A stretch of 64,000 bases of DNA from Polynucleobacter sp. UB-Piko-W3 (lineage in GTDB: Bacteria > Pseudomonadota > Gammaproteobacteria > Burkholderiales > Burkholderiaceae), in NCBI RefSeq assembly GCF_018881635.1, contig NZ_JACVPY010000002.1:1260525-1324524 (forward strand). Reading direction: 5' to 3'. Made by a program: the position numbers and the translations under genes. This document shows, piece by piece, positions 1 through 64,000 of this stretch. Below the pieces are notes generated by a model that was not told the origin of the DNA, searched no databases, and saw only the letters and a list, made by a program, of their open reading frames with translations. Position 1 is the first letter of the stretch, and every line of letters begins with the position of its first letter.

Positions 1-119
1 TTGCCGCGAACCTTCACCAGGCAATAGTGCCGCTCAGAAACGGTACGAGTGGAAAATGAAGTGACTTTATCCAAGGGCACTGCTACTGAGGTAACCTGAA
101 CAGATTCAATAATCGGCAT
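1..119 (-). CDS. Mandelate racemase/muconate lactonizing enzyme family protein (5' end only)
   Basis: Only the first 39 codons are inside the window; the gene runs off the left edge. The translated start (MPIIESVQVTSVAVPL, then a TFSTRTV-like segment and HYCLVKV) resembles the N-terminal capping domain of the enolase superfamily, where the first strand typically reads as I..V....V.P L. The ATG at 117-119 is preceded at a good distance by AAGGAG, which supports this start. The catalytic barrel lies outside the window, so substrate cannot be judged. The call rests on a short N-terminal resemblance. Confidence 0.6.
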   Translation of the reverse strand, partial: MPIIESVQVTSVAVPLDKVTSFSTRTVSERHYCLVKVRG

Positions 120-310
120 CTAAACTCCTTATTTCAAAAAATGATTGTATCGATAGTTTAAATGCTCGATCTGAGGCTTAAGCAGTGATCATTTCATCAA
201 ATGCTCAACGCGAGATAGAAATACGACCCCTGAAAATACGAAGCCTCGCTTTAATTTGCTGCACTACAACATAATTATCCGTATGCTGGCTCACATTATT
301 AGATAATTAC

Positions 311-1732
311 ATGGTGAACAAAAAAGTAACTTGTCGCTCCCTCCTGCAAAAAAGAGCGCTTCTTCTGATTGGGTATACCTTTCTAGGTCTGCTCCCTGCT
401 TTTGTATCTGTAGCCAATGCCCAAACTAACCAAACCCGTAAGAAGGTGATTGTTCAGAATACGAAACCCGTTGGCTTTAAAGACACTGCAGCAAAAGGGG
501 CTTCAAAAAGTAATAGCCTAAATCCTGCACTCTTTCAGCGCAAAGACCCCAACGAAGTAGATCTCGATAGCGCTAGTAATCTTGACTACCGCATCGTTCA
601 AGGTTGTCTGCGACGCAGCTTTAACGAAGATAATTTGCCTGCCAGCGTTGGTATTGATAACCGGCAGTTTTCAGAATTTTTCAAAACTCAAACTAAAACG
701 TTCTTTGATCGCATGCGCGGTGATTGCATTCCTTATGCAGCTGCGTTTGGCAGCCGTAACCGCTTTGACTCCCTGAGCATTATGAATGGCCCGATTCAGG
801 ATAGTAAAACAGAAGTATGGACATTCACACCGTCCGCATTTGGTGGATTCTTAATTCAACAAGACTATTTAAAAAATGAATCTAAGAACCTGACTGAACT
901 ACGAATTCCATTGAGAGATGTTTTATACGACCCCCGTAAGGTTGGCGACCTACTCCCAGTGGAATTGGTTTGGGAATTAAATTCTCTCATTAAACAGATC
1001 TATCCGGAAGAAAATAACTCATTAGAAAATACCAATAGCATCGTTCGTTTAATTGTGGACTTTGGTGATCGCGAGAGGTGGGCCCAAATCTGGGCTACTG
1101 AAATCATTGATCCAGCGAATAAAGAGGTATTTGCCAGTGCCTATTGGGTAGATCGTAACGATATCCCTGGTGGCTTCTTTACTGGGAGTGGTGAATCTCT
1201 CGAGCGATCTTTTTGGACAAATCCACTAAGCTATCGTCGTATTTCACGAGGCGTTGGTAGCGTTCGTGCTTCTAGCAAGCGCCCAAGTAGTAATGCATCT
1301 GCTGCCCCAACCCAACAACCCAAGCAGCGCTATCGAACCCACATGGGCATTGATTATGCTGCGCCAACCGGCACCCCTATCTTTAGCGTAGCCAATGGTA
1401 AAGTTGCTCACCTTGGCTATAGCGGTGCTTTTGGTAATCTCATTATTTTGGAGCACCCTGGCAACTACCACACCTACTATGCGCATCTTAGTAACTACAA
1501 CGTTGAGCTTGCAGTGGGCAATGAAGTACGCCGCGGTTTAGAGATTGGCTATGTTGGATCAACGGGAAGATCAACTGGTCCACATCTCCATTTTGAACTG
1601 AGAAAAAATGGTATCTATATTGATCCATACGGAATCAAGACTCAGCTCGATTTATGGTCTATGCGAAACAATGAAAGCGGTCAGCTTACAAGAGAAATTC
1701 TTTTGCTGGGAAGCCCTATCAAATCGAATTGA
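311..1732 (+). CDS. M23 family metallopeptidase (LytM-type), exported
   Basis: A 473-residue protein with an N-terminal hydrophobic export segment ending near VANAQ (about residues 15-38). A long middle region of unknown fold follows, and the last ~130 residues form an M23/LytM domain. The zinc-site signatures are visible: HMGIDYAAP (HxxxD) near residue 345 and GPHLHFEL (HxH) near residue 425, so the peptidase looks catalytically intact. Such enzymes cut peptidoglycan cross-bridges or peptide stems in the periplasm. The gene stands alone, divergent from the truncated enolase-superfamily gene, and is followed by a strong hairpin terminator. The exact peptidoglycan bond cut cannot be deduced. 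Confidence 0.88.
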   Translation: MVNKKVTCRSLLQKRALLLIGYTFLGLLPAFVSVANAQTNQTRKKVIVQNTKPVGFKDTAAKGASKSNSLNPALFQRKDPNEVDLDSASNLDYRIVQGCLRRSFNEDNLPASVGIDNRQFSEFFKTQTKTFFDRMRGDCIPYAAAFGSRNRFDSLSIMNGPIQDSKTEVWTFTPSAFGGFLIQQDYLKNESKNLTELRIPLRDVLYDPRKVGDLLPVELVWELNSLIKQIYPEENNSLENTNSIVRLIVDFGDRERWAQIWATEIIDPANKEVFASAYWVDRNDIPGGFFTGSGESLERSFWTNPLSYRRISRGVGSVRASSKRPSSNASAAPTQQPKQRYRTHMGIDYAAPTGTPIFSVANGKVAHLGYSGAFGNLIILEHPGNYHTYYAHLSNYNVELAVGNEVRRGLEIGYVGSTGRSTGPHLHFELRKNGIYIDPYGIKTQLDLWSMRNNESGQLTREILLLGSPIKSN

Positions 1733-1766
1733 TAGAACTTTGGTAAAAATGCTGATCTAGAAATAA

Positions 1767-1792
1767 AAATAGGGTCCGCATGGACCCTATTT
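1767..1792. terminator. Bidirectional rho-independent terminator
   Basis: A perfect 11-bp inverted repeat (AAATAGGGTCC / GGACCCTATTT) with a GCAT loop lies between the convergent M23 peptidase and universal stress protein genes. The A/T-rich outer stem supplies U-runs in both directions, so it can serve both transcripts. Confidence 0.85.
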
Positions 1793-1813
1793 CTTTAAGC
1801 AATCAATCTTCAA

Positions 1814-2254
1814 TCAGCCGAGAACTAATACCGGCAATTTTGAATGCACAATCACCTCATGTGTCTCGCTACCAAGCAAAAGACCTTTGATGCCAGTACG
1901 CTTATGTGATGCCATCACAATCACATCCGCTTTTGATTTTTTAGCTCCATCCAAAATGCCTTCGGATAAAGTGGAATTAGAGATATGCAGTGTTTTTGCT
2001 TTGATGCCTGCACCCAGAGCAGTAGCAGCTTTTTTAAACACATCTTTTGCGTAAGCATCACAGGCTTTCTGGTGATCTTTTTGGGTAATTCCATAACCTA
2101 AAGTGCTATCGGAATACACCATAGGAGGTAATGAGTCGGAGACATATACCAAGGTCACAGCAGCGCCATCAGCTTTTGCAAGTTCAGCCACCTTCTTTAA
2201 AGATTTTTTGCTGATATCTGAGCCATCGACTGGTACCAAAAAATGCTTAAACAT
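1814..2254 (-). CDS. Universal stress protein, UspA family
   Basis: A 146-residue single Usp domain. It begins FKHFLVPVDGSDISKKS, the usual first strand and loop, and ends with the nucleotide-binding signature G(2x)G(9x)G(S/T), seen here as GIKGLLLGSETHEVIVHSK followed by LPVLVLG. This motif places it in the ATP-binding Usp subgroup. Such cytoplasmic proteins bind ATP and help survival under starvation or oxidative stress; no specific partner is encoded beside it. It is monocistronic, with its own terminator downstream. Confidence 0.9.
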   Translation of the reverse strand: MFKHFLVPVDGSDISKKSLKKVAELAKADGAAVTLVYVSDSLPPMVYSDSTLGYGITQKDHQKACDAYAKDVFKKAATALGAGIKAKTLHISNSTLSEGILDGAKKSKADVIVMASHKRTGIKGLLLGSETHEVIVHSKLPVLVLG

Positions 2255-2342
2255 ATTGACTCCCTTTAAATTGAACTACTAACCTATACTTTCCATCATA
2301 ATACTAATTATTAGCTCATAACAGCTGAAAAGGGGAACTTAA

Positions 2343-2744
2343 TTGCTCAAGTATTTTGCCATCTACTGTTCATTTTTAATCACAATGCTTGTAATCGATT
2401 TAGTTTGGCTCTTAGGCATCGCTAAAAGTCTTTATCGAGATGAAATGGGTGAGTTGATGGCTACTGAACCCAAACTGATTGCAGGGCTCGCCTTCTACCT
2501 GCTCTATGCATTGGGGGCTATTATTTTTGTCGTCATTCCAGCGCTATCAAAACAGTCCTTGATATATGCAGTGCAATATGGCGCTTTATTTGGACTATTC
2601 TGCTATATGACTTACGACCTCACCAATCTTGCTGTGATTAGAGACTTTCCAACACGACTGGCATTTATTGATATTGCCTGGGGAAGCTTCGTTACTGCAG
2701 TCGTTTCTGGTATTGCCTACTGGGTTGGCAATCGTTTTTCCTAA
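2343..2744 (+). CDS. DUF2177 family integral membrane protein
   Basis: A 133-residue protein with four predicted membrane segments (about residues 5-25, 45-68, 75-95, 105-128). The first contains an acidic/Trp motif (VIDLVWLLGIAKSLY), and MTYDLTNLAVIRDFP lies between helices 3 and 4; both are typical of DUF2177. Function is not known for the family. The start is TTG at 2343, preceded by AAGGGG, and no better ATG exists without losing the first helix. It is convergent with the MFS gene only 23 bp away, with no clear terminator between them. Confidence 0.8.
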   Translation: MLKYFAIYCSFLITMLVIDLVWLLGIAKSLYRDEMGELMATEPKLIAGLAFYLLYALGAIIFVVIPALSKQSLIYAVQYGALFGLFCYMTYDLTNLAVIRDFPTRLAFIDIAWGSFVTAVVSGIAYWVGNRFS

Positions 2745-2767
2745 TTTGACAGGATTGACGACTTTCT

Positions 2768-4003
2768 TCAATGGGTCGGTTTAGCAACCCAACCATTGCG
2801 ACGTTCATACAGAACAAATAGAATACCCCATATAACCACAGCAACATAAGCCCAAATCCACGCAATTTGGGATGAACGCGACCCTGAAATATCTAATACC
2901 AAACCGAAGATTGCAGGGCCTACCATACCACCGCCAAATCCCATTAGGGAGTGCAAGCCCATAGCTGCACCTTTGATATTTTCTTGTGCGCTAATCACAA
3001 GACCTGCGGTTAGTGTCGCTGAGTCGGCCATGATAAAAATGGCATGCCCAATTGCCAGCGCAACAATCAACCACCATGATTGACCGGTAGAGCAAGCTAA
3101 GGCAATTCCGAGTACCGCACTAGTCAGCATCACAATACATACCCACTTTTGACGCCCTACTCGAAGGGCGATTTCATTTCCCAGAATAGAGGCGGGTACG
3201 CCAAAGAAGTTTATTACCCCTGCCAATGTAGTTGCTGCCAAGATAAAAGTCTCTCCAGATACCGCACCACAAAATACAAAGAAGGCTACGAGCCAACTTC
3301 TTGAGGCAAATAATTCTAATGAGTGCGCGGTATAACCAAAAATAAATCCTGATGCTTTTTTATCTTGCAATACTAATTTCCACTTCTCTAATGGAAATAT
3401 GTCACGTAAACGAATTTGAATTGCCCCCTTCCACTTTTCGTGCTGCAAAGGTGGTATCAGAAATAGAACAATTAAAAACGCTGTGAAGGGCCCTAGTGCG
3501 ATGATGCTAAATACATAATGCCAACTAAGAGCACTGAGGATCCAACCTGAACACACATAAGAAAACCCAGTACCAATACCAAAGAAAGCCGTGTAGAAAG
3601 CAATATGACGTGTAATCTCACCAGACTGAATGCGATCGGACAAAATTTTGAGGCCAGGCATATAAGTACCAGCAAGACCAGCACCATTCATCGCCATGAA
3701 AAATAGAGCAGTCCAAAAGTTGAATGCCAATAGACCCATACCTAGTAAACCAGCTGTAGCCGAAAGGCCGCCAACTAAATAGACTTTACGTGCGTCCACT
3801 CGATCAGTAAGTGCCGTGGCTAAAGGAACGGCCAACATATACCCAAAGAAAAAAGCGCTGGCAAGCAATCCAGACTCTAGATTAGTTAAATGCCACTCTT
3901 CCTGCAAAGTGGTTAGCACCACTGCGTAGCAAGCAAAGCCCAATAAAGCACAAGTTTGTGCCGTGAGCATCAGGGGGGTGTAAGCAGACAATCGAAAGCG
4001 CAT
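2768..4003 (-). CDS. Major facilitator superfamily (MFS) transporter
   Basis: A 411-residue protein with about twelve hydrophobic segments and the classic loop 2-3 motif region (ATALTDRVDARKVYLVGG), where D-R-x-D-x-R-K matches the MFS consensus. The second half repeats the fold. It exports or imports an unknown small solute across the inner membrane; the sequence gives no substrate. It is divergent from the Bug receptor at 4089, sharing an 85-bp intergenic region, so the two could be co-regulated, but this is inference. Confidence 0.87.
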   Translation of the reverse strand: MRFRLSAYTPLMLTAQTCALLGFACYAVVLTTLQEEWHLTNLESGLLASAFFFGYMLAVPLATALTDRVDARKVYLVGGLSATAGLLGMGLLAFNFWTALFFMAMNGAGLAGTYMPGLKILSDRIQSGEITRHIAFYTAFFGIGTGFSYVCSGWILSALSWHYVFSIIALGPFTAFLIVLFLIPPLQHEKWKGAIQIRLRDIFPLEKWKLVLQDKKASGFIFGYTAHSLELFASRSWLVAFFVFCGAVSGETFILAATTLAGVINFFGVPASILGNEIALRVGRQKWVCIVMLTSAVLGIALACSTGQSWWLIVALAIGHAIFIMADSATLTAGLVISAQENIKGAAMGLHSLMGFGGGMVGPAIFGLVLDISGSRSSQIAWIWAYVAVVIWGILFVLYERRNGWVAKPTH

Positions 4004-4088
4004 AAAGTATTAGTAAAAACGTGAATTCATTCTACTCGCCCTCAAAAGCCAAGACCCGCTACACTAATGGAAATCAGACGGAGGGAGT

Positions 4089-5072
4089 ATGAAAAATAAT
4101 CATATTTTGGGTCATTTAATCAAGTTCAGCGCAGGCCTATTGATCAGCCTAGGTTGCACCTTAGCGCTAGCGGATAACTATCCCTCAAAACCTATTAAAG
4201 CCATCGTCCCATTCGCTCCTGGCAGCTCAACCGATCAAATTGGTCGAGCCTTTGCAGCCAAGATGACTGAGCTCTTAGGTCAGCCTGTTGTGATTGAAAA
4301 TCGACCTGGCGCAAATGGCCTGATTGGTGCAGATCTCGTTGCTAAGGCTCCCGCAGATGGCTACACGATCTTATTTGGCACCAATAGTACTAATGCCGCA
4401 CTCAAGAGCTTAGTCAAGAACTTACCTTATAACCAAGATACTGCCTTCGCCCCAATTGGCTACTTTGGTTCAGCACCACTCATTATTACCATCAATAATG
4501 ATGTCCCTGCTAAGTCACTGAATGGATTTGTCTCGTTAGCTAAAGCCAATCCCGGAAAAATGACTTTCGCTTATGCCAGCACATCGCAACGAGTCTCTTC
4601 AGAGATGCTAGCTAGTGCAGCAGATATCAAAATGACTGGTGTCTCCTATAAAAGCGGTCCAAATGCCATGACAGATGTCATTGGTGGACAAGTCAATATG
4701 TTCACAGCGGACTTCGGAGTAACCTTACCGCAAGTACAAGCAGGAAAAATTCGAGGACTAGCAGTAACTTCTCTGAAGCGCTCCCCCGCTATTCCAGAGT
4801 TACCCACAGTGAATGAAGCTCTTGGCATCAAGGGTTATGAATTAATTGCCTTCTTTGCTGCATTTGGTCCTGCTGATATGCCCAAGGATGCCATTCTTAA
4901 GCTCAATAAGGTCATTAATGAAGCAGCCAAATCAAAAGATGTAATTGAGCGATTTTCTGTCATGGGTTTTGAAACTCAACCTGGCACACCAGAAGCGCTT
5001 GGTCAAAAAATTAAATTAGAGACTGCTAAATGGGCTAAGGCTATCAAAGAAGCTGGTATTGAGCCAGAATAA
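4089..5072 (+). CDS. Bug family (TctC-type) tripartite tricarboxylate transporter substrate-binding protein
   Basis: A 327-residue periplasmic receptor with signal peptide (cleavage after about residue 28, ...LALA-DNYPS). Family signatures follow: YPSKPIKAIVPFAPGSSTD, ENRPGANGLIGADLVAKA and PADGYTILFGTN, covering the carboxylate-binding loops of domain 1. Length is normal. Bug proteins capture organic acids, aromatic acids or amides and hand them to TctAB-type permeases; no tctA or tctB gene lies nearby. A good GGAGGGAG-type ribosome site precedes the ATG. The ligand cannot be read from the sequence. Confidence 0.9.
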   Translation: MKNNHILGHLIKFSAGLLISLGCTLALADNYPSKPIKAIVPFAPGSSTDQIGRAFAAKMTELLGQPVVIENRPGANGLIGADLVAKAPADGYTILFGTNSTNAALKSLVKNLPYNQDTAFAPIGYFGSAPLIITINNDVPAKSLNGFVSLAKANPGKMTFAYASTSQRVSSEMLASAADIKMTGVSYKSGPNAMTDVIGGQVNMFTADFGVTLPQVQAGKIRGLAVTSLKRSPAIPELPTVNEALGIKGYELIAFFAAFGPADMPKDAILKLNKVINEAAKSKDVIERFSVMGFETQPGTPEALGQKIKLETAKWAKAIKEAGIEPE

Positions 5073-5080
5073 GACTGGCC

Positions 5081-5836
5081 TTATTGTTGACTCAGGTTTG
5101 GAGAGTCCTGGAAGCCATTCGATCTATACGTTAGTACCAATGTATCGCGATAGCCGTATTCTTCAAGCGGCTGAATTGGAGTAGATTCATGAATCATCCG
5201 CTCATCATTCATGAGCAATAGAGACCAGGGTTGAGCTAGCGTAAAGCGTAATCCCGCTGAACCGTTGGTATCAAATATTCTGGTCTCACCACCTTTAATA
5301 CCTACCCGGTCTAATAAAAATACTGCTACAAAATCGACTCCATCACGGTGCGCACCTTCAGGTGTTGGACGACCAATGCCATCAGTAGTATCAATCCTAA
5401 ATTGATGGGTTTCTACAAACCAAGTAGTAACTGGCTTTAAACCACTCAAAACCTGAGCAAGACCTACCAAGAGAGACTGCCAAGCTGGATCATTTAATAA
5501 AGCTGCCTGAACCGGCTCAAACCAACGCTCAATTCCGCCATGTAGTGCGTTGTAATTAACTGACTGCCAGTGCGCACGATGCGGCACTATATGAAGATGC
5601 TCGCCTTTGATCTCATAACTCGCATGACGACGAAAACGGTAACGGCCACCATCTTTTAAATAGGGATCGCGAGGCAAGCCCTCCCAAAACTGAGTTAAGC
5701 TCTGCAAATTTTCTAGCGATACCTGACTGATTTCAGCAACACTTTCAGCCGATACCACAGCATACCCCTGGGAACTTAAAGCCTGTGCAAGCTCATTGGC
5801 TGAAGTAAGTGGTGGCGCTAGTGTGGCATTAGTCAT
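5081..5836 (-). CDS. 2-oxoglutarate/Fe(II) dioxygenase family protein (PF10014-like)
   Basis: A 251-residue cytosolic protein. The motif THQFRI, then PEGAHRDGVDF, then GGETRIF, with a later HESTPI, gives the H-x-D...H facial triad of the 2OG-Fe dioxygenase family that includes bacterial free-amino-acid hydroxylases such as isoleucine dioxygenase. This suggests hydroxylation of an amino acid or similar small molecule, but the substrate is not evident. It is convergent with the Bug gene at 4089 (8-bp gap) and 33 bp downstream of the next minus-strand Bug gene, with which it may be co-transcribed. Confidence 0.8.
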   Translation of the reverse strand: MTNATLAPPLTSANELAQALSSQGYAVVSAESVAEISQVSLENLQSLTQFWEGLPRDPYLKDGGRYRFRRHASYEIKGEHLHIVPHRAHWQSVNYNALHGGIERWFEPVQAALLNDPAWQSLLVGLAQVLSGLKPVTTWFVETHQFRIDTTDGIGRPTPEGAHRDGVDFVAVFLLDRVGIKGGETRIFDTNGSAGLRFTLAQPWSLLLMNDERMIHESTPIQPLEEYGYRDTLVLTYRSNGFQDSPNLSQQ

Positions 5837-5869
5837 AAGCTTATTTTATGGGCAATGAGTGGCAGAGCA

Positions 5870-6844
5870 TTAATCAAGCTGAGCGCCAGATGCTTTCACA
5901 ATTTTTGCCCATTTAGCCAACTCATCCTTGAGCAAGGCCCCTAACTTCGCAGGAGGCACTGGGCTAAGGTCCAAGCCCTGTGCAGTAAGCTTCTCACGAA
6001 CATCAGCCCTTGCCATGACTTTTTCCATTGCAAGCTGATTTTTCTTGATGACATCGGCACTCACCCCTATTGGAGCAAAAGTTGCCACCCAAACCTCACC
6101 CACACAATCTGGATAAGTTTCTGCAATCGTTGGGATTTCTGGAGCCACACTAGAACGCTTAGCAGAACTAATCGCAATGGCCTGCAACTTACCAGCTTTA
6201 ATGTAATTGATTGCTGATGGCAGACTTGCAAAAGCAAAAGGAACCTGACCACCCAAGACATCATTAATTGCAGGAGCAACCCCTTTATAAGGAATATGTT
6301 GCATCTCAATACCAGCACTGGTATTGAGCATTGCACCAAGCAGATGGCTAATCGTTCCATTGCCAGCAGAAGCATAGGATAGTTCGCCAGGCTTCCTCTT
6401 TGCTGCAGCCACAACCTCAGCTAACGTTTTATAAGGGGATCCCGGTGGCGATACCAATACATAGGGCGTAGCGCCGATGTAATAGAGCGGTACAAAATCA
6501 TTGACCGGATCAAAGCCTGGGTTCTTATAAAGAGATGGATTAATAGCTTGTGCGCTATTGATAGTTAATAGCAAGGTATAGCCATCCTTAGCAGAACGTG
6601 CAACGCCCTGAGTACCAATATTGCCGCCTGCACCAGGTCTGTTTTCAACCACAATAGAAGCGCCAATTGCCTCACCAAAAGCAGGCGCAATTAAACGCGC
6701 AACAATGTCATTAGTGCCCCCAGCAGCCTGTGGAACCACCAAATTAATCGGCTTATTAGGATATGGTTGTGCAGCCAACTGGGCAGCAAAACATAAGCTA
6801 AGTAGGCTAAATAAGTATTTCCATTTACTTTGATTGATTTTCAT
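5870..6844 (-). CDS. Bug family (TctC-type) substrate-binding protein
   Basis: A 324-residue protein with a signal peptide ending near CFAAQLAAQ, then PYPNKPINLVVPQAAGGTND, VENRPGAGGNIGTQGVAR and AKDGYTLLL, the hallmark Bug ligand loops. It lies just downstream (8 bp) of the TAXI-type receptor gene and upstream of the 2OG dioxygenase gene on the same strand, so all three may share a transcript. No permease gene is adjacent. Its divergence from the other Bug copies in the window implies a separate ligand, which is unknown. Confidence 0.9.
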   Translation of the reverse strand: MKINQSKWKYLFSLLSLCFAAQLAAQPYPNKPINLVVPQAAGGTNDIVARLIAPAFGEAIGASIVVENRPGAGGNIGTQGVARSAKDGYTLLLTINSAQAINPSLYKNPGFDPVNDFVPLYYIGATPYVLVSPPGSPYKTLAEVVAAAKRKPGELSYASAGNGTISHLLGAMLNTSAGIEMQHIPYKGVAPAINDVLGGQVPFAFASLPSAINYIKAGKLQAIAISSAKRSSVAPEIPTIAETYPDCVGEVWVATFAPIGVSADVIKKNQLAMEKVMARADVREKLTAQGLDLSPVPPAKLGALLKDELAKWAKIVKASGAQLD

Positions 6845-6852
6845 GGCAACCC

Positions 6853-8151
6853 CTATCCCAATATATTTAAACGATTACGTACATCAGTTACATGGCCTTT
6901 CAGGTCATACAACTCCTTAGCATCTAGCATCGATACCTTGATATTCCCTACTCTTCTTTCAATCTCTTCAAGATCTTTATAATTTTTTTCTTTCAAGCCG
7001 GGATTGAATGCATTTTTTTCAATTGCCTTTAGCTCTTCATATACCTGGGCTAGCTTTAATTTTAAGAAGAAATTTTTGATTGCTGGAATATAGGTAAATA
7101 AAGGGATCAAAATCACTAGAAGTGGTATGACAATTTTGACAAAACGACCTACCCAAACTGCAGTCCAGAATGGAAAATGGCGATGCAAAAACGATGGCCC
7201 ATCTTTTAAATAGATTTCTGCATCTACATGAAGAGGAAAATCCAGACCAGTATTAGAGGGGAATTCTCCGACCTTCTGTAAACGAGAATAGGACTTCAAG
7301 ATATCGTAAGATGCTCCCAAAAGAAGGGAGACCATTGCTGGACTAATATCCTCTTTAGCAACCAATGTAGCTGTGGCAGCGATTACCTGAATCTCTTGTC
7401 TAGGTAGGTCATGTGAGATGCTCAATAGACCTCTAGGTACGTTGACTTTGGAAAGATAAGGCAAGTTACGTACATAGGCATCAGCCTGGTCAAAGCTCAT
7501 TAAACGAATGCCTGAAATTTCATAGAATTTTTTAAGGATAGGTGCTTCAGCAGCCGCAACAATAAACACAACATCTAACTCTCCACTATTTAACTTATTG
7601 ATAGCCTGATCTGGCTTGAGTTTTTCCGCACGAAAGTCGCCATCTGATAAGCCGCTAATTTGCAATAAAGCATTACTAAGTGCCAATGTGCCGCTACCTT
7701 CATTACCAACAGAAACACGTTTACCCTTTAATTGACTTAAAACTCGCAATCCGCCATCGCCCTTAAAAGCAGCCTCGCGGTACCAAACCCAAATTGGCTC
7801 ATAAAACATTCCAGCTATAGAGACCAACTTTGGATATTTGCCAATGTCAGCAACACCGCCTTGGACCATTGCAAAATCAACCCCAGAATTAGGCTCATTG
7901 AGGAGTGCGAGATTATCTACAGTTCCGCCAGTTGTCATTAAGTCGAGCTTGACTCCCTCTTGTGCAAGCTCTGTTTTGAGACGCTCTCCAAACTGGTAAT
8001 ACAACCCTGTCGGAAAGCCGGTAGCCATATCGATTACCTTGGGTGGTGGCGGAATCAAGATCCATAAAAGACCAAAGGCAATGATTAACAGTGTAAGAAA
8101 TACGGATCCTATCGCTATAGGGCTATAAAGGTGTCTTTTAATGGGCTTCAT
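6853..8151 (-). CDS. TAXI family TRAP-type solute receptor, membrane-tethered at both ends
   Basis: A 432-residue protein. An N-terminal membrane anchor (about 15-33) leads to a TAXI receptor domain (DMATGFPTGLYYQFGERL, then TTGGTVDNLALL and GKRVSVGNEGSGT). A second strong membrane segment (about 340-362) and a charged, coiled-coil-prone C-terminal tail of about 70 residues follow. TAXI receptors normally end after the binding domain and are free in the periplasm; here the extra helix and tail would hold it in the membrane with a cytoplasmic tail. There is no DctQM/TRAP permease gene nearby. It sits 79 bp downstream of ccmI on the same strand. Confidence 0.85.
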   Translation of the reverse strand: MKPIKRHLYSPIAIGSVFLTLLIIAFGLLWILIPPPPKVIDMATGFPTGLYYQFGERLKTELAQEGVKLDLMTTGGTVDNLALLNEPNSGVDFAMVQGGVADIGKYPKLVSIAGMFYEPIWVWYREAAFKGDGGLRVLSQLKGKRVSVGNEGSGTLALSNALLQISGLSDGDFRAEKLKPDQAINKLNSGELDVVFIVAAAEAPILKKFYEISGIRLMSFDQADAYVRNLPYLSKVNVPRGLLSISHDLPRQEIQVIAATATLVAKEDISPAMVSLLLGASYDILKSYSRLQKVGEFPSNTGLDFPLHVDAEIYLKDGPSFLHRHFPFWTAVWVGRFVKIVIPLLVILIPLFTYIPAIKNFFLKLKLAQVYEELKAIEKNAFNPGLKEKNYKDLEEIERRVGNIKVSMLDAKELYDLKGHVTDVRNRLNILG

Positions 8152-8230
8152 AAAATCTATATTGTTTTTTGCATTATGCCCCGCACATCAGATTAGGCAA
8201 CTATTAGCTGCCCAGGAGACTAATGAGCGC

Positions 8231-9415
8231 TTACTGACGCACTTGGTCGATGACTAGCCGAATGTTATTCGCTCCGACTTTGACCGTTTGTGGGGCAGAA
8301 ATTAAATCTCCCGACTCTGGCATTGCCATACCCGTTTTAGAAATTCTGACCTCGATAGAGGCTTCGGATAATTGCGATAGTGGTGAACTTGGATTCATCG
8401 CCAAAGCATCTGTTAATAAGAAGCTCATCGGAAACTCTGAAACAGACGTTCTTAGCACTGCAACCGGCATACGCTCGCCTGGCTTGCGTGCGATAACCAT
8501 CATAATATCGCTAGACCTCACTTTAGACTTGATATCGGCTGCTATCTCGATCTTGCCACTAATGCCTTTCGTATTAACGCTAGCTTTAGATGAGAGGCCA
8601 CCTTTGGCACGCGCATCAGCAATCGATGCCTCGATTGAACGCGCATCCTCTGTTCCTGGCGGCAATTGTTGGGCAAGCTTTTCCCATGTCTGTACGGCAG
8701 CCTTGTAATTACCTGCGGCATAAGAGGCTGTTCCAGAAAGCCATATCGCCATTAAGTTATTGGGATCTAATTTCAGCGCTTGATTAATCAGTTTTAACGG
8801 TTTACCAGTGAAGCTTCCATTAGCATTAGAGGCCAATACATCTGCATAGTCTGCCAAAAGCTGTGGATCAGAGTCAATAAAGTTTCCAGCGCGCTCATAA
8901 GCTTTTGCAGCTTCTACATTGCGCCCTAGGATTCGATAAGAGCGAGCTAACATTACCCAGCCCTGTAAATTAGTTGGATCTTGCTCCATCTTCGCTGCAA
9001 ACTGGGCAACCATTTTTTCAACACCGTCTTGTGTCATTGGTTGTTGAGTATTTTTCTCAGCGATACGAGTGGCATCACCCAAGAAAAAATAGAAGCCCGC
9101 TGAAAGTACTGTGATAAATATACACAGGCCAATCACAGTCAACTTGCTTGAACCCATTACAGAGCGATCATCCTCTTCGTTTGTATCCTGAAAGAGGCGT
9201 TGACGCATTTCGGCATGGGCGATTTCATAATCAGCGTCATTAATGGAGCCTGCTCCACGCTCTAGTTCCAATTTATCGAGTTCTTCACGATAAATCGCAG
9301 CATTCATTTGACGACGAGAAGTTGCCTCTACTTTAGGCGGGAAAATAAATGGGCGCAATAAGAGAACAAGTACCAAGACTAGTAGTAAGAGGGCGGAAAT
9401 TAGAAAACTAGTCAT
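8231..9415 (-). CDS. ccmI: c-type cytochrome biogenesis protein CcmI
   Basis: A 394-residue protein ending the ccm operon. Residues 3-22 form a membrane segment. A cytoplasmic loop with AAIYREELDKLELERGAG matches the CcmI/CycH N-terminus. A second helix (about 95-115) is followed by TPR repeats (LQGWVMLARSYRILGRNVEA; QALKLDPNNLMAIWLSGTAS) and a C-terminal beta-rich domain. CcmI binds the C-terminus of apocytochrome c and presents it to the CcmFH ligation complex. The start overlaps the ccmH stop by 4 bp (ATGA), showing translational coupling. Confidence 0.95.
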   Translation of the reverse strand: MTSFLISALLLLVLVLVLLLRPFIFPPKVEATSRRQMNAAIYREELDKLELERGAGSINDADYEIAHAEMRQRLFQDTNEEDDRSVMGSSKLTVIGLCIFITVLSAGFYFFLGDATRIAEKNTQQPMTQDGVEKMVAQFAAKMEQDPTNLQGWVMLARSYRILGRNVEAAKAYERAGNFIDSDPQLLADYADVLASNANGSFTGKPLKLINQALKLDPNNLMAIWLSGTASYAAGNYKAAVQTWEKLAQQLPPGTEDARSIEASIADARAKGGLSSKASVNTKGISGKIEIAADIKSKVRSSDIMMVIARKPGERMPVAVLRTSVSEFPMSFLLTDALAMNPSSPLSQLSEASIEVRISKTGMAMPESGDLISAPQTVKVGANNIRLVIDQVRQ

Positions 9416-9885
9416 AAAGTCCCCTTCCCATTCTTATTATTGAGCAAAGCATCGATCCTTTTATTGTCATCATCTGACAAAGTAATAGTAATTACGGCAT
9501 TATTTCTGCGGCGTAAATAGGTCAATAACCCTGCTATTCCTATTAGAAGAATAATAAAAGGGCCAATCCAAAGAAGCCAGGTAATCGGCTTGACGGGTGG
9601 ACGATAGAGCACAAAATCTCCATAGCGCTCAACCATGAAGTTTCTAATTTGATCATCGCTCTTACCCTCTTTAATCAGAGTACGAATTTCTCGGCGTAGA
9701 TCATTCGCTAAATCAGAGCGTGATCCAGCCAATGACTCATTCTGACAAACTAAGCAACGCATCTCTTCCGAGATACTGATTAAGCGCTGTTCGATCACAG
9801 GATCATCTGCCAAGGGGGCAGCATCTCTAGCAAACGATGAGCCAAAACTCAAGACACAGAGGGCGATCAACAAAATCGACTTCAT
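9412..9885 (-). CDS. ccmH: Cytochrome c-type biogenesis protein CcmH (CcmL/CycL type)
   Basis: A 157-residue periplasmic thiol protein anchored by one C-terminal helix (about 105-125), with a signal peptide (residues 1-19). The redox motif EEMRCLVCQNESLAGS contains the LRCxxC-type pair used to reduce apocytochrome cysteines before heme attachment. Length matches the short CcmH form, with the TPR part supplied by the separate CcmI downstream. Overlaps of 4 bp with both neighbours tie it into the operon. Confidence 0.95.
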   Translation of the reverse strand: MKSILLIALCVLSFGSSFARDAAPLADDPVIEQRLISISEEMRCLVCQNESLAGSRSDLANDLRREIRTLIKEGKSDDQIRNFMVERYGDFVLYRPPVKPITWLLWIGPFIILLIGIAGLLTYLRRRNNAVITITLSDDDNKRIDALLNNKNGKGTL

Positions 9886-10412
9886 GATTTCTGAAGCTCG
9901 CTAATCAAGGGATAGATCTTTTGGTTCAATATGCTCATCGTAATGGGGCCAATATGCTTAAAGCGAATCGTGCCTGCTTTATCAATCACATAGGTTTCAG
10001 GCACACCATAGACGCCGTAATCAATCCCAACACGTCCATTAGAGTCAAATGCGGATAGTAGATAAGGATTGCCCTGCATGGCTAACATGGCAAGAGCATC
10101 TTCACGCTTATCCTTGTAGTCCAAGCCAATAATGGGGGCAGCCTTTGATTTAGCAAGCTCAACTAGTACTGGGTGCTCCTCACGGCAAGCAACACACCAA
10201 GATGCCCAGACATTCAATATCCAAACCTGCCCCTTCATGCTTGCAGGCGAGAAAGACTGATTAGCGTCTGATAATTGTGGAATTTCAAATGCTGGCGCTG
10301 GCTTATTAATTAATGGCGAGGGAACTTCTTGTGGATCACGATTTAAACCAATCGCCAAGAAAACAACCAAGACTATAAAAAGTAGGAGGGGAAGTAAAAA
10401 CTTTACTTTCAT
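9882..10412 (-). CDS. ccmG: Thiol:disulfide interchange protein CcmG/DsbE
   Basis: A 176-residue membrane-anchored thioredoxin-like protein. It has an N-terminal helix (5-23), then the active site WASWCVACREEHP (WCxxC) near residue 72 and the cis-proline loop GVYGVPETYVID, as in CcmG. It donates electrons to CcmH and apocytochrome c in the periplasm. The acidic GLDYKDKREDA insert is typical of the CcmG group. It overlaps ccmF and ccmH by 4 bp each. Confidence 0.95.
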   Translation of the reverse strand: MKVKFLLPLLLFIVLVVFLAIGLNRDPQEVPSPLINKPAPAFEIPQLSDANQSFSPASMKGQVWILNVWASWCVACREEHPVLVELAKSKAAPIIGLDYKDKREDALAMLAMQGNPYLLSAFDSNGRVGIDYGVYGVPETYVIDKAGTIRFKHIGPITMSILNQKIYPLISELQKS

Positions 10413-12328
10413 ACGACCTGCCTCTTGAGTTTGATGCGGTAGCGTCTATCAGAGATTGCCAATACACCGCCAAGAGCCATCAATAAGCAACCTCCCCAGA
10501 TCCAATCTACAAAGGGCTTGTAATACACGCGGACTGCCCAGGATTTATCAGGTAACTCCTCACCAAGAGAAACATAAATATCTCGCGTTAAGCCGACATC
10601 AATAGCGGCCTCAGTCATTGGCATGGTGGATGAGAAATAATTACGTTTCTCTGGATACATCATTGTCTGAGCCTTACCATTCTGATTCAGCAAGAAGGTT
10701 CCGCGCATTGCCTGGTAGTTTGGTCCAGGAACTACATTAGCGCCTTGAAACTGAATTTGATATCCGCCTACCGAAACAGTATCACCAGCGGACATACGCA
10801 CATCTTTTTCTTCTTGATAAGCGCCAACCATCGTGACGCCAATCACAAATACCGCAATACCAAGGTGGGCTAATTGCATACCAATAAATGAGCGCGTTGG
10901 CTTGCCCGTCTTTGCTTGCCGAATGATCTGTAAGCAACCGGAAGCAATAACCCAAAAAGCCAATAAGAAGCCAAGGCCAGCTAACCAAGTGAACTCGCCC
11001 ATCATCAATGGAATGCTGATACCTGCAAACACTGCAACCAAGCCTGCAAGCCATAAGCGCTTGATCACTGCCAGAAGATCCGAGCACTTCCAGTTGGTCC
11101 AAGGACCAATGCCCATCAATACCAATAAAGGCGCCATGAGAGGCACAAAGACACTATTAAAGTATGGCGGGCCAACAGAGATTTTTCCTAAATGAAGGGC
11201 ATCAATTAATAATGGATATAAAGTCCCAAGTAAGACTGACCCTGCAGAAACAACCAGGAAAACATTGCCCAAGAGGATAAATGTCTCTCTTGAGCTCAAG
11301 CTAAATTTACCGCCTAGAGAACTCTTAGGCGCACGCCATGCATAAAGAACTAAAGAAGATCCAACTACGAGAACCAAAAAGATCAAGATAAAGACACCAC
11401 GCTTGGGATCAGTAGCAAATGCATGTACTGATGTGAGAACACCCGAGCGCACTAGGAAAGTCCCCAGGAGAGATAGAGAAAAAGCAGTGATTGCTAATAA
11501 CACCGTCCAACTTTTAAAGCCACCGCGCTTCTCTGTAACTGCTAATGAATGCAATAGTGCAGTACCGACTAACCAAGGTATAAACGATGCATTCTCAACG
11601 GGATCCCAGAACCACCAACCACCCCAACCCAGTTCGTAGTAAGCCCACCAAGAACCTAGCGCAATCCCGAGTGTTAGAAATACCCAGGCAGCGGTTGTCC
11701 AGGGACGCGACCAGCGCGCCCATGCTGCATCCAATCTTCCAGATAATAAAGAAGCAATCGCAAAAGCAAACGCTACCGAGAAGCCAACATAGCCCATGTA
11801 CAACATCGGCGGATGAAACACAAGTCCAGGATCTTGTAATAGTGGATTTAAAGAGCGGCCATCTTGCGCAGCAGGCAGTAAGCGCTCAAATGGGTTAGAG
11901 GTTGTGATAACAAAAAGTAGGAGCCCACTCATCACTAAGCCCAAAACACCAATCACTCTAGCAACCATAAATTCATCTAAAGCTTTAGAAAGCTGGGCAA
12001 CCAAAATAGTCCAAGTACTTAATAAGAAAACCCATAAGAGTAATGAGCCCTCATGCCCACCCCATACAGCACCCAATCGATACATGACAGGCATCTGAGA
12101 ATTAGAATGCTCCGCGACATACAGCACAGAAAAGTCGTTGATATAAAAACTCCAGGCCAAGATTACAAAGGCCGTGGCAAGCAATAAGAAAACTGTTTGG
12201 GCAGCCGGTCTTGCGAGGATTAGCCACTCGCGACGGCCTTGATGCGCGCCTACCAATGGAAGCACACCCTGAATCAGAGCAATACAAAGCGCCAGAATGA
12301 GTGCGTAATGTGCAAATTCAGGAATCAT
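10409..12328 (-). CDS. ccmF: Heme lyase CcmF
   Basis: A 639-residue polytopic protein with about 14-15 membrane helices. The tryptophan-rich WWD domain reads [16 protein letters not shown], and there are conserved histidines nearby ([21 protein letters not shown]). CcmF with CcmH and CcmI attaches heme from holo-CcmE to CXXCH motifs. Length fits the family. The antisense strand holds several long open frames that are only shadows of this gene. Confidence 0.96.
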
Positions 12329-12759
12329 TTATTACTTCCATTTTTTTGGGCTTGATCTAAGGCATGCTTAGCCTCTGGTGGCATATAGTTTTCATCATGC
12401 TTAGCAAGCACTTCACTAGCAATGAATTCTCCACTGGTATTCATGCGACCTTGAATCACAGCACCCTTACCTTCTTTAAATAAATCTGGAAGAATGCCTG
12501 TATATGCAACTGGAATATCTTTCACGAGATCAGTAATAACAAAATGTACTGTCAAGCCATCACGCTTTACAGATTCATCTTTAACCATGCCGCCAATTCG
12601 GAAGACTTGGTCCTTTGGCGCCTTACCCGCAGCCACTTCACTAGGAGTAACAAACAAAGCAATATTACTATTAAGCGCATTCAAAATTAATGATGCAGCA
12701 ACTCCAATAACGACTAGAGCAGCAATAATGATCAATGCACGTTTATATCTCGATTTCAC
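12325..12759 (-). CDS. ccmE: Periplasmic heme chaperone CcmE
   Basis: A 144-residue protein. One N-terminal membrane anchor (about 7-28) is followed by an OB-fold domain with [12 protein letters not shown]. The heme-binding region is [13 protein letters not shown], where the histidine (about residue 125) binds heme covalently and the tyrosine is the usual axial ligand. It carries heme from CcmABCD to CcmF. The gene overlaps ccmF by 4 bp and ccmD by 4 bp. Confidence 0.95.
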
Positions 12760-12944
12760 TGACTACTTTCTCTATCAAACTGCTTAGCGAGTTGCTCTTG
12801 CTTGAGTCTGCGAACAATTGCCTTAAAGCGAGCACGCACTACTAAAGGCTCAAGTAATAAAACGAGTGCGCAAACACCAAAACTACCCCATACATAGAGT
12901 GCGTAGCCACCCATTGCAAAGAATTCTGCTGGACTATTCCACAT
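12756..12944 (-). CDS. ccmD: Heme exporter protein CcmD
   Basis: A 62-residue protein with a single membrane helix (about residues 15-33) and a basic tail ([19 protein letters not shown]), as expected for CcmD. The small subunit joins CcmC and CcmE and helps release holo-CcmE. Identification relies on length, topology and position between ccmC and ccmE. Its start overlaps the ccmC stop by 1 bp. Confidence 0.9.
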
Positions 12945-13720
12945 TAGCTCTTAATCTCGCTCAATTGTCTCACCCAATCGGTATGAGCTTCACGCTCCAG
13001 AATGATGGCCCGTACTCGCATCAAACCCACTGCAATCGAATACATCCAGAAGCACAGGGCCATGAGTAGCATGCCCCAGAGCATGGTCTGCGCCATCGCA
13101 GGTGCTTTTGTCAAAGAAACGGAGGCGCCTTGGTGCAAGGTATTCCACCATTTCACTGAGAAATAAATAATAGGTACGTTCACCACTCCTACCAGAGCCA
13201 AAATCGCGCCCGCTTTATCTGCCCGACGTCGATCATCAATCGACGCCTGCAAAGCCATAAAGCCTAAATAGAGAAAGAGCAAAATTAATTCGGAAGTCAG
13301 GCGCGCATCCCAAACCCACCAAGTGCCCCACATGGGCTTACCCCAAAGCGCTCCAGTCCACAGAGATAGAAATGCCATCCATGCACCTACCGGCGCCAAG
13401 GCTTGAGCCATCATCGCGGATAAACGGGTGTTAAAAATCAAGCTGAGCCCAGCCCATGCAGCCATCACAAGATAGATAAACATCGACATCCATGAAGCTG
13501 GGACATGAACAAAAATAATGCGATAACCCTGACCCTGCACTGCATCTACTGGAGCAACAAAAAAACTGATCCACAGACCAGCCAAACCAAATCCAGCGGC
13601 AAGCATCCAGAAAATAGGAATCAGTTTTCCAGCAACTGGATAAAAAGTGCTCGGGCTTGATAACTTAAACCAGTTAATCAAGCGGTTATTCGAAAAAGAA
13701 GGGTTATTTACCTGATTCAT
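12944..13720 (-). CDS. ccmC: Heme ABC transporter permease CcmC
   Basis: A 258-residue protein with six membrane helices and the WWD domain PMWGTWWVWDARLTSEL, flanked by histidines (FVHVPASWMSMF; LHQGASV) that coordinate heme. CcmC loads heme onto CcmE in the periplasm. It overlaps ccmB by 4 bp. Confidence 0.95.
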   Translation of the reverse strand: MNQVNNPSFSNNRLINWFKLSSPSTFYPVAGKLIPIFWMLAAGFGLAGLWISFFVAPVDAVQGQGYRIIFVHVPASWMSMFIYLVMAAWAGLSLIFNTRLSAMMAQALAPVGAWMAFLSLWTGALWGKPMWGTWWVWDARLTSELILLFLYLGFMALQASIDDRRRADKAGAILALVGVVNVPIIYFSVKWWNTLHQGASVSLTKAPAMAQTMLWGMLLMALCFWMYSIAVGLMRVRAIILEREAHTDWVRQLSEIKS

Positions 13721-14382
13721 TCAATCGCAATCTTCACAGCAGCAGCACTCACCCAAGGTACAAATGCTAAAGCCAAAATTAATATAGCGCCAAGCAAAGA
13801 AAAATGGCCAGAGGTATCTAAGCCAACACTATTTGCGTAGACAGCGCCCGCACCAAAAATTAATACTGGAATATACAAAGGCAAAATTAACAAACTCATC
13901 AATACACTACCGCCTCGCACACCAAGGGTTAAAGCCGCACCAATAGAACCCAACAAGGATAGCACTGGAGTGCCTAGTAAGAGGGTGGCCATCAATACCG
14001 ATAAAGAACCAGCATCTAAATCAAACTGGATACCAATCACAGGAGCTAATAACACCAGGGGTAGACCACAAACGATCCAGTGTGCAATGATTTTTCCTGT
14101 CACCAACAAAACCATGGATTGCGGCGATAAAACCAACTGCTCTAAAGCCCCATCCTGATAATCTGCTGCAAACATCCGATGTAAACCTAATAAGGTAGAA
14201 AGCAAGGCAGCGACCCAAATCACGCCGGGGGCAATTTTTCTCAATAAGGCGGTGTCAGCACCAATGCCAAGCGGAAATAAGCTCGTTACCACTACAAAGA
14301 AAAATAATGCGGTCAGAACCTCACTCTTACGGCGCATGACCAAAAGCAAATCGCGGTGGATGATGGCAAGCAAGGCTCTCAT
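13717..14382 (-). CDS. ccmB: Heme exporter protein CcmB
   Basis: A 221-residue permease with six membrane segments. It begins with the typical basic cytosolic start IIHRDLLLVMRRKSEVLT, with an acidic-Asn segment further on (DYQDGALEQLVLSPQS). With CcmA it forms the ABC module that powers release of heme-loaded CcmE from CcmCD. It overlaps ccmA and ccmC by 4 bp each. Confidence 0.94.
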   Translation of the reverse strand: MRALLAIIHRDLLLVMRRKSEVLTALFFFVVVTSLFPLGIGADTALLRKIAPGVIWVAALLSTLLGLHRMFAADYQDGALEQLVLSPQSMVLLVTGKIIAHWIVCGLPLVLLAPVIGIQFDLDAGSLSVLMATLLLGTPVLSLLGSIGAALTLGVRGGSVLMSLLILPLYIPVLIFGAGAVYANSVGLDTSGHFSLLGAILILALAFVPWVSAAAVKIAIE

Positions 14383-15026
14383 AGTTCTAGCACCTGCATA
14401 TTGGGAATATTGATCTCTTGATGGCTAGTGAACACTAAAAGACCGCCAGCAGAGAGATGTTCAATCATTAAATTCTGCAACTCATGAACCGCCTGAATAT
14501 CAAGGGCATTAAAGGGTTCGTCCAAAATCCATAGCTTGGCCTGACGCGTTAACATGCGCGCCATTAATATTCGTCTCTTTTGCCCTGCAGACAAACAATT
14601 GACGGGTAAATTTTCGCGGCCGCGCAAACCAAAACGCCATAAACTTGCCAGGGCTTTTTCTTGGGAGAGAGCGATGTCATCTAACGCTGCGTACATCTGT
14701 ATATTTTCTAAAGCAGTGAGATCTTCTTTTAAGGCATCTCGATGCCCCAGAAATAAAAGCTCGCGGTGATAGGCAATGGGATCAAGCGCAATGGCTTGAC
14801 TACCCCAACGCACTTCACCAGATTCTGGTTTTGATAAACCTGTTAATAGGCGCAAGAGGCTAGTTTTACCAACGCCATTCTCACCGCGCACATGCAAACA
14901 GTTTCCAGCACTAATACGCAAATTGAGACCTGAAAATAGCTCTCTTTCACCGCGGACACAACAAAGTTCATGGGCTTCAAGCACCAAGGCAGAGTTACTA
15001 GAGGTTGTGGAAATATGAGCTGTCAT
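14379..15026 (-). CDS. ccmA: Heme exporter ATP-binding protein CcmA
   Basis: A 215-residue ABC ATPase. Walker A reads GENGVGKTSLLRLLTG, the signature CLSAGQKRRILMAR and Walker B LWILDEPFNALD, with the switch histidine in VFTSHQEI. Length matches CcmA. It is the first gene of the minus-strand ccm operon, about 27 nt downstream of the predicted transcription start. ATP hydrolysis by CcmAB releases holo-CcmE. Confidence 0.95.
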   Translation of the reverse strand: MTAHISTTSSNSALVLEAHELCCVRGERELFSGLNLRISAGNCLHVRGENGVGKTSLLRLLTGLSKPESGEVRWGSQAIALDPIAYHRELLFLGHRDALKEDLTALENIQMYAALDDIALSQEKALASLWRFGLRGRENLPVNCLSAGQKRRILMARMLTRQAKLWILDEPFNALDIQAVHELQNLMIEHLSAGGLLVFTSHQEINIPNMQVLEL

Positions 15027-15060
15027 GTGAGGCTGTGGCTTGAATCAAACCACCGCATGC

Positions 15061-15089
15061 ATTGTCCAAGAGCCCATCAGGGCTGTCAA
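15061..15089 (-). promoter_or_regulatory. Sigma-70-type promoter of the ccm operon
   Basis: On the minus strand a perfect -35 TTGACA (15084-15089) is separated by exactly 17 bp from a -10 GACAAT (15061-15066, four of six matches). The ccmA ATG is 35 bp further on. No other gene lies between, so this is the best candidate promoter for the nine-gene operon. Confidence 0.65.
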
Positions 15090-15188
15090 ACAAGCAGAAA
15101 TGGATTTTTGGGAATAATCCCTTTTAATTCAGATGCTTAGAGAATTATAAGCGGAGTCAAGGGAAGCTGCTTCCCTACATTTAAGGGG

Positions 15189-16160
15189 TTATTCTGGTTT
15201 AATGCCGGCACTTTTAATAATCTTGCCCCAGCGCACAGATTCTTTCTTCTGAAAGACCCCAAAAGCCTCAGGGCTCATGGCGTAATACTTTGCCCCCTCA
15301 GACTCTAGTTTTTTCTGCACAGAGGCTTGTTGCATGATTTTGCTTACCTCAGCATGGAGCTTTTTCACGACAGCTGGGGGAGTTCCGGCTGGCGCAAATA
15401 GGCCAATCCAGTTCTTAACATCAAAGCCAGGAAGTGTTTCACTAATACTCGGCAGATCTGGCATCGATGGATCTCTAGTAGCTCCTGTTACCGCCAAGCC
15501 ACGTAACTTATCACTTTTCACATACGGAAGAATGGTGGGCATAGTGGCAAACATGACTTGGGTTTGCCCCCCAATTAAATCGGTAATGGCAAGCGCATTA
15601 CCCTTGTAAGGAATATGAGTCATATCCACTTTAGCGGTAAGGATAAAGAGTTCGCCTGCTAAGTGACTGGCCGTACCAATTCCACCAGAGCCATAAGCCA
15701 CCTTACCGGGATTTGCCTTTAAATAGGCAATCAACTCACTAACATTTTTGACTGGAAGACTTGGATTAACAGCTAATAAACCCTCGGCATCCAGCACAAA
15801 GACTACTGGCACGAAATCCTTCATCGGGTCATAAGGCATGCTTTTGACAAGATAGGGATTGACTGCATGCGTACCAATACTACCCATGATGAGGGTGTAG
15901 CCATCAGCAGGAGATTTAGCAACAAAGTCAGCTCCAATATTTCCGCCACTACCAGTCTTATTCTCAACAATGACAGGCTGACCATAAGCTTCACTTAAAC
16001 CCTGAGCAATAATCCTTGAAAAACCATCCGCAATACCACCCGTAGCGAATGGGGAGATGATCTTGATTTGACGATTTGGATAAGTATCGGCCTGAGCGAA
16101 AGCACTCTGCTGACTCAATATAGCCAGAGTAGCAATAAAAGATAATGCAATTTTTTTCAT
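15189..16160 (-). CDS. Bug family (TctC-type) substrate-binding protein
   Basis: A 323-residue periplasmic receptor with a signal peptide ending at QQSAFAQA, then YPNRQIKIISPFATGGIADG, VENKTGSGGNIGADFVAKS and PADGYTLIMGS. The family loops are complete. Its start lies 1 bp after the stop of the next upstream gene, a solute-binding-like protein, so the pair is certainly co-transcribed. A 15-nt palindrome (15161-15175) lies just downstream of the stop but lacks a clear U-run. Ligand unknown. Confidence 0.9.
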   Translation of the reverse strand: MKKIALSFIATLAILSQQSAFAQADTYPNRQIKIISPFATGGIADGFSRIIAQGLSEAYGQPVIVENKTGSGGNIGADFVAKSPADGYTLIMGSIGTHAVNPYLVKSMPYDPMKDFVPVVFVLDAEGLLAVNPSLPVKNVSELIAYLKANPGKVAYGSGGIGTASHLAGELFILTAKVDMTHIPYKGNALAITDLIGGQTQVMFATMPTILPYVKSDKLRGLAVTGATRDPSMPDLPSISETLPGFDVKNWIGLFAPAGTPPAVVKKLHAEVSKIMQQASVQKKLESEGAKYYAMSPEAFGVFQKKESVRWGKIIKSAGIKPE

Positions 16161-16161
16161 A

Positions 16162-16914
16162 TTAAATGTCTTCAGATTTTTTAGTCAGTGGCGCAGCCGA
16201 TAATCCCTGTACTTGATATTGGGCAATTAAAGAGCTTACTAAACCCGTGGTAATGAAGTCTTCAATACAAGCGCTTAAAAACTCAATAGCCTCTAAGTGT
16301 GACTTTTGAGTAGCAATCGCCTGCTGAATACCAGTGAACTGACCATCGAGTATGCGCGCACCTGGAATTTTTTGAGTAGCAGACACTAGCCCTGTTTTGA
16401 GACCTGCGAGAGCATCTAATTTTTCCCTGACAAACAACTCATTACTAGCCTGAACACTGTCTGCATGGACCAAAGTCGCATGCTTAAGATTTCGCTGCAG
16501 CCAAAGATCATAAGCACTCTTGAAAAATGAGGCGATCCGAATACCGGGCTGATCCACCTCGGATACATTCACAATAGATGAGTTAGCAGGAACTAAGTAG
16601 CTAGCCTCAAGCTCTACATAAGCAGGGGTAAATGTCACTCTTTTAGCGCGCGCTGGATCAGACCCCACCAATGCAATTCCACACTTCCCATCAGCAGCCG
16701 AATTGACCACCTCATCCTGAGTTTCACAACCCAGTAGCTTAAGTTCAACACCCAAGTGCTGAGCAATAGCACGGCAAATATCAGGCGCAATACCAGTGGG
16801 TTCGCCAGCAGAAGACCTACCAGTAACTAACAAAAAATTACCTAAATACACAGCGGCGTAAAGAACGCCGTGAGGAGCCAGTTGGGCTCTCACGACAGGC
16901 GAAATAGAATTCAC
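16162..16914 (-). CDS. Periplasmic-binding-protein-like (family 3) domain protein without signal peptide
   Basis: A 250-residue protein matching the amino-acid-type solute-binding fold: LYAAVYLGNFLLVTG, GEPTGIAPDICRAIAQHLGV and a later DGKCGIALVGSDPARAKRV, followed by FTPAYVELEASYL. These usually follow a signal peptide, but here the domain starts almost at residue 10 and no hydrophobic export segment is present. It may be a cytosolic sensor or enzyme. The start is GTG at 16912-16914 behind an AGGA ribosome site. It lies 31 bp after a metal-dependent hydrolase gene and 1 bp before a Bug gene, all on one strand. Confidence 0.75.
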   Translation of the reverse strand: MNSISPVVRAQLAPHGVLYAAVYLGNFLLVTGRSSAGEPTGIAPDICRAIAQHLGVELKLLGCETQDEVVNSAADGKCGIALVGSDPARAKRVTFTPAYVELEASYLVPANSSIVNVSEVDQPGIRIASFFKSAYDLWLQRNLKHATLVHADSVQASNELFVREKLDALAGLKTGLVSATQKIPGARILDGQFTGIQQAIATQKSHLEAIEFLSACIEDFITTGLVSSLIAQYQVQGLSAAPLTKKSEDI

Positions 16915-16945
16915 AAAATCCTATTGAATAAAAGTCTGTAGCAAC

Positions 16946-17803
16946 TTAAAGCTGAACAGTTTCACCTTCGGTCATGGGGATAATTTTGATACTACTTCCC
17001 TTCATGGCTTCCTGGAACTCTGCCAAGGTACCTTTTGTCATTGGATTGGAGTTGTAATGCATTGGGATAACCATTTTTGGCTTGACCCAAGTACGCAATG
17101 CATAAGCAGCATCATCTGGTGCCATTGTGAAATTTCCACCAATTGGAATTAAAACTAAATCTGGTTTGTAATGCTCGCTAATAAATTTCATATCGCCGAA
17201 CAAGCCTGTATCGCCCATATGCCAAATCTTGAAGCCATTCTCTAATTCAATGATGTAGCCCATCGCTTCGCCAGCCGGATGAGATTCCATCTTGTCAGTT
17301 GCAGGATTCTTCCAAACAAGCAATGAGGAATGCTCGGCTTGCACAGCCGTAACCTTGACTCCAGGCAAAGGAGTGACGCGACCAGTCTTGTTAAAGCGAT
17401 GTCCTAAATCAGCAGGCAATGCACCCAATGTAATGAGAGGCGTTACCATATCAGCAGGGCCATATAGCTTTGTATTGTTCATCTTAGCTAATGCAGGTGC
17501 ATCACCAATATGATCTACGTGTGCATGAGTCACTAACAACAAATCAATTGGGCCAATGGCAGCTAAATCATTCTTGAATTGAGGTGGAGTCTTTGGACCA
17601 CCAGCAATCCAAGGGTCGATCAAGACAATCTTCCCGCCTGGCGTCTTAATTCGAAAACCAGCCTGACCAAGCCATAAGATTTCTGTCTTACCCTGCGCAG
17701 TACTAGCAGCAGAGGTCTGGGCATAAGATAGCCCAGGGCTCAGTAGTAATGCTGTCGAAACCAAGAAGCTAGAAATTGAACTTCTCAATGAAATGCTATT
17801 CAT
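16946..17803 (-). CDS. Exported metal-dependent hydrolase, metallo-beta-lactamase fold (UPF0173-like)
   Basis: A 285-residue protein with a signal peptide (to about residue 29, GLSYAQ). The beta-lactamase fold carries the metal motif LLVTHAHVDHIGD (HxHxDH), then VQAEHSS, WHMGDTGLF and VIPMHYN, matching the metal-dependent hydrolase group often called UPF0173. The cytosolic family lacks a leader, so export is a variation. Substrate unknown. It has its own GGGAGA ribosome site and heads a three-gene minus-strand unit with the binding-like protein and Bug receptor. Confidence 0.85.
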   Translation of the reverse strand: MNSISLRSSISSFLVSTALLLSPGLSYAQTSAASTAQGKTEILWLGQAGFRIKTPGGKIVLIDPWIAGGPKTPPQFKNDLAAIGPIDLLLVTHAHVDHIGDAPALAKMNNTKLYGPADMVTPLITLGALPADLGHRFNKTGRVTPLPGVKVTAVQAEHSSLLVWKNPATDKMESHPAGEAMGYIIELENGFKIWHMGDTGLFGDMKFISEHYKPDLVLIPIGGNFTMAPDDAAYALRTWVKPKMVIPMHYNSNPMTKGTLAEFQEAMKGSSIKIIPMTEGETVQL

Positions 17804-17970
17804 ACGCCGTCTCCCAATTACTTTTTCTATTAATAGAGAAACTATAGCCCAAATTCAGAGTGGCGGGTCTGAATGAGGCTCTATATGGCACCGCACCAAT
17901 TTAAGCCTAAACAATACAAAATACTGGATGCTCTCGATACATTGATATTGCATCTAGCACTTACCAAGAA

Positions 17971-17993
17971 AAAACCCCGCAAAGGGCGGGGCT
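17971..17993 (-). terminator. Rho-independent terminator of the quinone reductase gene
   Basis: A CCCCGC/GCGGGG stem (17975-17980 with 17986-17991) has a 5-nt loop. Read on the minus strand it is followed by a run of Ts (17974 downwards), 25 bp after the quinone reductase stop codon. Confidence 0.85.
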
Positions 17994-18015
17994 TGAGATG
18001 CTAATTTAATGCTGA

Positions 18016-18996
18016 TTAAGGAATCATAATAATGGCGCCAGAGAGCTTCCTACCTTCAGCTGCACGATGAGCATCAGCAGCCTGCTCCAAAGGAAACTTG
18101 GCAGCAATTTGCACCTTAACGTAACCCTTGGCAATTGCATCAAACACAGCCTTTGCATTCTCTTGTAGCAATGCATGCGTAGAATTGTGAGGAAATACAG
18201 AGGGTCTCGTTAAAAACAGACAGCCCTTCTTATTCAAAATCTCTGGCTGAATTTCAGGAGCAGGTCCTGAGGCAGCGCCAAATAAAGCTAGGGTACCAAA
18301 AGGAGCAACGCAGTCTAATGAGCCCATGAAGGTTGTTTTAGCAACAGAGTCATAAACCACATTCGCTTTTTTACCGCCAGTTGCTTTCAAGAATTCTTCA
18401 ACCCAATTTGGCTGCGAGTAATCAACCACTGCATCACATCCTGCTACTTTAGCTGCAGCCACTTTAGCTTGCGAGCCAACGCTACCGACTACAAAAGCGC
18501 CGAGTGCTTTTGCCCAGCCAGCCAAAATTTGACCAACACCACCAGCAGCAGCGTGCACTAAAACAACATCACCCGCCTTTACTTTATAGGTTTTTTGAAT
18601 CAGGTACTGAGCAGTCATTGCCTTAAAGAACACGGCTGCTGCAACTTCATCAGCAACATTATTTGGTACTGGTACTAACTTATCGGCAGCTACGTTACGG
18701 GCACTTGCATACGCGCCAATACCGGCATTCATATACATCACACGATCGCCTACTTTAAGACCTGCCACACCTTCACCTAAAGCCTCAACCACGCCTACAG
18801 CCTCATGACCAAGGCCAGTAGGCAAGTCAAGCGGGTAATAACCTGAGCGCTGATACACATCAATGAAGTTAAAACCAATAGCGGTCTGACGAATCTGTAC
18901 TTCGCCTTTGCCTGGAGGAGACAATTCTTTATCAATCACCTGAATTACCTCAGCACCGCCTAATTCGGAAAGACTAACTACTCGAGCTTTTGTCAC
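18016..18996 (-). CDS. NADPH:quinone reductase (zinc-independent MDR family)
   Basis: A 326-residue medium-chain dehydrogenase/reductase. It shows GFNFIDVYQRSGYYPLDLPT and GLGHEAVGVVEALG in the N-terminal domain and the nucleotide-binding AAAGGVGQILAGWAKALGA in the Rossmann domain. There are no zinc-ligand cysteines, as in quinone oxidoreductase Qor. It likely reduces quinones or reactive enones with NADPH in the cytosol. It lies 33 bp downstream of the DUF2452 gene on the same strand and ends in a clear terminator. Confidence 0.88.
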   Translation of the reverse strand: MTKARVVSLSELGGAEVIQVIDKELSPPGKGEVQIRQTAIGFNFIDVYQRSGYYPLDLPTGLGHEAVGVVEALGEGVAGLKVGDRVMYMNAGIGAYASARNVAADKLVPVPNNVADEVAAAVFFKAMTAQYLIQKTYKVKAGDVVLVHAAAGGVGQILAGWAKALGAFVVGSVGSQAKVAAAKVAGCDAVVDYSQPNWVEEFLKATGGKKANVVYDSVAKTTFMGSLDCVAPFGTLALFGAASGPAPEIQPEILNKKGCLFLTRPSVFPHNSTHALLQENAKAVFDAIAKGYVKVQIAAKFPLEQAADAHRAAEGRKLSGAIIMIP

Positions 18997-19029
18997 GTGT
19001 TACCTTATTAAAGATTGTTAAATAGAAAA

Positions 19030-19464
19030 TCATACTGTCAGGGCATCTTCCTCAATCACAGCCCAAGTACTATCACCCAACTTCTTCACCGCCATTGAAT
19101 AGTTCCAGCCATCTGGAATACCGCAACTCCACTCTTTAGGGCCATTCTGAATGAGCACATTGACAGCATTTCTGCTGTCATAGTAGAGGTGATAGATTTT
19201 TCCATGAATCGGATTAAAACCAAACTTCGCAGCATGCACCATCTCAGTAGCATCAAGCCTGGATTGTAGTGCCCGCGCTTGCTTCATCAAAACCTCTGCC
19301 TGCTCCATAATGCGTTCGTACTCTAGCTTTGCATTTTGGCGCGCGACATTCACTGCCTTATCTTTTTCTTCAACTACTTTAATGGGAGCAAATACAGGGG
19401 CTCCAACCTCCATTGGATATTCAATCCCGGCATGTCTAGCTGGATCGGTATCTTCTATTCTCAT
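19030..19464 (-). CDS. DUF2452 domain-containing protein
   Basis: A 144-residue soluble protein. A central helix (EEKDKAVNVARQNAKLEYE; EQAEVLMKQARALQSRL) leads into a C-terminal part with FGFNPIHGKIYHLYYDS, matching the DUF2452 family found in many proteobacteria and eukaryotes. Function is unknown. The gene lies between sodC (26 bp upstream) and quinone reductase on one strand, suggesting a stress-linked unit, but this is inference. Confidence 0.75.
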   Translation of the reverse strand: MRIEDTDPARHAGIEYPMEVGAPVFAPIKVVEEKDKAVNVARQNAKLEYERIMEQAEVLMKQARALQSRLDATEMVHAAKFGFNPIHGKIYHLYYDSRNAVNVLIQNGPKEWSCGIPDGWNYSMAVKKLGDSTWAVIEEDALTV

Positions 19465-19490
19465 TAAAATCCCTGTATCGCCTAAAGTGA

Positions 19491-20024
19491 TTACTTAATT
19501 AAGCCACAAGCAATACGCGGCCCTGAGTTACCGGCTGGCTGAGACTTATAGTCATCAGGATCACGATGCACTACCACCGAGCGACCCACAATTCCGGTTG
19601 GGCCTGTATTCACAGCAAAACCATGCATTGTTGCAGTGTAAGTAGCATTGCCATTCGCATCTGACTTAATGTTCGGCATATCGCCAGCATGATTCATACC
19701 ACTATTAGGCATGCCATGGGCTTTGGTATCTGGATTGAAGTGGCCAGCAGCACTAGTAGCATCGGGCGCAGAACAATCACCTTTTTCATGAACATGAAAG
19801 CCTTGCTCTGCATTAGGTTTTAATCCAGAAAATTTTCCGTTGACTAAAACATTGCTACCTTGCCAGGTAAAAGTCACTTCACCTTTTGCATTAGATCCAG
19901 ATCTAGAATCTAAGCTCGAACTTGCTTTTTGACCAGTGCCCTGCTCCATCGATTGGCAAGCAACTAAGGTAAAAAGTCCTGCTACAGATAAGCCAATTGC
20001 CACCTTTTTTAACTTTGTATTCAT
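19491..20024 (-). CDS. sodC: Cu/Zn superoxide dismutase, lipoprotein type
   Basis: About 177 residues. The signal ends in the lipobox LVAC, so the protein is probably lipid-anchored in the envelope. Copper and zinc ligands are visible: GFHVHEKGDCSAPD, AAGHFNPDTKAHG, MNHAGDMPNI and VVHRDPDDYKSQPAGNSGPR, including the active-site arginine near the C-terminus (SGPRIACG). It removes periplasmic superoxide. I use the ATG at 20022-20024 rather than the one two codons earlier, because the GGGAG ribosome site is too close to the first. Confidence 0.92.
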   Translation of the reverse strand: MNTKLKKVAIGLSVAGLFTLVACQSMEQGTGQKASSSLDSRSGSNAKGEVTFTWQGSNVLVNGKFSGLKPNAEQGFHVHEKGDCSAPDATSAAGHFNPDTKAHGMPNSGMNHAGDMPNIKSDANGNATYTATMHGFAVNTGPTGIVGRSVVVHRDPDDYKSQPAGNSGPRIACGLIK

Positions 20025-20119
20025 ATTCATCTCCCTGGGTTTTAAACTATTTCTTAGTACGCTACGAACGCCTCATATATCACCTCACGGAAAGTGTGAC
20101 ACAAAATCAGGGCGCCTGC

Positions 20120-20671
20120 TTAGCGCTTATAAAAGCTCAGGGTAACCTCTCCAAGCTCTATGCCAAACTTGCTCATTTTGGCCCTATTCAGCATGACTTT
20201 AGGGGTAACAAGGTACATCCAATCGTTAAATTGCACGTGGTAAATAGTACCGTCTACCGGTAGGGCTAGGGTATAGGTCCAATTTAGTGCATTACCCGCT
20301 AGGTCGCCCTGTGCCTCGCCGACAACATCATCTGCCCTACCAATATATTTTCCTGGGGATTGTTCAATCAAAGTCCAAATGCGTTTTTGCTTGGTGCCGT
20401 CAGAATAATCAAAGCTCTCATCGAGCGTGCCGACCTTCTTGCCATCCACTACTTTCCAGTCTGCCTTGATGAGTACTGTAAATCGTTTCTTTACCTCACC
20501 ACTGCGGTCTGTGAAGATCCCGTATGCATCAATCGTCCCTGAAAAATAATCACTGAGATCTAAAGTGGGCTTCTCATTTGCATACTGCTGAACATTCGGG
20601 CTCGTACATGCAAGTAAAAATGATGCACAAGCAATTGCGGCAAAAGACTTCAGATAAAGATATTGATTCAT
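20120..20671 (-). CDS. DUF3833 family lipoprotein
   Basis: A 183-residue protein with a lipoprotein signal (FLLACTSPN). The domain begins DLSDYFSGTIDAYGIFTDRSGEVKK (residues about 37-62) and holds IGRADDVVGEAQGDLAGNA; both fit DUF3833. The family is seen near lipid-modification genes such as cyclopropane fatty acid synthase and chalcone-isomerase-like proteins, though biochemical function is unknown. Here it follows the chalcone isomerase-like gene directly (0-bp gap), forming the end of a three-gene unit. Confidence 0.82.
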   Translation of the reverse strand: MNQYLYLKSFAAIACASFLLACTSPNVQQYANEKPTLDLSDYFSGTIDAYGIFTDRSGEVKKRFTVLIKADWKVVDGKKVGTLDESFDYSDGTKQKRIWTLIEQSPGKYIGRADDVVGEAQGDLAGNALNWTYTLALPVDGTIYHVQFNDWMYLVTPKVMLNRAKMSKFGIELGEVTLSFYKR

Positions 20672-21223
20672 TTAGCAGGCCTCATTTAAAAGTGGTGGCG
20701 GGCAACCTTGACCCAGTAATTCGCTTCGTAATTTTGGTACGCTTGTTTTAGGATCTAGCCAAATACCAAAAAAAGCTTTTGAAAATTCTATGCCAGGTAT
20801 TTGAGCAATGCGCTTACCATCATGATAAAAAATAGTTCCTTGTTTTGGCACATAGACAGCAGTTAAAGTCTGGCCAGACTCAATATTGGGAAAGACCTTT
20901 GCAAGCTCCTTACCCCATTGTGTTACCTGTGCATCTGGAACGCCCATTTTTTTCATCTCTTCAGCGCTGCTATTGGCAATGGAAACACCTGAGAATGATT
21001 TTTGATAACGAATATCCAGTGCAAACTCGGGTGAAGAGGGTGTGCCCGCACGATAAAAAGATGCATCGTAAATATGAAAACCCCACCAATTGAATCTACC
21101 GCTACCCTGCAGTTTTGCAGGATTTAATAAGCCATCAATAAAGGTGAGGTCTCGAGCAAAACCATTGGATATTAATAAAAAGATAGAAGTAGCCAAAATT
21201 AAAAGGATCTTGATCATTCTCAT
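20672..21223 (-). CDS. Chalcone isomerase-like family protein, exported
   Basis: A 183-residue protein with a signal peptide (to about SNGFARD). The core shows GSGRFNWWGFHIYDASFYRA, then FALDIRYQKSFSGVSIANSS and GTIFYHDGKRI, matching bacterial chalcone isomerase-like (CHI fold, fatty acid-binding type) proteins. These bacterial members probably bind lipids rather than isomerise flavonoids. Its ATG overlaps the DUF393 stop by 4 bp and it abuts the DUF3833 gene. Confidence 0.82.
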   Translation of the reverse strand: MRMIKILLILATSIFLLISNGFARDLTFIDGLLNPAKLQGSGRFNWWGFHIYDASFYRAGTPSSPEFALDIRYQKSFSGVSIANSSAEEMKKMGVPDAQVTQWGKELAKVFPNIESGQTLTAVYVPKQGTIFYHDGKRIAQIPGIEFSKAFFGIWLDPKTSVPKLRSELLGQGCPPPLLNEAC

Positions 21224-21630
21224 GGCGCACCCTTTGAGGATGTTGCCTTAACCAAATACAAGGCTGTTGGACCTAATAATCTAGAAATTGCATGACGATT
21301 TTTTGCAAAGAATCGGTAAGCAATCTGCAATGTGGCTTGTAATGATTTTCTAGAGAATATCCACGCTAAGAATGGGAGATCCGCCCTGCGGTATGCCTCG
21401 GAGAAAACAGTCACGCCCTGGATTAGTTCGCCATTGCCATACTGCCCATACATGGCAGCCAAGGCCTGGTCGCAAGAAATGCCAATCTTTGTAGAATCAA
21501 AGCGCTCAGAATTAATATCCACAAAATCCAATAGTCCAGCCTGATTTCTTCTAGATAAAAATAGAATCTCTGCCTGGCACAAAGGGCAAGCAGCGTCATA
21601 AAAGAGAGTGAGTTTTTCAATTGGATCCAT
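21220..21630 (-). CDS. DUF393 (DCC family) thiol-disulfide oxidoreductase-like protein
   Basis: A 136-residue protein with the DCC family start TLFYDAACPLCQAEILFLSR. The CxxC pair (ACPLC) and the acidic residue give the family its name and imply a thioredoxin-like redox role, not proven biochemically. Later AYRRADLPFLAWIF fits. It heads a minus-strand unit with the chalcone isomerase-like and DUF3833 genes. Confidence 0.85.
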   Translation of the reverse strand: MDPIEKLTLFYDAACPLCQAEILFLSRRNQAGLLDFVDINSERFDSTKIGISCDQALAAMYGQYGNGELIQGVTVFSEAYRRADLPFLAWIFSRKSLQATLQIAYRFFAKNRHAISRLLGPTALYLVKATSSKGAP

Positions 21631-21692
21631 GTCTGAGCAAGTTTAAGCCTTATTGAATAAACTAGTTGATAACCACACTATCGAAAGATGCT

Positions 21693-22067
21693 ATGCAAAA
21701 AGAAGTTGCCTTAAATGTATTTGGAGAACCCCTCATCCCCTGCTCATTTGACCCACTGACAGGCTTCTTTAGGGATGGCTGCTGCAAAACCAATGAAGAA
21801 GATGTTGGCAGTCACTTAGTTTGTGCCGTGGTCACAAAAGAATTTTTGCAATTTAGCCTTGAAAAGGGCAACGATCTAATAACCCCACGGCCAGAGTACC
21901 AATTTCCAGGGCTAGTTGCTGGAGATCAATGGTGCCTCTGCATTTCTCGCTGGATAGAGGCTGTGAATGCGCAATGCGCCCCTTTAATCAAATTAGAGAG
22001 CACTCACATCAATGCACTCAAAACAGTCCCCCTAGATATATTGAAAGAATATTCGAGCGAAGTGTGA
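21693..22067 (+). CDS. DUF2237 family protein
   Basis: About 124 residues. It contains LNVFGEPLIPCSFDPLTGFF, RDGCCKTNEEDVGSHLVCAV, AGDQWCLCISRWIEA and HINALKTVPLDILKEY, all hallmarks of DUF2237 (several conserved Cys, His and Asp). Function is unknown. An in-frame TTG nine codons earlier is possible; I prefer the ATG because family proteins begin close to NVFG. The stop overlaps the GTG start of the histone deacetylase-like gene (GTGA). Confidence 0.82.
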   Translation: MQKEVALNVFGEPLIPCSFDPLTGFFRDGCCKTNEEDVGSHLVCAVVTKEFLQFSLEKGNDLITPRPEYQFPGLVAGDQWCLCISRWIEAVNAQCAPLIKLESTHINALKTVPLDILKEYSSEV

Positions 22068-22963
22068 AGGCTTTCTATACAGATCGTTTTGTATTACCGC
22101 TACCAGCGGGACACCGCTTTCCAATGGAGAAATATTCTTACTTAAGAGATCTAGTAAAGACTGTTGCCGATATAGAGTTAATCGAAGCTCCCGCCGCAAG
22201 TGACACCCAAATTCTGTATGCCCATGATCCCAACTATCTTATTAAGATCATCAAAGGAAAATTAAATCCTCAAGAGCAGCGAGAAATTGGCTTTCCTTGG
22301 AGTGAAAAAATGGTTGAGCGCTCTCGTCGTTCTGCAGGCGCAACTGTTGCTGCGGCAAAAACTGCTCTTGAAGAAGGTGTTGCCATCAATTTAGCTGGAG
22401 GTACTCACCACGCGTATCGCAATATGGGAAGTGGCTTTTGTGTATTCAATGACTCTGCTATTGCAGCACGTACGCTCCAGAGAGAAGTGAACGTAAATCT
22501 GAAGATTGCGATTATTGATTTAGATGTTCATCAAGGTAACGGTACAGCTTCTATTTTGCAAAATGATCCCTCGATCTTCACGCTATCCATTCATGGTGAA
22601 AATAATTTCCCATTTAATAAAGAGCAAAGCGATCTTGATTTAGGCCTTCCAGATGGGTGTAATGATCACACCTACTTAACTTCCTTAGAGCAATGCCTAG
22701 ATGATCTTAGCTCTCGCTTCCAAGCAGACTGTCTGATTTATCTTGCAGGAGCAGATCCTCATGAAGACGATCGTCTGGGAAGGCTCAATATTAGTAAAGA
22801 AGGAATGCGCCTCAGAGATGAAACTGTTCTCCAGTTCGCCTTAGATAAAAGACTGCCAATAGCGATATCAATGGCGGGCGGCTATGGAAAGGAAATTGAA
22901 TCCACCGTAGACATTCATTTCCAGACCATCAAAGCTGCCTTGCACTTTCAGCAAGAATACTAA
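22064..22963 (+). CDS. Histone deacetylase-like family amidohydrolase (class II/AcuC-AphA type)
   Basis: A 299-residue arginase/deacetylase-fold enzyme. It shows DRFVLPLPAGHRFPMEKY, LAGGTHHAYRNMGSGFCVFN, IIDLDVHQGNGTASI (zinc ligands D and H) and LAGADPHEDDRLG (third ligand D). Bacterial members remove acetyl groups from polyamines, acetoin-related proteins or other small amides; which applies here is unclear. The real start is the GTG at 22064-22066, overlapping the DUF2237 stop; the longer open frame from 21929 reads through another gene and is not family-like. Confidence 0.88.
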   Translation: MKAFYTDRFVLPLPAGHRFPMEKYSYLRDLVKTVADIELIEAPAASDTQILYAHDPNYLIKIIKGKLNPQEQREIGFPWSEKMVERSRRSAGATVAAAKTALEEGVAINLAGGTHHAYRNMGSGFCVFNDSAIAARTLQREVNVNLKIAIIDLDVHQGNGTASILQNDPSIFTLSIHGENNFPFNKEQSDLDLGLPDGCNDHTYLTSLEQCLDDLSSRFQADCLIYLAGADPHEDDRLGRLNISKEGMRLRDETVLQFALDKRLPIAISMAGGYGKEIESTVDIHFQTIKAALHFQQEY

Positions 22964-22978
22964 CTGAGAGTCTAGCTA

Positions 22979-24682
22979 TTACCAAACTTGCTTTTTGCCA
23001 TCAATCCAAGTTTCCTTGACTTTAATATTGGCGATTTTTTCTGGGCTTGTCTTGCGAGGGTTTTTATCTAAGATCACTAGGTCAGCCTGCTTGCCTACTT
23101 CAAGACTGCCAATCTTGTCGTCAGACATGAGTTGATAAGCCGCATTAATCGTGACTGCACGAATCGCATCATCCACAGACACACGCTCGTTGGGCCCCAA
23201 GACTTCGCGGGGAGGCTTTTGCCATAGACGATCAACCCCTTCAGAAATATAGCGTAAAGGACTTACTGGAGAGATCGGAGAGTCGCTGTGATAAGTGAAG
23301 CGGCCGCCTTCTTTTTTAAATGAAGCGCCTGGGGCAATTCGGCTGGCACGCTCGGGGCCAACAATGTGATTATGAAAGGCTTCGCCCCAATAGTTCACAT
23401 GACCCACAGTAAATCCAGGAACAACGCCTAATTGCACAGCCTTTTTCACTTGTTCAGGCGTATTGATGGTGAAATGTTCAATTCGTAAACGGCGAGTTTC
23501 AGGCTTTGTATTGCCTGCTAAAAGCTTTGCATAGTTATTCAGAGTTTGTTCAACAGCACGATCGCCATTCGCATGAATTGATAATTGCCAGCCCTGATCA
23601 AAGAATGGTTTGATCAAACCAAAGAGATCTTCATCTTTGTAGTCAAGATCACCACGTCTTTTACTTCCCATTGGATAAGTGTATGGTTGATTTAACGCAG
23701 CCGTTAATCCCTGAGTAGAACCATCGGATACAAATTTGATGCCCACAAAACGTAGCCGGTCGTTTCCATCATTTGGCTTAATGGCATTAAAGTCTTTTGG
23801 AATTGCTGGGCCATATAAGTAGCCTCTGACGCGAAGTGGCCAGTCTTTACTAGCGCTTGCGCCCTGGAGTAACTTCACTTCATTATCTAAGCCCAACATG
23901 GCGCCCACAGTAATTTCAGTAGTTGTGGTGACCCCTTTCGAAGCAATCATCTTCCCTGTCTTTTGAACAGCCTTGAGTAAATCCGCATCCGAAGGTGGTG
24001 GCATTTTTTCCAAGAATGGCAAGTAAGAAGCGCCTTCAATCAAAACCCCAGTGAGCTTACCTTGAGCATTTTTCTGAAATACACCACCACCAGCTGGATT
24101 GGGAGTGCTATCAGTCACTCCAGCAATTTCAAAAGCCTTGTGATTGACATACGCAATATGACCAGATTGATTCAGCACGAAAATAGGAACTTCAGTGCTG
24201 ACCTTATCCAAAACATCAGCAGTTAATTCCGCCATGAATGGATTAGTGCGAGATGGATCTACGCCAAAGCCCATCAACCATTGCCCTTTTGGCAAAGTCT
24301 TTAAATGGGCTTTTAATTTGTTGCTAAGTGTTGCAACTGTGTCGTACTTAGTAGTGAAGTTAGAGAGATCTAGCCAAATATATTCACCAACAGCCGTCAA
24401 GATAATATGAACGTGAGGATCAATCAGGCCCGGCATAGCTGTGTTGCCTTGGAGATTGACAATCTTAGTCGTGCTGGCTTGCCATCCTTTTATCACGTCC
24501 GATTTAGCGCCTAGGGCAACAATTTTCCCATCCTTGACAGCAAGTGCTTCCACCTCTTCATTTTTGGCATTTACGGTAACAATGGGCCCGCCATAAAAAA
24601 TCGTATCTGCGTTATTCTGAGCGAAAGCCATAGAGGCATAAACGGCCATTACTGCAATAAGAAGGTTTGATGAAAATTTCAT
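22979..24682 (-). CDS. Exported amidohydrolase family protein (YtcJ-like)
   Basis: A 567-residue protein with a signal peptide (to about AFAQN). It shows NADTIFYGGPIVTVNAKNEE, the metal motif MPGLIDPHVHII, LSIHANGDRAVEQ and RIEHFTINTP, then FTYHSDSPISPVSPLRYI, all matching the YtcJ-type amidohydrolases (metal-dependent hydrolysis of C-N bonds). Export to the periplasm is common in this group. Substrate unknown. It is convergent with the deacetylase-like gene, with 15 bp between stops. Confidence 0.88.
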   Translation of the reverse strand: MKFSSNLLIAVMAVYASMAFAQNNADTIFYGGPIVTVNAKNEEVEALAVKDGKIVALGAKSDVIKGWQASTTKIVNLQGNTAMPGLIDPHVHIILTAVGEYIWLDLSNFTTKYDTVATLSNKLKAHLKTLPKGQWLMGFGVDPSRTNPFMAELTADVLDKVSTEVPIFVLNQSGHIAYVNHKAFEIAGVTDSTPNPAGGGVFQKNAQGKLTGVLIEGASYLPFLEKMPPPSDADLLKAVQKTGKMIASKGVTTTTEITVGAMLGLDNEVKLLQGASASKDWPLRVRGYLYGPAIPKDFNAIKPNDGNDRLRFVGIKFVSDGSTQGLTAALNQPYTYPMGSKRRGDLDYKDEDLFGLIKPFFDQGWQLSIHANGDRAVEQTLNNYAKLLAGNTKPETRRLRIEHFTINTPEQVKKAVQLGVVPGFTVGHVNYWGEAFHNHIVGPERASRIAPGASFKKEGGRFTYHSDSPISPVSPLRYISEGVDRLWQKPPREVLGPNERVSVDDAIRAVTINAAYQLMSDDKIGSLEVGKQADLVILDKNPRKTSPEKIANIKVKETWIDGKKQVW

Positions 24683-24782
24683 TGAATAGGGCCCAATTGG
24701 TTTAAGAGTGGTATTGAGTAATCATAATTGGTTTTTCTATCGCCAACCACTTATAAATCTAGTAATGATCTGAAAATGATCT

Positions 24783-24935
24783 TTAAGTGCACATTGCAAA
24801 ATAGAGAAATGAAGGCTCTTGGATCAATGAAAGATTAGCTTCTTCAGGCTTTGTGGTGATATAGGCCAAAACACATGCCGCAATGATTAGTAATGCACCG
24901 AGCCACAAGGCCCAAGATTTAGAATTTTTGACCAT
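24783..24935 (-). CDS. Small single-pass membrane protein, unknown
   Basis: A 50-residue protein with one strong hydrophobic helix (ALWLGALLIIAACVLAYIT) followed by a polar tail. I use the ATG at 24933-24935, which has AAGGGG six bases upstream; the longer frame to 24995 adds residues without a ribosome site. I do not recognise a family. It lies 100 bp upstream of the YtcJ-like amidohydrolase gene on the same strand. Confidence 0.5.
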   Translation of the reverse strand: MVKNSKSWALWLGALLIIAACVLAYITTKPEEANLSLIQEPSFLYFAMCT

Positions 24936-25152
24936 ATCAAACCCCTTAAGAAGATATCTGACGTATTTTGCATTCAAACTCCCTAAAGCAGGCAAATTTT
25001 GAGACTAATGTGTCTCCCTATCAAGGAAGCACCACGGGGAGCGCAGTAATAACTAATGAAGATCGCTAAATGGACCTAACACTAGTAATTAATCTCATTA
25101 CAGGTGTAGTAGCAATTGATTGATAGCAAGTCCAAAAGAACCGACTAAAAAT

Positions 25153-25166
25153 ATGATCTAGATCAA
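25153..25166 (+). promoter_or_regulatory. FNR/ANR-like binding site
   Basis: The sequence ATGATCTAGATCAA matches the FNR consensus TTGATNNNNATCAA at nine of ten defined bases. It is centred about 41 bp before the start predicted from a -10-like TAGCAT at 25188-25193, the spacing of class II FNR activation. It lies upstream of the small cytochrome c gene. Confidence 0.5.
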
Positions 25167-25229
25167 GCCTTCATATTGTTAACGAACTAGCATGAAAGAT
25201 GAAGTATCACTCTTAATGATTGGTTCAAT

Positions 25230-25535
25230 ATGAAAAATATCGTTGCCCTCGCTTTCATCTTTTCACTATTGATGCCTAATTTAGTTTATGCCAATCGACA
25301 ACTCGCTATGCGTAATGGCTGTATGAGTTGCCATGCGGACACTGAAATGGATGCGCCACCATGGCGCGAACTTGCGATTAAATATAAAAAATACCGTGGC
25401 CAAGCAGAGGCAGCTAGTGTTCAAGGAGAAAAATTGAGAAAGGGTAAGTTGTTTAAGAATATCAAGGCGCATCAAGCATTAAGCCCAGCCAATGCAACAG
25501 AACTCATGCAATGGATTATTGATGGCGCCAATTAG
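25230..25535 (+). CDS. Small c-type cytochrome, exported
   Basis: A 101-residue protein with a signal peptide (to LVYAN). A single heme attachment site CMSCH lies at about residues 31-35, then PPWRELAIKYKKYRGQ, typical of class I small cytochromes. The C-terminal region where most relatives carry the axial methionine (usually P-M-P) reads instead NIKAHQALSPANATELMQWI, so a histidine may replace it. The protein probably carries electrons in the periplasm and depends on the Ccm system encoded upstream. An FNR-like site lies 64 bp before the ATG. Confidence 0.88.
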   Translation: MKNIVALAFIFSLLMPNLVYANRQLAMRNGCMSCHADTEMDAPPWRELAIKYKKYRGQAEAASVQGEKLRKGKLFKNIKAHQALSPANATELMQWIIDGAN

Positions 25536-25630
25536 GGAAATACATGATGAGATGTAGATCGCCCAACATTAGTTTTAACTTAAACTAAACTGAGGAGTCT
25601 TTTAGAACAATTAAATCCAAGGAAAGAGTA

Positions 25631-26266
25631 ATGAGTCTGATTGAGAAGTTGCAATGGCGCTATGCCACTAAAAAAATGGATCCAACAAAAGTAGTGCCGC
25701 AAGATAAGGTTGAGCAAATTCTTGAAGCTATTCGCTTAACAGCAAGCTCTAGTGGATTACTGCCATATGAAGTACTAGTCATCACCAATAAAGAGATTCG
25801 AGAAAAAATGAAGCCGATTGCAAATGGGCAATCGCAAATTGTTGATTGCTCACACCTACTCGTCTTCGCAGCTTGGGATAACTACACTGCAGAGCGTATT
25901 AATGATGCGTTTGATATGACTGAGAAAATCCGTAATTTTACGAGTGACGCTGGTACGGCTTATCGTCAAATGCTTCTGAAGGTCTACCCAGCGAGAGATT
26001 CAGAAATCAATTTCACACACGCTGCGAAACAAGCGTATATCGGACTTGGCACTGCACTGATTGCTGCAGCTGAAGAGCAGATAGATAGCACCCCTATGGA
26101 AGGATTTGATCCACAAGCGCTAGACACTCTTCTGAACCTCAAAGAAAAAGGTTTGCGTAGTGTTGTCATGCTGCCTTTGGGCTACAGAAAAGCCGATGAA
26201 GATTGGTTGCTCAACCTCAAGAAGGTTAGGCGTGCCAAAGAAAGCTTTATTCGCTGGATCAGGTAA
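25631..26266 (+). CDS. NAD(P)H-dependent oxidoreductase, nitroreductase family
   Basis: A 211-residue flavin enzyme. It shows QWRYATKKMDPTKVVPQDKV and AIRLTASSSGLLPYEVLVI, and it ends RKADEDWLLNLKKVRRA, matching the NfnB/YodC group. Such enzymes use FMN and NAD(P)H to reduce nitroaromatics or quinones. It has an AAAGAG ribosome site. It is preceded by the cytochrome c gene (95 bp) and followed by a very strong terminator. Confidence 0.87.
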   Translation: MSLIEKLQWRYATKKMDPTKVVPQDKVEQILEAIRLTASSSGLLPYEVLVITNKEIREKMKPIANGQSQIVDCSHLLVFAAWDNYTAERINDAFDMTEKIRNFTSDAGTAYRQMLLKVYPARDSEINFTHAAKQAYIGLGTALIAAAEEQIDSTPMEGFDPQALDTLLNLKEKGLRSVVMLPLGYRKADEDWLLNLKKVRRAKESFIRWIR

Positions 26267-26284
26267 ATAGTTATCCTGCAGTGA

Positions 26285-26324
26285 CAAATAAAAACACCAA
26301 CTCTTAAGTTGGTGTTTTTATTTG
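26285..26324. terminator. Bidirectional rho-independent terminator
   Basis: A perfect 18-bp inverted repeat (CAAATAAAAACACCAACT / AGTTGGTGTTTTTATTTG) with a 4-nt loop lies between the convergent nitroreductase and Bug receptor genes. A/T-rich outer arms give U-runs for both strands. Confidence 0.92.
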
Positions 26325-26385
26325 CGGTGAGCTGTTATGGCCAAAGAGTAAGCCATAGACTCACCATAATTCAAAAAGTAGCAGC

Positions 26386-27354
26386 TTACTGAGGTTTAAC
26401 TCCGGCATTTTTCATGGCAACTTTCCATCTCTCAATATCCGTCAACAGGAATTTAGATGCATAACTAGGATTAGCAATTGCGGGGGTTGCCACAGAAGCA
26501 TCCATTTCGCCAAAGCGACGCACTAAACCTGGATCTTTCAGCGCATTATTTAATGCCTTTGTTAATCGATCAATCACCGGCTTAGGCGTATCTTTTGGTG
26601 CATATAAAGCATGCCAAACTGATAATTGAAAACCAGGCATGCCAGACTGACTGAACGTGGGTGTTGAGGGTAAGGAGCTAATGCGATCCTTATTAGCTAC
26701 AGCAAGTGCTTTGATACTACCTGCACGAATATGCTGCAATGTACTGGCAGGTTGATCGCAAATGACATCCACCTGCCCTGCTAACAAATCATTGAGTGCT
26801 GGTCCAGTTCCTTTATAAGATACCGAGAGCCAAGATGCTCCTAGCGTAGATTTCATGAGCACTTCGCACAAGTTCGATGTAGCGCCAATACCTGCATTGG
26901 CAAAATTTACCTTATCAGGATTTGCCCTCACATAATCAATAAAACCTTGAAGTGATTCTGCTGGAAAATCCTTCCTTGCCACTAGAACCATTGGAACCTC
27001 AGTCACCATACCAATAGGAATAAAGTCAGTAGCTGGGTCATAAGGTAATTTTGTATATAGCGCTGGTGCAGATGCTTGCGCCATATTATGAAAAAGCAAG
27101 GTGTAACCATCTGGACTCGCTTTGGCAACCTTAGCTGCGCCAATCGTTCCACCTGCGCCACCAGTATTTTCAATAATGACAGCTTGGCCTAAGTCTTTCG
27201 ACATGGACTGCGCCAAAATTCTACCCAACACATCTGTAGAGCCACCGGGAGGATATGGCACAACGATAGTGAGTTGCTTTTCAGGATAGGCGGCAAATGC
27301 TAGAGATACCGAAAGGCAGCTAAATACCAAAAGAAGTTTGTAGATGAATTTCAT
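26386..27354 (-). CDS. Bug family (TctC-type) substrate-binding protein
   Basis: A 322-residue periplasmic receptor with a signal peptide (to SLAFAA). It shows YPEKQLTIVVPYPPGGSTD, ENTGGAGGTIGAAKVAKAS and PDGYTLLFHN, and the typical mid-domain NFANAGIGATSNLC. It follows a beta-hydroxyacid dehydrogenase-like gene (26 bp) and a carboxymuconolactone decarboxylase gene on the same strand, so its ligand could be an acid degraded by those two; this is inference. Confidence 0.9.
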   Translation of the reverse strand: MKFIYKLLLVFSCLSVSLAFAAYPEKQLTIVVPYPPGGSTDVLGRILAQSMSKDLGQAVIIENTGGAGGTIGAAKVAKASPDGYTLLFHNMAQASAPALYTKLPYDPATDFIPIGMVTEVPMVLVARKDFPAESLQGFIDYVRANPDKVNFANAGIGATSNLCEVLMKSTLGASWLSVSYKGTGPALNDLLAGQVDVICDQPASTLQHIRAGSIKALAVANKDRISSLPSTPTFSQSGMPGFQLSVWHALYAPKDTPKPVIDRLTKALNNALKDPGLVRRFGEMDASVATPAIANPSYASKFLLTDIERWKVAMKNAGVKPQ

Positions 27355-27380
27355 AACACTCCTATCAAATAATTATGGAA

Positions 27381-28280
27381 CTAACGAGCTTCAGACCTGA
27401 CATAGTCAAACATGGCAGTATGATCCGCACCCTTGCCCAGCTTCTCATCTGCCTCTTTAGCAGTAAGGACGCATTGCTTTGCCAGATTTGCATAGCAATT
27501 CATATTCTCAATAAAGTTCAGTGCAATTTGCACATCCTTACGCATTAAGGCCAAGGAGAAGCCCGAATTAAAAGCATCATTGAGCATGAAATTTTCAACT
27601 TTATTTTCCGTCGTATTATTGCGACCGGTTGAAGCATTAAATACTTGATTTACTACATGAGGATCTAAACCAAACCTCTTTGCCGCATTGAGTGCCTCCG
27701 AGGCGGCAATTAAGCCAGCTGCTGACACATAATTATTCAAAGCCTTCACTGCATGTGCTGCACCTGCATCGCCAACATGCACAATGCTCTTACCCATACA
27801 TTCTAGTAGCGGATGAACCTCTGCAAAGTATTCTTTTTTTCCGCCAACAATAATGGCAAGCGATCCATCAATTGCTTTTTTAACTCCCCCGGATACCGGC
27901 GCATCAATAAACTGAATACCTAACTTCTCTAATTTTTGATTGTTTTCTTTGGATGAGATCGGGCTAGATGAGCTCATATCTATTAGGTAGCTATTCTTAC
28001 GTAACTGAGTAGCAATACCTGCAGATCCATTGATGCCCCACAAGAGCGTATCAATGATGGCGCTATCAGGCAACATTAAGATCGTGAGATTGGCATCTTG
28101 TATTGCTTGTTCAGGGCTCGATACAAACTGAAATCTTTTTTCACCTGAAAACTTTACCGCCACCTCTTGGTTAAGATCAAATCCAGCAATCTGATATCCG
28201 GCCTTCAGGAGGTTTTTTGCCATGGGGACTCCCATGAGCCCCAAACCCACAAAAGCGATCTTTGTATCGGATGCTTGCAT
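27381..28280 (-). CDS. NAD(P)-dependent beta-hydroxyacid dehydrogenase (3-hydroxyisobutyrate dehydrogenase family)
   Basis: A 299-residue enzyme. It shows the dinucleotide motif FVGLGLMGVPMAKNLLKAGY, the substrate loop FIDAPVSGGVKKAIDGSLA and the catalytic lysine region GAAHAVKALNNYVSAA, all typical of the beta-hydroxyacid dehydrogenase family (3-hydroxyisobutyrate, tartronate semialdehyde, sulfolactaldehyde types). The exact substrate is unclear. Its start overlaps the stop of the carboxymuconolactone decarboxylase gene by one base (TAATG). Confidence 0.88.
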   Translation of the reverse strand: MQASDTKIAFVGLGLMGVPMAKNLLKAGYQIAGFDLNQEVAVKFSGEKRFQFVSSPEQAIQDANLTILMLPDSAIIDTLLWGINGSAGIATQLRKNSYLIDMSSSSPISSKENNQKLEKLGIQFIDAPVSGGVKKAIDGSLAIIVGGKKEYFAEVHPLLECMGKSIVHVGDAGAAHAVKALNNYVSAAGLIAASEALNAAKRFGLDPHVVNQVFNASTGRNNTTENKVENFMLNDAFNSGFSLALMRKDVQIALNFIENMNCYANLAKQCVLTAKEADEKLGKGADHTAMFDYVRSEAR

Positions 28281-28657
28281 TAGATACCCATTTCTTTAAA
28301 TACTTCTTTAGCCACACGGAAACTATCAATCGCAGCTGGGACACCGCAATAAATTGCAACCTGTAAAAAGACTTCTTGAATCTCTTCTTTTGTTAAGCCA
28401 TTATTAATGGCTCCTCTGACATGCAACTTCAACTCATGGGGGCGATTTAGCGCTGCAATCATGGCGAGATTTAAGAAACTACGTGTTTTTCTCTCCAGGC
28501 CCGGACGGTTCCAAACTTCATTCCAGCAATACTCAGTAACCAACTCTTGCATGGGCATATTGAAATCATCAGCATTCTTGAGTGAGTTCTCAACATACTC
28601 AGCGCCCAATACTTCTTTGCGGGTTTTTAGTCCTTTTTCAAAATTCTCGCGATTCAT
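28280..28657 (-). CDS. Carboxymuconolactone decarboxylase family protein (PcaC-like)
   Basis: A 125-residue protein of the AhpD/CMD fold. It shows TEYCWNEVWNRPGL, LERKTRSFLNLAMIAALNRP, HELKLHVRGAINNGLTKEE and FLQVAIYCGVPAA, very like 4-carboxymuconolactone decarboxylase (length 120-135). It lacks the CxxC pair of peroxidase members. The rest of the beta-ketoadipate path is not nearby, so the reaction may differ. First gene of a three-gene unit with the dehydrogenase and Bug receptor. Confidence 0.85.
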   Translation of the reverse strand: MNRENFEKGLKTRKEVLGAEYVENSLKNADDFNMPMQELVTEYCWNEVWNRPGLERKTRSFLNLAMIAALNRPHELKLHVRGAINNGLTKEEIQEVFLQVAIYCGVPAAIDSFRVAKEVFKEMGI

Positions 28658-28796
28658 AACTGCTCCTAGTGATTGATTATTTTTGATTAAATGGCTTGTA
28701 GACTTTTTATCAGAAAATAATATTACCTCTTTTCCCCTCTCAACCCTGAAAAAGCTGAGATGACTGACCCTATACAGATCTCACTCAAGGCATAAA

Positions 28797-28824
28797 TTGA
28801 CATAAAACTAATGGAAGATACCAA
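28797..28824 (+). promoter_or_regulatory. Possible sigma-70 promoter of the beta-propeller gene
   Basis: A perfect -35 TTGACA (28797-28802) is followed at 16 bp by a weak -10 TACCAA. It is the only consensus -35 hexamer in the 248-bp gap before the lactonase-like gene, but the -10 is poor. Confidence 0.35.
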
Positions 28825-28905
28825 TGTTCCCAAAGCAAGAACAACAGTTATTCTGAAACAAGAATAATAAAAAGAAACTCAATAAAAAAATACCAAAGGG
28901 AGAGC

Positions 28906-30057
28906 ATGATGAAAAGTATTTTCGGGAAGTTAGCTTTTGCAATATCTGGAGTGACAATAGCAACCACAGCGTATTGTGGCACTTACGTATATATCTCAAA
29001 TATTGAAGATGCCGATATAGCAGCTTATGAACTAACAGCAGGGCCAAGTCCACACTTAAATTTAGTTGGACGCTTTCCTGCTGGAAAGTTTGCAATGCCT
29101 ATGGCTGTGACACCCGATGGCAAAAATTTATATGCCTCCGTGCGCTCTAAGCCCTTTTCCCTATATATTTATCAAATTGACCAATCCAATGGGCAACTAA
29201 AATGGACTGGCTCAGTTCCATTGGCCGATAGCATGGTTGCTGTATCTACTGATAAAACTGGTAAATGGTTATTGGCAACCTCTTTTGGCGGTCACAACAA
29301 CAGCGTTAACCAAATACAAGCAAATGGCTATGTCAATCCTGTTCCAGCAGAAGCATTTCCAAGTGGCGGTAAAAATCCACACGCCATCATATTTGACCAG
29401 TCCAATAAGTTTGTCTATGTACCCCAGCTAGGTACAGATGAAATCAAAATTCATACCTTTAATGCATCCCAAGCCAAGCCTCTCTCTGAGACATCAACTT
29501 CAGTAGCCCTCCAAAAACAACAGGGTCCGAGACATATTGTTATTTCGGATGATAATAAATTTGCCTATGTCATTACAGAGATGACTGGTGAAGTAGTGGT
29601 TTTCTCTCGGGATATCAAATCAGGAGGATTAACTCAAATTCAGGCTGTATCTAGTCTTCCAGCAGATAGTAAATTAGTACCTGGCAGACCAAGGCCTCCG
29701 ACTGGTTCGCCAGAGGCGACTGCGTTTGATGACTCCAATATGATTTTCTGCGCTGAAATTAAGTTAACGCCTAATGGTAAATTTCTCTATACATCCGAGA
29801 GAACTAAGAGCACATTAAGCGGCTTTGAAGTCAATCCTCAAACAGGCAAAGTAAAGTATCTGTTTACGATACCTACAGAAGAAATGCCGAGAGGATTTAA
29901 TGTTGATCCTAGTGGTCAATTTTTAGTTGCCTCCGGACAAAAGTCTGACAAGGTATCTCTCTACTCCATCAATCAAGCCAATGGTGAATTAAATCTGATT
30001 GAAAGAGTTGCTGGCGGCAAAGGAGCTAACTGGGTCACTTTCGTTAAAACGAAGTGA
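28906..30057 (+). CDS. Lactonase-like beta-propeller family protein, exported
   Basis: A 383-residue protein with a signal peptide (to TTAYCG). A seven-bladed propeller shows repeats such as MAVTPDGKNLYASVRS, VSTDKTGKWLLATSFGG, PHAIIFDQSNKFVYVPQLG, IKLTPNGKFLYTSERTKS and FNVDPSGQFLVASGQKSD. It matches the 6-phosphogluconolactonase (YbhE/Pgl) type family; the signal peptide makes a periplasmic lactonase or muconate-type hydrolase more likely than the cytosolic pentose phosphate enzyme. GGGAGAG lies just upstream of ATGATG. Confidence 0.85.
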   Translation: MMKSIFGKLAFAISGVTIATTAYCGTYVYISNIEDADIAAYELTAGPSPHLNLVGRFPAGKFAMPMAVTPDGKNLYASVRSKPFSLYIYQIDQSNGQLKWTGSVPLADSMVAVSTDKTGKWLLATSFGGHNNSVNQIQANGYVNPVPAEAFPSGGKNPHAIIFDQSNKFVYVPQLGTDEIKIHTFNASQAKPLSETSTSVALQKQQGPRHIVISDDNKFAYVITEMTGEVVVFSRDIKSGGLTQIQAVSSLPADSKLVPGRPRPPTGSPEATAFDDSNMIFCAEIKLTPNGKFLYTSERTKSTLSGFEVNPQTGKVKYLFTIPTEEMPRGFNVDPSGQFLVASGQKSDKVSLYSINQANGELNLIERVAGGKGANWVTFVKTK

Positions 30058-30076
30058 AATGATTTCTCTCAATACT

Positions 30077-30106
30077 AAAGCCACCCTTGGGTGGCTTTTT
30101 TTATTT
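30077..30106. terminator. Rho-independent terminator
   Basis: The stem AAAGCCACCC / GGGTGGCTTT (inner pair open to give a CTTG-type loop) is followed on the plus strand by a long T-run. It terminates the lactonase-like gene and overlaps the 3' end of the convergent hydrolase gene. Confidence 0.85.
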
Positions 30107-31198
30107 TTTCAGTGCGCTTAAAAACTGCTTGATTGCTTTATTTTGAACTTCATTCTCGTTCGGTGTAACTCCTGCCCCTGAAAGATGTCCCATGGGTGAA
30201 GTCTCATTGATCGCGACATATTTCACCTGAGGTATATATTTTACCGACTCCTTGGCATCAGATTCTGGATTGAGCAAATCCCCGGTCCCCGCAAGAATGA
30301 GCGTCTTTGCCTTAATTGACTTCAATGCAGCAATCGTATCCCCATTAAAACCCTTTGTTTGCCCAATGTCATGGCGATCATAAGCGCGAGATTGCCAAAT
30401 CCAATCATTTGCATCCATACGCTTCCAAGAAGCATCCTGAAGCTTATTGAGAAAATTAATTTCTGCCTCGGGACTATTGAACTGTTGATTTTGATAAGAC
30501 GGTGTTCTAACAATCACTCCACTTAACCACCCTGCCCATAGTCGCATTCCTTTTTCAACGGGCTTGTCATATTTACCACCCTGATAAGCTGAGTCAGTCA
30601 TGATGCTTTGCCTGAGCATCTCTAGAACCCCGGAAGTCCATGCATGGGTTTTAGCTAAAGGAATAATAGGTACGATTGACTGCATAGCATTGGGATAAGA
30701 AACAGCCCACTGCAAAGCTTGCATACCGCCCATGGAAGCACCGACCACCGATACTAGCTTGGTAATCCCAAAATGCTCAGTCACTAGTCGATATTGGCTA
30801 TTCACCATATCTCGAATATTGAATTCCGGAAAGCTCACATTCGCCTGTGTTTGGCTATTGGATGGAGAGCTTGTCAAGCCATTACCAATTGCGTCTGTAC
30901 AAATCACAAAATACTTATCTGTATCAAGAGCCTTGCCAGGACCAATCAAATAATCAATGCGATGATGATTTCCGCCAATCGCAGTAACCATCAGAATAGC
31001 ATTCGATTTATCTGCATTCAGAACGCCCTGCGTCGTGAAAGAAATTTTGAAATTCTCAATAGTGGATCCATTTTCAAGGGGAAGATTGCCCTCTGCATAA
31101 GTTTGATGAGCTGGATCTGTATCTTTATGGGCATACGAGCTTGCCGAGAAAATGGTAAGCGTCAAACACACAATCAGAAAATGTAATTTTGTTTTCAT
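30101..31198 (-). CDS. Exported alpha/beta hydrolase, homoserine O-acetyltransferase-like fold
   Basis: A 365-residue protein with a signal peptide (to SSYAH). The fold matches MetX-type acyltransferase/hydrolases: ICTDAIGNGLTSSPSN, then the nucleophile elbow VVGASMGGMQALQWAVSYP (serine near residue 156) and an acid/His pair towards the end (LAGTGDLLNPESD; SPMGHLSGAG). A true MetX acts in the cytosol on homoserine and acetyl-CoA; export argues for a hydrolase acting on periplasmic esters instead. Neighbours offer no clear pathway. Confidence 0.85.
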   Translation of the reverse strand: MKTKLHFLIVCLTLTIFSASSYAHKDTDPAHQTYAEGNLPLENGSTIENFKISFTTQGVLNADKSNAILMVTAIGGNHHRIDYLIGPGKALDTDKYFVICTDAIGNGLTSSPSNSQTQANVSFPEFNIRDMVNSQYRLVTEHFGITKLVSVVGASMGGMQALQWAVSYPNAMQSIVPIIPLAKTHAWTSGVLEMLRQSIMTDSAYQGGKYDKPVEKGMRLWAGWLSGVIVRTPSYQNQQFNSPEAEINFLNKLQDASWKRMDANDWIWQSRAYDRHDIGQTKGFNGDTIAALKSIKAKTLILAGTGDLLNPESDAKESVKYIPQVKYVAINETSPMGHLSGAGVTPNENEVQNKAIKQFLSALKK

Positions 31199-31440
31199 AA
31201 GTCCTCTATCTAATCTTATTCCCAGAATGAAAAATCAGAATTTCCTTAGCGTCAAGGTCATAATGTTTCGCATTATTGGGCTTTTTTTATTTTAAGTATA
31301 GGCTAATGTTCAATATACTCCATGCTATTTCAGATGATGATTTCTATCCTTATTGGCTAGCCGGTACTTAAGCCTGAGATCAAAGACGGATGAGAGCAGA
31401 ATTAGCTGTATATTTAAGCCATTAATGACATTGGAAGATC

Positions 31441-32445
31441 ATGGATAGAAATATTCTAATAGTTGGAGAATACGGAAAAATATTTCTCGCCCCTCTGATT
31501 CAGGCTCTTGGAAAATCCTGGACAATTCAACACTGCACTGTCGAACAAGCTAAATCTGAATTGCTGGAGCTTGTCTCCAAGGCACACATTCTGGTTGTAT
31601 CAGCTGAGTTGGTGTATTCCAAAGACCCGACACTAGTTCAGGATCTTATTACGGCGGGTAAGCAACTTCAATTAATCCAAGTACCATTTTCTGGTATGGA
31701 GTGGCTAAAAAAAGAATGGCTTCCTGATGGCTGCATTGTTTGTAATACCAATCAGCACTCTGAACCTATCGCCGAATACGTCATGCTGGGTGTTCTGGAG
31801 TTTGCAATTAATATGCGCCATATGGACCGGGAGCTTCGCCAAGGCAGATGGACTTATGGTGGCTCCATTGTGCGAGGACTGAAACATAGTGAGATTCAAC
31901 ATAAAACCATCGGTTTTATTGGTTTTGGACATATTGCTAAACGAGTCACTGAACTCGCCACTCCTTTTGGAATGGAGTTTATTGCGATTAGTCGCAATCC
32001 AAAGGTAGACGCTAGGTTGAAGTGGTGGAAAGACAGCTCACATCTAGAGACTTTATTGATGGAAAGTGATTACGTTCTCATTACTGCACCACTAAGCGAA
32101 AGTACTAGGGATTTGATTAATGGATCCACACTCAAAAAAATGAAGCCCACTGGCGTCATCATCAATGTTGCTAGGGGGCCGATTATTAATGAGGCAGCTA
32201 TTTATCAGGCCCTCAAAAACCATGAGATTGGAGGCGCGCTACTGGATGTTTGGTATCAATATGCTAGTACTGATAATTTAGAAATGCGTCCATCAGCACT
32301 ACCGTTCCATGAGCTAGATAACGTCATCATGACTCCTCATACTGCTAGCTGGACTGATCAACTCGATGAAAGAAGGATCGAATCAGTTGTAAAAAATATT
32401 CAAAACTTTATCGATCAAAAGCCTTTGGCTGAGATTGTTTTCTAA
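31441..32445 (+). CDS. D-isomer specific 2-hydroxyacid dehydrogenase family protein
   Basis: A 334-residue enzyme. The dinucleotide loop reads KTIGFIGFGHIAKRVTELA; the later INVARGPIINEAAIYQAL and GGALLDVWY carry family arginine and acidic residues, and the catalytic histidine region reads NVIMTPHTASWTDQ. It reduces 2-ketoacids or oxidises D-2-hydroxyacids with NAD(P)H. The gene is alone on its strand, facing the class II aldolase gene, which ends 22 bp later. Confidence 0.88.
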   Translation: MDRNILIVGEYGKIFLAPLIQALGKSWTIQHCTVEQAKSELLELVSKAHILVVSAELVYSKDPTLVQDLITAGKQLQLIQVPFSGMEWLKKEWLPDGCIVCNTNQHSEPIAEYVMLGVLEFAINMRHMDRELRQGRWTYGGSIVRGLKHSEIQHKTIGFIGFGHIAKRVTELATPFGMEFIAISRNPKVDARLKWWKDSSHLETLLMESDYVLITAPLSESTRDLINGSTLKKMKPTGVIINVARGPIINEAAIYQALKNHEIGGALLDVWYQYASTDNLEMRPSALPFHELDNVIMTPHTASWTDQLDERRIESVVKNIQNFIDQKPLAEIVF

Positions 32446-32467
32446 ATAGCTATACCAACTTGAGATA

Positions 32468-33226
32468 TTAGTTTTTATAAGTCGGGTCTAGCTTTTCTAC
32501 AATCCGCAGCATTGCGGGCCATTCCATCTCCCCAAATGGCCTTCTGACGTGAGGTTGGTATAAATGATGGGTCTTCTGAATGACTTCATCAGGCGGCATC
32601 GTCAATTTCACACCGGAAGAGAGTGCATCCACCTGAGCCTTACACGCCATTTCTAGCCAATACAAAGTATTAAAGGCTTGGGCTGTGCTTGGGCCCACCG
32701 CTAGGAGACCATGATTCCTTAGAATCATGGCAGTTTGATCACCCAAATCTGCAACCAGGCGTGACTGCTCATCTAAATCAATCGCAACGCTTTCATAGTC
32801 GTGATAAGGAATCCCATGGAATCGCATTGCTGTTTGTGTAATTGGTAATAGGCCACATTCCATCGCAGAAACGGCCATACCAGCACGCGTGTGAGTATGA
32901 ATCACACAGCTGACATTTTCTCTAGCGCGATGCACAGCACTATGAATCACATATCCAGCCTGATTAATACCAAAATCTGGATTGGGGTTATAGATAACTT
33001 CGCCATCTAAATTAATGGTGATGAGATTAGAAGCAGTGACTTCGTTGTACATCAACCCATACGGGTTAATAAGAATAAGCTCTTCTGCACTATCGGGAAC
33101 TCTAGCGGTAATGTGGTTGTATATCAAATCACTCATGCCAAAATGAGCGACTAGCCTATAGCAAGCTGCTAAGTCAATGCGAGCCTGACGCTCCGCGGGA
33201 CTAACAATATAACTGGATTTATCCAT
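32468..33226 (-). CDS. Class II aldolase/adducin family protein
   Basis: About 252 residues. It shows AACYRLVAHFGMSDLIYNHI, VIHTHTRAGMAVSAMECG (zinc His pair), MILRNHGLLAVGPS (third His) and AFNTLYWLEMACKAQVDA, as in the class II aldolase/adducin family (fuculose phosphate aldolase type). It may cleave a hydroxyacid or sugar acid; the substrate is unknown. I use the ATG at 33224-33226, 8 bp after the upstream Bug stop, rather than the overlapping upstream ATG, because family proteins start here. Confidence 0.88.
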   Translation of the reverse strand: MDKSSYIVSPAERQARIDLAACYRLVAHFGMSDLIYNHITARVPDSAEELILINPYGLMYNEVTASNLITINLDGEVIYNPNPDFGINQAGYVIHSAVHRARENVSCVIHTHTRAGMAVSAMECGLLPITQTAMRFHGIPYHDYESVAIDLDEQSRLVADLGDQTAMILRNHGLLAVGPSTAQAFNTLYWLEMACKAQVDALSSGVKLTMPPDEVIQKTHHLYQPHVRRPFGEMEWPAMLRIVEKLDPTYKN

Positions 33227-33233
33227 TACTCTT

Positions 33234-34211
33234 TTATTCCATTGGCTTAATGTTGAAATCACGAATCAACTTTCCAGTATTCTCGTAATCATTTTTTAAG
33301 AACACTGAAAACTCTCCAGAGGAGGATGAAGCTCTTACCTCAGCCCCACCCTTTGCTAACTTCGCGCGCGTCTCTGGCTCTTGCAAAATAAGATTGATTT
33401 CGTTTAATAAGGTTTTCTGAATGGCTGGCGGCAGTCCAACTGGGCCAAAAAGTCCTAGCCAAGCTCCAATTTCAAAACCCGGAAAACCTTGCTCAACTAC
33501 CGTTGGGATTTCTGGCGCAAGTTCTGTTCTTTTCAGTGTAGCAACTGCCAAGGGCTTTAACTTACCTGCTCGCACCATCGCAATACTGGAAGATAGCGTA
33601 TCAAAAGTAACTGGTAATTGCCCACCAATCACATCTGCTTGTGCTTGACTGCTGCCTTTATAGGGAACCTGGGTCATTTCAATATTGGCACGCTTAGCCA
33701 GCACCGACATTACCAAGTTACTGGTAGCGCCATTACCAGTAGATCCATAGCTAATCGGGGTTGGGCTCTTTTGCGCATTTGCCAGAAATTGTTGCAAAGT
33801 ATTAGCCGGATCATTCGGATTGACCACCATTAAATAAGGCAACCATACCAGCATTCCAATTGGCGTGAAATCCGTCAGAGGGCTGTAACTAAGGGTTTTA
33901 TAAATATGGGGGTTGATTGACATCGGCGCAGAAGCACTTACCAACAAGGTATATCCATCTGGCTTAGCCTTAGCAGCAATTCCTGCCCCGATACTTCCTG
34001 CCACACCAACTTTGTTTTCTACTAAAAATTGCTGCCCCATTCTCTGAGAAAGGCGATCGGCCATGATGCGCGTGACTGTATCGGTGCCCGTACCCGGCGG
34101 GAAACCAATGATGATCGTTACAGGTCTATCCGGATAAGCCGCCAGCACAACTAAGGAGCTACTCGACAAGATAGAAAATACCAATGTCCTGATAAAGAAT
34201 TGAAGTTTCAC
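33234..34211 (-). CDS. Bug family (TctC-type) substrate-binding protein
   Basis: About 325 residues. After a signal peptide (to SSLVVLAA) come YPDRPVTIIIGFPPGTGTDT, VENKVGVAGSIGAGIAAKAK and PDGYTLLVSAS. The likely start is GTG at 34209-34211 with GGGGG upstream; a longer TTG frame overlaps the FAH-like gene and lacks a ribosome site. It lies between an FAH-like hydrolase and the aldolase gene, with an 8-bp gap to the latter, so it may import the acid these enzymes use. Confidence 0.88.
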   Translation of the reverse strand: MKLQFFIRTLVFSILSSSSLVVLAAYPDRPVTIIIGFPPGTGTDTVTRIMADRLSQRMGQQFLVENKVGVAGSIGAGIAAKAKPDGYTLLVSASAPMSINPHIYKTLSYSPLTDFTPIGMLVWLPYLMVVNPNDPANTLQQFLANAQKSPTPISYGSTGNGATSNLVMSVLAKRANIEMTQVPYKGSSQAQADVIGGQLPVTFDTLSSSIAMVRAGKLKPLAVATLKRTELAPEIPTVVEQGFPGFEIGAWLGLFGPVGLPPAIQKTLLNEINLILQEPETRAKLAKGGAEVRASSSSGEFSVFLKNDYENTGKLIRDFNIKPME

Positions 34212-34245
34212 TAAGCCCCCATTATTTTTTAAAGTTTTTTTAGAT

Positions 34246-35043
34246 TTAAACAACCTTAATGACCAAATCTGGCAATCGATCTATAGAGCAACGAATCACA
34301 TCACCCTTGACGACTGGACCGACATTTTCAGGAGTGCCTGAGTAGATAATGTCTCCAGGGTATAGCTCATTTGCTTCAGATAATTTAGAAATTTGCTCAG
34401 CTACCGACCAAATCATTTGAGACAAATCTGCTTTTTGCTTTACAGTCCCATTGACTGAGAGTTCGATATTCCCCTTGGTGAAATGTCCAATATTGGCAAG
34501 CGGGAAAATGGGACCAATAGGTGCTGAGTGATCAAAGGACTTACCAATTTCCCAAGGCTTCTTTTGATCCCCCATAAAACGCTGCAGGTCTCTGCGCGTC
34601 ATATCTAAGCCAAGTGCATAACCAAATATATGATCAAGTGCTTTCTCAACTGGGATATTCTTGCCGCCTTTGTTTAAGGCTGCGACTAGCTCGACCTCAT
34701 AGTGGTAATTCTTAGTCAAAGTTGGATAAGGATGATCTACGATTTTGTTTGGCGCAACAAACTGAATGGCATCCGTTGGCTTTTGAAAGAAAAATGGGGG
34801 TTCACGAGTTGGGTCAGAACCCATTTCTCTTGCATGCGCTGCATAGTTTCTACCAATGCAATAGATTCTGCGCACCGGAAATTCTTGGCTACTGCTAGCA
34901 ATAGGAATGTAGACCTGCTCAACATTAAAAGGGGTTTTAATACCCTTCTCATGCGCCTGACTTACGCCTGTACTACTCAGAATAGCAGTACCCACACTCA
35001 TTTTCAATACATTACGGCGTGTAATATTTTTTTCTTGCGTCAT
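34246..35043 (-). CDS. Fumarylacetoacetate hydrolase family protein with Tat-like signal
   Basis: About 265 residues. The FAH domain shows IYCIGRNYAAHAREMGSDP, PPFFFQKPTDAIQF, NYHYEVELVAALNKGGKNIP (metal acids), GLDMTRRDLQ and a last GDIIYSGTPENVGPVVKGDV. The N-terminus carries ITRRNVLKMSVGTAIL followed by SSTGVSQAH, which looks like a twin-arginine signal; FAH family enzymes are normally cytosolic. I start at the ATG at 35041-35043, behind GGAATAGAGAAG. The upstream extension (to 35100) has no such support. Confidence 0.85.
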   Translation of the reverse strand: MTQEKNITRRNVLKMSVGTAILSSTGVSQAHEKGIKTPFNVEQVYIPIASSSQEFPVRRIYCIGRNYAAHAREMGSDPTREPPFFFQKPTDAIQFVAPNKIVDHPYPTLTKNYHYEVELVAALNKGGKNIPVEKALDHIFGYALGLDMTRRDLQRFMGDQKKPWEIGKSFDHSAPIGPIFPLANIGHFTKGNIELSVNGTVKQKADLSQMIWSVAEQISKLSEANELYPGDIIYSGTPENVGPVVKGDVIRCSIDRLPDLVIKVV

Positions 35044-35189
35044 CTTCTCTATTCCATTAAATACAATTTTTGCAGCCATCAAGATTTGGTTTATAAGCAA
35101 TCAATTTATACAGCAATCAGGGGTAGGAGTAGCCAGTAAATTCCCGCATCCATTATTCGCAAATAAGTGCAGATAATAGTTAGACTAAA

Positions 35190-36695
35190 TTAAGCCTGCA
35201 TATAACCATATCTGAGGTTGGTTCTGCCATCCCCATACTGGTCATAATTCACTTTTGCTAAGGCAACCTTATCAGTCATTAAGGCAGCTCGTTGTGCAGC
35301 AGTAAAGTTATAAAGCCGTGCAGAATTTTCGCCAAAGATTGCTCGCTTGACTGCTCCATCTGCAGCCCCCAGAGGACTAAAGCCATATTTTTTCTGCATA
35401 TCCTCAGGAATCTCTAATCTACGTAGGGCCTCAATTTGCCACTGGGGGGAGCCCGTCCAGATGGCGTCGGTACCCCAAACAACATGATCTGCCCCTAAGC
35501 CTTGAATGAGCTGACCGAGCATCGCAGCACATAGCCTTGGCTCCGCAATAGTACTTTGGGCAAAAATTTGACCTAAATCTCCATAGACATTCGTGACACC
35601 TGTTTTTTGTGGGATCTGAGCTAAATCTGTTACCCAATCAATGCGGCCAGATTGTCTAAATTGCTCCCATCCTATATCCCAGGTTCCGCCTGTATAACGA
35701 AAAGCGGAATGGTAAATAACGAAATTTAATTGAGGCCAATCTTTAGCAGCTTTCGCAACATCATCTACTTTCGCATAAGCCAATAAGTGAGGATATTGCT
35801 GCGTGATTGATGGCGGATAAAGACCTTTATGAACACAGACATTAGCTAAGCTTGGCTTAGCTTTACTCCATTTCGCTAACTTTTCATAAAAGGGATAAAG
35901 TAATTTTTCATCATCAAGACGCCAAGGATGCTTTGAAAGTTGCTTATTAGTGTTATCGCCGATGGTGTAGCCCTTAAAAGAATCTGGCTTTAGATTTTCG
36001 TGATCTGCTTCGGCCTTTTCTAACCAACCTGGCATTCCTGGCATAAAAATTGCGTGTGAAAACATTCTTTTAGTGCCGGACCCTTGATTCACTGATTCAC
36101 GCGCCTGCGCTTTCATTGCATTAGTTAAAAACCAATCTCGTGGATCCTCAGATCCAGAGCCAGAAATCAATGCCACTTTAGTATCGCTATCTAAATAGAC
36201 CTCTTTAAAGTAATTGGCAAACTTCAAGTCATCCAAGGTTTGTGGCTTACCAACTAAAGCAGGATTCCATGAGGCCTTGCCTACAGCCTCGCGAGATCTC
36301 ACAAAGCCTTCTAGCCGGGTATCGTCACGCAAGAAATGGGTATGCATATCCATAATGAACTGATCTTTTAACAAAGCAGATCTTTGATTAGCCAGCTCTG
36401 GTGTTGCAGCCTCGGCATGACTAACGCTATACATCGGGCCAAAGGTGTCATTCATTGCCAAAAAAGCTGCTGCCATTCCTGCAGCACTTTGAAAAAATCG
36501 GCGGCGAGGTATGCCTTGGTGCTTAGCAAGGGTTGTACCAATCTCTTTGATGCGATTCTCAAATTCTTTTTGCTTGGGAGTCTGCACACCAGGCAAAAAC
36601 TCATCACTTGAAATTGCTTGGGTAGGTATCGGAGAACGAAAACGGGCTTTTTCTGCTGGAATTAATCCTGCAATTTCATCAGGAGTCATCATCAT
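35190..36695 (-). CDS. Amidohydrolase family (TIM-barrel metal-dependent hydrolase)
   Basis: A 501-residue protein. A ~60-residue polar lead, then PRRRFFQSAAGMAAAFLAMN (a possible twin-arginine signal, but unusually far in), then the metal site FIMDMHTHFLRDD (HxH), FVIYHSAFRYTG and HVVWGTDAIWTGSPQWQI (terminal Asp). The family (amidohydrolase-2/ACMSD-like) includes decarboxylases and hydrolases of aromatic and carbonyl acids. Substrate unknown. It is 43 bp downstream of the Cys-rich small protein of the alternative oxidase unit. Confidence 0.85.
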   Translation of the reverse strand: MMMTPDEIAGLIPAEKARFRSPIPTQAISSDEFLPGVQTPKQKEFENRIKEIGTTLAKHQGIPRRRFFQSAAGMAAAFLAMNDTFGPMYSVSHAEAATPELANQRSALLKDQFIMDMHTHFLRDDTRLEGFVRSREAVGKASWNPALVGKPQTLDDLKFANYFKEVYLDSDTKVALISGSGSEDPRDWFLTNAMKAQARESVNQGSGTKRMFSHAIFMPGMPGWLEKAEADHENLKPDSFKGYTIGDNTNKQLSKHPWRLDDEKLLYPFYEKLAKWSKAKPSLANVCVHKGLYPPSITQQYPHLLAYAKVDDVAKAAKDWPQLNFVIYHSAFRYTGGTWDIGWEQFRQSGRIDWVTDLAQIPQKTGVTNVYGDLGQIFAQSTIAEPRLCAAMLGQLIQGLGADHVVWGTDAIWTGSPQWQIEALRRLEIPEDMQKKYGFSPLGAADGAVKRAIFGENSARLYNFTAAQRAALMTDKVALAKVNYDQYGDGRTNLRYGYMQA

Positions 36696-36738
36696 TTAAG
36701 CTTCCTATAGTCAAAAGAGAGCCTGCTTTAAACTCAAT

Positions 36739-36921
36739 TTACGAGTTAGGCTTGATCTTATCGGAGTCCTGCTTTTGGCTTTTATCGATAGCTGTTTGTA
36801 GATTCAAGCTAGGTGCGGACATTTTTTCACCGTCCCACACTTGGCCACACCAACACTCGCCTGCATCATTAATGATGCAAACACCTGAGCCACAGCAGCG
36901 CTTATCTGGAGTCTTCATCAT
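36739..36921 (-). CDS. Small Cys-rich protein next to alternative oxidase
   Basis: A 60-residue protein with six cysteines packed at the start (TPDKRCCGSGVCIINDAGEC, then WCGQVWDGEKM). The spacing suggests a metal- or Fe-S-binding knuckle. I know such short proteins as unnamed conserved proteins; no function is established. Its ATG overlaps the stop of the alternative oxidase gene by one base (TAATG), so the two are translated from one message. Confidence 0.6.
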   Translation of the reverse strand: MMKTPDKRCCGSGVCIINDAGECWCGQVWDGEKMSAPSLNLQTAIDKSQKQDSDKIKPNS

Positions 36922-37532
36922 TAAGCCTTGTCATAGTCACTAGCAAATTGATGGTTTGTATCCCGGTGGTGGGCTTCATCATTGCGAACAGCAATCACGA
37001 CATCTCGTAGAGTTGCGCTAGGTTCAAGCTTCCAGTAATCAATAGCAATTTGGGGGGCTGGAACATTCGGTATGCGCCCCTCATCAATTTCTTTTAAATA
37101 CTCGGTATAGGAATAGACTGCCTCTTCCTCAAAATAGCCGACGATACGATGGGCAGTTCTAGGAAAGAATACATAAATAATGAAAAAGAAATTCCAGAAA
37201 ATAGCCTGCGCGATCAAAACAAGGTAGCGCTCAAACCGATTGGGATTTGCAATCTCGATGAAAGTCATGAGATGCATTCTTTCATTCTCAGCCTCTGCTA
37301 AAAGTGTTCGTATCTTTGGCCCATAGCCAACCTTCATACTCCGCAGGCTTGTTAAATGAGTCCACATTCCGGCAACCATTCCGGGGACTCCTGCCACAGT
37401 TTCTAAAACAACAGCTCGGTGCCCATAGCGCTTCTTAAAAAAGGTGTCTGCAAAAAAGCGCATCCCTTTAGTAAAAAATAAGGCAACTCGATCAGAAAAT
37501 CCAAGGGGTATGTAGTGTTCAGTCTGCTTCAT
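36921..37532 (-). CDS. Alternative oxidase (cyanide-insensitive ubiquinol oxidase)
   Basis: About 203 residues. The diiron motifs of AOX are all seen: [18 protein letters not shown] (E and ExxH), [17 protein letters not shown] and [16 protein letters not shown]. Length fits compact bacterial AOX. The enzyme takes electrons directly from ubiquinol to oxygen without pumping protons, bypassing bc1 and cytochrome oxidase, and resists cyanide and NO. I start at ATG 37530-37532; a GTG three codons upstream is an alternative. The upstream region holds an NsrR-like inverted repeat. Confidence 0.93.
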
Positions 37533-37555
37533 ATAAATCACTTTAAATGATTCTT
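37533..37555 (-). promoter_or_regulatory. NsrR-like inverted repeat upstream of alternative oxidase
   Basis: On the minus strand AAGAATCATTTAAAGTGATT (plus TAT) forms an inverted repeat and matches a remembered proteobacterial NsrR consensus (AAGATGCATTT, then AAAATGCATCTT) at 16 of 23 positions. It overlaps the expected transcription start after a -10-like TAAAAT (37558-37563), a position suited to repression. Confidence 0.4.
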
Positions 37556-37583
37556 ACATTTTACGCCCACATGAAAATGACGC

Positions 37584-37622
37584 GCCCCTAGGCCAACCGT
37601 CCTAGAGGGGCTTAGCCTAGGG
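37584..37622. repeat. Nested inverted repeats in the AOX-SDR intergenic region
   Basis: CCCTAGGC (37586-37593) pairs perfectly with GCCTAGGG (37615-37622). GCCCCTAGG (37584-37592) can instead pair with CCTA-ga-GGGGC (37601-37611). The two hairpins exclude each other. They lie between divergent alternative oxidase and SDR genes. Confidence 0.6.
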
Positions 37623-37732
37623 AAATCATGGTAATCACAATAAAGCAGCCCTAAAAAGCCAAATCAGTCCCTATTGAGCAGGTTTAAGACTTCTTCACTA
37701 AACTGAATGAAAGCGACATTATTTAAGGCACC

Positions 37733-38428
37733 TTGAAACTGCTTCCAAACCCTTTTTCTGCCCTCATTATTGGCTCCTCTGGAACCATTGGCACGGCGTT
37801 TATGGAGCTACTTAAAAACAACCCCCAATGCTCAAATGTCTTGGGTATTCATCGTCATTCAGAACATAGCATTGATTACCAAGATCCAGAGTCTATAGAA
37901 TCTTGTGCCACAGCATTCTCTCAGGAAGCACCTTTTCAACTCATCATTAATACGATTGGAGTCCTGCACACCAACCACTCGATGCCTGAAAAGAAGCTAG
38001 ACGATCTGAATACTGAACAACTAGAAGAGCTGATGAAGATCAACGCTATTGGTCCAGCACTCACCGTTAGGCACTTCTCTAAATTACTGGATCCCAAACA
38101 TAGCATCATGGTTAACCTGTCGGCTAAAGTTGGCAGCATTGAAGATAACCGCCTTGGTGGTTGGTATAGCTACCGAGCTTCGAAGGCCGCGCTCAATATG
38201 CTGATCAAAACAGCGTCTATTGAATGGGCGCGTACCAAACCGAACACTGCTCTGATCGCAATGCATCCTGGTACCGTGAACTCAAGACTCTCAAAACCAT
38301 TTCGCGGCGAGCAGATTGGTAGGCCTGCGCACGATGCAGTGGCAGATATGTTTCGAGTGATTGAAAGTCTCAAGAAAGAAGATTCAGGAAGCTTTCTTTC
38401 TTACTCAGGCGAAAGATTGCCCTGGTAA
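37733..38428 (+). CDS. Short-chain dehydrogenase/reductase (SDR) family protein
   Basis: A 231-residue protein. It has the nucleotide motif IIGSSGTIGTAFMELL, IINTIGVLHTN, VNLSAKVGSIEDN and the active site SYRASKAALNMLIKTASIEW (YxxxK), then MHPGTVNSRLSKPF, like CsgA/C-factor SDRs. The start is TTG at 37733 with TAAGG upstream; no ATG suits the dinucleotide motif. Substrate unknown. It is divergent from alternative oxidase and convergent with the DUF2256 gene. Confidence 0.85.
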   Translation: MKLLPNPFSALIIGSSGTIGTAFMELLKNNPQCSNVLGIHRHSEHSIDYQDPESIESCATAFSQEAPFQLIINTIGVLHTNHSMPEKKLDDLNTEQLEELMKINAIGPALTVRHFSKLLDPKHSIMVNLSAKVGSIEDNRLGGWYSYRASKAALNMLIKTASIEWARTKPNTALIAMHPGTVNSRLSKPFRGEQIGRPAHDAVADMFRVIESLKKEDSGSFLSYSGERLPW

Positions 38429-38436
38429 AAGCAAAT

Positions 38437-38470
38437 CGCTGATTAAGGTCTACGCCTTAGGCGCTTTTTT
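38437..38470 (+). terminator. Possible terminator after the SDR gene
   Basis: TTAAGG / CCTTAG plus an outer CGC/GCG form an imperfect stem followed by CTTTTTT. It overlaps the 3' end of the minus-strand DUF2256 gene. The stem is weak. Confidence 0.4.
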
Positions 38471-38605
38471 CCTACAAGCGTCTGAACAGTATTTAACAAA
38501 CTCCCAATTTTTGGCCCAAGACTTTCTCCAGATCATCTCTTTTTTGCAGACAACGCAAATTTTGTTTGGTAGATAACTTTTATTGCCCTTAAAGGAAGTA
38601 CTCAT
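38450..38605 (-). CDS. DUF2256 domain-containing small zinc-ribbon-like protein
   Basis: A 51-residue protein, easily missed because of its size. It reads LPNKICVVCKKEMIWRKSWA, then KNWEFVKYCSDACRKK, the exact DUF2256 pattern with two CxxC-type knuckles. The ATG at 38603-38605 lies 8 bp after the stop of the photolyase gene. DUF2256 is often found next to or near cryptochrome/photolyase-like genes, as here. Molecular role unknown; a zinc ribbon that helps the photolyase is possible. Confidence 0.85.
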   Translation of the reverse strand: MSTSFKGNKSYLPNKICVVCKKEMIWRKSWAKNWEFVKYCSDACRKKAPKA

Positions 38606-38613
38606 ATCAATCC

Positions 38614-40149
38614 CTAGAGATCATTGAGATGATTGAGGAGGTGATCGGCATGCCCCACGATCGACTCTTGATCCTCATCGCTAATTCTCTTGAGATTGGC
38701 AGTCATCAGCTTTGTACGTGGACTGGATTCAAACTGACTGCGATGCTTAATTAAAAAATTCCAATACAAGGTTGTTACAGGGCAAGCAGTCTCTCCAAAT
38801 CGAATATCTGGCTTGTACTGACACGAGCTGCAATAATTACTCATGCGCTTGATATAGGCGCCACTAGCAATATAGGGCTTACTAGTGAAGCGTCCACCAT
38901 TTGCAAACAAAGCCATGCCAGCGGTATTGGGAAGCTCCACCCACTCAATCGCATCGACATAAATTGCCAAGTACCAATCACAGACTTCTGATGGCAAGAT
39001 CTCGGCTAGTAGAGCAAAGTTGCCGGTCACCATGAGGCGCTGAATGTGATGGGCATAGCCATACTGCAGCGTTTGGCCGATCGCATCTTTCATGCAGGCC
39101 ATATTAGTTTGACCTGTCCAATACCATTGAGGCAAGGGTCTTTGATGGTTGTAATAATTATCTTGAGCCATCTTGGGCATATCTAAGTAATACATGCCTC
39201 TTACAAATTCTCGCCAGCCTAATATTTGACGAATAAACCCTTCAACCGTAGAAAGATCTAAGGAGTATTTTTTCCAGGCCCGTAAAACAGCAGCAATCAC
39301 TTCTCTTGGATTAAGCAACTTCAGATTAAGCGAGCTCGACAAAATAGAATGCCAGCCAAACGGGGTATCAGTCCACATCGCATCCTGAAATACCCCAAAG
39401 TTTCTTAAGCGATATTCCACAAAATAGTCTAGCGCTCCTAGAGCTTGGGCTCGAGTTACTGGCCACCGAAAATGATCTAGTGAGCCAGGGTGATTTGGAT
39501 AGGTAGCGTTAACAAACTCAAGAACCTCTTTGGTAACTGCATCTGGCTCAAATAAAACGGGGGCCTCAATGATGCCAGGGCCTTTTTTTGAATAGGGCTT
39601 ACGATTATCTTGATCAAAATTCCACTGCCCACCCTCAGGGTTTCCTTCAGAATTAACCAGAATATTGTGGCGCTTACGCATTAGGCGATAAAAGTACTCT
39701 AGCCGTAATTCTTTTTTATCAGCCACCCATTCAACAAATTCTTGATGCGAGCAATAAAAGTGATCGTCCTCACGCATCTCCAGCCTAAGCGATAGCTCTC
39801 TTGCTAATGCTTCTATCTGCTGCTTTAAGCGCCATTCGCCTGGCTCAACGCAGATAAGGTTTGTAATCCCGCCTTGGATCATTTTTTCTTTTAAGGTCTC
39901 TACGATTGACAGAGGCGAGCTTTGAATATAAGTCAGGGGGTAATTAAGCTTTTTTAACTGAGCAGCAAAGTGCCGCATTGCAGATAAAAACAGAGCAATC
40001 TTGGCTTTATGGGACCAAACATATTGCGCCTCTGATATTGACTCAATCATGACTATTTCATCAGTTTTGAAATCAAAATCTCTGAGGGCGGCCCCTTTTA
40101 AATCGAGCTGATCTCCCAGAATCAGCACTAAGCGTTTAATAGACTTCAT
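38614..40149 (-). CDS. Cryptochrome/photolyase family protein, Fe-S bacterial (FeS-BCP/PhrB-like)
   Basis: A 511-residue photolyase-related protein. The N-terminus KSIKRLVLILGDQLDLKGAA matches the FeS-BCP antenna domain; the FAD domain holds LGWREFVRGMYYLDMPKMAQ, YGYAHHIQRLMVTGNFALL and IYVDAIEWVELPNTAGMALF. Four cysteines at 352, 440, 443 and 456 have the same spacing as the 4Fe-4S ligands known from Agrobacterium PhrB. These enzymes repair (6-4) photoproducts with light. The start overlaps the TIGR03643 gene by 4 bp. Confidence 0.92.
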   Translation of the reverse strand: MKSIKRLVLILGDQLDLKGAALRDFDFKTDEIVMIESISEAQYVWSHKAKIALFLSAMRHFAAQLKKLNYPLTYIQSSPLSIVETLKEKMIQGGITNLICVEPGEWRLKQQIEALARELSLRLEMREDDHFYCSHQEFVEWVADKKELRLEYFYRLMRKRHNILVNSEGNPEGGQWNFDQDNRKPYSKKGPGIIEAPVLFEPDAVTKEVLEFVNATYPNHPGSLDHFRWPVTRAQALGALDYFVEYRLRNFGVFQDAMWTDTPFGWHSILSSSLNLKLLNPREVIAAVLRAWKKYSLDLSTVEGFIRQILGWREFVRGMYYLDMPKMAQDNYYNHQRPLPQWYWTGQTNMACMKDAIGQTLQYGYAHHIQRLMVTGNFALLAEILPSEVCDWYLAIYVDAIEWVELPNTAGMALFANGGRFTSKPYIASGAYIKRMSNYCSSCQYKPDIRFGETACPVTTLYWNFLIKHRSQFESSPRTKLMTANLKRISDEDQESIVGHADHLLNHLNDL

Positions 40150-40418
40150 TTATTTTTATACTGCGTTGGGCAATAGGCGCGATCAACTAACTTACTTCGA
40201 AGCGCAACGTGCTTTGTAGCCCTTCCAGTAACGCGCTTACGCCATAACTCAAAAGAGCCTCGCTTAAGTTCATGGCGCATCAATTGAATGACTTGTGGTT
40301 CAGATAGGCCGAATGATTTCTCAATTGCATCAAATGGGGTCCGATCTTCCCAGGCCATCTCAATCAGGCGAGATATATCAGATTCAGAAAGGATTTTTGA
40401 TGAGAATTTTGCCACCAT
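40146..40418 (-). CDS. TIGR03643/DUF2805 family protein
   Basis: A 90-residue basic protein. It shows LSESDISRLIEMAWEDRTPF, DAIEKSFGLSEPQVIQLMR, RGSFELWRKRVTGRATKHV and a final YCPTQYKNK, matching TIGR03643. A helix-turn-helix-like part (AIEKSFGLSEPQVIQLMR) suggests nucleic-acid binding, not proven. It heads the minus-strand unit TIGR03643-photolyase-DUF2256, with a 4-bp overlap to the photolyase gene, so a role in light-dependent repair is likely. Confidence 0.87.
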   Translation of the reverse strand: MVAKFSSKILSESDISRLIEMAWEDRTPFDAIEKSFGLSEPQVIQLMRHELKRGSFELWRKRVTGRATKHVALRSKLVDRAYCPTQYKNK

Positions 40419-40475
40419 GCAAGTTTATGACTTATTTACTAAACTTGTACGACACATGAATATTTTAAAAACCAG

Positions 40476-40823
40476 ATGATTGGCAAAATTCGTAAGAAGT
40501 TGATTTCGCTTGCGCCAACACCATTCATAAAAGTGGTAGATGTGGCCTGCCCTATCTGCAACCGCCCTATCCCTGATTCCCAAAAAGATGCTCATCACCT
40601 CATACCAAAGTCCAAGGGTGGAAAAACTACCGAGTACCTACACCGCATTTGTCATCGTCAAATACATGCCCTCTTTACCGAAACTGAACTAGCCACGCAA
40701 TTTAATACTGCGGCGGCTCTTCAAGAGCATCCCGAAATGCAACGATTTATTCATTGGGTTAAATCTAAGCCCAATCACTTCTATGAAAAATCACGTAGAA
40801 GTTCTCGATTGAAAGAAATCTAA
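40476..40823 (+). CDS. HNH endonuclease family protein
   Basis: A 115-residue protein. The HNH domain shows CPICNRPIPDSQ, DAHHLIPKSKGGKTTEYLHR and ICHRQIHALFTETELATQFN, with the zinc CxxC and catalytic HH...H residues in place. Small HNH proteins of this type are common; the target is unknown. It is divergent from the photolyase unit (57-bp gap) and ends in a bidirectional terminator shared with the rpoD/tRNA transcript. Confidence 0.85.
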   Translation: MIGKIRKKLISLAPTPFIKVVDVACPICNRPIPDSQKDAHHLIPKSKGGKTTEYLHRICHRQIHALFTETELATQFNTAAALQEHPEMQRFIHWVKSKPNHFYEKSRRSSRLKEI

Positions 40824-40852
40824 CTCTTACCTAAGGCGAGTCTCTAAAGACA

Positions 40853-40880
40853 AAACCCTCACCATTTCTGATGAGGGTTT
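40853..40880. terminator. Bidirectional terminator
   Basis: AAACCCTCA / TGAGGGTTT (9 bp) with a 10-nt loop, followed by T-rich sequence on both strands. It lies between the HNH gene and the tRNA at the end of the rpoD operon. Confidence 0.8.
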
Positions 40881-40887
40881 GCTTTTC

Positions 40888-40964
40888 TGGTGGGCCCACC
40901 AGGACTTGAACCTGGGACCAAAGGATTATGAGTCCTCTGCTCTAACCAACTGAGCTATAGGCCC
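40888..40964 (-). tRNA. tRNA-Ile2 with CAU anticodon (lysidine-modified type)
   Basis: A 77-nt tRNA with encoded CCA. The acceptor GGGCCTA pairs with TGGGCCC; the D arm contains AGCTCAGTTGGTTAGAGC, the anticodon loop CTCATAA (CAT at 40928-40930) and the T arm GGTTCAAGTCC. A CAU anticodon could mean elongator Met or Ile2; the GGACTCATAATCC stem-loop and the position after rpoD favour Ile2 (TilS substrate). This needs tRNAscan-type or TilS-motif checking. It lies 14 bp after the rpoD stop and is likely cut from the same transcript. Confidence 0.9.
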
Positions 40965-40977
40965 GTTAATCTTTGGA

Positions 40978-43437
40978 TCAATCTTCCTCGAGGAAAGTCT
41001 TGAGCTTGTCGCTACGGCTTGGATGACGCATTTTTCTCAAGGCCTTCGCTTCAATCTGACGTATACGCTCACGCGTTACATCAAACTGTTTGCCTACTTC
41101 TTCGAGAGTATGGTCTGTACTCATCTCCACACCAAAGCGCATACGCAATACTTTTGCTTCACGTGGTGTTAATGAATCCAGAACATCTTTGACAACGTCA
41201 CGCATAGATTCATGCAGAGCTGCTTCGGCTGGAGCCAAGGTATTGCCATCCTCAATGAAGTCGCCCAAATGAGAATCTTCATCATCGCCAATTGGAGTCT
41301 CCATCGAGATTGGCTCTTTAGCAATCTTCATGATCTTACGAATCTTGTCTTCCGGAATCTCCATCTTGAGCGCCAGGGTTGCAGCATCTGGCTCATGGCC
41401 AGTTTCTTGCAAGATCTGACGGCTGATACGATTCATCTTATTGATCGTCTCAATCATGTGCACTGGAATACGGATGGTTCTTGCTTGGTCAGCAATAGAG
41501 CGGGTAATTGCTTGACGAATCCACCATGTTGCATAAGTAGAGAACTTATAGCCACGACGGTATTCAAACTTATCTACCGCTTTCATCAAGCCAATATTAC
41601 CTTCTTGAATCAAGTCCAAGAACTGCAGACCACGGTTGGTATATTTCTTGGCAATGGAGATTACTAGACGTAAGTTAGCTACCGTCATCTCACGCTTAGC
41701 CTCACGGGTACGCTTCTCACCTGCAGTCATCTGCTTATTCACTTCTTTTAACTCTGGCAGCGGAATGACTACGCGGGTCTGAATATCAATCAACTTCTGT
41801 TGAAGTTCCTGAATGGCAGGCACGTTACGTTGTAAAAGTGGGCCGTAGGGCTTGTTCTCTTTGAGAAGCTTATCAGTCCAGGTTAGATTCATTGCCATCT
41901 TCGGGAAGTCTTTTAATACTTCACCACGATTGACACCAATCTTATCTACTAACAAACTCACAATGCCGCGCTCTAGCTTCCATACTTGGTCAACCTGAGA
42001 GCGCATAGTGTCACATAACTTCTCAACACTTTTCGCTGTTAAGCGGAAACCTAATAACTCGCCACGAATGAGATCTTGCGCCTTGATATAAGCAGGACAG
42101 TTATAACCATCCTTATCAAAAGCACGACGCATTTTGTCGGCTTGCGTGCGAACGATGGCAAATTTCTCGAGGGAGATTTGTTTTAACTCTTCGAGCTGTT
42201 TAGCATTGGCTGCTGCAGCGGCAGCACCTCCGCCGCCACCTTCATCATCACCTTCATCTTCCTCAGCATTAGGATCAATCTCTGGCTCTTCGGGCCCCAA
42301 CTTAATATCTTCAGCATTTGGATCTACCAAGCCATCCACAAACTGATCAATCTCGATCTCGCCAGTAGTAATCTTGTCCACGTTACTCAAGATTTCACTA
42401 ATAGTGACTGGGCAGGCAGCTAAGGCCATCACCATATCTTTGAGGCCAGCCTCAATCTTCTTCGCAATCACAATCTCGCCTTCGCGAGTCAGAAGGTCTA
42501 CAGTACCCATCTCACGCATATACATACGGACTGGATCGGTAGTGCGGCCAAATTCTGAATCAACTGTAGAGAGAGCTGCTTCAGCCTTTTCTTCAGCCTC
42601 TTCTTCAGAAGCTGCAGCTTCCGTGTTGTCAGACAGAATTAATGTTTCTGCGTCAGGAGCCTGCTCATAAACAGTAATACCAATATCGTTCAATAAGCTG
42701 ATCAAGGTTTCTAATGCATCAGCATCAGACAACTCATCAGACATCACGTCATTCATTTCACCATGGGTTAAATAACCCTTGGACATACCCATCTTGATCA
42801 AGGTCTTCAAACGAGCGCGGCGTAACTCCTGTTGCTCTTCGGTGCCTAATTGCTGAGCTGCGAATTCTTTTAAGAGTGCTTTCTCTTTTGCTTTGCGCTC
42901 ACGTGCTTTTTGACGATCCGTTAAAACTGGCTCAGCGCCATCAGAAGGAGCTTCTACTTTAGCCTTGCGACCGCGCTTTTTCTCTTCCTCAACTACTGGG
43001 GCAGTAACTTCGGCTGCCTTTGCTTTTTTACCTTTAATTTCTTCAGCCTTTGCTACTGCAGAAGCTTTCACTTTTTTTACTGGCTCGGGCTTGGCGGCTT
43101 TAACTTTAGTAGACGCTGTTTTAGCAGCAGCCTTCAGTGGTTTTGCTGGGGCCTTCACCGCCTTCACAGGCTTCGCTTTTTTAGCCACTGGTTTAGTAGC
43201 AGCTTTTGCTTTTGAAGCAGGCTTCGCTTTTTTAGCTGCCGGCTTAGCAATTGCTTTTGCTTTTGAAGCAGGCTTGGCAGCAACCTTCACTGGTTTAGCT
43301 GGAGCTTTCGCTTTCTTGGCTACTGGTTTAGCAGCAGCCTTTGCTTTTGGCTTAGCGGCGGCCTTCACTGGTTTAGCTGAAGCTTTCGCTTTCTTGGCTA
43401 CTGGTTTAGCTGGTTTTTTGGTCTTGGTATTAGGCAT
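40978..43437 (-). CDS. rpoD: RNA polymerase primary sigma factor RpoD (sigma-70) with basic N-terminal extension
   Basis: An 819-residue sigma factor. Region 1.1 lies around [20 protein letters not shown]; region 2 around [20 protein letters not shown] and [20 protein letters not shown]; region 4.2 is [20 protein letters not shown]. Before region 1.1 lies a ~165-residue Ala/Lys/Pro-rich tract (repeats of [10 protein letters not shown] type), and an acidic, Gly/Ala-rich insert lies between 1.2 and the rest ([12 protein letters not shown]). E. coli RpoD has 613 residues, so most of the extra length is this tail. It closes the rpsU-yqeY-dnaG-rpoD operon. Confidence 0.96.
43080..43437 (-). repeat. 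Degenerate direct repeats encoding the Lys/Ala/Pro-rich RpoD tail
   Basis: Within rpoD the first ~120 codons are built of repeated units (for example GCTTTCGCTTTCTTGGCTAC at two sites near 43302 and 43382, and GCTTTTGAAGCAGGCTT at two sites near 43213 and 43260), encoding [19 protein letters not shown] motifs. It looks like slippage-prone repeat expansion. Confidence 0.75.
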
Positions 43438-43571
43438 TTATTAGCACTTACTCACATTACTGTTATTGATATCGACTGATTAAGTACAGCCCCGTAGTCC
43501 ACTTGCCCAAAATTTCATCAAAATAAAGCGCAAGTAGCTGAATTAATTCATTTTTTTCTTGGGAACAGAGG

Positions 43572-43577
43572 ATTATA
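43572..43577 (-). promoter_or_regulatory. Possible internal promoter for rpoD (-10 TATAAT)
   Basis: A perfect -10 TATAAT is present on the minus strand in the 223-bp dnaG-rpoD gap, about 135 bp before the rpoD ATG. A convincing -35 is not seen. An internal rpoD promoter is known in other bacteria. Confidence 0.4.
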
Positions 43578-43660
43578 GTCGATTGTGACTTTTTTAGTCC
43601 CCGATATACTAAAAATATAGGCTTATTTCAGGCTATCTTTAGGGGTGTTTGCGTAAATAC

Positions 43661-45586
43661 TTAAGAGAATTTCAGCTTTTCGCCTAATTCACGATATCTA
43701 GCGCGATCTAGGTCGTTAGCCGTACTACCAGCAATCTTTTGAGCTATTGCGGTCATTTCTTGCTTTAAGTAGGTCAGTTCTAGCTTTTTAAAGGCGCCCT
43801 CTAAGTCTGCCGTAGCCCCATCAAGGTCTAAATCAGACCCCATGACGCGATTTCTGAGTAACTCGTACAAGGGTGCAAGCTCACTGCGCGAGAGTTGGTC
43901 TTGGAACATTGCGAAAGCCCCGGCGCCAGCAGTAGCAGATTTATTGCCCTCGCCTGGAATCAATTCCACTAAGTCACATTGGGATAAAAGATCTTGCATT
44001 AATAAGAAGGCTTTAGTTGATCGCTGTTCTGCAGCCTTCAATGCCAGTGAGCGTTTGTTAGCATCTAATGATTTTCCAAGATGTGGAAACTGAATCAGTA
44101 CACGCAACATTTGCTCTGCTAAATCAGTCGGTGCCTTCGGTGGCTCAATATTTTGTGTCGCAACGCGTTTTGCAGAACCCTTAGACGCTTGCCAAGGGGC
44201 GCCCTGCCGATTACTGTTGGCAAAAGAATTTTGATTGATTGGTGATCTGGCTTGTTGTGCAGGAGCTGGCACTACTGTTAAACCACAAAATGACTCAAGC
44301 TCTGCCGGAGTCGTATTCGTTCGAATCGCGAGCTCACGCAAAATCTGAGTACGCAATGCAATGGGTGGCATCGAGAGCAATAATGGCTTGGCAGCATGAT
44401 GAGTATGGGCTCTACCCTCTGGGGTAGTGAGCTCGTGGTCTTCACTAACAATCTTAAAGAAGAAGCTAGAGATCGACATTGCTTCTTTAATGACTTTCTC
44501 AAATGCAGCTGCGCCATAAGCGCGCACATAGCTATCAGGATCATGCTCTGTCGGTAAGAATAAGAAACGAATTTCTTTATCGTCAGACATCAGCGGTAAA
44601 CAAGCTTCAAGTGCACGCTGTGCTGCACGTTGACCAGCAGAGTCGCCATCAAATGAGAAAATTACTTTGTCTGTTTGTCTGAGTAGCATCCGTACGTGGT
44701 TTGCAGTACATGCAGTTCCTAAGGTGGCTACTGCATTGGGGAAACCTAACTGTGCTAGCGCCACCACATCCATATAACCTTCGCAAACCAAGACGTATTC
44801 TTGCGCACGAATCGCTTGCCTTGCTTCAAATAATCCGTAGAGCGTATTACCTTTTGAAAACAATGGTGTCTCAGGAGAATTTAAATATTTTGGCTCACCT
44901 TGATCCAGAATACGCCCACCAAAGCCAATGGTTTGACCTTTGGGATTACGAATAGGAAACATCACACGATCACGAAAGCGGTCGTAACGTTTTATTGGAG
45001 CGCCTTCAGACTGCTCCCCCTGAATCAGAAGGCCGCCCTCTACAAGAGTCTTTGCTACTTCATCATTGGTATAAGGGCCGAACACTGCCTCCAGTCCTTG
45101 CCAGCCATCTGGGGCATAGCCCAAGGCATAACGTTTTGCGATCTCACCGGTCAGACCACGACCCTTTAAATACTCTACTGCCCTGGTATTGCCTTTGAGT
45201 TGTTGGCGATACCAATCTGCTGCTGAGCTCATCACCTCACTTAAAGCCATCGCTTGCTGCGCTCTTGCCACATCATTGGCGGTGCGCTCTTCGCGAGGCA
45301 CATCTAGCCCTGCAGAGCGCGCCAAATCCTCAATCGCATCTACATAACCAAGGCCAGAGTACTCCATCAAGAAACTAATGGCAGATCCATGGGCACCACA
45401 GCCAAAGCAGTGATAGAACTGCTTTGTAGGTGATACCGAAAATGAAGGGGACTTTTCTGAATGAAAGGGGCACAAACCTTGGTAATTTGCACCGGCTTTT
45501 TTTAACTTAACGTGCTGCCCAACCACATCAACGATGTCAACCCGATTTAAAAGATCGGCAATGAAGGATTGTGGAATAAGCGCCAT
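43661..45586 (-). CDS. dnaG: DNA primase DnaG
   Basis: A 641-residue primase. The CHC2 zinc finger is LCPFHSEKSPSFSV with FYHCFGCGAHGSAI. The TOPRIM core shows YVLVCEGYMDVVALAQLGFP, ATLGTACTANHVRML and VIFSFDGDSAGQRAA. The C-terminal helicase-binding domain follows. It makes RNA primers for replication. It lies between yqeY (51 bp) and rpoD, as in the macromolecular synthesis operon. Confidence 0.97.
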   Translation of the reverse strand: MALIPQSFIADLLNRVDIVDVVGQHVKLKKAGANYQGLCPFHSEKSPSFSVSPTKQFYHCFGCGAHGSAISFLMEYSGLGYVDAIEDLARSAGLDVPREERTANDVARAQQAMALSEVMSSAADWYRQQLKGNTRAVEYLKGRGLTGEIAKRYALGYAPDGWQGLEAVFGPYTNDEVAKTLVEGGLLIQGEQSEGAPIKRYDRFRDRVMFPIRNPKGQTIGFGGRILDQGEPKYLNSPETPLFSKGNTLYGLFEARQAIRAQEYVLVCEGYMDVVALAQLGFPNAVATLGTACTANHVRMLLRQTDKVIFSFDGDSAGQRAAQRALEACLPLMSDDKEIRFLFLPTEHDPDSYVRAYGAAAFEKVIKEAMSISSFFFKIVSEDHELTTPEGRAHTHHAAKPLLLSMPPIALRTQILRELAIRTNTTPAELESFCGLTVVPAPAQQARSPINQNSFANSNRQGAPWQASKGSAKRVATQNIEPPKAPTDLAEQMLRVLIQFPHLGKSLDANKRSLALKAAEQRSTKAFLLMQDLLSQCDLVELIPGEGNKSATAGAGAFAMFQDQLSRSELAPLYELLRNRVMGSDLDLDGATADLEGAFKKLELTYLKQEMTAIAQKIAGSTANDLDRARYRELGEKLKFS

Positions 45587-45637
45587 TAGGCTAGCAGTAT
45601 GAAACTGTTTTACTGAGTTGGCTAGTCGCTCAATTAC

Positions 45638-46084
45638 TTACTTAGCGAGTGCGGCTTTTACTAAAGCAGATACCTTACCCATATCAGCCTTACCAGCTAA
45701 TAGACCCTTTAGAGCGCCAATCACTTTACCCATATCTTGTAGGCCAGTAGCGCCTGTAGAAGCAACTACTGCTGCAACTGCAGCCTCTACTTCTGCATCC
45801 GACATTTGGGCAGGCAAGTAGGCTTGCAAGATGGTCATTTCAGCAACTTCGATTGCAACCAAATCATCACGATTGGCTTTTTCAAACTGAGAGATGGAAT
45901 CTTTACGCTGCTTAATCATTTTTTCAATAATCGCAATCACAGCAGCATCATCCAGAACAATTCGATCATCAACCTCACGTTGCTTAATCGCAGCAAGCAA
46001 TAAACGAATAGCCCCTAGACGTGCAGTCTCTTTTGCACGCATAGCATTTTTCATATCTTCAGTGATTTGATCTTTTAGACTCAT
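45638..46084 (-). CDS. GatB/YqeY domain-containing protein
   Basis: A 148-residue protein: SLKDQITEDMKNAMRAKE, LGAIRLLLAAIKQREVDDR, IEKMIKQRKDSISQFEKANR and MGKVIGALKGLLAGKADMGK match YqeY, related to the tail of aspartyl/glutamyl-tRNA amidotransferase subunit B. It may act in tRNA-related amide transfer, but the role is uncertain. It sits between rpsU and dnaG, a common insertion in this operon in beta- and other proteobacteria. Confidence 0.92.
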   Translation of the reverse strand: MSLKDQITEDMKNAMRAKETARLGAIRLLLAAIKQREVDDRIVLDDAAVIAIIEKMIKQRKDSISQFEKANRDDLVAIEVAEMTILQAYLPAQMSDAEVEAAVAAVVASTGATGLQDMGKVIGALKGLLAGKADMGKVSALVKAALAK

Positions 46085-46149
46085 GGCATTTTCCTAATGT
46101 TGAATATATCTCGCTGCCTAGCTGTGATTAGCAATTCAAAAAGCAAAAA

Positions 46150-46174
46150 CCCGCTGCGTTTCACCGTCAGCGGG
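46150..46174 (-). terminator. Terminator/attenuator after rpsU
   Basis: CCCGCTG / CAGCGGG (7 bp) with an 11-nt loop, followed on the minus strand by TTTTTGCTTTTT. It lies between rpsU and yqeY, so it probably partly terminates the operon after rpsU, as in E. coli, giving more S21 than primase. Confidence 0.85.
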
Positions 46175-46212
46175 CTTCAAAGCTTCTCGGTGAAGAGAGC
46201 TTTTAAATTCTA

Positions 46213-46425
46213 TTAGTAAAGCTTCTTAGGCAACATTTGGCTACGAATACGCTTGTAATGGCGTTTTGCAGCGGCGGCCTTTTTACGCTTACGCTCAGCC
46301 GTTGGCTTCTCGTAAAACTCGCGGGCACGCAAGTCTGTCAAAAGACCATTTTTTTCAATGGTGCGCTTGAAACGGCGCAATGCCACTTCAAATGGTTCGT
46401 TTTCGCGGAGGCGGACTGTAGTCAT
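46213..46425 (-). CDS. rpsU: 30S ribosomal protein S21
   Basis: A 70-residue basic protein: [40 protein letters not shown] and [15 protein letters not shown] match bacterial S21 along the entire length. It is part of the small subunit platform near the anti-Shine-Dalgarno. First gene of the rpsU-yqeY-dnaG-rpoD unit, divergent from tsaD by 77 bp. Confidence 0.97.
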
Positions 46426-46502
46426 ACTTATTTAACTCGTATATGCTCGATAAATATCGAAAAATTAACTGAATTGCGATTCTAGCACGACAAAACCAAA
46501 AA

Positions 46503-47576
46503 ATGATTGTTTTAGGAATAGAAACTTCTTGTGATGAGACCGGGGTGGCTTTATACAACACTACCCCTTGGGAAGAGGGCAAACCTGCATTCCAGGGCAT
46601 TCTGGGCCAAGGTTTACACTCCCAGATCGCTATGCACCGTGACTACGGGGGTGTAGTTCCAGAACTAGCCTCAAGAGACCATATCCGACGTGTTTTACCC
46701 CTTTTAGATCAATCTTTAAGCCAATCTGGGCTCAAATTAGCTGATATTGATGCGGTTGCTTTTACTCAGGGGCCCGGCCTTGCGGGTGCCCTTCTGGTGG
46801 GCAGCGCGTTTGCTAAATCCCTGGCCCAAGGGCTGAATTTGCCCTCCATTGGGGTTCATCACCTTGAAGGACATCTACTTTCTCCGCTTTTAGGCCAAAG
46901 CGCTCCCCAATTTCCATTTATTGCCCTACTTGTCTCTGGTGGTCACACCCAGCTCATGAAAGTTTCTGGCATTGGTCAATATGAGCTTTTAGGCGAAACC
47001 ATGGATGACGCTGCCGGTGAAGCGTTTGATAAGACTGCTAAATTATTGGGATTGAACTATCCAGGTGGCGCAGCCATTTCTAAACTGGCAGAAAAAGGGC
47101 GACCTGGAATTTTTGATCTACCCAAACCGATGTTGCACTCTGGCGATTTAGACTTCTCTTTCTCGGGACTTAAGACTGCGGTTCTAAATCAAGTGAAAAA
47201 GTTTGAAGAGAGAAAGATTACAGACTCTTCTGAAGTGGCGCAATTTCATACGGATCTTGCCAGAAGCTTTGTCGATGCCATCGTTACAGTGCTAGTGAGT
47301 AAATCAGAAAAGGCACTCAAACAAACTAGCTGCAAACATTTAGTGCTTGCTGGTGGTGTGGGAGCCAATATGCAATTACGAAATGCACTTAATGACAAAG
47401 CGAAAAAGAATCGTTTTGAAGTTCACTATCCACCACTAGAACTTTGTACTGATAACGGAGTCATGATTGCTTTTGCTGGAGCACTACGCATGTTAGCCAA
47501 AAATAATGGCTCCACAACTTCTGGAGCCTTTGACATCAAACCCCGTTGGGATTTGCAAAGCAATAATTTGATTTAG
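46503..47576 (+). CDS. tsaD: tRNA N6-adenosine threonylcarbamoyltransferase TsaD
   Basis: A 357-residue ASKHA-fold enzyme. It has [37 protein letters not shown], the metal motif [13 protein letters not shown] (HxxGH), [10 protein letters not shown] and [17 protein letters not shown]. With TsaB and TsaE it makes t6A37 in ANN-decoding tRNAs. Divergent from rpsU, as in E. coli. Its stop codon lies within the left edge of the 176-bp tandem duplication, but the protein itself is intact. Confidence 0.97.
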
Positions 47577-47924
47577 CTTGCTTTATTTCTTGTGGCTGAT
47601 GCGAGCAAAAGCGCTATGGTTATGAATGGACTCAAAGTTCTCAGCCTCAACCACAAAGGCGCGGATACGCTCATCAGCCTTGAGATTGCCAGCCACATCA
47701 CGCACTAAATCCTCTACGAATTTAGGATTGCTATAAGAATGCTCAGTATTAGCTTGCTTTATTTCTTGTGGCTGATGCGAGCAAAAGCGCTATGGTTATG
47801 AATGGACTCAAAGTTCTCAGCCTCAACCACAAAGGCGCGGATACGCTCATCAGCCTTGAGATTGCCAGCCACATCACGCACTAAATCCTCTACGAATTTA
47901 GGATTGCTATAAGAATGCTCAGTA
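47573..47924. repeat. Perfect 176-bp tandem duplication
   Basis: Bases 47573-47748 and 47749-47924 are identical at every position I compared. Each unit begins with TTAG (the last codon base and stop of tsaD in copy 1) and carries the folE2 stop region and about the last 55 codons of folE2. The first mismatches at both edges (T/A before, T/A after) show that there is no microhomology at the junction. Both genes remain complete because folE2 uses copy 2. Confidence 0.97.
47583..47748 (-). pseudogene. Duplicated 3' fragment of folE2
   Basis: The first repeat copy contains the folE2 C-terminal codons through its TAA stop, but no start or upstream part. It is therefore a remnant lying in the gap between convergent tsaD and folE2. 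It is presumably not translated, though folE2 transcription will run through it. Exact identity with the living copy indicates very recent origin. Confidence 0.9.
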
Positions 47925-48586
47925 ACCCACTTCTCATCTGGGCGCTTTAGTAAACCCCAAAGCTCACTAGAAGCTTCGCTCTCTGCGGCGGTGATTAAAT
48001 CTTCTACTGTCATCTTCGTTTGCGAATCAAGTACGACATCCATAGTGACATGGGATCGTTGATTGTGTGCACCAAACTCAGAAATCTCTTTAGAGCAGGG
48101 GCACAAACTCATAACTGGTACCTGAGCGCGCAATCCTAGCTCAATATCTAACTTTCCTGCAGGATTTTGCTTGGCTGTTGCCATCCAAGTCACTTCGTAA
48201 TCCATCAAGCTTTCTACGCCAGATACCGGCGCTGCTTTTTTAACAAAGTGGGTATAGGTAAATTGCACATGGCCTTCTTTAGCGTCAAGCAAAGGCAACA
48301 TATCGCACACCATTGCAACAACTGTCATGCTATCAACGGCCATCTCTTGCTTTTGAAGAAGCGCCATGAAGCGCGACATATGCGTTCCTTTAACATGCGC
48401 AGGTAGGGCAACATCCATCTCGAACTGACCAACGGATGGAAAGTCTCCAGATGCACTACGAATGGTTAATGGATGACGCACGCCACGAATACCAACCTGC
48501 TCAATCGGCAAAGCACGCTCATCCAATGTGGATTGCACATCGGGCATTGCGCTAGCTTTCAGAAAAGCGGGGTTAATGTCGTTCAT
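47759..48586 (-). CDS. folE2: GTP cyclohydrolase FolE2 (type IB)
   Basis: About 275 residues. It has [45 protein letters not shown] and the metal cysteine region [20 protein letters not shown], followed by [12 protein letters not shown], as in FolE2. It makes 7,8-dihydroneopterin triphosphate for folate without the zinc-only FolE. I start at ATG 48584-48586, after the dxs stop; the longer frame overlaps dxs. Its 3' end is one copy of the 176-bp tandem repeat. Confidence 0.94.
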
Positions 48587-48611
48587 GGCTCTATTTTCAA
48601 GCAAAACGGGT

Positions 48612-50513
48612 TTATTTGCCCGCAAATACTGAATTTATTGTGAATACGGCCGGAAAACGTTGTTTGATGGAATGCGTAATGCCCTCTACATCCAGGCCAC
48701 ACTTGGTCATCAACAGGTTGTAGTCTCCATGCTCAATAAATTGGTCGGGAAGACCTAGCTGCAAAAGGGGTTTGTTTATTCCAAGCTGCGCCAGCGCTTC
48801 CAGGCAAGCGCTTCCCGCACCGCCAGCAATCACGCCATCCTCAATCGTGACAAAATAATCGTGATTCTCCGCCAAGGATTTGATGAGATCAACATCGAGT
48901 GGTTTTACAAAACGCATATTGGCAACCGTTGAGTCAATCACCTCTGCGACTTCTAGCGCCGAATACAGCAAAGTACCAAATGCCAAAATGGCTAGGCGGC
49001 TTCCAGATTGAGCATTGGATTTGCGACGTATCTCACCCTTACCAAATGGTAATGTGCGGAGTTCTTTAGAAGGAGCTACTCCAGCGCCTGAACCACGGGG
49101 GTATCTCACGGCACTAGGATGAGGTTGATGAAATGCCGTAGTCAGTAGATCGCGACACTCTGACTCGTCTGCTGGCGTCATCACCAACATATTCGGGATA
49201 CAGCGTAAGTATGGAATGTCATAAGCGCCCGCATGGGTTGCACCATCAGCGCCAACTAAACCAGCGCGATCTAATGCAAACAAGACTGGCAAATCCTGCA
49301 AAGCTACATCATGAATCAATTGATCATAAGCACGCTGCAAGAAAGTGGAATAAATCGCCACTACCGGCTTCATACCCTCACATGCCATACCAGCAGCAAA
49401 AGTGACTGCATGTTGCTCGGCAATACCGACATCGTAATAACGATTCGGAAAGTTTTTCTCAAACGCCACTAAACCAGAGCCTTCACGCATCGCTGGTGTA
49501 ATCCCAATTAATCGCGGATCTGCTTGAGCCATATCGCATAACCACTCACCAAATACTTGGGTAAAGGTTTTTTTAGTTGCCGCAGCTTTTTTGACGCCCT
49601 CTTTAGGATTAAATTTACTAGGACCGTGATACAGCACAGGATCGACTTCAGCCAACTCATAACCTTGACCCTTGCGAGTCACAACATGTAAAAACTGTGG
49701 GCCACCGCCTTCTAGAGCTAGGCGGCGCACGTTCTGCAGCATTGGAATCAAAGCGTCTAAATCATGCCCATCAATTGGGCCAAAGTAATTAAAACCAAAT
49801 TCTTCGAAGATAGTTGAAGGTGAAACCATGCCTTTAGCATGATCTTCAAGACGTTTTGCAAACTCGCGCAGTGGAGGTGCAATCGATAAAACGCTATCGA
49901 TACCCTTTTTAGTAGCCGAATAAATATTACCGCTCAGCAATCTCGCCAGATGACGATTGAGCGCGCCTACTGCAGGAGAGATCGACATATCATTGTCATT
50001 CAGAATAACGACTAGAGGCAGATCTTCATATACGCCAGCGTTGTTCATGGCCTCAAAGGCCATACCACCAGTCATTGCACTATCACCAATGACAGCCACG
50101 GCCACATGACGCTCACCCTTTGTCTGGAAGGCGCGAGCCATACCCATCGCCGCTGAGATGCTGGTCGATGAATGTCCTGTACCAAAGGCATCAAACTCAC
50201 TTTCGGCGCGCTGTGGGAATCCAGATAATCCCTTGAACTGACGCAGGGTGTTCATGCGCTCACGACGGCCCGTCAATATTTTGTGCGGATAGCTTTGGTG
50301 CCCCACGTCCCAGACAATACGATCATCTGGAGTGTCAAATACATAATGCAGAGCAATCGATAACTCCACCGTTCCCAAATTAGAAGATAGGTGTCCACCA
50401 GTTTGCGATACCGAATCCAAGACAAACTGACGTAATTCATCAGCAAGTGCTGGCAATTCTTCACGAGTCAGTTTTTTTAATTCGTTGGGGGAGTTGATGG
50501 AATGTAAGGTCAT
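48612..50513 (-). CDS. dxs: 1-deoxy-D-xylulose-5-phosphate synthase
   Basis: A 633-residue ThDP enzyme: [58 protein letters not shown] (GDG-type ThDP site) and [20 protein letters not shown]. It condenses pyruvate and glyceraldehyde 3-phosphate, the first step of the MEP isoprenoid pathway. It lies 20 bp after ispA and 25 bp before folE2. Confidence 0.97.
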
Positions 50514-50533
50514 TGAATCTATTTAGTTTTTAT

Positions 50534-51424
50534 TTATTTAGCTCTATTAACAACTAAGAGTGCTAAATCTTTTAAGGCATCTGCCTTGTTACCAAAATCA
50601 GCAAGGCTAGCGATGGCTGTTTCTTGCAAGTCTTTAGCCTGCTGTTGAGCGTAGTCTAAACCCATCAAGGTCACATAGGTTGGCTTATTCGCAGCTGCGT
50701 CCTTGCCTGCTGTTTTTCCCAGGGTTTGGCTATCGGCTGTTGCATCAAGCACATCATCAACAATCTGAAAAGCTAAACCAAGGGCTGTTGAATATTTTTG
50801 GAGTTGCGCCATTTGAGTGGGATTGAGATGTGCTGCAATACCGCCCAACTCAACAGCGCAAGAGAGTAAGGCGCCGGTTTTCATGGCATGCATTTGTTTC
50901 AAACCTACCAGATCTAAAGTTTTTCCAACGCTCTCTAAATCGATTGCCTGTCCGCCAGCCATGCCACGCGAACCAGAAGCAGCAGCTAAAGAACTAATCA
51001 TCAGCAAGCGTACGTCGACTTCACATTGCGCATTGGCGAGCACCTCAAAAGCACGGGTTTGCAAAGCATCACCAACTAGAAGAGCAGTCGCTTCATCAAA
51101 CGCTTTATGCACTGTGGGCCGACCACGACGTAAATCATCGTCATCCATACAAGGCAAATCATCGTGCACTAACGAATACGCATGAATACATTCAATCGCA
51201 ACTGCTGCTGCATCTAACGCCTTTGCTTTGGCATCACCAAGCGAGCCTGCTGCATAAACTAGTAAAGGACGAATGCGTTTCCCACCACCTTGCGCCGCAT
51301 AACGCATTGCTTCGTGCAAACGATTCGGCGTAGTTTGTGCAGAATCGAGCAAATCATCTAATGCCCTCTCAGCTCGCCCAGAGTGATTAGTAAGCCACTC
51401 TTGAAATTGAAAAATGGTAGTCAT
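50534..51424 (-). CDS. ispA: Farnesyl diphosphate synthase (polyprenyl synthetase)
   Basis: A 296-residue prenyl transferase. The first Asp-rich motif is LVHDDLPCMDDDDLRRGRPT and the second FQIVDDVLDATADSQTLGK, with AAQGGGKRIRPLLVYAAG before them. It uses isopentenyl and dimethylallyl diphosphates made from the dxs pathway. Its ATG overlaps the xseB stop (ATGA). Confidence 0.95.
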   Translation of the reverse strand: MTTIFQFQEWLTNHSGRAERALDDLLDSAQTTPNRLHEAMRYAAQGGGKRIRPLLVYAAGSLGDAKAKALDAAAVAIECIHAYSLVHDDLPCMDDDDLRRGRPTVHKAFDEATALLVGDALQTRAFEVLANAQCEVDVRLLMISSLAAASGSRGMAGGQAIDLESVGKTLDLVGLKQMHAMKTGALLSCAVELGGIAAHLNPTQMAQLQKYSTALGLAFQIVDDVLDATADSQTLGKTAGKDAAANKPTYVTLMGLDYAQQQAKDLQETAIASLADFGNKADALKDLALLVVNRAK

Positions 51425-51657
51425 TAAGCCTCGAACACTCGCACTTGTTGTTCAACTTGAGCAAGCACTCCCTGACAATGTTTTAACAAAGCAGCACCGC
51501 GTTGATAAGCCAAAAGGGTCTCTTCTAAGGAGAATTTTCCTGATTCCATGTCCAAAATTAACTTTTCGAGTTCTTTTACAGCTTGCTCATAGCGGAGATC
51601 TGGATCAATTGTGACCTCAAGACCTGGTTTTTGAGTCTCTGACTTTTTAGCTGGCAT
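51424..51657 (-). CDS. xseB: Exodeoxyribonuclease VII small subunit
   Basis: A 77-residue helical protein: RYEQAVKELEKLILDMESGK, FSLEETLLAYQRGAALLKHC and QGVLAQVEQQVRVFE are the XseB signature. It joins XseA, encoded elsewhere, to degrade single-stranded DNA. First gene of the xseB-ispA-dxs-folE2 unit, a known arrangement. Confidence 0.95.
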   Translation of the reverse strand: MPAKKSETQKPGLEVTIDPDLRYEQAVKELEKLILDMESGKFSLEETLLAYQRGAALLKHCQGVLAQVEQQVRVFEA

Positions 51658-51725
51658 AAGCTGTTTCCTTCATATTTCCCATACGGATAGCCCTACATAT
51701 TAAAGCGAGAAGCCCCTCTGATGGG

Positions 51726-51731
51726 TATAAT
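51726..51731 (+). promoter_or_regulatory. Possible promoter (-10 TATAAT) with structured leader of the Rieske gene
   Basis: TATAAT lies 88 bp before the Rieske oxygenase ATG; no good -35 is seen. The leader holds ATCGA-TCCG-TCGAT (hairpin near 51751-51764) and a second hairpin around AGCTTCGGCT (near 51788), so the 5' UTR is structured. Confidence 0.4.
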
Positions 51732-51818
51732 CTACCCCTTCCTTTCCAATATCGATCCGTCGATGGTTGGATTGGTTATTCCGCTTAGCTTCGGCTGACG
51801 TTTTCGGGGGTGGGGAGA

Positions 51819-52925
51819 ATGACTAATCTGGCTACCGCGCAGAAGCTTGCGCCGTCCAATCTACAACTGCCGGTTTCGGCATATTTTGACGCTGATCTGT
51901 ATCAGCGGGAAATTGAACTGCTTTTTAAGCAGGGGCCTGGCTATGTTGGCCACGAACTCATGGTGCCTGAAATTGGCTCCTATCAAACCTTATCCGCAGA
52001 AAACGAAGGTCGTATTCTCGTTCGCAACGACTCTGGTGTAGAACTACTTTCCAACGTCTGCCGTCATCGCCAAGCACTCATGCTTAATGGTAAAGGTAAA
52101 GCAGACAATATCGTTTGCCCACTCCATCGCTGGACTTACGATTTAGGTGGAAATTTATTAGGCGCACCCCATTTTGAAGATAAGCCTTGCCTCAACTTAG
52201 GCAAGTCCCCTTTGCAAAATTGGCAAGGCATGTTATTCGAAGGTCCACGCGATGTGCGCACTGATCTTGCAAAACTGGGTGTTGCTGAGGATCTTCAATT
52301 TGATGGCTACATGCTGGATCATGTTGAGGTACACGATTGCAATTACAACTGGAAAACGTTTATCGAGGTTTATCTCGAGGATTACCATGTTGTGCCGTTT
52401 CATCCTGGCTTAGGTAAGTTTATTTCTTGTGAGGACTTGCACTGGGAGTTTGGTGACTGGCATAGCGTACAAACTGTTGGTATTCATAAAGATTTGCAAA
52501 CCCCAGGTTCACCGGTGTATCGCAACTGGCATGAAGCAGTCTTGCGGCAATATCAAGGCAAAACTCCACGGCATGGGGCTATCTGGCTGACCTACTACCC
52601 AAATGTAATGGTGGAGTGGTATCCAGGCGTTCTCTGTGTTTCTACTTTATATCCCATGGGCCCAAATAAAACTCGCAATATTGTTGAGTTCTATTACCCA
52701 GAAGAGATTGCCTTATTTGAGCGCGAGTTTGTAGAGGCTGAGCGTTCCGCCTATATGGAAACTTGCATTGAAGATGATGAGATTGGTGAGCGCATGGATC
52801 AAGGCCGTGCTGCCCTGTTTGCGCGTGGTGTTAATGAAGTGGGGCCCTATCAAAGCCCCATGGAAGATGGTATGCAACATTTTCATGAATGGTACCGTCG
52901 CGTCATGAATTTTCAAGGCGCATAA
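51819..52925 (+). CDS. Rieske 2Fe-2S/mononuclear iron oxygenase, alpha subunit type
   Basis: About 368 residues. The Rieske site reads NVCRHRQALMLNGKGKADNI followed by VCPLHRWTYDLGG (CxH...CxxH). The catalytic iron region is FIEVYLEDYHVVPFHPGLG (D/H/H). It resembles ring-hydroxylating dioxygenase alpha subunits, but no ferredoxin reductase gene is adjacent. I prefer ATG at 51819 (GGGGAG upstream) over GTG at 51810. Substrate unknown. Confidence 0.88.
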   Translation: MTNLATAQKLAPSNLQLPVSAYFDADLYQREIELLFKQGPGYVGHELMVPEIGSYQTLSAENEGRILVRNDSGVELLSNVCRHRQALMLNGKGKADNIVCPLHRWTYDLGGNLLGAPHFEDKPCLNLGKSPLQNWQGMLFEGPRDVRTDLAKLGVAEDLQFDGYMLDHVEVHDCNYNWKTFIEVYLEDYHVVPFHPGLGKFISCEDLHWEFGDWHSVQTVGIHKDLQTPGSPVYRNWHEAVLRQYQGKTPRHGAIWLTYYPNVMVEWYPGVLCVSTLYPMGPNKTRNIVEFYYPEEIALFEREFVEAERSAYMETCIEDDEIGERMDQGRAALFARGVNEVGPYQSPMEDGMQHFHEWYRRVMNFQGA

Positions 52926-52971
52926 TTAAGGCGCATTCTTAAACCATTTTGCATTCAAGATAGGAAGCCTT

Positions 52972-53805
52972 ATGACTCCATTAGTTTCCGCAAACCAACT
53001 AGAAGAAATTCTCAATACTGGTGAGAATGTTTTGCTCTGCGATTGCCGCTTTGATTTAGTCAACCCAGAAGCCGGCAGAAAAGCATACGAAGAAAGTCAT
53101 ATTCCCGGGGCTATTTATGTCGATCTTGATCAAGACATGTCTGGCACTAAAACGGGAAGCAATGGCCGACATCCACTGCCTTCTCCACAAGATTGGGCAA
53201 AAACTAAAGCTCGCCTAGGCATTAGTCCAAATACTTTAGTAGTTGCCTACGATAAACAAGGCTCAGTCTATGCCAGCCGCCTGTGGTGGATGCTCAAAGC
53301 CACTGGGCATGCTAATGTCCGCGTCTTAGATGGTGGTTTAGATTCCTGGAACGGTCCGATGGGCACAATACCCCGCAAACCGACACCGACATCTCAAGCG
53401 ATTGAGCCCATGCCTTATGTTGGTCTAGTAACAGTTGATGATATGGTGAGCAATCTTCAGTCGCGCAAAAATCTCGTGCTTGACGCCAGAGCAAACGATC
53501 GTTTTCATGGACAGAACGAAACTCTAGACCCTGTCGGTGGGCATATCCCTGGTGCAATCAATCACTTCTTTAAAAACAACCTATCGGCCACTGCATTTAA
53601 AGCGCCGGAGCAACTGTTTAAAGATTTTGTAGAGTTACTGGGATCCAAAAAACCATCTGAAATCATTCATCAGTGTGGCTCAGGCGTTACTGCCTGTCAC
53701 AATCTGTTGGCAATGGAAGTGGCGGGATTAAGAGGCTCACGTCTTTATGCAGGTAGTTGGAGCGAATGGTGCGCCGACCCTACAAGACCGGTTGCTACTG
53801 ATTAG
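52972..53805 (+). CDS. sseA: 3-mercaptopyruvate/thiosulfate sulfurtransferase (rhodanese family)
   Basis: A 277-residue two-domain rhodanese. The N-domain has LLCDCRFDLVNPEAGRKAYE and HIPGAIYVDLDQDMSG; the active C-domain has VLDARANDRFHGQNETLDPV and the loop HQCGSGVTACHN (Cys nucleophile). A CGSGVTAC loop favours 3-mercaptopyruvate over thiosulfate. It transfers sulfur to thiols or cyanide. It lies 46 bp after the Rieske gene. Confidence 0.9.
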   Translation: MTPLVSANQLEEILNTGENVLLCDCRFDLVNPEAGRKAYEESHIPGAIYVDLDQDMSGTKTGSNGRHPLPSPQDWAKTKARLGISPNTLVVAYDKQGSVYASRLWWMLKATGHANVRVLDGGLDSWNGPMGTIPRKPTPTSQAIEPMPYVGLVTVDDMVSNLQSRKNLVLDARANDRFHGQNETLDPVGGHIPGAINHFFKNNLSATAFKAPEQLFKDFVELLGSKKPSEIIHQCGSGVTACHNLLAMEVAGLRGSRLYAGSWSEWCADPTRPVATD

Positions 53806-53814
53806 AGCTATTGC

Positions 53815-53837
53815 GCTATCAATGCAACATTGATAGC
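53815..53837. terminator. Hairpin at the sseA/ZIP convergent junction
   Basis: GCTATCAATG / CATTGATAGC is a perfect 10-bp inverted repeat with a CAA loop, including the last codons of the ZIP gene. No T-run follows, so it is only a possible transcription stop or mRNA 3' stabiliser. Confidence 0.5.
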
Positions 53838-54592
53838 AAGATCACAAATCCTACGCCGCACGCAATTAAAAGAGTTTGACGTAAAGATTCGACCCAATGG
53901 GGGCGGCGGTGCATTTGCGGGATTAAATCGCTGACCGCAATATAAATGAAACTACTCGATGCAATAACCAACAGATAAGGCATCGCAGTGTGCGCTTTCT
54001 CTAAAAAGAAGTAGGCCAAAACACCGCCAAGTACAGCTGCTAATCCACAAATCAGGTTGTATAACAATGCACGAGTCCTCGAGAAGCCTGCATTAAGCAA
54101 CACAATGAAGTCGCCAATCTCTTGTGGAATCTCATGCGCAATGATTGCTATTGCAGTAAAGATACCAACTTGATAGTCAGCCATAAAGGCAGCAGCAATC
54201 AAGATACCATCCACAAAGTTATGAATACCATCACCGACTAAAATCATCCAACCACTACGTCCGGCATTCTCAGCATCATGTCCATGGTGATGAGAATGAC
54301 CATCCCCTTCGTGATGGTGGTCATGACGCAGAAGGGCAATTTTCTCGAGCAAGAAGAAGCCCAATAAACCCGCAAGCAATGTGGCAAACAACAGTTGCGG
54401 GCTTGCCCCTCCCATACTGAATGCTTCAGGTAAAGAATGCAGTAAAGCGGTTGCCAGCAAAATACCAACCGACAAACTCACCATGTTGTGGACCATCTTA
54501 GCAAGCAAAGCTACAGAAAAAGTAGCAGCTACCAATACGCTAGCAGCGCCTGCCAAGGCAGTAACCAAAAGAATGGTTTGTAAAACTGTCAT
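53819..54592 (-). CDS. ZIP family metal transporter
   Basis: A 257-residue protein with eight membrane segments. The His-rich loop HDHHHEGDGHSHHHGHDAEN lies between helices 3 and 4; helix 4 has DGIHNFVDGILIAAAFMA (metal HNxxD) and helix 5 AHEIPQEIGDFIVLLNAG (HExxxE), the ZIP core motifs. It likely imports zinc or another divalent metal. The gene stop overlaps a hairpin. Confidence 0.9.
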   Translation of the reverse strand: MTVLQTILLVTALAGAASVLVAATFSVALLAKMVHNMVSLSVGILLATALLHSLPEAFSMGGASPQLLFATLLAGLLGFFLLEKIALLRHDHHHEGDGHSHHHGHDAENAGRSGWMILVGDGIHNFVDGILIAAAFMADYQVGIFTAIAIIAHEIPQEIGDFIVLLNAGFSRTRALLYNLICGLAAVLGGVLAYFFLEKAHTAMPYLLVIASSSFIYIAVSDLIPQMHRRPHWVESLRQTLLIACGVGFVILLSMLH

Positions 54593-54597
54593 AGTGA

Positions 54598-55482
54598 CTA
54601 AGCCACTCCCATTTTCTTAAACCAGGCGATACACTTTTCCCAACCATCCTTTGCAGGACCTTCACGATAGGTAGCCCGATAGTCAGCATGAAAGGCATGG
54701 GGGGTATCGGGATATACCTCAAATTGAGATGCTTTAGCAGCAGGGTTCTTTGGCGCTGCTTGCGCTAATGCCGCTTTCATCTGCTCAACACTCTCCAAGG
54801 AAATACCGGCATCAGCACCACCATACAAACCAAGTACTGGTGCCTTCAAGTCAGCCGCAATATCTACCGGATGACGGGGATTACCTTCTGTCTTCTCGCC
54901 AATCAAGCGGCCATACCAAGCCACGCCTGCGCGCACTTGTGGCAATGTGGCGGATAACCAAGTGATACGACCACCCCAACAGAATCCAGTGACGCCAACT
55001 TTTTTAAGATCACCACCATTTTTTCCAGCCCACACCAAAGCAGCCTGCAAATCATTTAAAACTTGTGCGTCTGGGGTTTTGGAAACGATATTAGTGAAGA
55101 TTTCTGCGGTAGTACCATAGGTATTAGGATCACCAGCGCGAGTAAAAAATTCTGGGGCAATAGCGAGATAACCGAGCTTTGCAAAACGGCGAGTAATGTC
55201 AGCAATGTATTCATGTACACCGAAGATTTCGCTCGCCACAATAATGATAGGCAAAGACCCTTTGGCTTTTTCGGGACGCGATACATAAGCAGGCATCTGA
55301 AAGCTACCCACTGGAATCATTTGCTCGCCCGCTTTAAGGCCTTTAAAATCAGTCTCAATCGCTGCAGCCATTACTGGCTCTGATGCTGTCACAAATCCAA
55401 CGCCGATGGTAGTTACAGCCGTAGCACCTAGCGCTGAGGTCTTCATAAAGCCTCTTCTACTATTTTGTATTTTTTCACTCAT
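54598..55482 (-). CDS. Dienelactone hydrolase family protein, Tat-exported
   Basis: About 294 residues. The N-terminus SRRGFMKTSALGATAVTT is a twin-arginine signal. The DLH fold shows IIIVASEIFGVHEYIADITR, VTGFCWGGRITWLSA (Cys nucleophile), GLYGGADAGISLESV and YPDTPHAFHADYRA (His). It hydrolyses dienelactone-like esters; the periplasmic location is unusual for catechol pathways but common in this subfamily. I start at ATG 55480-55482, behind GAGGAGAC. It lies 5 bp before the ZIP gene. Confidence 0.9.
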   Translation of the reverse strand: MSEKIQNSRRGFMKTSALGATAVTTIGVGFVTASEPVMAAAIETDFKGLKAGEQMIPVGSFQMPAYVSRPEKAKGSLPIIIVASEIFGVHEYIADITRRFAKLGYLAIAPEFFTRAGDPNTYGTTAEIFTNIVSKTPDAQVLNDLQAALVWAGKNGGDLKKVGVTGFCWGGRITWLSATLPQVRAGVAWYGRLIGEKTEGNPRHPVDIAADLKAPVLGLYGGADAGISLESVEQMKAALAQAAPKNPAAKASQFEVYPDTPHAFHADYRATYREGPAKDGWEKCIAWFKKMGVA

Positions 55483-55504
55483 TCTTGTCTCCTCATCGTT
55501 GTTT

Positions 55505-58339
55505 CTAATGCGCCTCTTCCCAATTATCGCCAATACCAATACTCACTACCAAAGGCACCTTTAGTTCGGCAACATTACACATCAAGCCAGGCAATTTAGC
55601 TTGCAAAAGCTCGATTTCATCCATTGGCACATCAAATACCAATTCATCATGTACCTGAAGGATTAATTTTGTTTTCAATTGCTCCTTTTCAAGCCAATCC
55701 TCTACGGCAATCATGGCCAACTTAATCAGATCCGCAGCAGTACCTTGCATCGGAGCATTAATTGCAGCCCGTTCAGCCCCTTGGCGACGAGGGCCATTCG
55801 AACCTTTAATCTCTGGCAACCAAAGACGGCGTCCAAAAACTGTCTCCACGTAACCATTTTCTCTGGCCTCCAAGCGAGTGTGCTCCATATATTGCGCAAC
55901 CCCTGGGTAACGATCAAAGTATTTAGCAATATAGTTTTGCGCAGCAGAGCGTTCGATCCCTAAGTTGCCAGCTAAACCGAATGCACTCATGCCGTAAATC
56001 AGGCCGAAATTAATGACCTTGGCATAACGTCGCTGCTCAGAACTCACATCATCCAAGGGAATGCCAAAAATTTCTGCAGCTGTTGCTTGGTGCACATCTT
56101 TACCATCCCTAAAAGCAGCCAAGAGATTATCATCCTCGGCAATGTGCGCCATGATGCGCAGCTCAATTTGCGAATAGTCTGCTGAAAGTAATTTACAACC
56201 ATCAGCCGGCACAAAGGCCTCCCTAATACGACGACCTTCTTCAGTACGCACAGGGATGTTCTGTAAATTTGGATCACTGGAGGCTAGGCGCCCAGTGACT
56301 GCAGTTGCTTGAGAGAAGTTGGTATGTACACGGCCCGTCTTCGGATCAGCCATACGTGGAAGTTTCTCGATATAGGTGGACATCAGCTTCGCTAGACTGC
56401 GATAGTCCAAGATACGCGCTGGCAAAGGATAATCTTCGGCAAGTTTTTGCAATACCTCTTCATCGGTAGATGGTGCACCAGATGGTGTCTTCTTAATGAC
56501 TGGCAATTCCTGTTGCACAAACAAGATTTCAGCAATCTGCTTGGGTGATTGAATATTGAACGGTTGCCCAGCCAGCTGATGAATCTCCCCCTCTAACTCC
56601 AGAAGGCGTTTGCCAACTTGCTGACCTTGCTTGGCCAATAAGGCAGAATCAATCCGAATGCCGTTGCGCTCCATAATGCCCAGCACACGCATCGCTGGCA
56701 TTTCAATCTTTTCGTAGACATACAACAATCCAGCGCTTTCCTGAATCTGTGGCCACAGCTCCAAATGAAGGCGTAAGGTAATGTCTGCATCCTCTGCTGC
56801 GTAGCCCGTAGCAATTTTGAGATCGACTTGATCAAAGCCAATTTGATGAACCCCTTTGCCGCAAACCTCTTCGTAACGAATTGTCTTCATACCTAGATGG
56901 CGTTCAGCTAAGCTATCCATATTGTGCGGAAGATGCGATTCCAACACATAAGACTCTAGCAAGGTATCAAATTCAATGCCGTTCAAGGCAATCCCATAGT
57001 TAGCAAAGATATGGGCGTCATACTTTAAGTTTTGCCCAACCTTTAAATGCGTTTTACTTTCTAACCAAGGCTTCATACGCGCAAGAACAGTAGCGCGATC
57101 TAACTGTACCTCTCCATTGCGATGTGCCACCGGAATGTAACAAGCCTCACCTGGCTTGACCGATAACGAGATACCTACTAACTCTGCAGCTAGAGCATCC
57201 AGACTAGTGGTTTCGGTATCGACGGCAGTTAATTGCGCTGCATCAATTTTTTGTAACCACTTATCTAAGCCAGCCTCATCAACGACACACTCATAATGTT
57301 TTGTGATTGCGCCCTGCAAGTCTTTCGTATCTTGCGATAAATTTTTGGTTGGCGAAGTTGCAATCACTGTAGATTTTTTAGAAGGGGCAGACTGATCGGT
57401 TACTTGATTGACAATTGGACTACCCGCCAAGTCAAAGCTAGCCTCAGCCGCAGAAGCCTCATCAGGCGAGCTTGTCAGCTGCTTTTCTACATCCCGCAAC
57501 CAAGTCTTAAAAGCGTAGCGCTCAAACAGCTCACGTAGTAAAGCAGCATCTTCAGACTTTGCATGCAGATCATCTAAGCTTGGTAAATGCGGCGATAAAT
57601 CACAATCCGTTTTAACAGTGATGAGTTGTCGCGCATGAGGTAGCCATTCCAATGCGGCGCGAAGATTTTCTCCAACGACACCTTTCACTTGATCGGCATT
57701 GGCCATCAAATTATCCAGATCTCCAAATTCTGCTAACCATTTGTTAGCTGTCTTCGGTCCAGCCTTAGGAACACCCGGAACGTTATCGACCGTATCTCCA
57801 ATAATGGATAAGTAATCGACTATGCGCTCTGGTGGAACGCCAAACTTTTCAATCACGCCATTGATGTCCAGCTTTTCATTGCTCATCGTATTAATCAAGG
57901 TCACCGATGGATTGACTAACTGAGCTAAATCTTTATCACCAGTCGAGATGATGGTCTCCCAACCTGCTTCTGTAGCTTGACAAGCTAAGGTACCGATCAC
58001 ATCATCAGCCTCAACTCCAGAAACCATTAATACCGGCCAGCCCAATGCTTTGACAATCGCATGAATCGGCTCAATTTGTTTGACCAAATCCTCCGGCATT
58101 GGGGATCGATGGGCTTTGTACTCGGAGTACATTTCATCCCGGAAAGTCTTACCTTTGGCATCAAAAACACAGGCAATGTGGTCAGCCTTGAGCTCAGACC
58201 GAGCTCGGCGCATCATATTGACCATGCCATAGATGGCCCCAGTGGGCTCCCCAGCCCCATTTCTGAGGTCTGGCATGGCGTGAAAGGCGCGGTAGAGGTA
58301 GCTAGAGCCATCTACCAACAAGAGTCTATGTTTAGTCAT
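55505..58339 (-). CDS. polA: DNA polymerase I
   Basis: About 944 residues with three domains: 5'-3' exonuclease (RLLLVDGSSYLYRAFHAMPD; IIGDTVDNVPGVPKAGPKTA), 3'-5' exonuclease (TAVDTETTSLDALAAELVGI; NLKYDAHIFANYGI) and polymerase (LLSADYSQIELRIMAHIAED; INFGLIYGMSAFGLA; LQVHDELVFDVP). A Ser/Thr-rich linker of about 60 residues sits after the first domain. I start at ATG 58337-58339 rather than five codons upstream. It repairs and fills gaps in DNA. Confidence 0.97.
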   Translation of the reverse strand: MTKHRLLLVDGSSYLYRAFHAMPDLRNGAGEPTGAIYGMVNMMRRARSELKADHIACVFDAKGKTFRDEMYSEYKAHRSPMPEDLVKQIEPIHAIVKALGWPVLMVSGVEADDVIGTLACQATEAGWETIISTGDKDLAQLVNPSVTLINTMSNEKLDINGVIEKFGVPPERIVDYLSIIGDTVDNVPGVPKAGPKTANKWLAEFGDLDNLMANADQVKGVVGENLRAALEWLPHARQLITVKTDCDLSPHLPSLDDLHAKSEDAALLRELFERYAFKTWLRDVEKQLTSSPDEASAAEASFDLAGSPIVNQVTDQSAPSKKSTVIATSPTKNLSQDTKDLQGAITKHYECVVDEAGLDKWLQKIDAAQLTAVDTETTSLDALAAELVGISLSVKPGEACYIPVAHRNGEVQLDRATVLARMKPWLESKTHLKVGQNLKYDAHIFANYGIALNGIEFDTLLESYVLESHLPHNMDSLAERHLGMKTIRYEEVCGKGVHQIGFDQVDLKIATGYAAEDADITLRLHLELWPQIQESAGLLYVYEKIEMPAMRVLGIMERNGIRIDSALLAKQGQQVGKRLLELEGEIHQLAGQPFNIQSPKQIAEILFVQQELPVIKKTPSGAPSTDEEVLQKLAEDYPLPARILDYRSLAKLMSTYIEKLPRMADPKTGRVHTNFSQATAVTGRLASSDPNLQNIPVRTEEGRRIREAFVPADGCKLLSADYSQIELRIMAHIAEDDNLLAAFRDGKDVHQATAAEIFGIPLDDVSSEQRRYAKVINFGLIYGMSAFGLAGNLGIERSAAQNYIAKYFDRYPGVAQYMEHTRLEARENGYVETVFGRRLWLPEIKGSNGPRRQGAERAAINAPMQGTAADLIKLAMIAVEDWLEKEQLKTKLILQVHDELVFDVPMDEIELLQAKLPGLMCNVAELKVPLVVSIGIGDNWEEAH

Positions 58340-58421
58340 ACCGCAATCGTACAATCTAGTTGTGAATTGCCTACAGGTCTGGTTAAGGAACCGTCCGAGA
58401 GTAGGCTTAAAAAGGTGAAAA

Positions 58422-58835
58422 ATGATGCATGCACTAACTAACTTAATTGGCCACGCCTTCAGTCAAAACCTGGCTCTCATGAGCTTTTTGATAGCTTTTG
58501 GACTTTTAGCAGCAGCGCCTGCATATGCTCAGAATAACAGCCAGGCCCTAAGTCCCTCAGAACTTAACCGAATCAATAATCAGCCACTTGCACCTGTTGC
58601 AACTCCATCAGGCACCCTCAATTCTCCCCAGAGCCGCAATCCTAGCTATCAATACAAGGATGCCAACGGGACAGAAATCACAGAATACAAAGACACCAAT
58701 AGTCCAACGCAAGTTCAAGTCAAAACCAAGTACACCACTTACGAAATGTCTCCGCCAGATTCTGTGAAGCCTGGAGCACAATCTGGTGAAGGTAATTTAC
58801 TGAGCGTACCCAGCATTAGCATTCCGCTTAAGTAA
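58422..58835 (+). CDS. DUF2782 domain-containing exported protein
   Basis: A 137-residue protein with a signal/hydrophobic segment (to about AAAPAYAQN). The core shows YQYKDANGTEITEYKDTNSP and QVQVKTKYTTYEMSPPDS, as in the DUF2782 family of betaproteobacteria. Function is unknown. It sits between polA and thrB, its usual place. Two consecutive ATGs open the frame. Confidence 0.82.
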   Translation: MMHALTNLIGHAFSQNLALMSFLIAFGLLAAAPAYAQNNSQALSPSELNRINNQPLAPVATPSGTLNSPQSRNPSYQYKDANGTEITEYKDTNSPTQVQVKTKYTTYEMSPPDSVKPGAQSGEGNLLSVPSISIPLK

Positions 58836-58858
58836 AGAAATAGAATAGTTGCTGCTTT

Positions 58859-59836
58859 ATGGCTGTATTTACCCCAATCGAACTCGCAGATATTTCTCAT
58901 TGGATTTCTGAAGACTTCAAGATTGGTCAAGCCAGCGAAATTCGGGGAATTCATGGTGGGATTGAAAACTCTAATTTTTTCCTCGACACCATCCAGGATG
59001 GCAAAAAACAAGAATATGTTTTAACCATCTTCGAAAGATTATCTGCGCAGCAACTACCTTATTACCTAGAGTTAATGCGCCACCTAGCAAACAAAGGTAT
59101 CCCGGTTCCAAAACCAATTGAAAATCATCAAGGTGAAATACTGTTTTCACTCAAAGGTAAGCCTGCTGCAATTGTGAGTAAGCTGCCTGGATTATCCAGA
59201 CTAAAGCCAGAGGCAAAACACTGCAGTATGGTTGGCGAGATGCTAGCCAAGATGCATTTAGCTGGAAAAGACTTTTCTAAGACTCAAGAGAACTTGCGCA
59301 GTCTTGGATGGTGGCAAAAAACAATTCCTTTGGTATTGCCACACGTCAGCTCATCCCAAAAAGATTTACTGACGCACGAGCTAGCAATACAAGAAGCCTT
59401 TTTCAGCTCAGCTGCTTATGACATGATTCCGCAAGGCGCTAGCCACTGCGATCTCTTTCGTGACAACGTCTTATTTGATCCAAGAGGATCAGCCGATAAC
59501 TCCCTTGATCAATTAGGCGGTTTCTTTGACTTCTATTTCGCCGGCACTGACAAGTGGTTGTTTGACCTAGCAGTGACTGCAAATGATTGGTGTCTAGCTG
59601 ACAATAAAGAGGATTTAGATCCGACACGCCTTGCTGCCCTCATGCAAGCATATCAATCAGTACGCCCTCTTATTAAAGAGGAGCAAGCAAGCTGGTCCCT
59701 TATGCTACGTGCAGCGGCACTGCGTTTCTGGGTATCCCGCCTTTGGGATTTTTATTTACCCAGAGATGCGCAAATGTTGACGCCCCATGATCCAACTCAC
59801 TTTGAACGCATTCTTTTAAGTCGTCGATCCCTATGA
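58859..59836 (+). CDS. thrB: Homoserine kinase (type II, aminoglycoside phosphotransferase fold)
   Basis: A 325-residue kinase. It shows EIRGIHGGIENSNFFLDT, AIVSKLPGLSRLKPEA, the catalytic loop GASHCDLFRDNVLFDPR and FFDFYFAGTDKWLFDLAVTA. This is the APH-like ThrB (not GHMP type) common in betaproteobacteria. It makes O-phosphohomoserine for threonine. Its stop overlaps the BPSS1780 gene by 4 bp. Confidence 0.93.
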   Translation: MAVFTPIELADISHWISEDFKIGQASEIRGIHGGIENSNFFLDTIQDGKKQEYVLTIFERLSAQQLPYYLELMRHLANKGIPVPKPIENHQGEILFSLKGKPAAIVSKLPGLSRLKPEAKHCSMVGEMLAKMHLAGKDFSKTQENLRSLGWWQKTIPLVLPHVSSSQKDLLTHELAIQEAFFSSAAYDMIPQGASHCDLFRDNVLFDPRGSADNSLDQLGGFFDFYFAGTDKWLFDLAVTANDWCLADNKEDLDPTRLAALMQAYQSVRPLIKEEQASWSLMLRAAALRFWVSRLWDFYLPRDAQMLTPHDPTHFERILLSRRSL

Positions 59837-60612
59837 AACTAAACTCCGTTTTACCCAAAGATGGTTATACCTGGATCAGACAAGGTATTTGGCTCTTCAA
59901 ACAGAATCCATTGGGTTTCTTGATGTTGGTCTTTTTATATATCTTTGCCGCCCAATTAGCAGTGATTATTCCGGTGATTGGTGTATTTGCTGTGTTGCTT
60001 CTCACGCCAACACTATCGGTAGGCTTTATGACTGCTTGTCGCCAAGCTATTCAAAAGGAACGTATTAGTCCGATGGTGTATTTGATCGCGCTGAAGTCTG
60101 GCCCCCTCGTACGCAGACGCATCTTGCAATTGGGTATCGTATATGCGGTTCTAATATTGCTTCTCAGCTTTGCCTTAAGTCTCTTGGTAGATTTTGAATT
60201 ACTAATTCCACTAATGACGAGCGATAAGCCGATTACACCCGAGGCTCTTCGTCAAATTTATTTGGTACTGTTCTTTGGAGCAATTCTCTATATTCCAGTA
60301 GCCATGTTGATGTGGTTCTCACCAGTTCTAGTAGCCTGGGCCGATATGCCAGTTGCTCAAGCGCTCTTTTCTAGTTTCTTAGCCTCCTGGACTAATAAGG
60401 CTGCATTCTTTGCATATCTGACAATTTGGAGTGTTGTTTTGATTGCTATCCCATTAACGGTCGGCATGATTTTTGATGCAATGGATCTAGGCCAGGCTGC
60501 CTCTTTCATCATTGCGCCTATCTCTATGGCAGGTTTGACTGTAATGCACTGCTCTTTCTATGCAACATGGAAAGCCTGCTTTACAGAAGATGAAGTCATT
60601 CCATCTGCTTGA
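59833..60612 (+). CDS. BPSS1780 family membrane protein
   Basis: A 259-residue protein with about six membrane segments, starting with an amphipathic part (GYTWIRQGIWLFKQNPLGFL) and holding LTPTLSVGFMTACRQA and VLVAWADMPVAQALFSSFLA. It matches the BPSS1780 group of uncharacterised Burkholderiales membrane proteins. Starts by ATGA overlap with thrB, so they are translated together. Role unknown. Confidence 0.82.
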   Translation: MKLNSVLPKDGYTWIRQGIWLFKQNPLGFLMLVFLYIFAAQLAVIIPVIGVFAVLLLTPTLSVGFMTACRQAIQKERISPMVYLIALKSGPLVRRRILQLGIVYAVLILLLSFALSLLVDFELLIPLMTSDKPITPEALRQIYLVLFFGAILYIPVAMLMWFSPVLVAWADMPVAQALFSSFLASWTNKAAFFAYLTIWSVVLIAIPLTVGMIFDAMDLGQAASFIIAPISMAGLTVMHCSFYATWKACFTEDEVIPSA

Positions 60613-60632
60613 GCATCAACTGAGTTTTCAAG

Positions 60633-62996
60633 TTAATCAATAGCAGCAAGCTTGGCGATGCTGAGCTGCAACCATTTCACGCCATGACGCTTGAAGCTCA
60701 CTTGGGCTCGCGCATCCGCATCAACCCCTTCTAAGCCTGTAACGCGCCCCTCACCAAATTTTGTGTGAAACACATTTTGACCAATTGAAAATGGATAACT
60801 TCCACGCGGTGGCGAAGCCAATCTTTTCACTTCAGTTGAGGCTGAGCCAACTCGCTTTGTAGGTCTCGGACGTTCGCTGCCAGAGTCAAAAAAATCATTG
60901 GATTCGTAATCGCGCTGGCGGGTATAACCATCTTGCCAGGTTGTTCCAGAATGAGCGCTTCCACCCCAGCGAGCATCTTTTGCCTTTGGCGTGAGCCACT
61001 TCAAAGATTCAGAAGGTAATTCTTCTAAGAAGCGGGATGGCATGTTGTAGCGCACTTGGCCATGGAGCATGCGCGACTGAGTGTGCGATAAATACAAACG
61101 CTCTTTAGCGCGAGTAATTGCGACATACATTAAGCGGCGCTCTTCTTCTAAGCCATTTTGCTCGTTGATACTGTTCTCATGAGGAAACAAACCCTCTTCT
61201 AGACCTGTAATGAATACAGAAGTGAACTCTAAGCCTTTGGCGGAATGTACTGTCATTAGCTGCACTGCATCCTGTCCCGCTTGCGCTTGGTTATCTCCGG
61301 CCTCCAAGGAAGCGTGGGATAAGAAGGCTGCTAAGGGTGATACTTCAACGACGCCAGGAGCATTTTCTCCAGGCAACATGGCCGCAGCGGCGTCCTGTCC
61401 GTAACCCTCTTCGGCAATAAAAGCGGTTGCAGCATTAATCAATTCTTGTAAGTTCTCTACACGATCTTGACCTTCACGCTCCGAGAGATAGTGCTGAATC
61501 AAACCACTATGCTGGATTACAAACTCAACGGTTTCAGGAAGGGTGTTGTGGCGCGTGGCTTCACGCATGTGGTCTACCAGGCGCACGAAGCCACCAAGTG
61601 CAGCACCAGCTTTACCCTCCAAGGAAGAGGCAGCGGTATAAAGAGAGCACTGCTGAGACCTGGCCGCATCTTGCAATGTCTCAATTGATCTTGCGCCAAT
61701 CCCACGCGTCGGAAAATTGACTACTCGCGAAAAAGAAGTGTCATCGTTCGGATTTTCTAGCAAACGTAAATACGCAAGTGCGTGTTTAATTTCAGCGCGC
61801 TCGAAGAATCGTAATCCGCCATAGACGCGATAGGGAATGGCTGCCGAGAACAAAGCATGTTCAATAATTCGAGACTGTGCATTACTTCGATACAGCAGTG
61901 CTATTTCGGTACGTTTAATACCGCTACTAATTAGAGCTTTAATCTCATCAACCAACCAAGCAGCCTCTGCATGATCGCTTGGCGCATCAAAGATACGGAC
62001 CGGTTCACCATGACCTGCATCGGTACGTAGATTTTTTCCAAGTCGCTCCGAGTTATTAGCAATCAAATGATTTGCTGTATCAAGAATATGTCCGTGTGAG
62101 CGATAGTTCTGCTCTAATTTCACCATCATGGGGTGATATTGCTTTTCGTAAAGACGCATGTTCTCAACATCAGCACCGCGAAAGGCGTAAATACTTTGAT
62201 CGTCATCGCCTACAGCAAAGACTGCACTACTTCCCATGCCGCTCACATTAATACGACTAGCATCATGACCAGATAACAATTTGAGCCACGCATATTGCAA
62301 AGCATTGGTATCCTGAAACTCATCGATCAAAATGTGACGGAAGCGTTCTTGATAATGGGTGCGAATCGCCTCGCTATGCTTAAGCAACTCGTAGCTGCGC
62401 AAGAGGAGTTCAGCAAAATCTACTACTCCCTCACGCTGGCATTGCTCATCATAGGCTGCATAGAGTTGCGCCATCTTCGCCTGAAAATCATCGCCTACTG
62501 ATAAATCTTTGGCCCGCTGCCCACGCTCTTTGGCATGAGCAATAAAGTACTGCAGTTGTTTTGGAGGGTACTTCTCATCATCAACCTTCAAACCCTTCAA
62601 AAGTCGCTTAATCGCAGAAAGCTGATCTTGGGTATCTAAGATTTGGAATGTTGATGGTAAGCCGGCATCTTTATGGTGTGCTCGCAGTAAACGATTACAA
62701 AGACCATGAAAAGTACCAATCCACATGCCTCGGGTATTAATCGGCAACATGGCGCTTAAGCGCACCATCATCTCTTTGGCGGCTTTATTAGTAAAGGTGA
62801 CCGCTAGGACGCCTATAGGGGACACCTGGCCTGTTTGGATCAACCAGGCAATACGGGTGGTGAGGACACGAGTCTTACCACTTCCAGCCCCAGCCAAAAT
62901 CATGGCTGATTGGGCTTGGCCGTTTTCATTGACGGGCGGGAGGGTAACTGCCTCGCGTTGTTCTGGATTGAGGTTGGCGAGCAGGTCAGAGTACAT
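60633..62996 (-). CDS. uvrD: UvrD-type DNA helicase (superfamily 1A)
   Basis: About 787 residues. Walker A reads [20 protein letters not shown], motif [19 protein letters not shown], motif [23 protein letters not shown], motif [21 protein letters not shown] and motif [21 protein letters not shown]-terminal Tudor-like end ([20 protein letters not shown]) matches UvrD/PcrA. It unwinds DNA in excision and mismatch repair. I use ATG 62994-62996 rather than the GTG just before it. Confidence 0.95.
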
Positions 62997-63003
62997 CACC
63001 CCA

Positions 63004-63011
63004 ATTATAAT
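63004..63011. promoter_or_regulatory. Palindromic -10 element between uvrD and valS
   Basis: The sequence ATTATAAT reads TATAAT on both strands (63006-63011 plus; 63004-63009 minus) in the 24-bp gap between the two divergent start codons. No good -35 hexamer is seen for either. If used, both messages would be nearly leaderless. Confidence 0.4.
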
Positions 63012-63020
63012 TTGCCTCTT

Positions 63021-64000
63021 ATGCCAAATGCCTCAAATACCCCTAATTCACCAGCAGCCAATTCAGCTGACGAACTCGCTAAATCCTATGAACCCGCCCC
63101 GATCGAAGCCTACTGGGGTCCAGAGTGGGAGCGCAGGGGTATTGCTGATGCCACCATGCTCGAAGGTAAGGATGATTTTTCCATTCAGTTGCCGCCCCCC
63201 AATGTCACTGGCACCCTGCACATGGGTCACGCCTTTAACCAAACCATCATGGATGGCCTGGTTCGTCATGCACGTATGTCTGGCAAAAATACTTTGTGGG
63301 TACCTGGTACCGACCACGCGGGTATCGCTACCCAAATCGTAGTTGAGCGTCAGCTCGATGCGCAAAAAGTTTCTCGTCATGACTTAGGTCGTGAAAAGTT
63401 TTTAGAAAAAGTATGGGAATGGAAAGAAACTTCCGGCAATACCATCACCCGTCAAATTCGTCGCTTGGGCGCTTCGATTGATTGGGGTAAAGAATATTTC
63501 ACAATGGACAGAAAGATGTCCAAAGCAGTGGTGGAAGTTTTCGTTCGCCTGCACGAACAAGGTTTGATCTATCGCGGTAAACGCTTAGTCAATTGGGATC
63601 CTGTTTTAGGTACTGCGGTATCAGATCTTGAAGTGGTGAGCGAAGAAGAAGATGGCTCCATGTGGCATATCCGCTACCCATTAGCGGACGGTACAGGCTC
63701 GCTCACCGTGGCTACTACTCGTCCCGAGACTTTACTAGGTGATGTTGCTGTCATGGTGAACCCTGAAGACGAACGCTACAAACACCTCATTGGTAAGTCA
63801 GTCAATCTGCCTTTATGTAACCGTGAAATCCCGATCATTGCTGATGATTATGTGGATTTGGCTTTTGGTACTGGGGTAGTGAAGGTAACACCAGCACATG
63901 ACTTTAATGACTACGCAGTGGGGCAACGTCATCAATTACCACTCATTAATATTCTCACGCTGGATGCCAAGATTAATGAAAACGCACCAGCTACTTATCA
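63021..64000 (+). CDS. valS: Valyl-tRNA synthetase (5' part)
   Basis: The gene runs past the right end; 326 codons are seen. The frame opens [20 protein letters not shown] and goes on [39 protein letters not shown] (HIGH-type motif HMGH), [19 protein letters not shown] and the start of the editing domain ([19 protein letters not shown]). It charges tRNA-Val. Divergent from uvrD. No Shine-Dalgarno is visible. Confidence 0.95.

Follow-up and report, generated by a model that had tools for sequence, protein, structure and literature searches.

What do two very small genes contribute when they share an operon with a DNA photolyase? The question is raised by a locus of Polynucleobacter sp. UB-Piko-W3 that lies within the window (the whole 64-kb stretch of DNA that was analysed), where a photolyase gene is enclosed by members of the families TIGR03643/DUF2805 and DUF2256. 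A literature search by these family names revealed no tie to photolyases in the parts of the publications accessible to us.

Operon organization and type of photolyase

All three genes are encoded on the minus strand. The first is a TIGR03643/DUF2805 gene (90 aa, 40146..40418; assigned by profile match, alignments and a structure model), followed by a photolyase of the FeS-BCP type (prokaryotic 6-4; 511 aa, 38614..40149) and a DUF2256 zinc-knuckle protein (51 aa, 38450..38605; profile match and model). The stop of TIGR03643 and the start of the photolyase have 4 bp in common (40146-40149, ATGA), and 8 bp (38606-38613) separate the photolyase from DUF2256. Coordinates and family matches thus bear out the tight three-gene operon described in an earlier, sequence-only reading, and the gene order is kept in nine of ten close loci (L084-L093). 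A scan of positions 37400-41000 gave six promoter-like sites versus 6.1 expected and one terminator-like site versus 3.7 expected, and an Rfam scan of the window matched a tRNA only.

The photolyase matches the DPRP family (PF04244, E 7.9e-74), and its closest solved structures by sequence are CryB (3zxs, residues 3-508) and PhrB (5kcm and 4dja, residues 5-500). Its cysteines 352, 440, 443 and 456 correspond to the cluster cysteines 350, 438, 441 and 454 of PhrB (PMC3204975), confirming the ligand spacing noticed previously. The offset of 2 is constant around these cysteines, where H368, W344, W392, Y426 and Y432 are the counterparts of the PhrB repair and electron-transfer residues H366, W342, W390, Y424 and Y430 (PMC4619345); a counterpart of PhrB Y460 is present at the same offset. 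By these features the enzyme looks like a prokaryotic 6-4 Fe-S (FeS-BCP) photolyase, and both an Fe-S cluster and 6-4 repair are predicted from its sequence. It resembles PhrB of Agrobacterium, CryB of Rhodobacter, SePhrB and the Caulobacter enzyme in its near full-length match, the four cluster cysteines and the key residues. It differs in sharing an operon with TIGR03643 and DUF2256 and in having a box upstream; operon partners of this kind go unmentioned for PhrB and SePhrB in the accessible portions of the literature checked.

Two small protein families

The assignment of the first gene is clear from both its TIGR03643 profile match (E 2.2e-34, 117.4 bits vs a cut-off of 66.55) and its PF10985 DUF2805 match (E 1.8e-33, 115.1 bits vs 22.5), and at least 583 relatives were found in a scan of named genomes. 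The structure model (mean pLDDT 77) contains helices at residues 12-22, 29-36, 40-50 and 53-63 and a short fifth one at 69-72. The protein had been called HTH-like before; its helical character stands, while a true helix-turn-helix is hinted at by marginal hits to NirdL-like_HTH (16 of 94 members, best E 0.039). Neither the profile run against sequences of solved structures (best E 0.14) nor the fold search (best E 2.3) provided a confident match, and the same holds for a second fold comparison, which reached a Z of 4.7 over 46 residues at 2.4 A with a spliceosome chain. The absence of a match to the model does not show that TIGR03643 is a new fold.

DUF2256 was identified by PF10013 (E 2.8e-18, 66.2 bits vs a cut-off of 25). 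Its cysteines C17, C20, C40 and C44 are invariant across 17 sequences, and the family is listed in the TRASH metal-binding clan (PMC4047054), both in agreement with the zinc-binding type proposed earlier. Among bacterial proteins no longer than 50 aa, it is reported as one of three domains that occur at high frequency (PMC11796252). With other knuckles of the clan (zf-FCS, YacG, MYND) it has the CX2C...CX3C motif in common, but it differs from them as a stand-alone protein of 51 aa with its own conserved stretch WRK..W...W..VKYCS, in which basic and Trp residues are kept. Structural likeness of the model is weak both to an FCS finger (2w0t; Z 3.0, 38 residues, 3.7 A) and to YacG (4tma; Z 2.8, 36 residues, 2.4 A). 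For YacG, the Foldseek probability was 0.54 (E 1.0) and PF03884 matched one of the 17 members (E 0.008). The best match of the DUF2256 profile among sequences of solved structures had an E of 0.35.

A dyad box in front of a recurring gene set

A dyad box with the core AGTTTA-N12-TAAACT abuts the TIGR03643 start. This first copy (40422..40445, minus strand) ends 3 bases before the start codon and is shared with a divergent gene for a small HNH protein (40476..40823, plus strand; HlpB NCBIfam 68 of 130 bits, below the cut-off). The second copy (37681..37704, minus strand, one mismatch) is located 28 bases before the start of an SDR family oxidoreductase gene (37733..38428, plus strand), which is convergent with the operon, and 139 bases from the start of an alternative oxidase gene. 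The third (21640..21663, minus strand) precedes a DCC1-like thiol-disulfide oxidoreductase (PF04134; 21220..21630, minus strand), which is overlapped by a chalcone isomerase-like gene in the same direction (PF16036; 20672..21223, minus strand) with a DUF3833 gene directly behind (PF12915; 20120..20671, minus strand); on the other side of this box lies a divergent DUF2237 gene (PF09996; 21666..22067, plus strand).

At up to one mismatch, these three copies are the only ones in the genome, all of them inside the window, while a looser search (up to two mismatches) in the same genome yielded 17 sites, not above the 38 of the reversed control. Among congeners, the one-mismatch box was found at 71 sites in 42 of 61 genomes, compared with a single site for the reversed pattern. 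Every one of the 69 box sites read, and of two further sites in the window, stands in front of a gene from this recurring set. The box, newly seen here, is about 30 bp long and had no counterpart in our searches; we regard it as a candidate operator or promoter element. The operon is probably one arm of a compact, putative sunlight-stress regulon. An operator common to several genera was also considered and dropped, because only diverged look-alikes (L035, L094) were seen elsewhere.

Known light regulons offer partial parallels. In the light-inducible class II LitR/PplR cluster of Pseudomonas, a photolyase is reported to be co-regulated with an SDR and uncharacterized genes, and the operator has 6-base arms spaced by 12 (PMC9758184). 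However, the LitR box reads T(G/A)TACA-N12-TGTA(C/T)A, whereas the arms here are AGTTTA/TAAACT, and no exact LitR box occurs in the window. In the ChrR/MerR blue-light regulon of Vibrio cholerae, photolyase and cryptochrome operons are reported to be induced along with hypothetical genes (PMC5241685). The comparison covers gene content, and the window showed no ChrR or MerR genes like those of Vibrio. From the kinds of gene that the Polynucleobacter box precedes we infer that it might be under light control.

Linkage with photolyases across genomes

Statistical linkage of the three families, which the sequence-only reading had named as a check, was found in 200 Pseudomonadota genomes (Fisher tests with genomes taken as independent, genus-level counts alongside). 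DPRP was present in 31 of the 36 genomes with DUF2256 against a background of 38/200 (p 1.7e-24; by genus 27/29, p 4e-19) and in 11 of the 12 with TIGR03643 (p 3e-8). A DPRP or FAD_binding_7 match occurs in all 36 DUF2256 and all 12 TIGR03643 genomes, the FAD_binding_7 match of G167 being below the family cut-off (23.4 of 27 bits). Conversely, 7 of the 38 DPRP genomes have no DUF2256 and 27 no TIGR03643. In 19/36 genomes the DUF2256 match starts no more than 3 kb from the start of a DPRP or FAD_binding_7 match. As controls, the E. coli genome contained neither small family, while DUF2256 was present in Caulobacter vibrioides and Synechococcus elongatus, for both of which an Fe-S photolyase is reported (PMC12082625 and PMC9178010, respectively).

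Photolyase genes also cluster around TIGR03643 (26 at up to 4 kb vs 4 at 4-8 kb in 80 named-genome loci), and 57 of these loci had no photolyase in the stretch examined. Rearranged loci on Acinetobacter plasmids and in Leucothrix (L131), Marinicella (L111), Paraglaciecola (L152) and Rhodoferax (L107) keep the gene set. In 9 of the 13 loci without a box that were inspected, DUF2256 comes immediately before TIGR03643, and three of four plasmid DUF2256 regions had no annotated photolyase within 5 kb. The small genes are therefore linked with photolyases in general rather than with the Fe-S enzyme alone, since DUF2256 adjoins photolyases of another family and the DUF2256-TIGR03643 pair also exists without any. 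Separately, Halomonas/Vreelandella loci show conserved genes beside TIGR03643, which looks like shared ancestry.

Possible roles of the small proteins

Our preferred reading, to which we give nearly even chances, is that the three genes form one operon of a sunlight/UV-stress regulon with the small proteins as general photorepair helpers. A light- or ROS-responsive regulator would act at the box, so that the operon, the SDR, the DCC1-chalcone isomerase-DUF3833 group and DUF2237 would be made together. DUF2256, as a zinc knuckle, and TIGR03643, as a small basic helical protein, might then bind nucleic acid or repair proteins, for example so that a photolyase can more readily get to lesions on covered DNA or stay on them. 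A function of both in photorepair is what we infer from these associations.

It is distinctly possible, too, that the small proteins belong to the same photo-stress regulon but serve another branch of it (RNA, translation, NAD caps or gyrase), with the linkage reflecting co-regulation and habitat. The SDR, DCC1, DUF3833 and DUF2237 members have no known direct role in repair, the faint likeness of DUF2256 to YacG concerns a gyrase inhibitor, and DUF2805 is reported in the translation-domain spoke of a marine metagenome correlation network (PMC3597751) and, as a rare architecture, fused to NADH pyrophosphatase (PMC6856373). This translation correlation and the sub-threshold match in G167 slightly lowered the helper reading relative to its main rival. 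Viral contigs carrying either family are in line with the rival as well, photolyases not having been found there. TIGR03643 occurs in large uncultured phage contigs, and 20 of 80 viral TIGR03643 loci, searched as whole records (possibly fragments) for FAD_binding_7 and DUF2256, contained neither. Viral contigs with DUF2256 had no photolyase in the stretch examined, and a single-protein query, which reaches close relatives only, found no Fe-S photolyase in viral contigs. What speaks against another branch is that the DPRP association persists when only the 88 genomes that have a FAD_binding_7 match are considered (DUF2256 p 6e-12, TIGR03643 p 2e-4), whereas that of the BLUF light sensor, used as a control, vanishes there (p 1e-4 overall, p 0.38 within). 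Moreover, DUF2256 is repeatedly found next to photolyases, of several types and in varied orientations.

A bolder version of the helper reading, in which DUF2256 and TIGR03643 are a conserved, box-wired photoreactivation helper pair and large marine phages borrowed TIGR03643 for sunlit hosts, seems rather unlikely to us. Searches of phage records for TIGR03643 and DUF2256 produced nothing beyond one weak match (E 0.02), which lay under an endolysin gene in two records of the same phage. UvdE beside TIGR03643 in L218 pointed to a possible UV-repair theme among phages, which was rejected because UvdE appeared in that locus only among those searched.

TIGR03643 might also, in line with the regulatory role suggested earlier, be the protein that binds the box and governs its own gene along with the other regulon members; we deem this improbable. 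Among the genes here that follow a box, it alone is predicted to have an HTH-like core, marginal as the HTH hits are; its distance to the box is identical in 37 of 39 sites read, and all 40 box genomes with TIGR03643 have the box before it. No MerR gene of LitR size (about 320 aa) was found in the genome, where a PF13411 search gave two MerR_1 frames, 119 aa and 110 aa long. However, the presence of TIGR03643 does not track that of the box within the genus (Fisher p 0.17), as 16 of the 56 congeners with TIGR03643 lack a box (up to one mismatch allowed), and TIGR03643 was not matched in two genomes that do carry boxes (G268, G273). A further congener (G241) retains two boxes despite a stop in its TIGR03643 frame, and no box precedes TIGR03643 in the 70 loci scanned other than L084-L093.

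Least credible is a role of the small proteins in loading or protecting the 4Fe-4S cluster or antenna of the photolyase: the operon is tight, DUF2256 is cysteine-rich and PhrB is reported to be insoluble under conditions expected to leave it cluster-free (PMC4619345), but PhrB-type enzymes need neither small protein to function in E. coli (PMC9178010), where SePhrB has its cluster and repairs and AfPhrB is soluble (PMC9178010, PMC4619345), DUF2256 stands beside FAD_binding_7 photolyases in five genomes (G016, G050, G067, G135, G138), and 5 of the 36 DUF2256 genomes have no DPRP. A dedicated loader is unlikely on these grounds, and the earlier suggestion of a loading factor is disfavoured.

Significance

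What is new here is a box that links a photolyase operon with a handful of further stress genes and offers a handle for finding its regulator. DUF2256 and TIGR03643, two common but uncharacterized families, thereby gain a definite biological setting, that of photolyases at large, and a testable role in sunlight repair for both.

A photolyase operon with a conserved dyad box

The minus strand of the window carries a TIGR03643 (DUF2805) gene (40146-40418; 90 aa), an Fe-S photolyase of the DPRP type (38614-40149; 511 aa) and a DUF2256 gene (38450-38605; 51 aa), all with strong family matches, an ATGA overlap between the first two and an 8-bp gap between the last two, which confirms the three-gene module seen in the sequence-only reading. 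CryB and PhrB align with the photolyase across nearly its whole length. Its cysteines 352, 440, 443 and 456 keep, as had been claimed, the spacing of the PhrB cluster cysteines 350, 438, 441 and 454 (available text of PMC3204975), and W342, H366, W390, Y424 and Y430, residues that matter in PhrB according to the available text of PMC4619345, have counterparts in W344, H368, W392, Y426 and Y432. By sequence, this photolyase adds a member to a family already known. The source genome is 2.05 Mb in size and, among the matches listed, the best named-genome matches of the window were mostly Polynucleobacter.

Across nine close loci, the window included, the regions upstream of TIGR03643 were dissimilar apart from a single block immediately preceding the start. 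A pattern search for its dyad core, AGTTTA-N12-TAAACT, located this box at 40422, 37681 and 21640 of the window (three sites vs 0.39 expected), and a longer pattern with at most one mismatch found only these three in the whole genome; with two mismatches, hits were not above the reversed control (17 vs 38). The pattern AGTTTANNNAANAAGNCNTAAACT, one mismatch allowed, gave 71 sites in 42 of 61 genus genomes, one to three each, compared to a single site for its reversed control. We read 69 of the 71 (all except two of the window's own) by comparing stretches of 2.7 to 6.9 kb with 14 query proteins, and every one had at least one gene of a recurrent set starting within 400 bp: TIGR03643 (39), DCC1 (26), an SDR oxidoreductase (25), DUF2237 (16), a chalcone isomerase-like gene (2) and the photolyase itself (1), as well as a divergent HNH neighbour (26). 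The majority of sites were flanked on both sides by set genes, the extended arms read GCnAGTTTA and TAAACTTGC over the 69 sites, with a likewise nearly invariant AATAAG at the centre. The box is a new candidate operator, and its distances to the genes would fit the -10 region of a transcript with a short leader or none. In the whole-genome pattern search, the FAD_binding_7 photolyase of the genome (C1:11023) had no box.

Some neighbours of the boxes deserve mention. The HNH protein of the window (40476-40823), divergent and adjoining the box at 26 of the 69 sites, is related to HlpB below the cut-off; hlpB of B. subtilis is reportedly tied to AddAB repair. The second box lies 139 bases upstream of the start of an alternative oxidase gene (36921-37541; PF01786), with a cysteine-rich protein of 60 aa and no Pfam match (36739-36921) encoded after it.

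Linkage of the three families across genomes

In one draw of 200 Pseudomonadota genomes searched for five families, we found DPRP in 38, DUF2256 in 36 and TIGR03643 in 12, counting a match in G087 that is shorter and divergent. FAD_binding_7, the family of the other photolyases and cryptochromes, occurred in 88 and BLUF in 49. DUF2256 and DPRP occurred together in 31 genomes (p 1.7e-24; by genus 27/29, p 4e-19), TIGR03643 with DPRP in 11 of 12 (p 3e-8) and with DUF2256 in 10 of 12 (p 6e-7), so that the three families are statistically linked. BLUF was also associated overall with DPRP (p 1e-4) and DUF2256 (p 1e-6). However, within the 88 FAD_binding_7 genomes the BLUF signal dropped (p 0.38 and 0.058, respectively) while DUF2256-DPRP (p 6e-12) and TIGR03643-DPRP (p 2e-4) stayed, which argues that light exposure in general does not fully explain the linkage. 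Every surveyed genome with DUF2256 or TIGR03643 had a DPRP or FAD_binding_7 match, in G167 as a sole photolyase-type match scoring under the family cut-off. Among 14 control genomes, both DPRP and DUF2256 matched in Caulobacter and Synechococcus elongatus, and DPRP alone of the two in Haloferax. Against the linkage count the DPRP genomes without DUF2256 (7/38) or TIGR03643 (27/38), and the adjacency of TIGR03643 and DPRP, confined within the sample to the window's own genome.

DUF2256 lay within 3 kb of DPRP (match starts) in 14 of the 31 genomes that have both, whether upstream, downstream or in divergent orientation, and equally near a FAD_binding_7 photolyase in five more (G016, G050, G067, G135, G138), and therefore near a photolyase of either type in 19 of 36. 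Around the best 80 of at least 583 confirmed TIGR03643 loci in named genomes, 26 photolyase genes were found within 4 kb (608 kb) vs four at 4-8 kb (535 kb). Any photolyase was present in 23 of these 80 loci and DUF2256 in 16, or in 13 and 5 of 69 once 11 close loci (L084-L093, L095) were removed, so in most of the loci TIGR03643 stands without an adjoining photolyase. The order TIGR03643-photolyase-DUF2256 was kept in nine of the ten close loci L084-L093, the exception (L087) being TIGR03643-DCC1-chalcone-DUF3833-photolyase with DUF2256-DASH nearby. A cupin protein close to TIGR03643 in six loci (L084, L106, L116, L121, L127, L145) resembles, we assume, the anti-sigma factor ChrR.

Plasmids, box-less pairs and viral contigs

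Ten Acinetobacter plasmids had 195 bp between TIGR03643 and photolyase matches; in the two inspected, DUF2256-photolyase is faced by TIGR03643. Of five other TIGR03643 plasmid regions inspected, two from Vibrio had a photolyase 3-4 kb off, Pseudoalteromonas THAF3 had DUF2256 about 100 bp away and a FAD-binding-domain protein further out, and those of Nostoc and Spirosoma showed no such neighbour. Among four inspected plasmid DUF2256 regions, that of Vibrio parahaemolyticus adjoins SDR-photolyase-DASH, and three had no annotated photolyase within 5 kb in the incomplete PLSDB gene tables. Thirteen box-less loci were read, namely L095 and 12 from the 16 congeners that have TIGR03643 but no box. 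In nine of them DUF2256 stood directly 5' of TIGR03643, with no photolyase in the stretches read; G150 (L035), among the other four, has DPRP in its genome. Based on these plasmid and box-less neighbourhoods, both small families are tied to each other and to photolyases generally.

DUF2256 also occurs on 57 Pantoea plasmids, standing alone in the one inspected. The TIGR03643 match of the Spirosoma plasmid (L077, 6001-6228) has two stop codons in the given frame and is therefore probably a broken copy. On an Acinetobacter TIGR03643 plasmid (L073, 8307-9080), nudC (NAD+ diphosphatase) lies past the photolyase; a DUF2805-NADH pyrophosphatase fusion has been described elsewhere (available text of PMC6856373).

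A TIGR03643 relative was encoded on 80 viral contigs. One, L164, also has photolyase and DUF2256 and resembles the Acinetobacter plasmids. Six of ten proteins from four others matched PHROGs: thymidylate synthase and an endonuclease, identified by Pfam as UvdE, in L218, GroEL and HNH endonuclease in L205, DNA ligase and a sigma factor in L194. A flavodoxin-like protein was near TIGR03643 in 39 of the 80 loci, seven of these scoring weakly, and 20 loci had a thymidylate synthase nearby. Twenty large viral records, searched whole for FAD_binding_7 photolyases and DUF2256, contained neither, and none of the INPHARED phage records matched TIGR03643. A TIGR03643 subfamily, in many members with an RFKSKNQK end, is encoded on large uncultured phage contigs (L166-L240); the one member tested (L205) matched no PHROG family. 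In L218 (5460-6383; 380 kb), UvdE adjoins thymidylate synthase and TIGR03643, the only such case among the loci searched. Another group of viral contigs (L246-L266, L268-L274) carries a DUF2256 subfamily in which KCSERCRR replaces YCSERCRR, with no photolyase within the stretches examined; these contigs (~40-56 kb where long) are perhaps proviruses.

Possible roles of the small proteins

The TIGR03643 model (mean pLDDT 77) has four helices, a short fifth and a low-confidence basic tail, and neither sequence search of solved structures nor fold search gave a confident relative. For DUF2256, the model (mean pLDDT 77.5) shows a small knuckle weakly resembling an FCS finger and the gyrase inhibitor YacG, and DUF2256 has been placed in the TRASH clan (available text of PMC4047054). 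We best read both as photorepair helpers binding DNA or protein, the main rival being another role inside the same stress response. The sequence-only reading, in which they might be loading or regulation factors for light-dependent repair, is supported in part: the family linkage holds. The loader role is disfavoured: according to the available texts of PMC9178010 and PMC4619345, SePhrB produced in E. coli has cluster and activity and AfPhrB is soluble there, and family searches found neither small family in the E. coli control genome.

TIGR03643 itself is a possible, unproven box binder: it occurs in 56 of the 61 genus genomes, in 40 of 42 with boxes vs 16 of 19 without (p 0.17), and G241 keeps two boxes although one stop codon interrupts its TIGR03643 frame. 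A search of the window's genome revealed no MerR gene of LitR size. The Pseudomonas light-response box has an identical 6-N12-6 layout but different arms (available text of PMC9758184).

The 71 conserved sites suggest that the box jointly controls the operon, oxidoreductases and uncharacterised genes. Photolyases of this family carry out light-driven reversal of 6-4 photoproducts, as that of the operon would by analogy. The signal at the box may be light or photo-oxidation, given the gene content and comparable regulons in Pseudomonas (PMC9758184) and Vibrio (PMC5241685), as far as their available texts describe them. Operon and regulon together are a known type of system in a new form.
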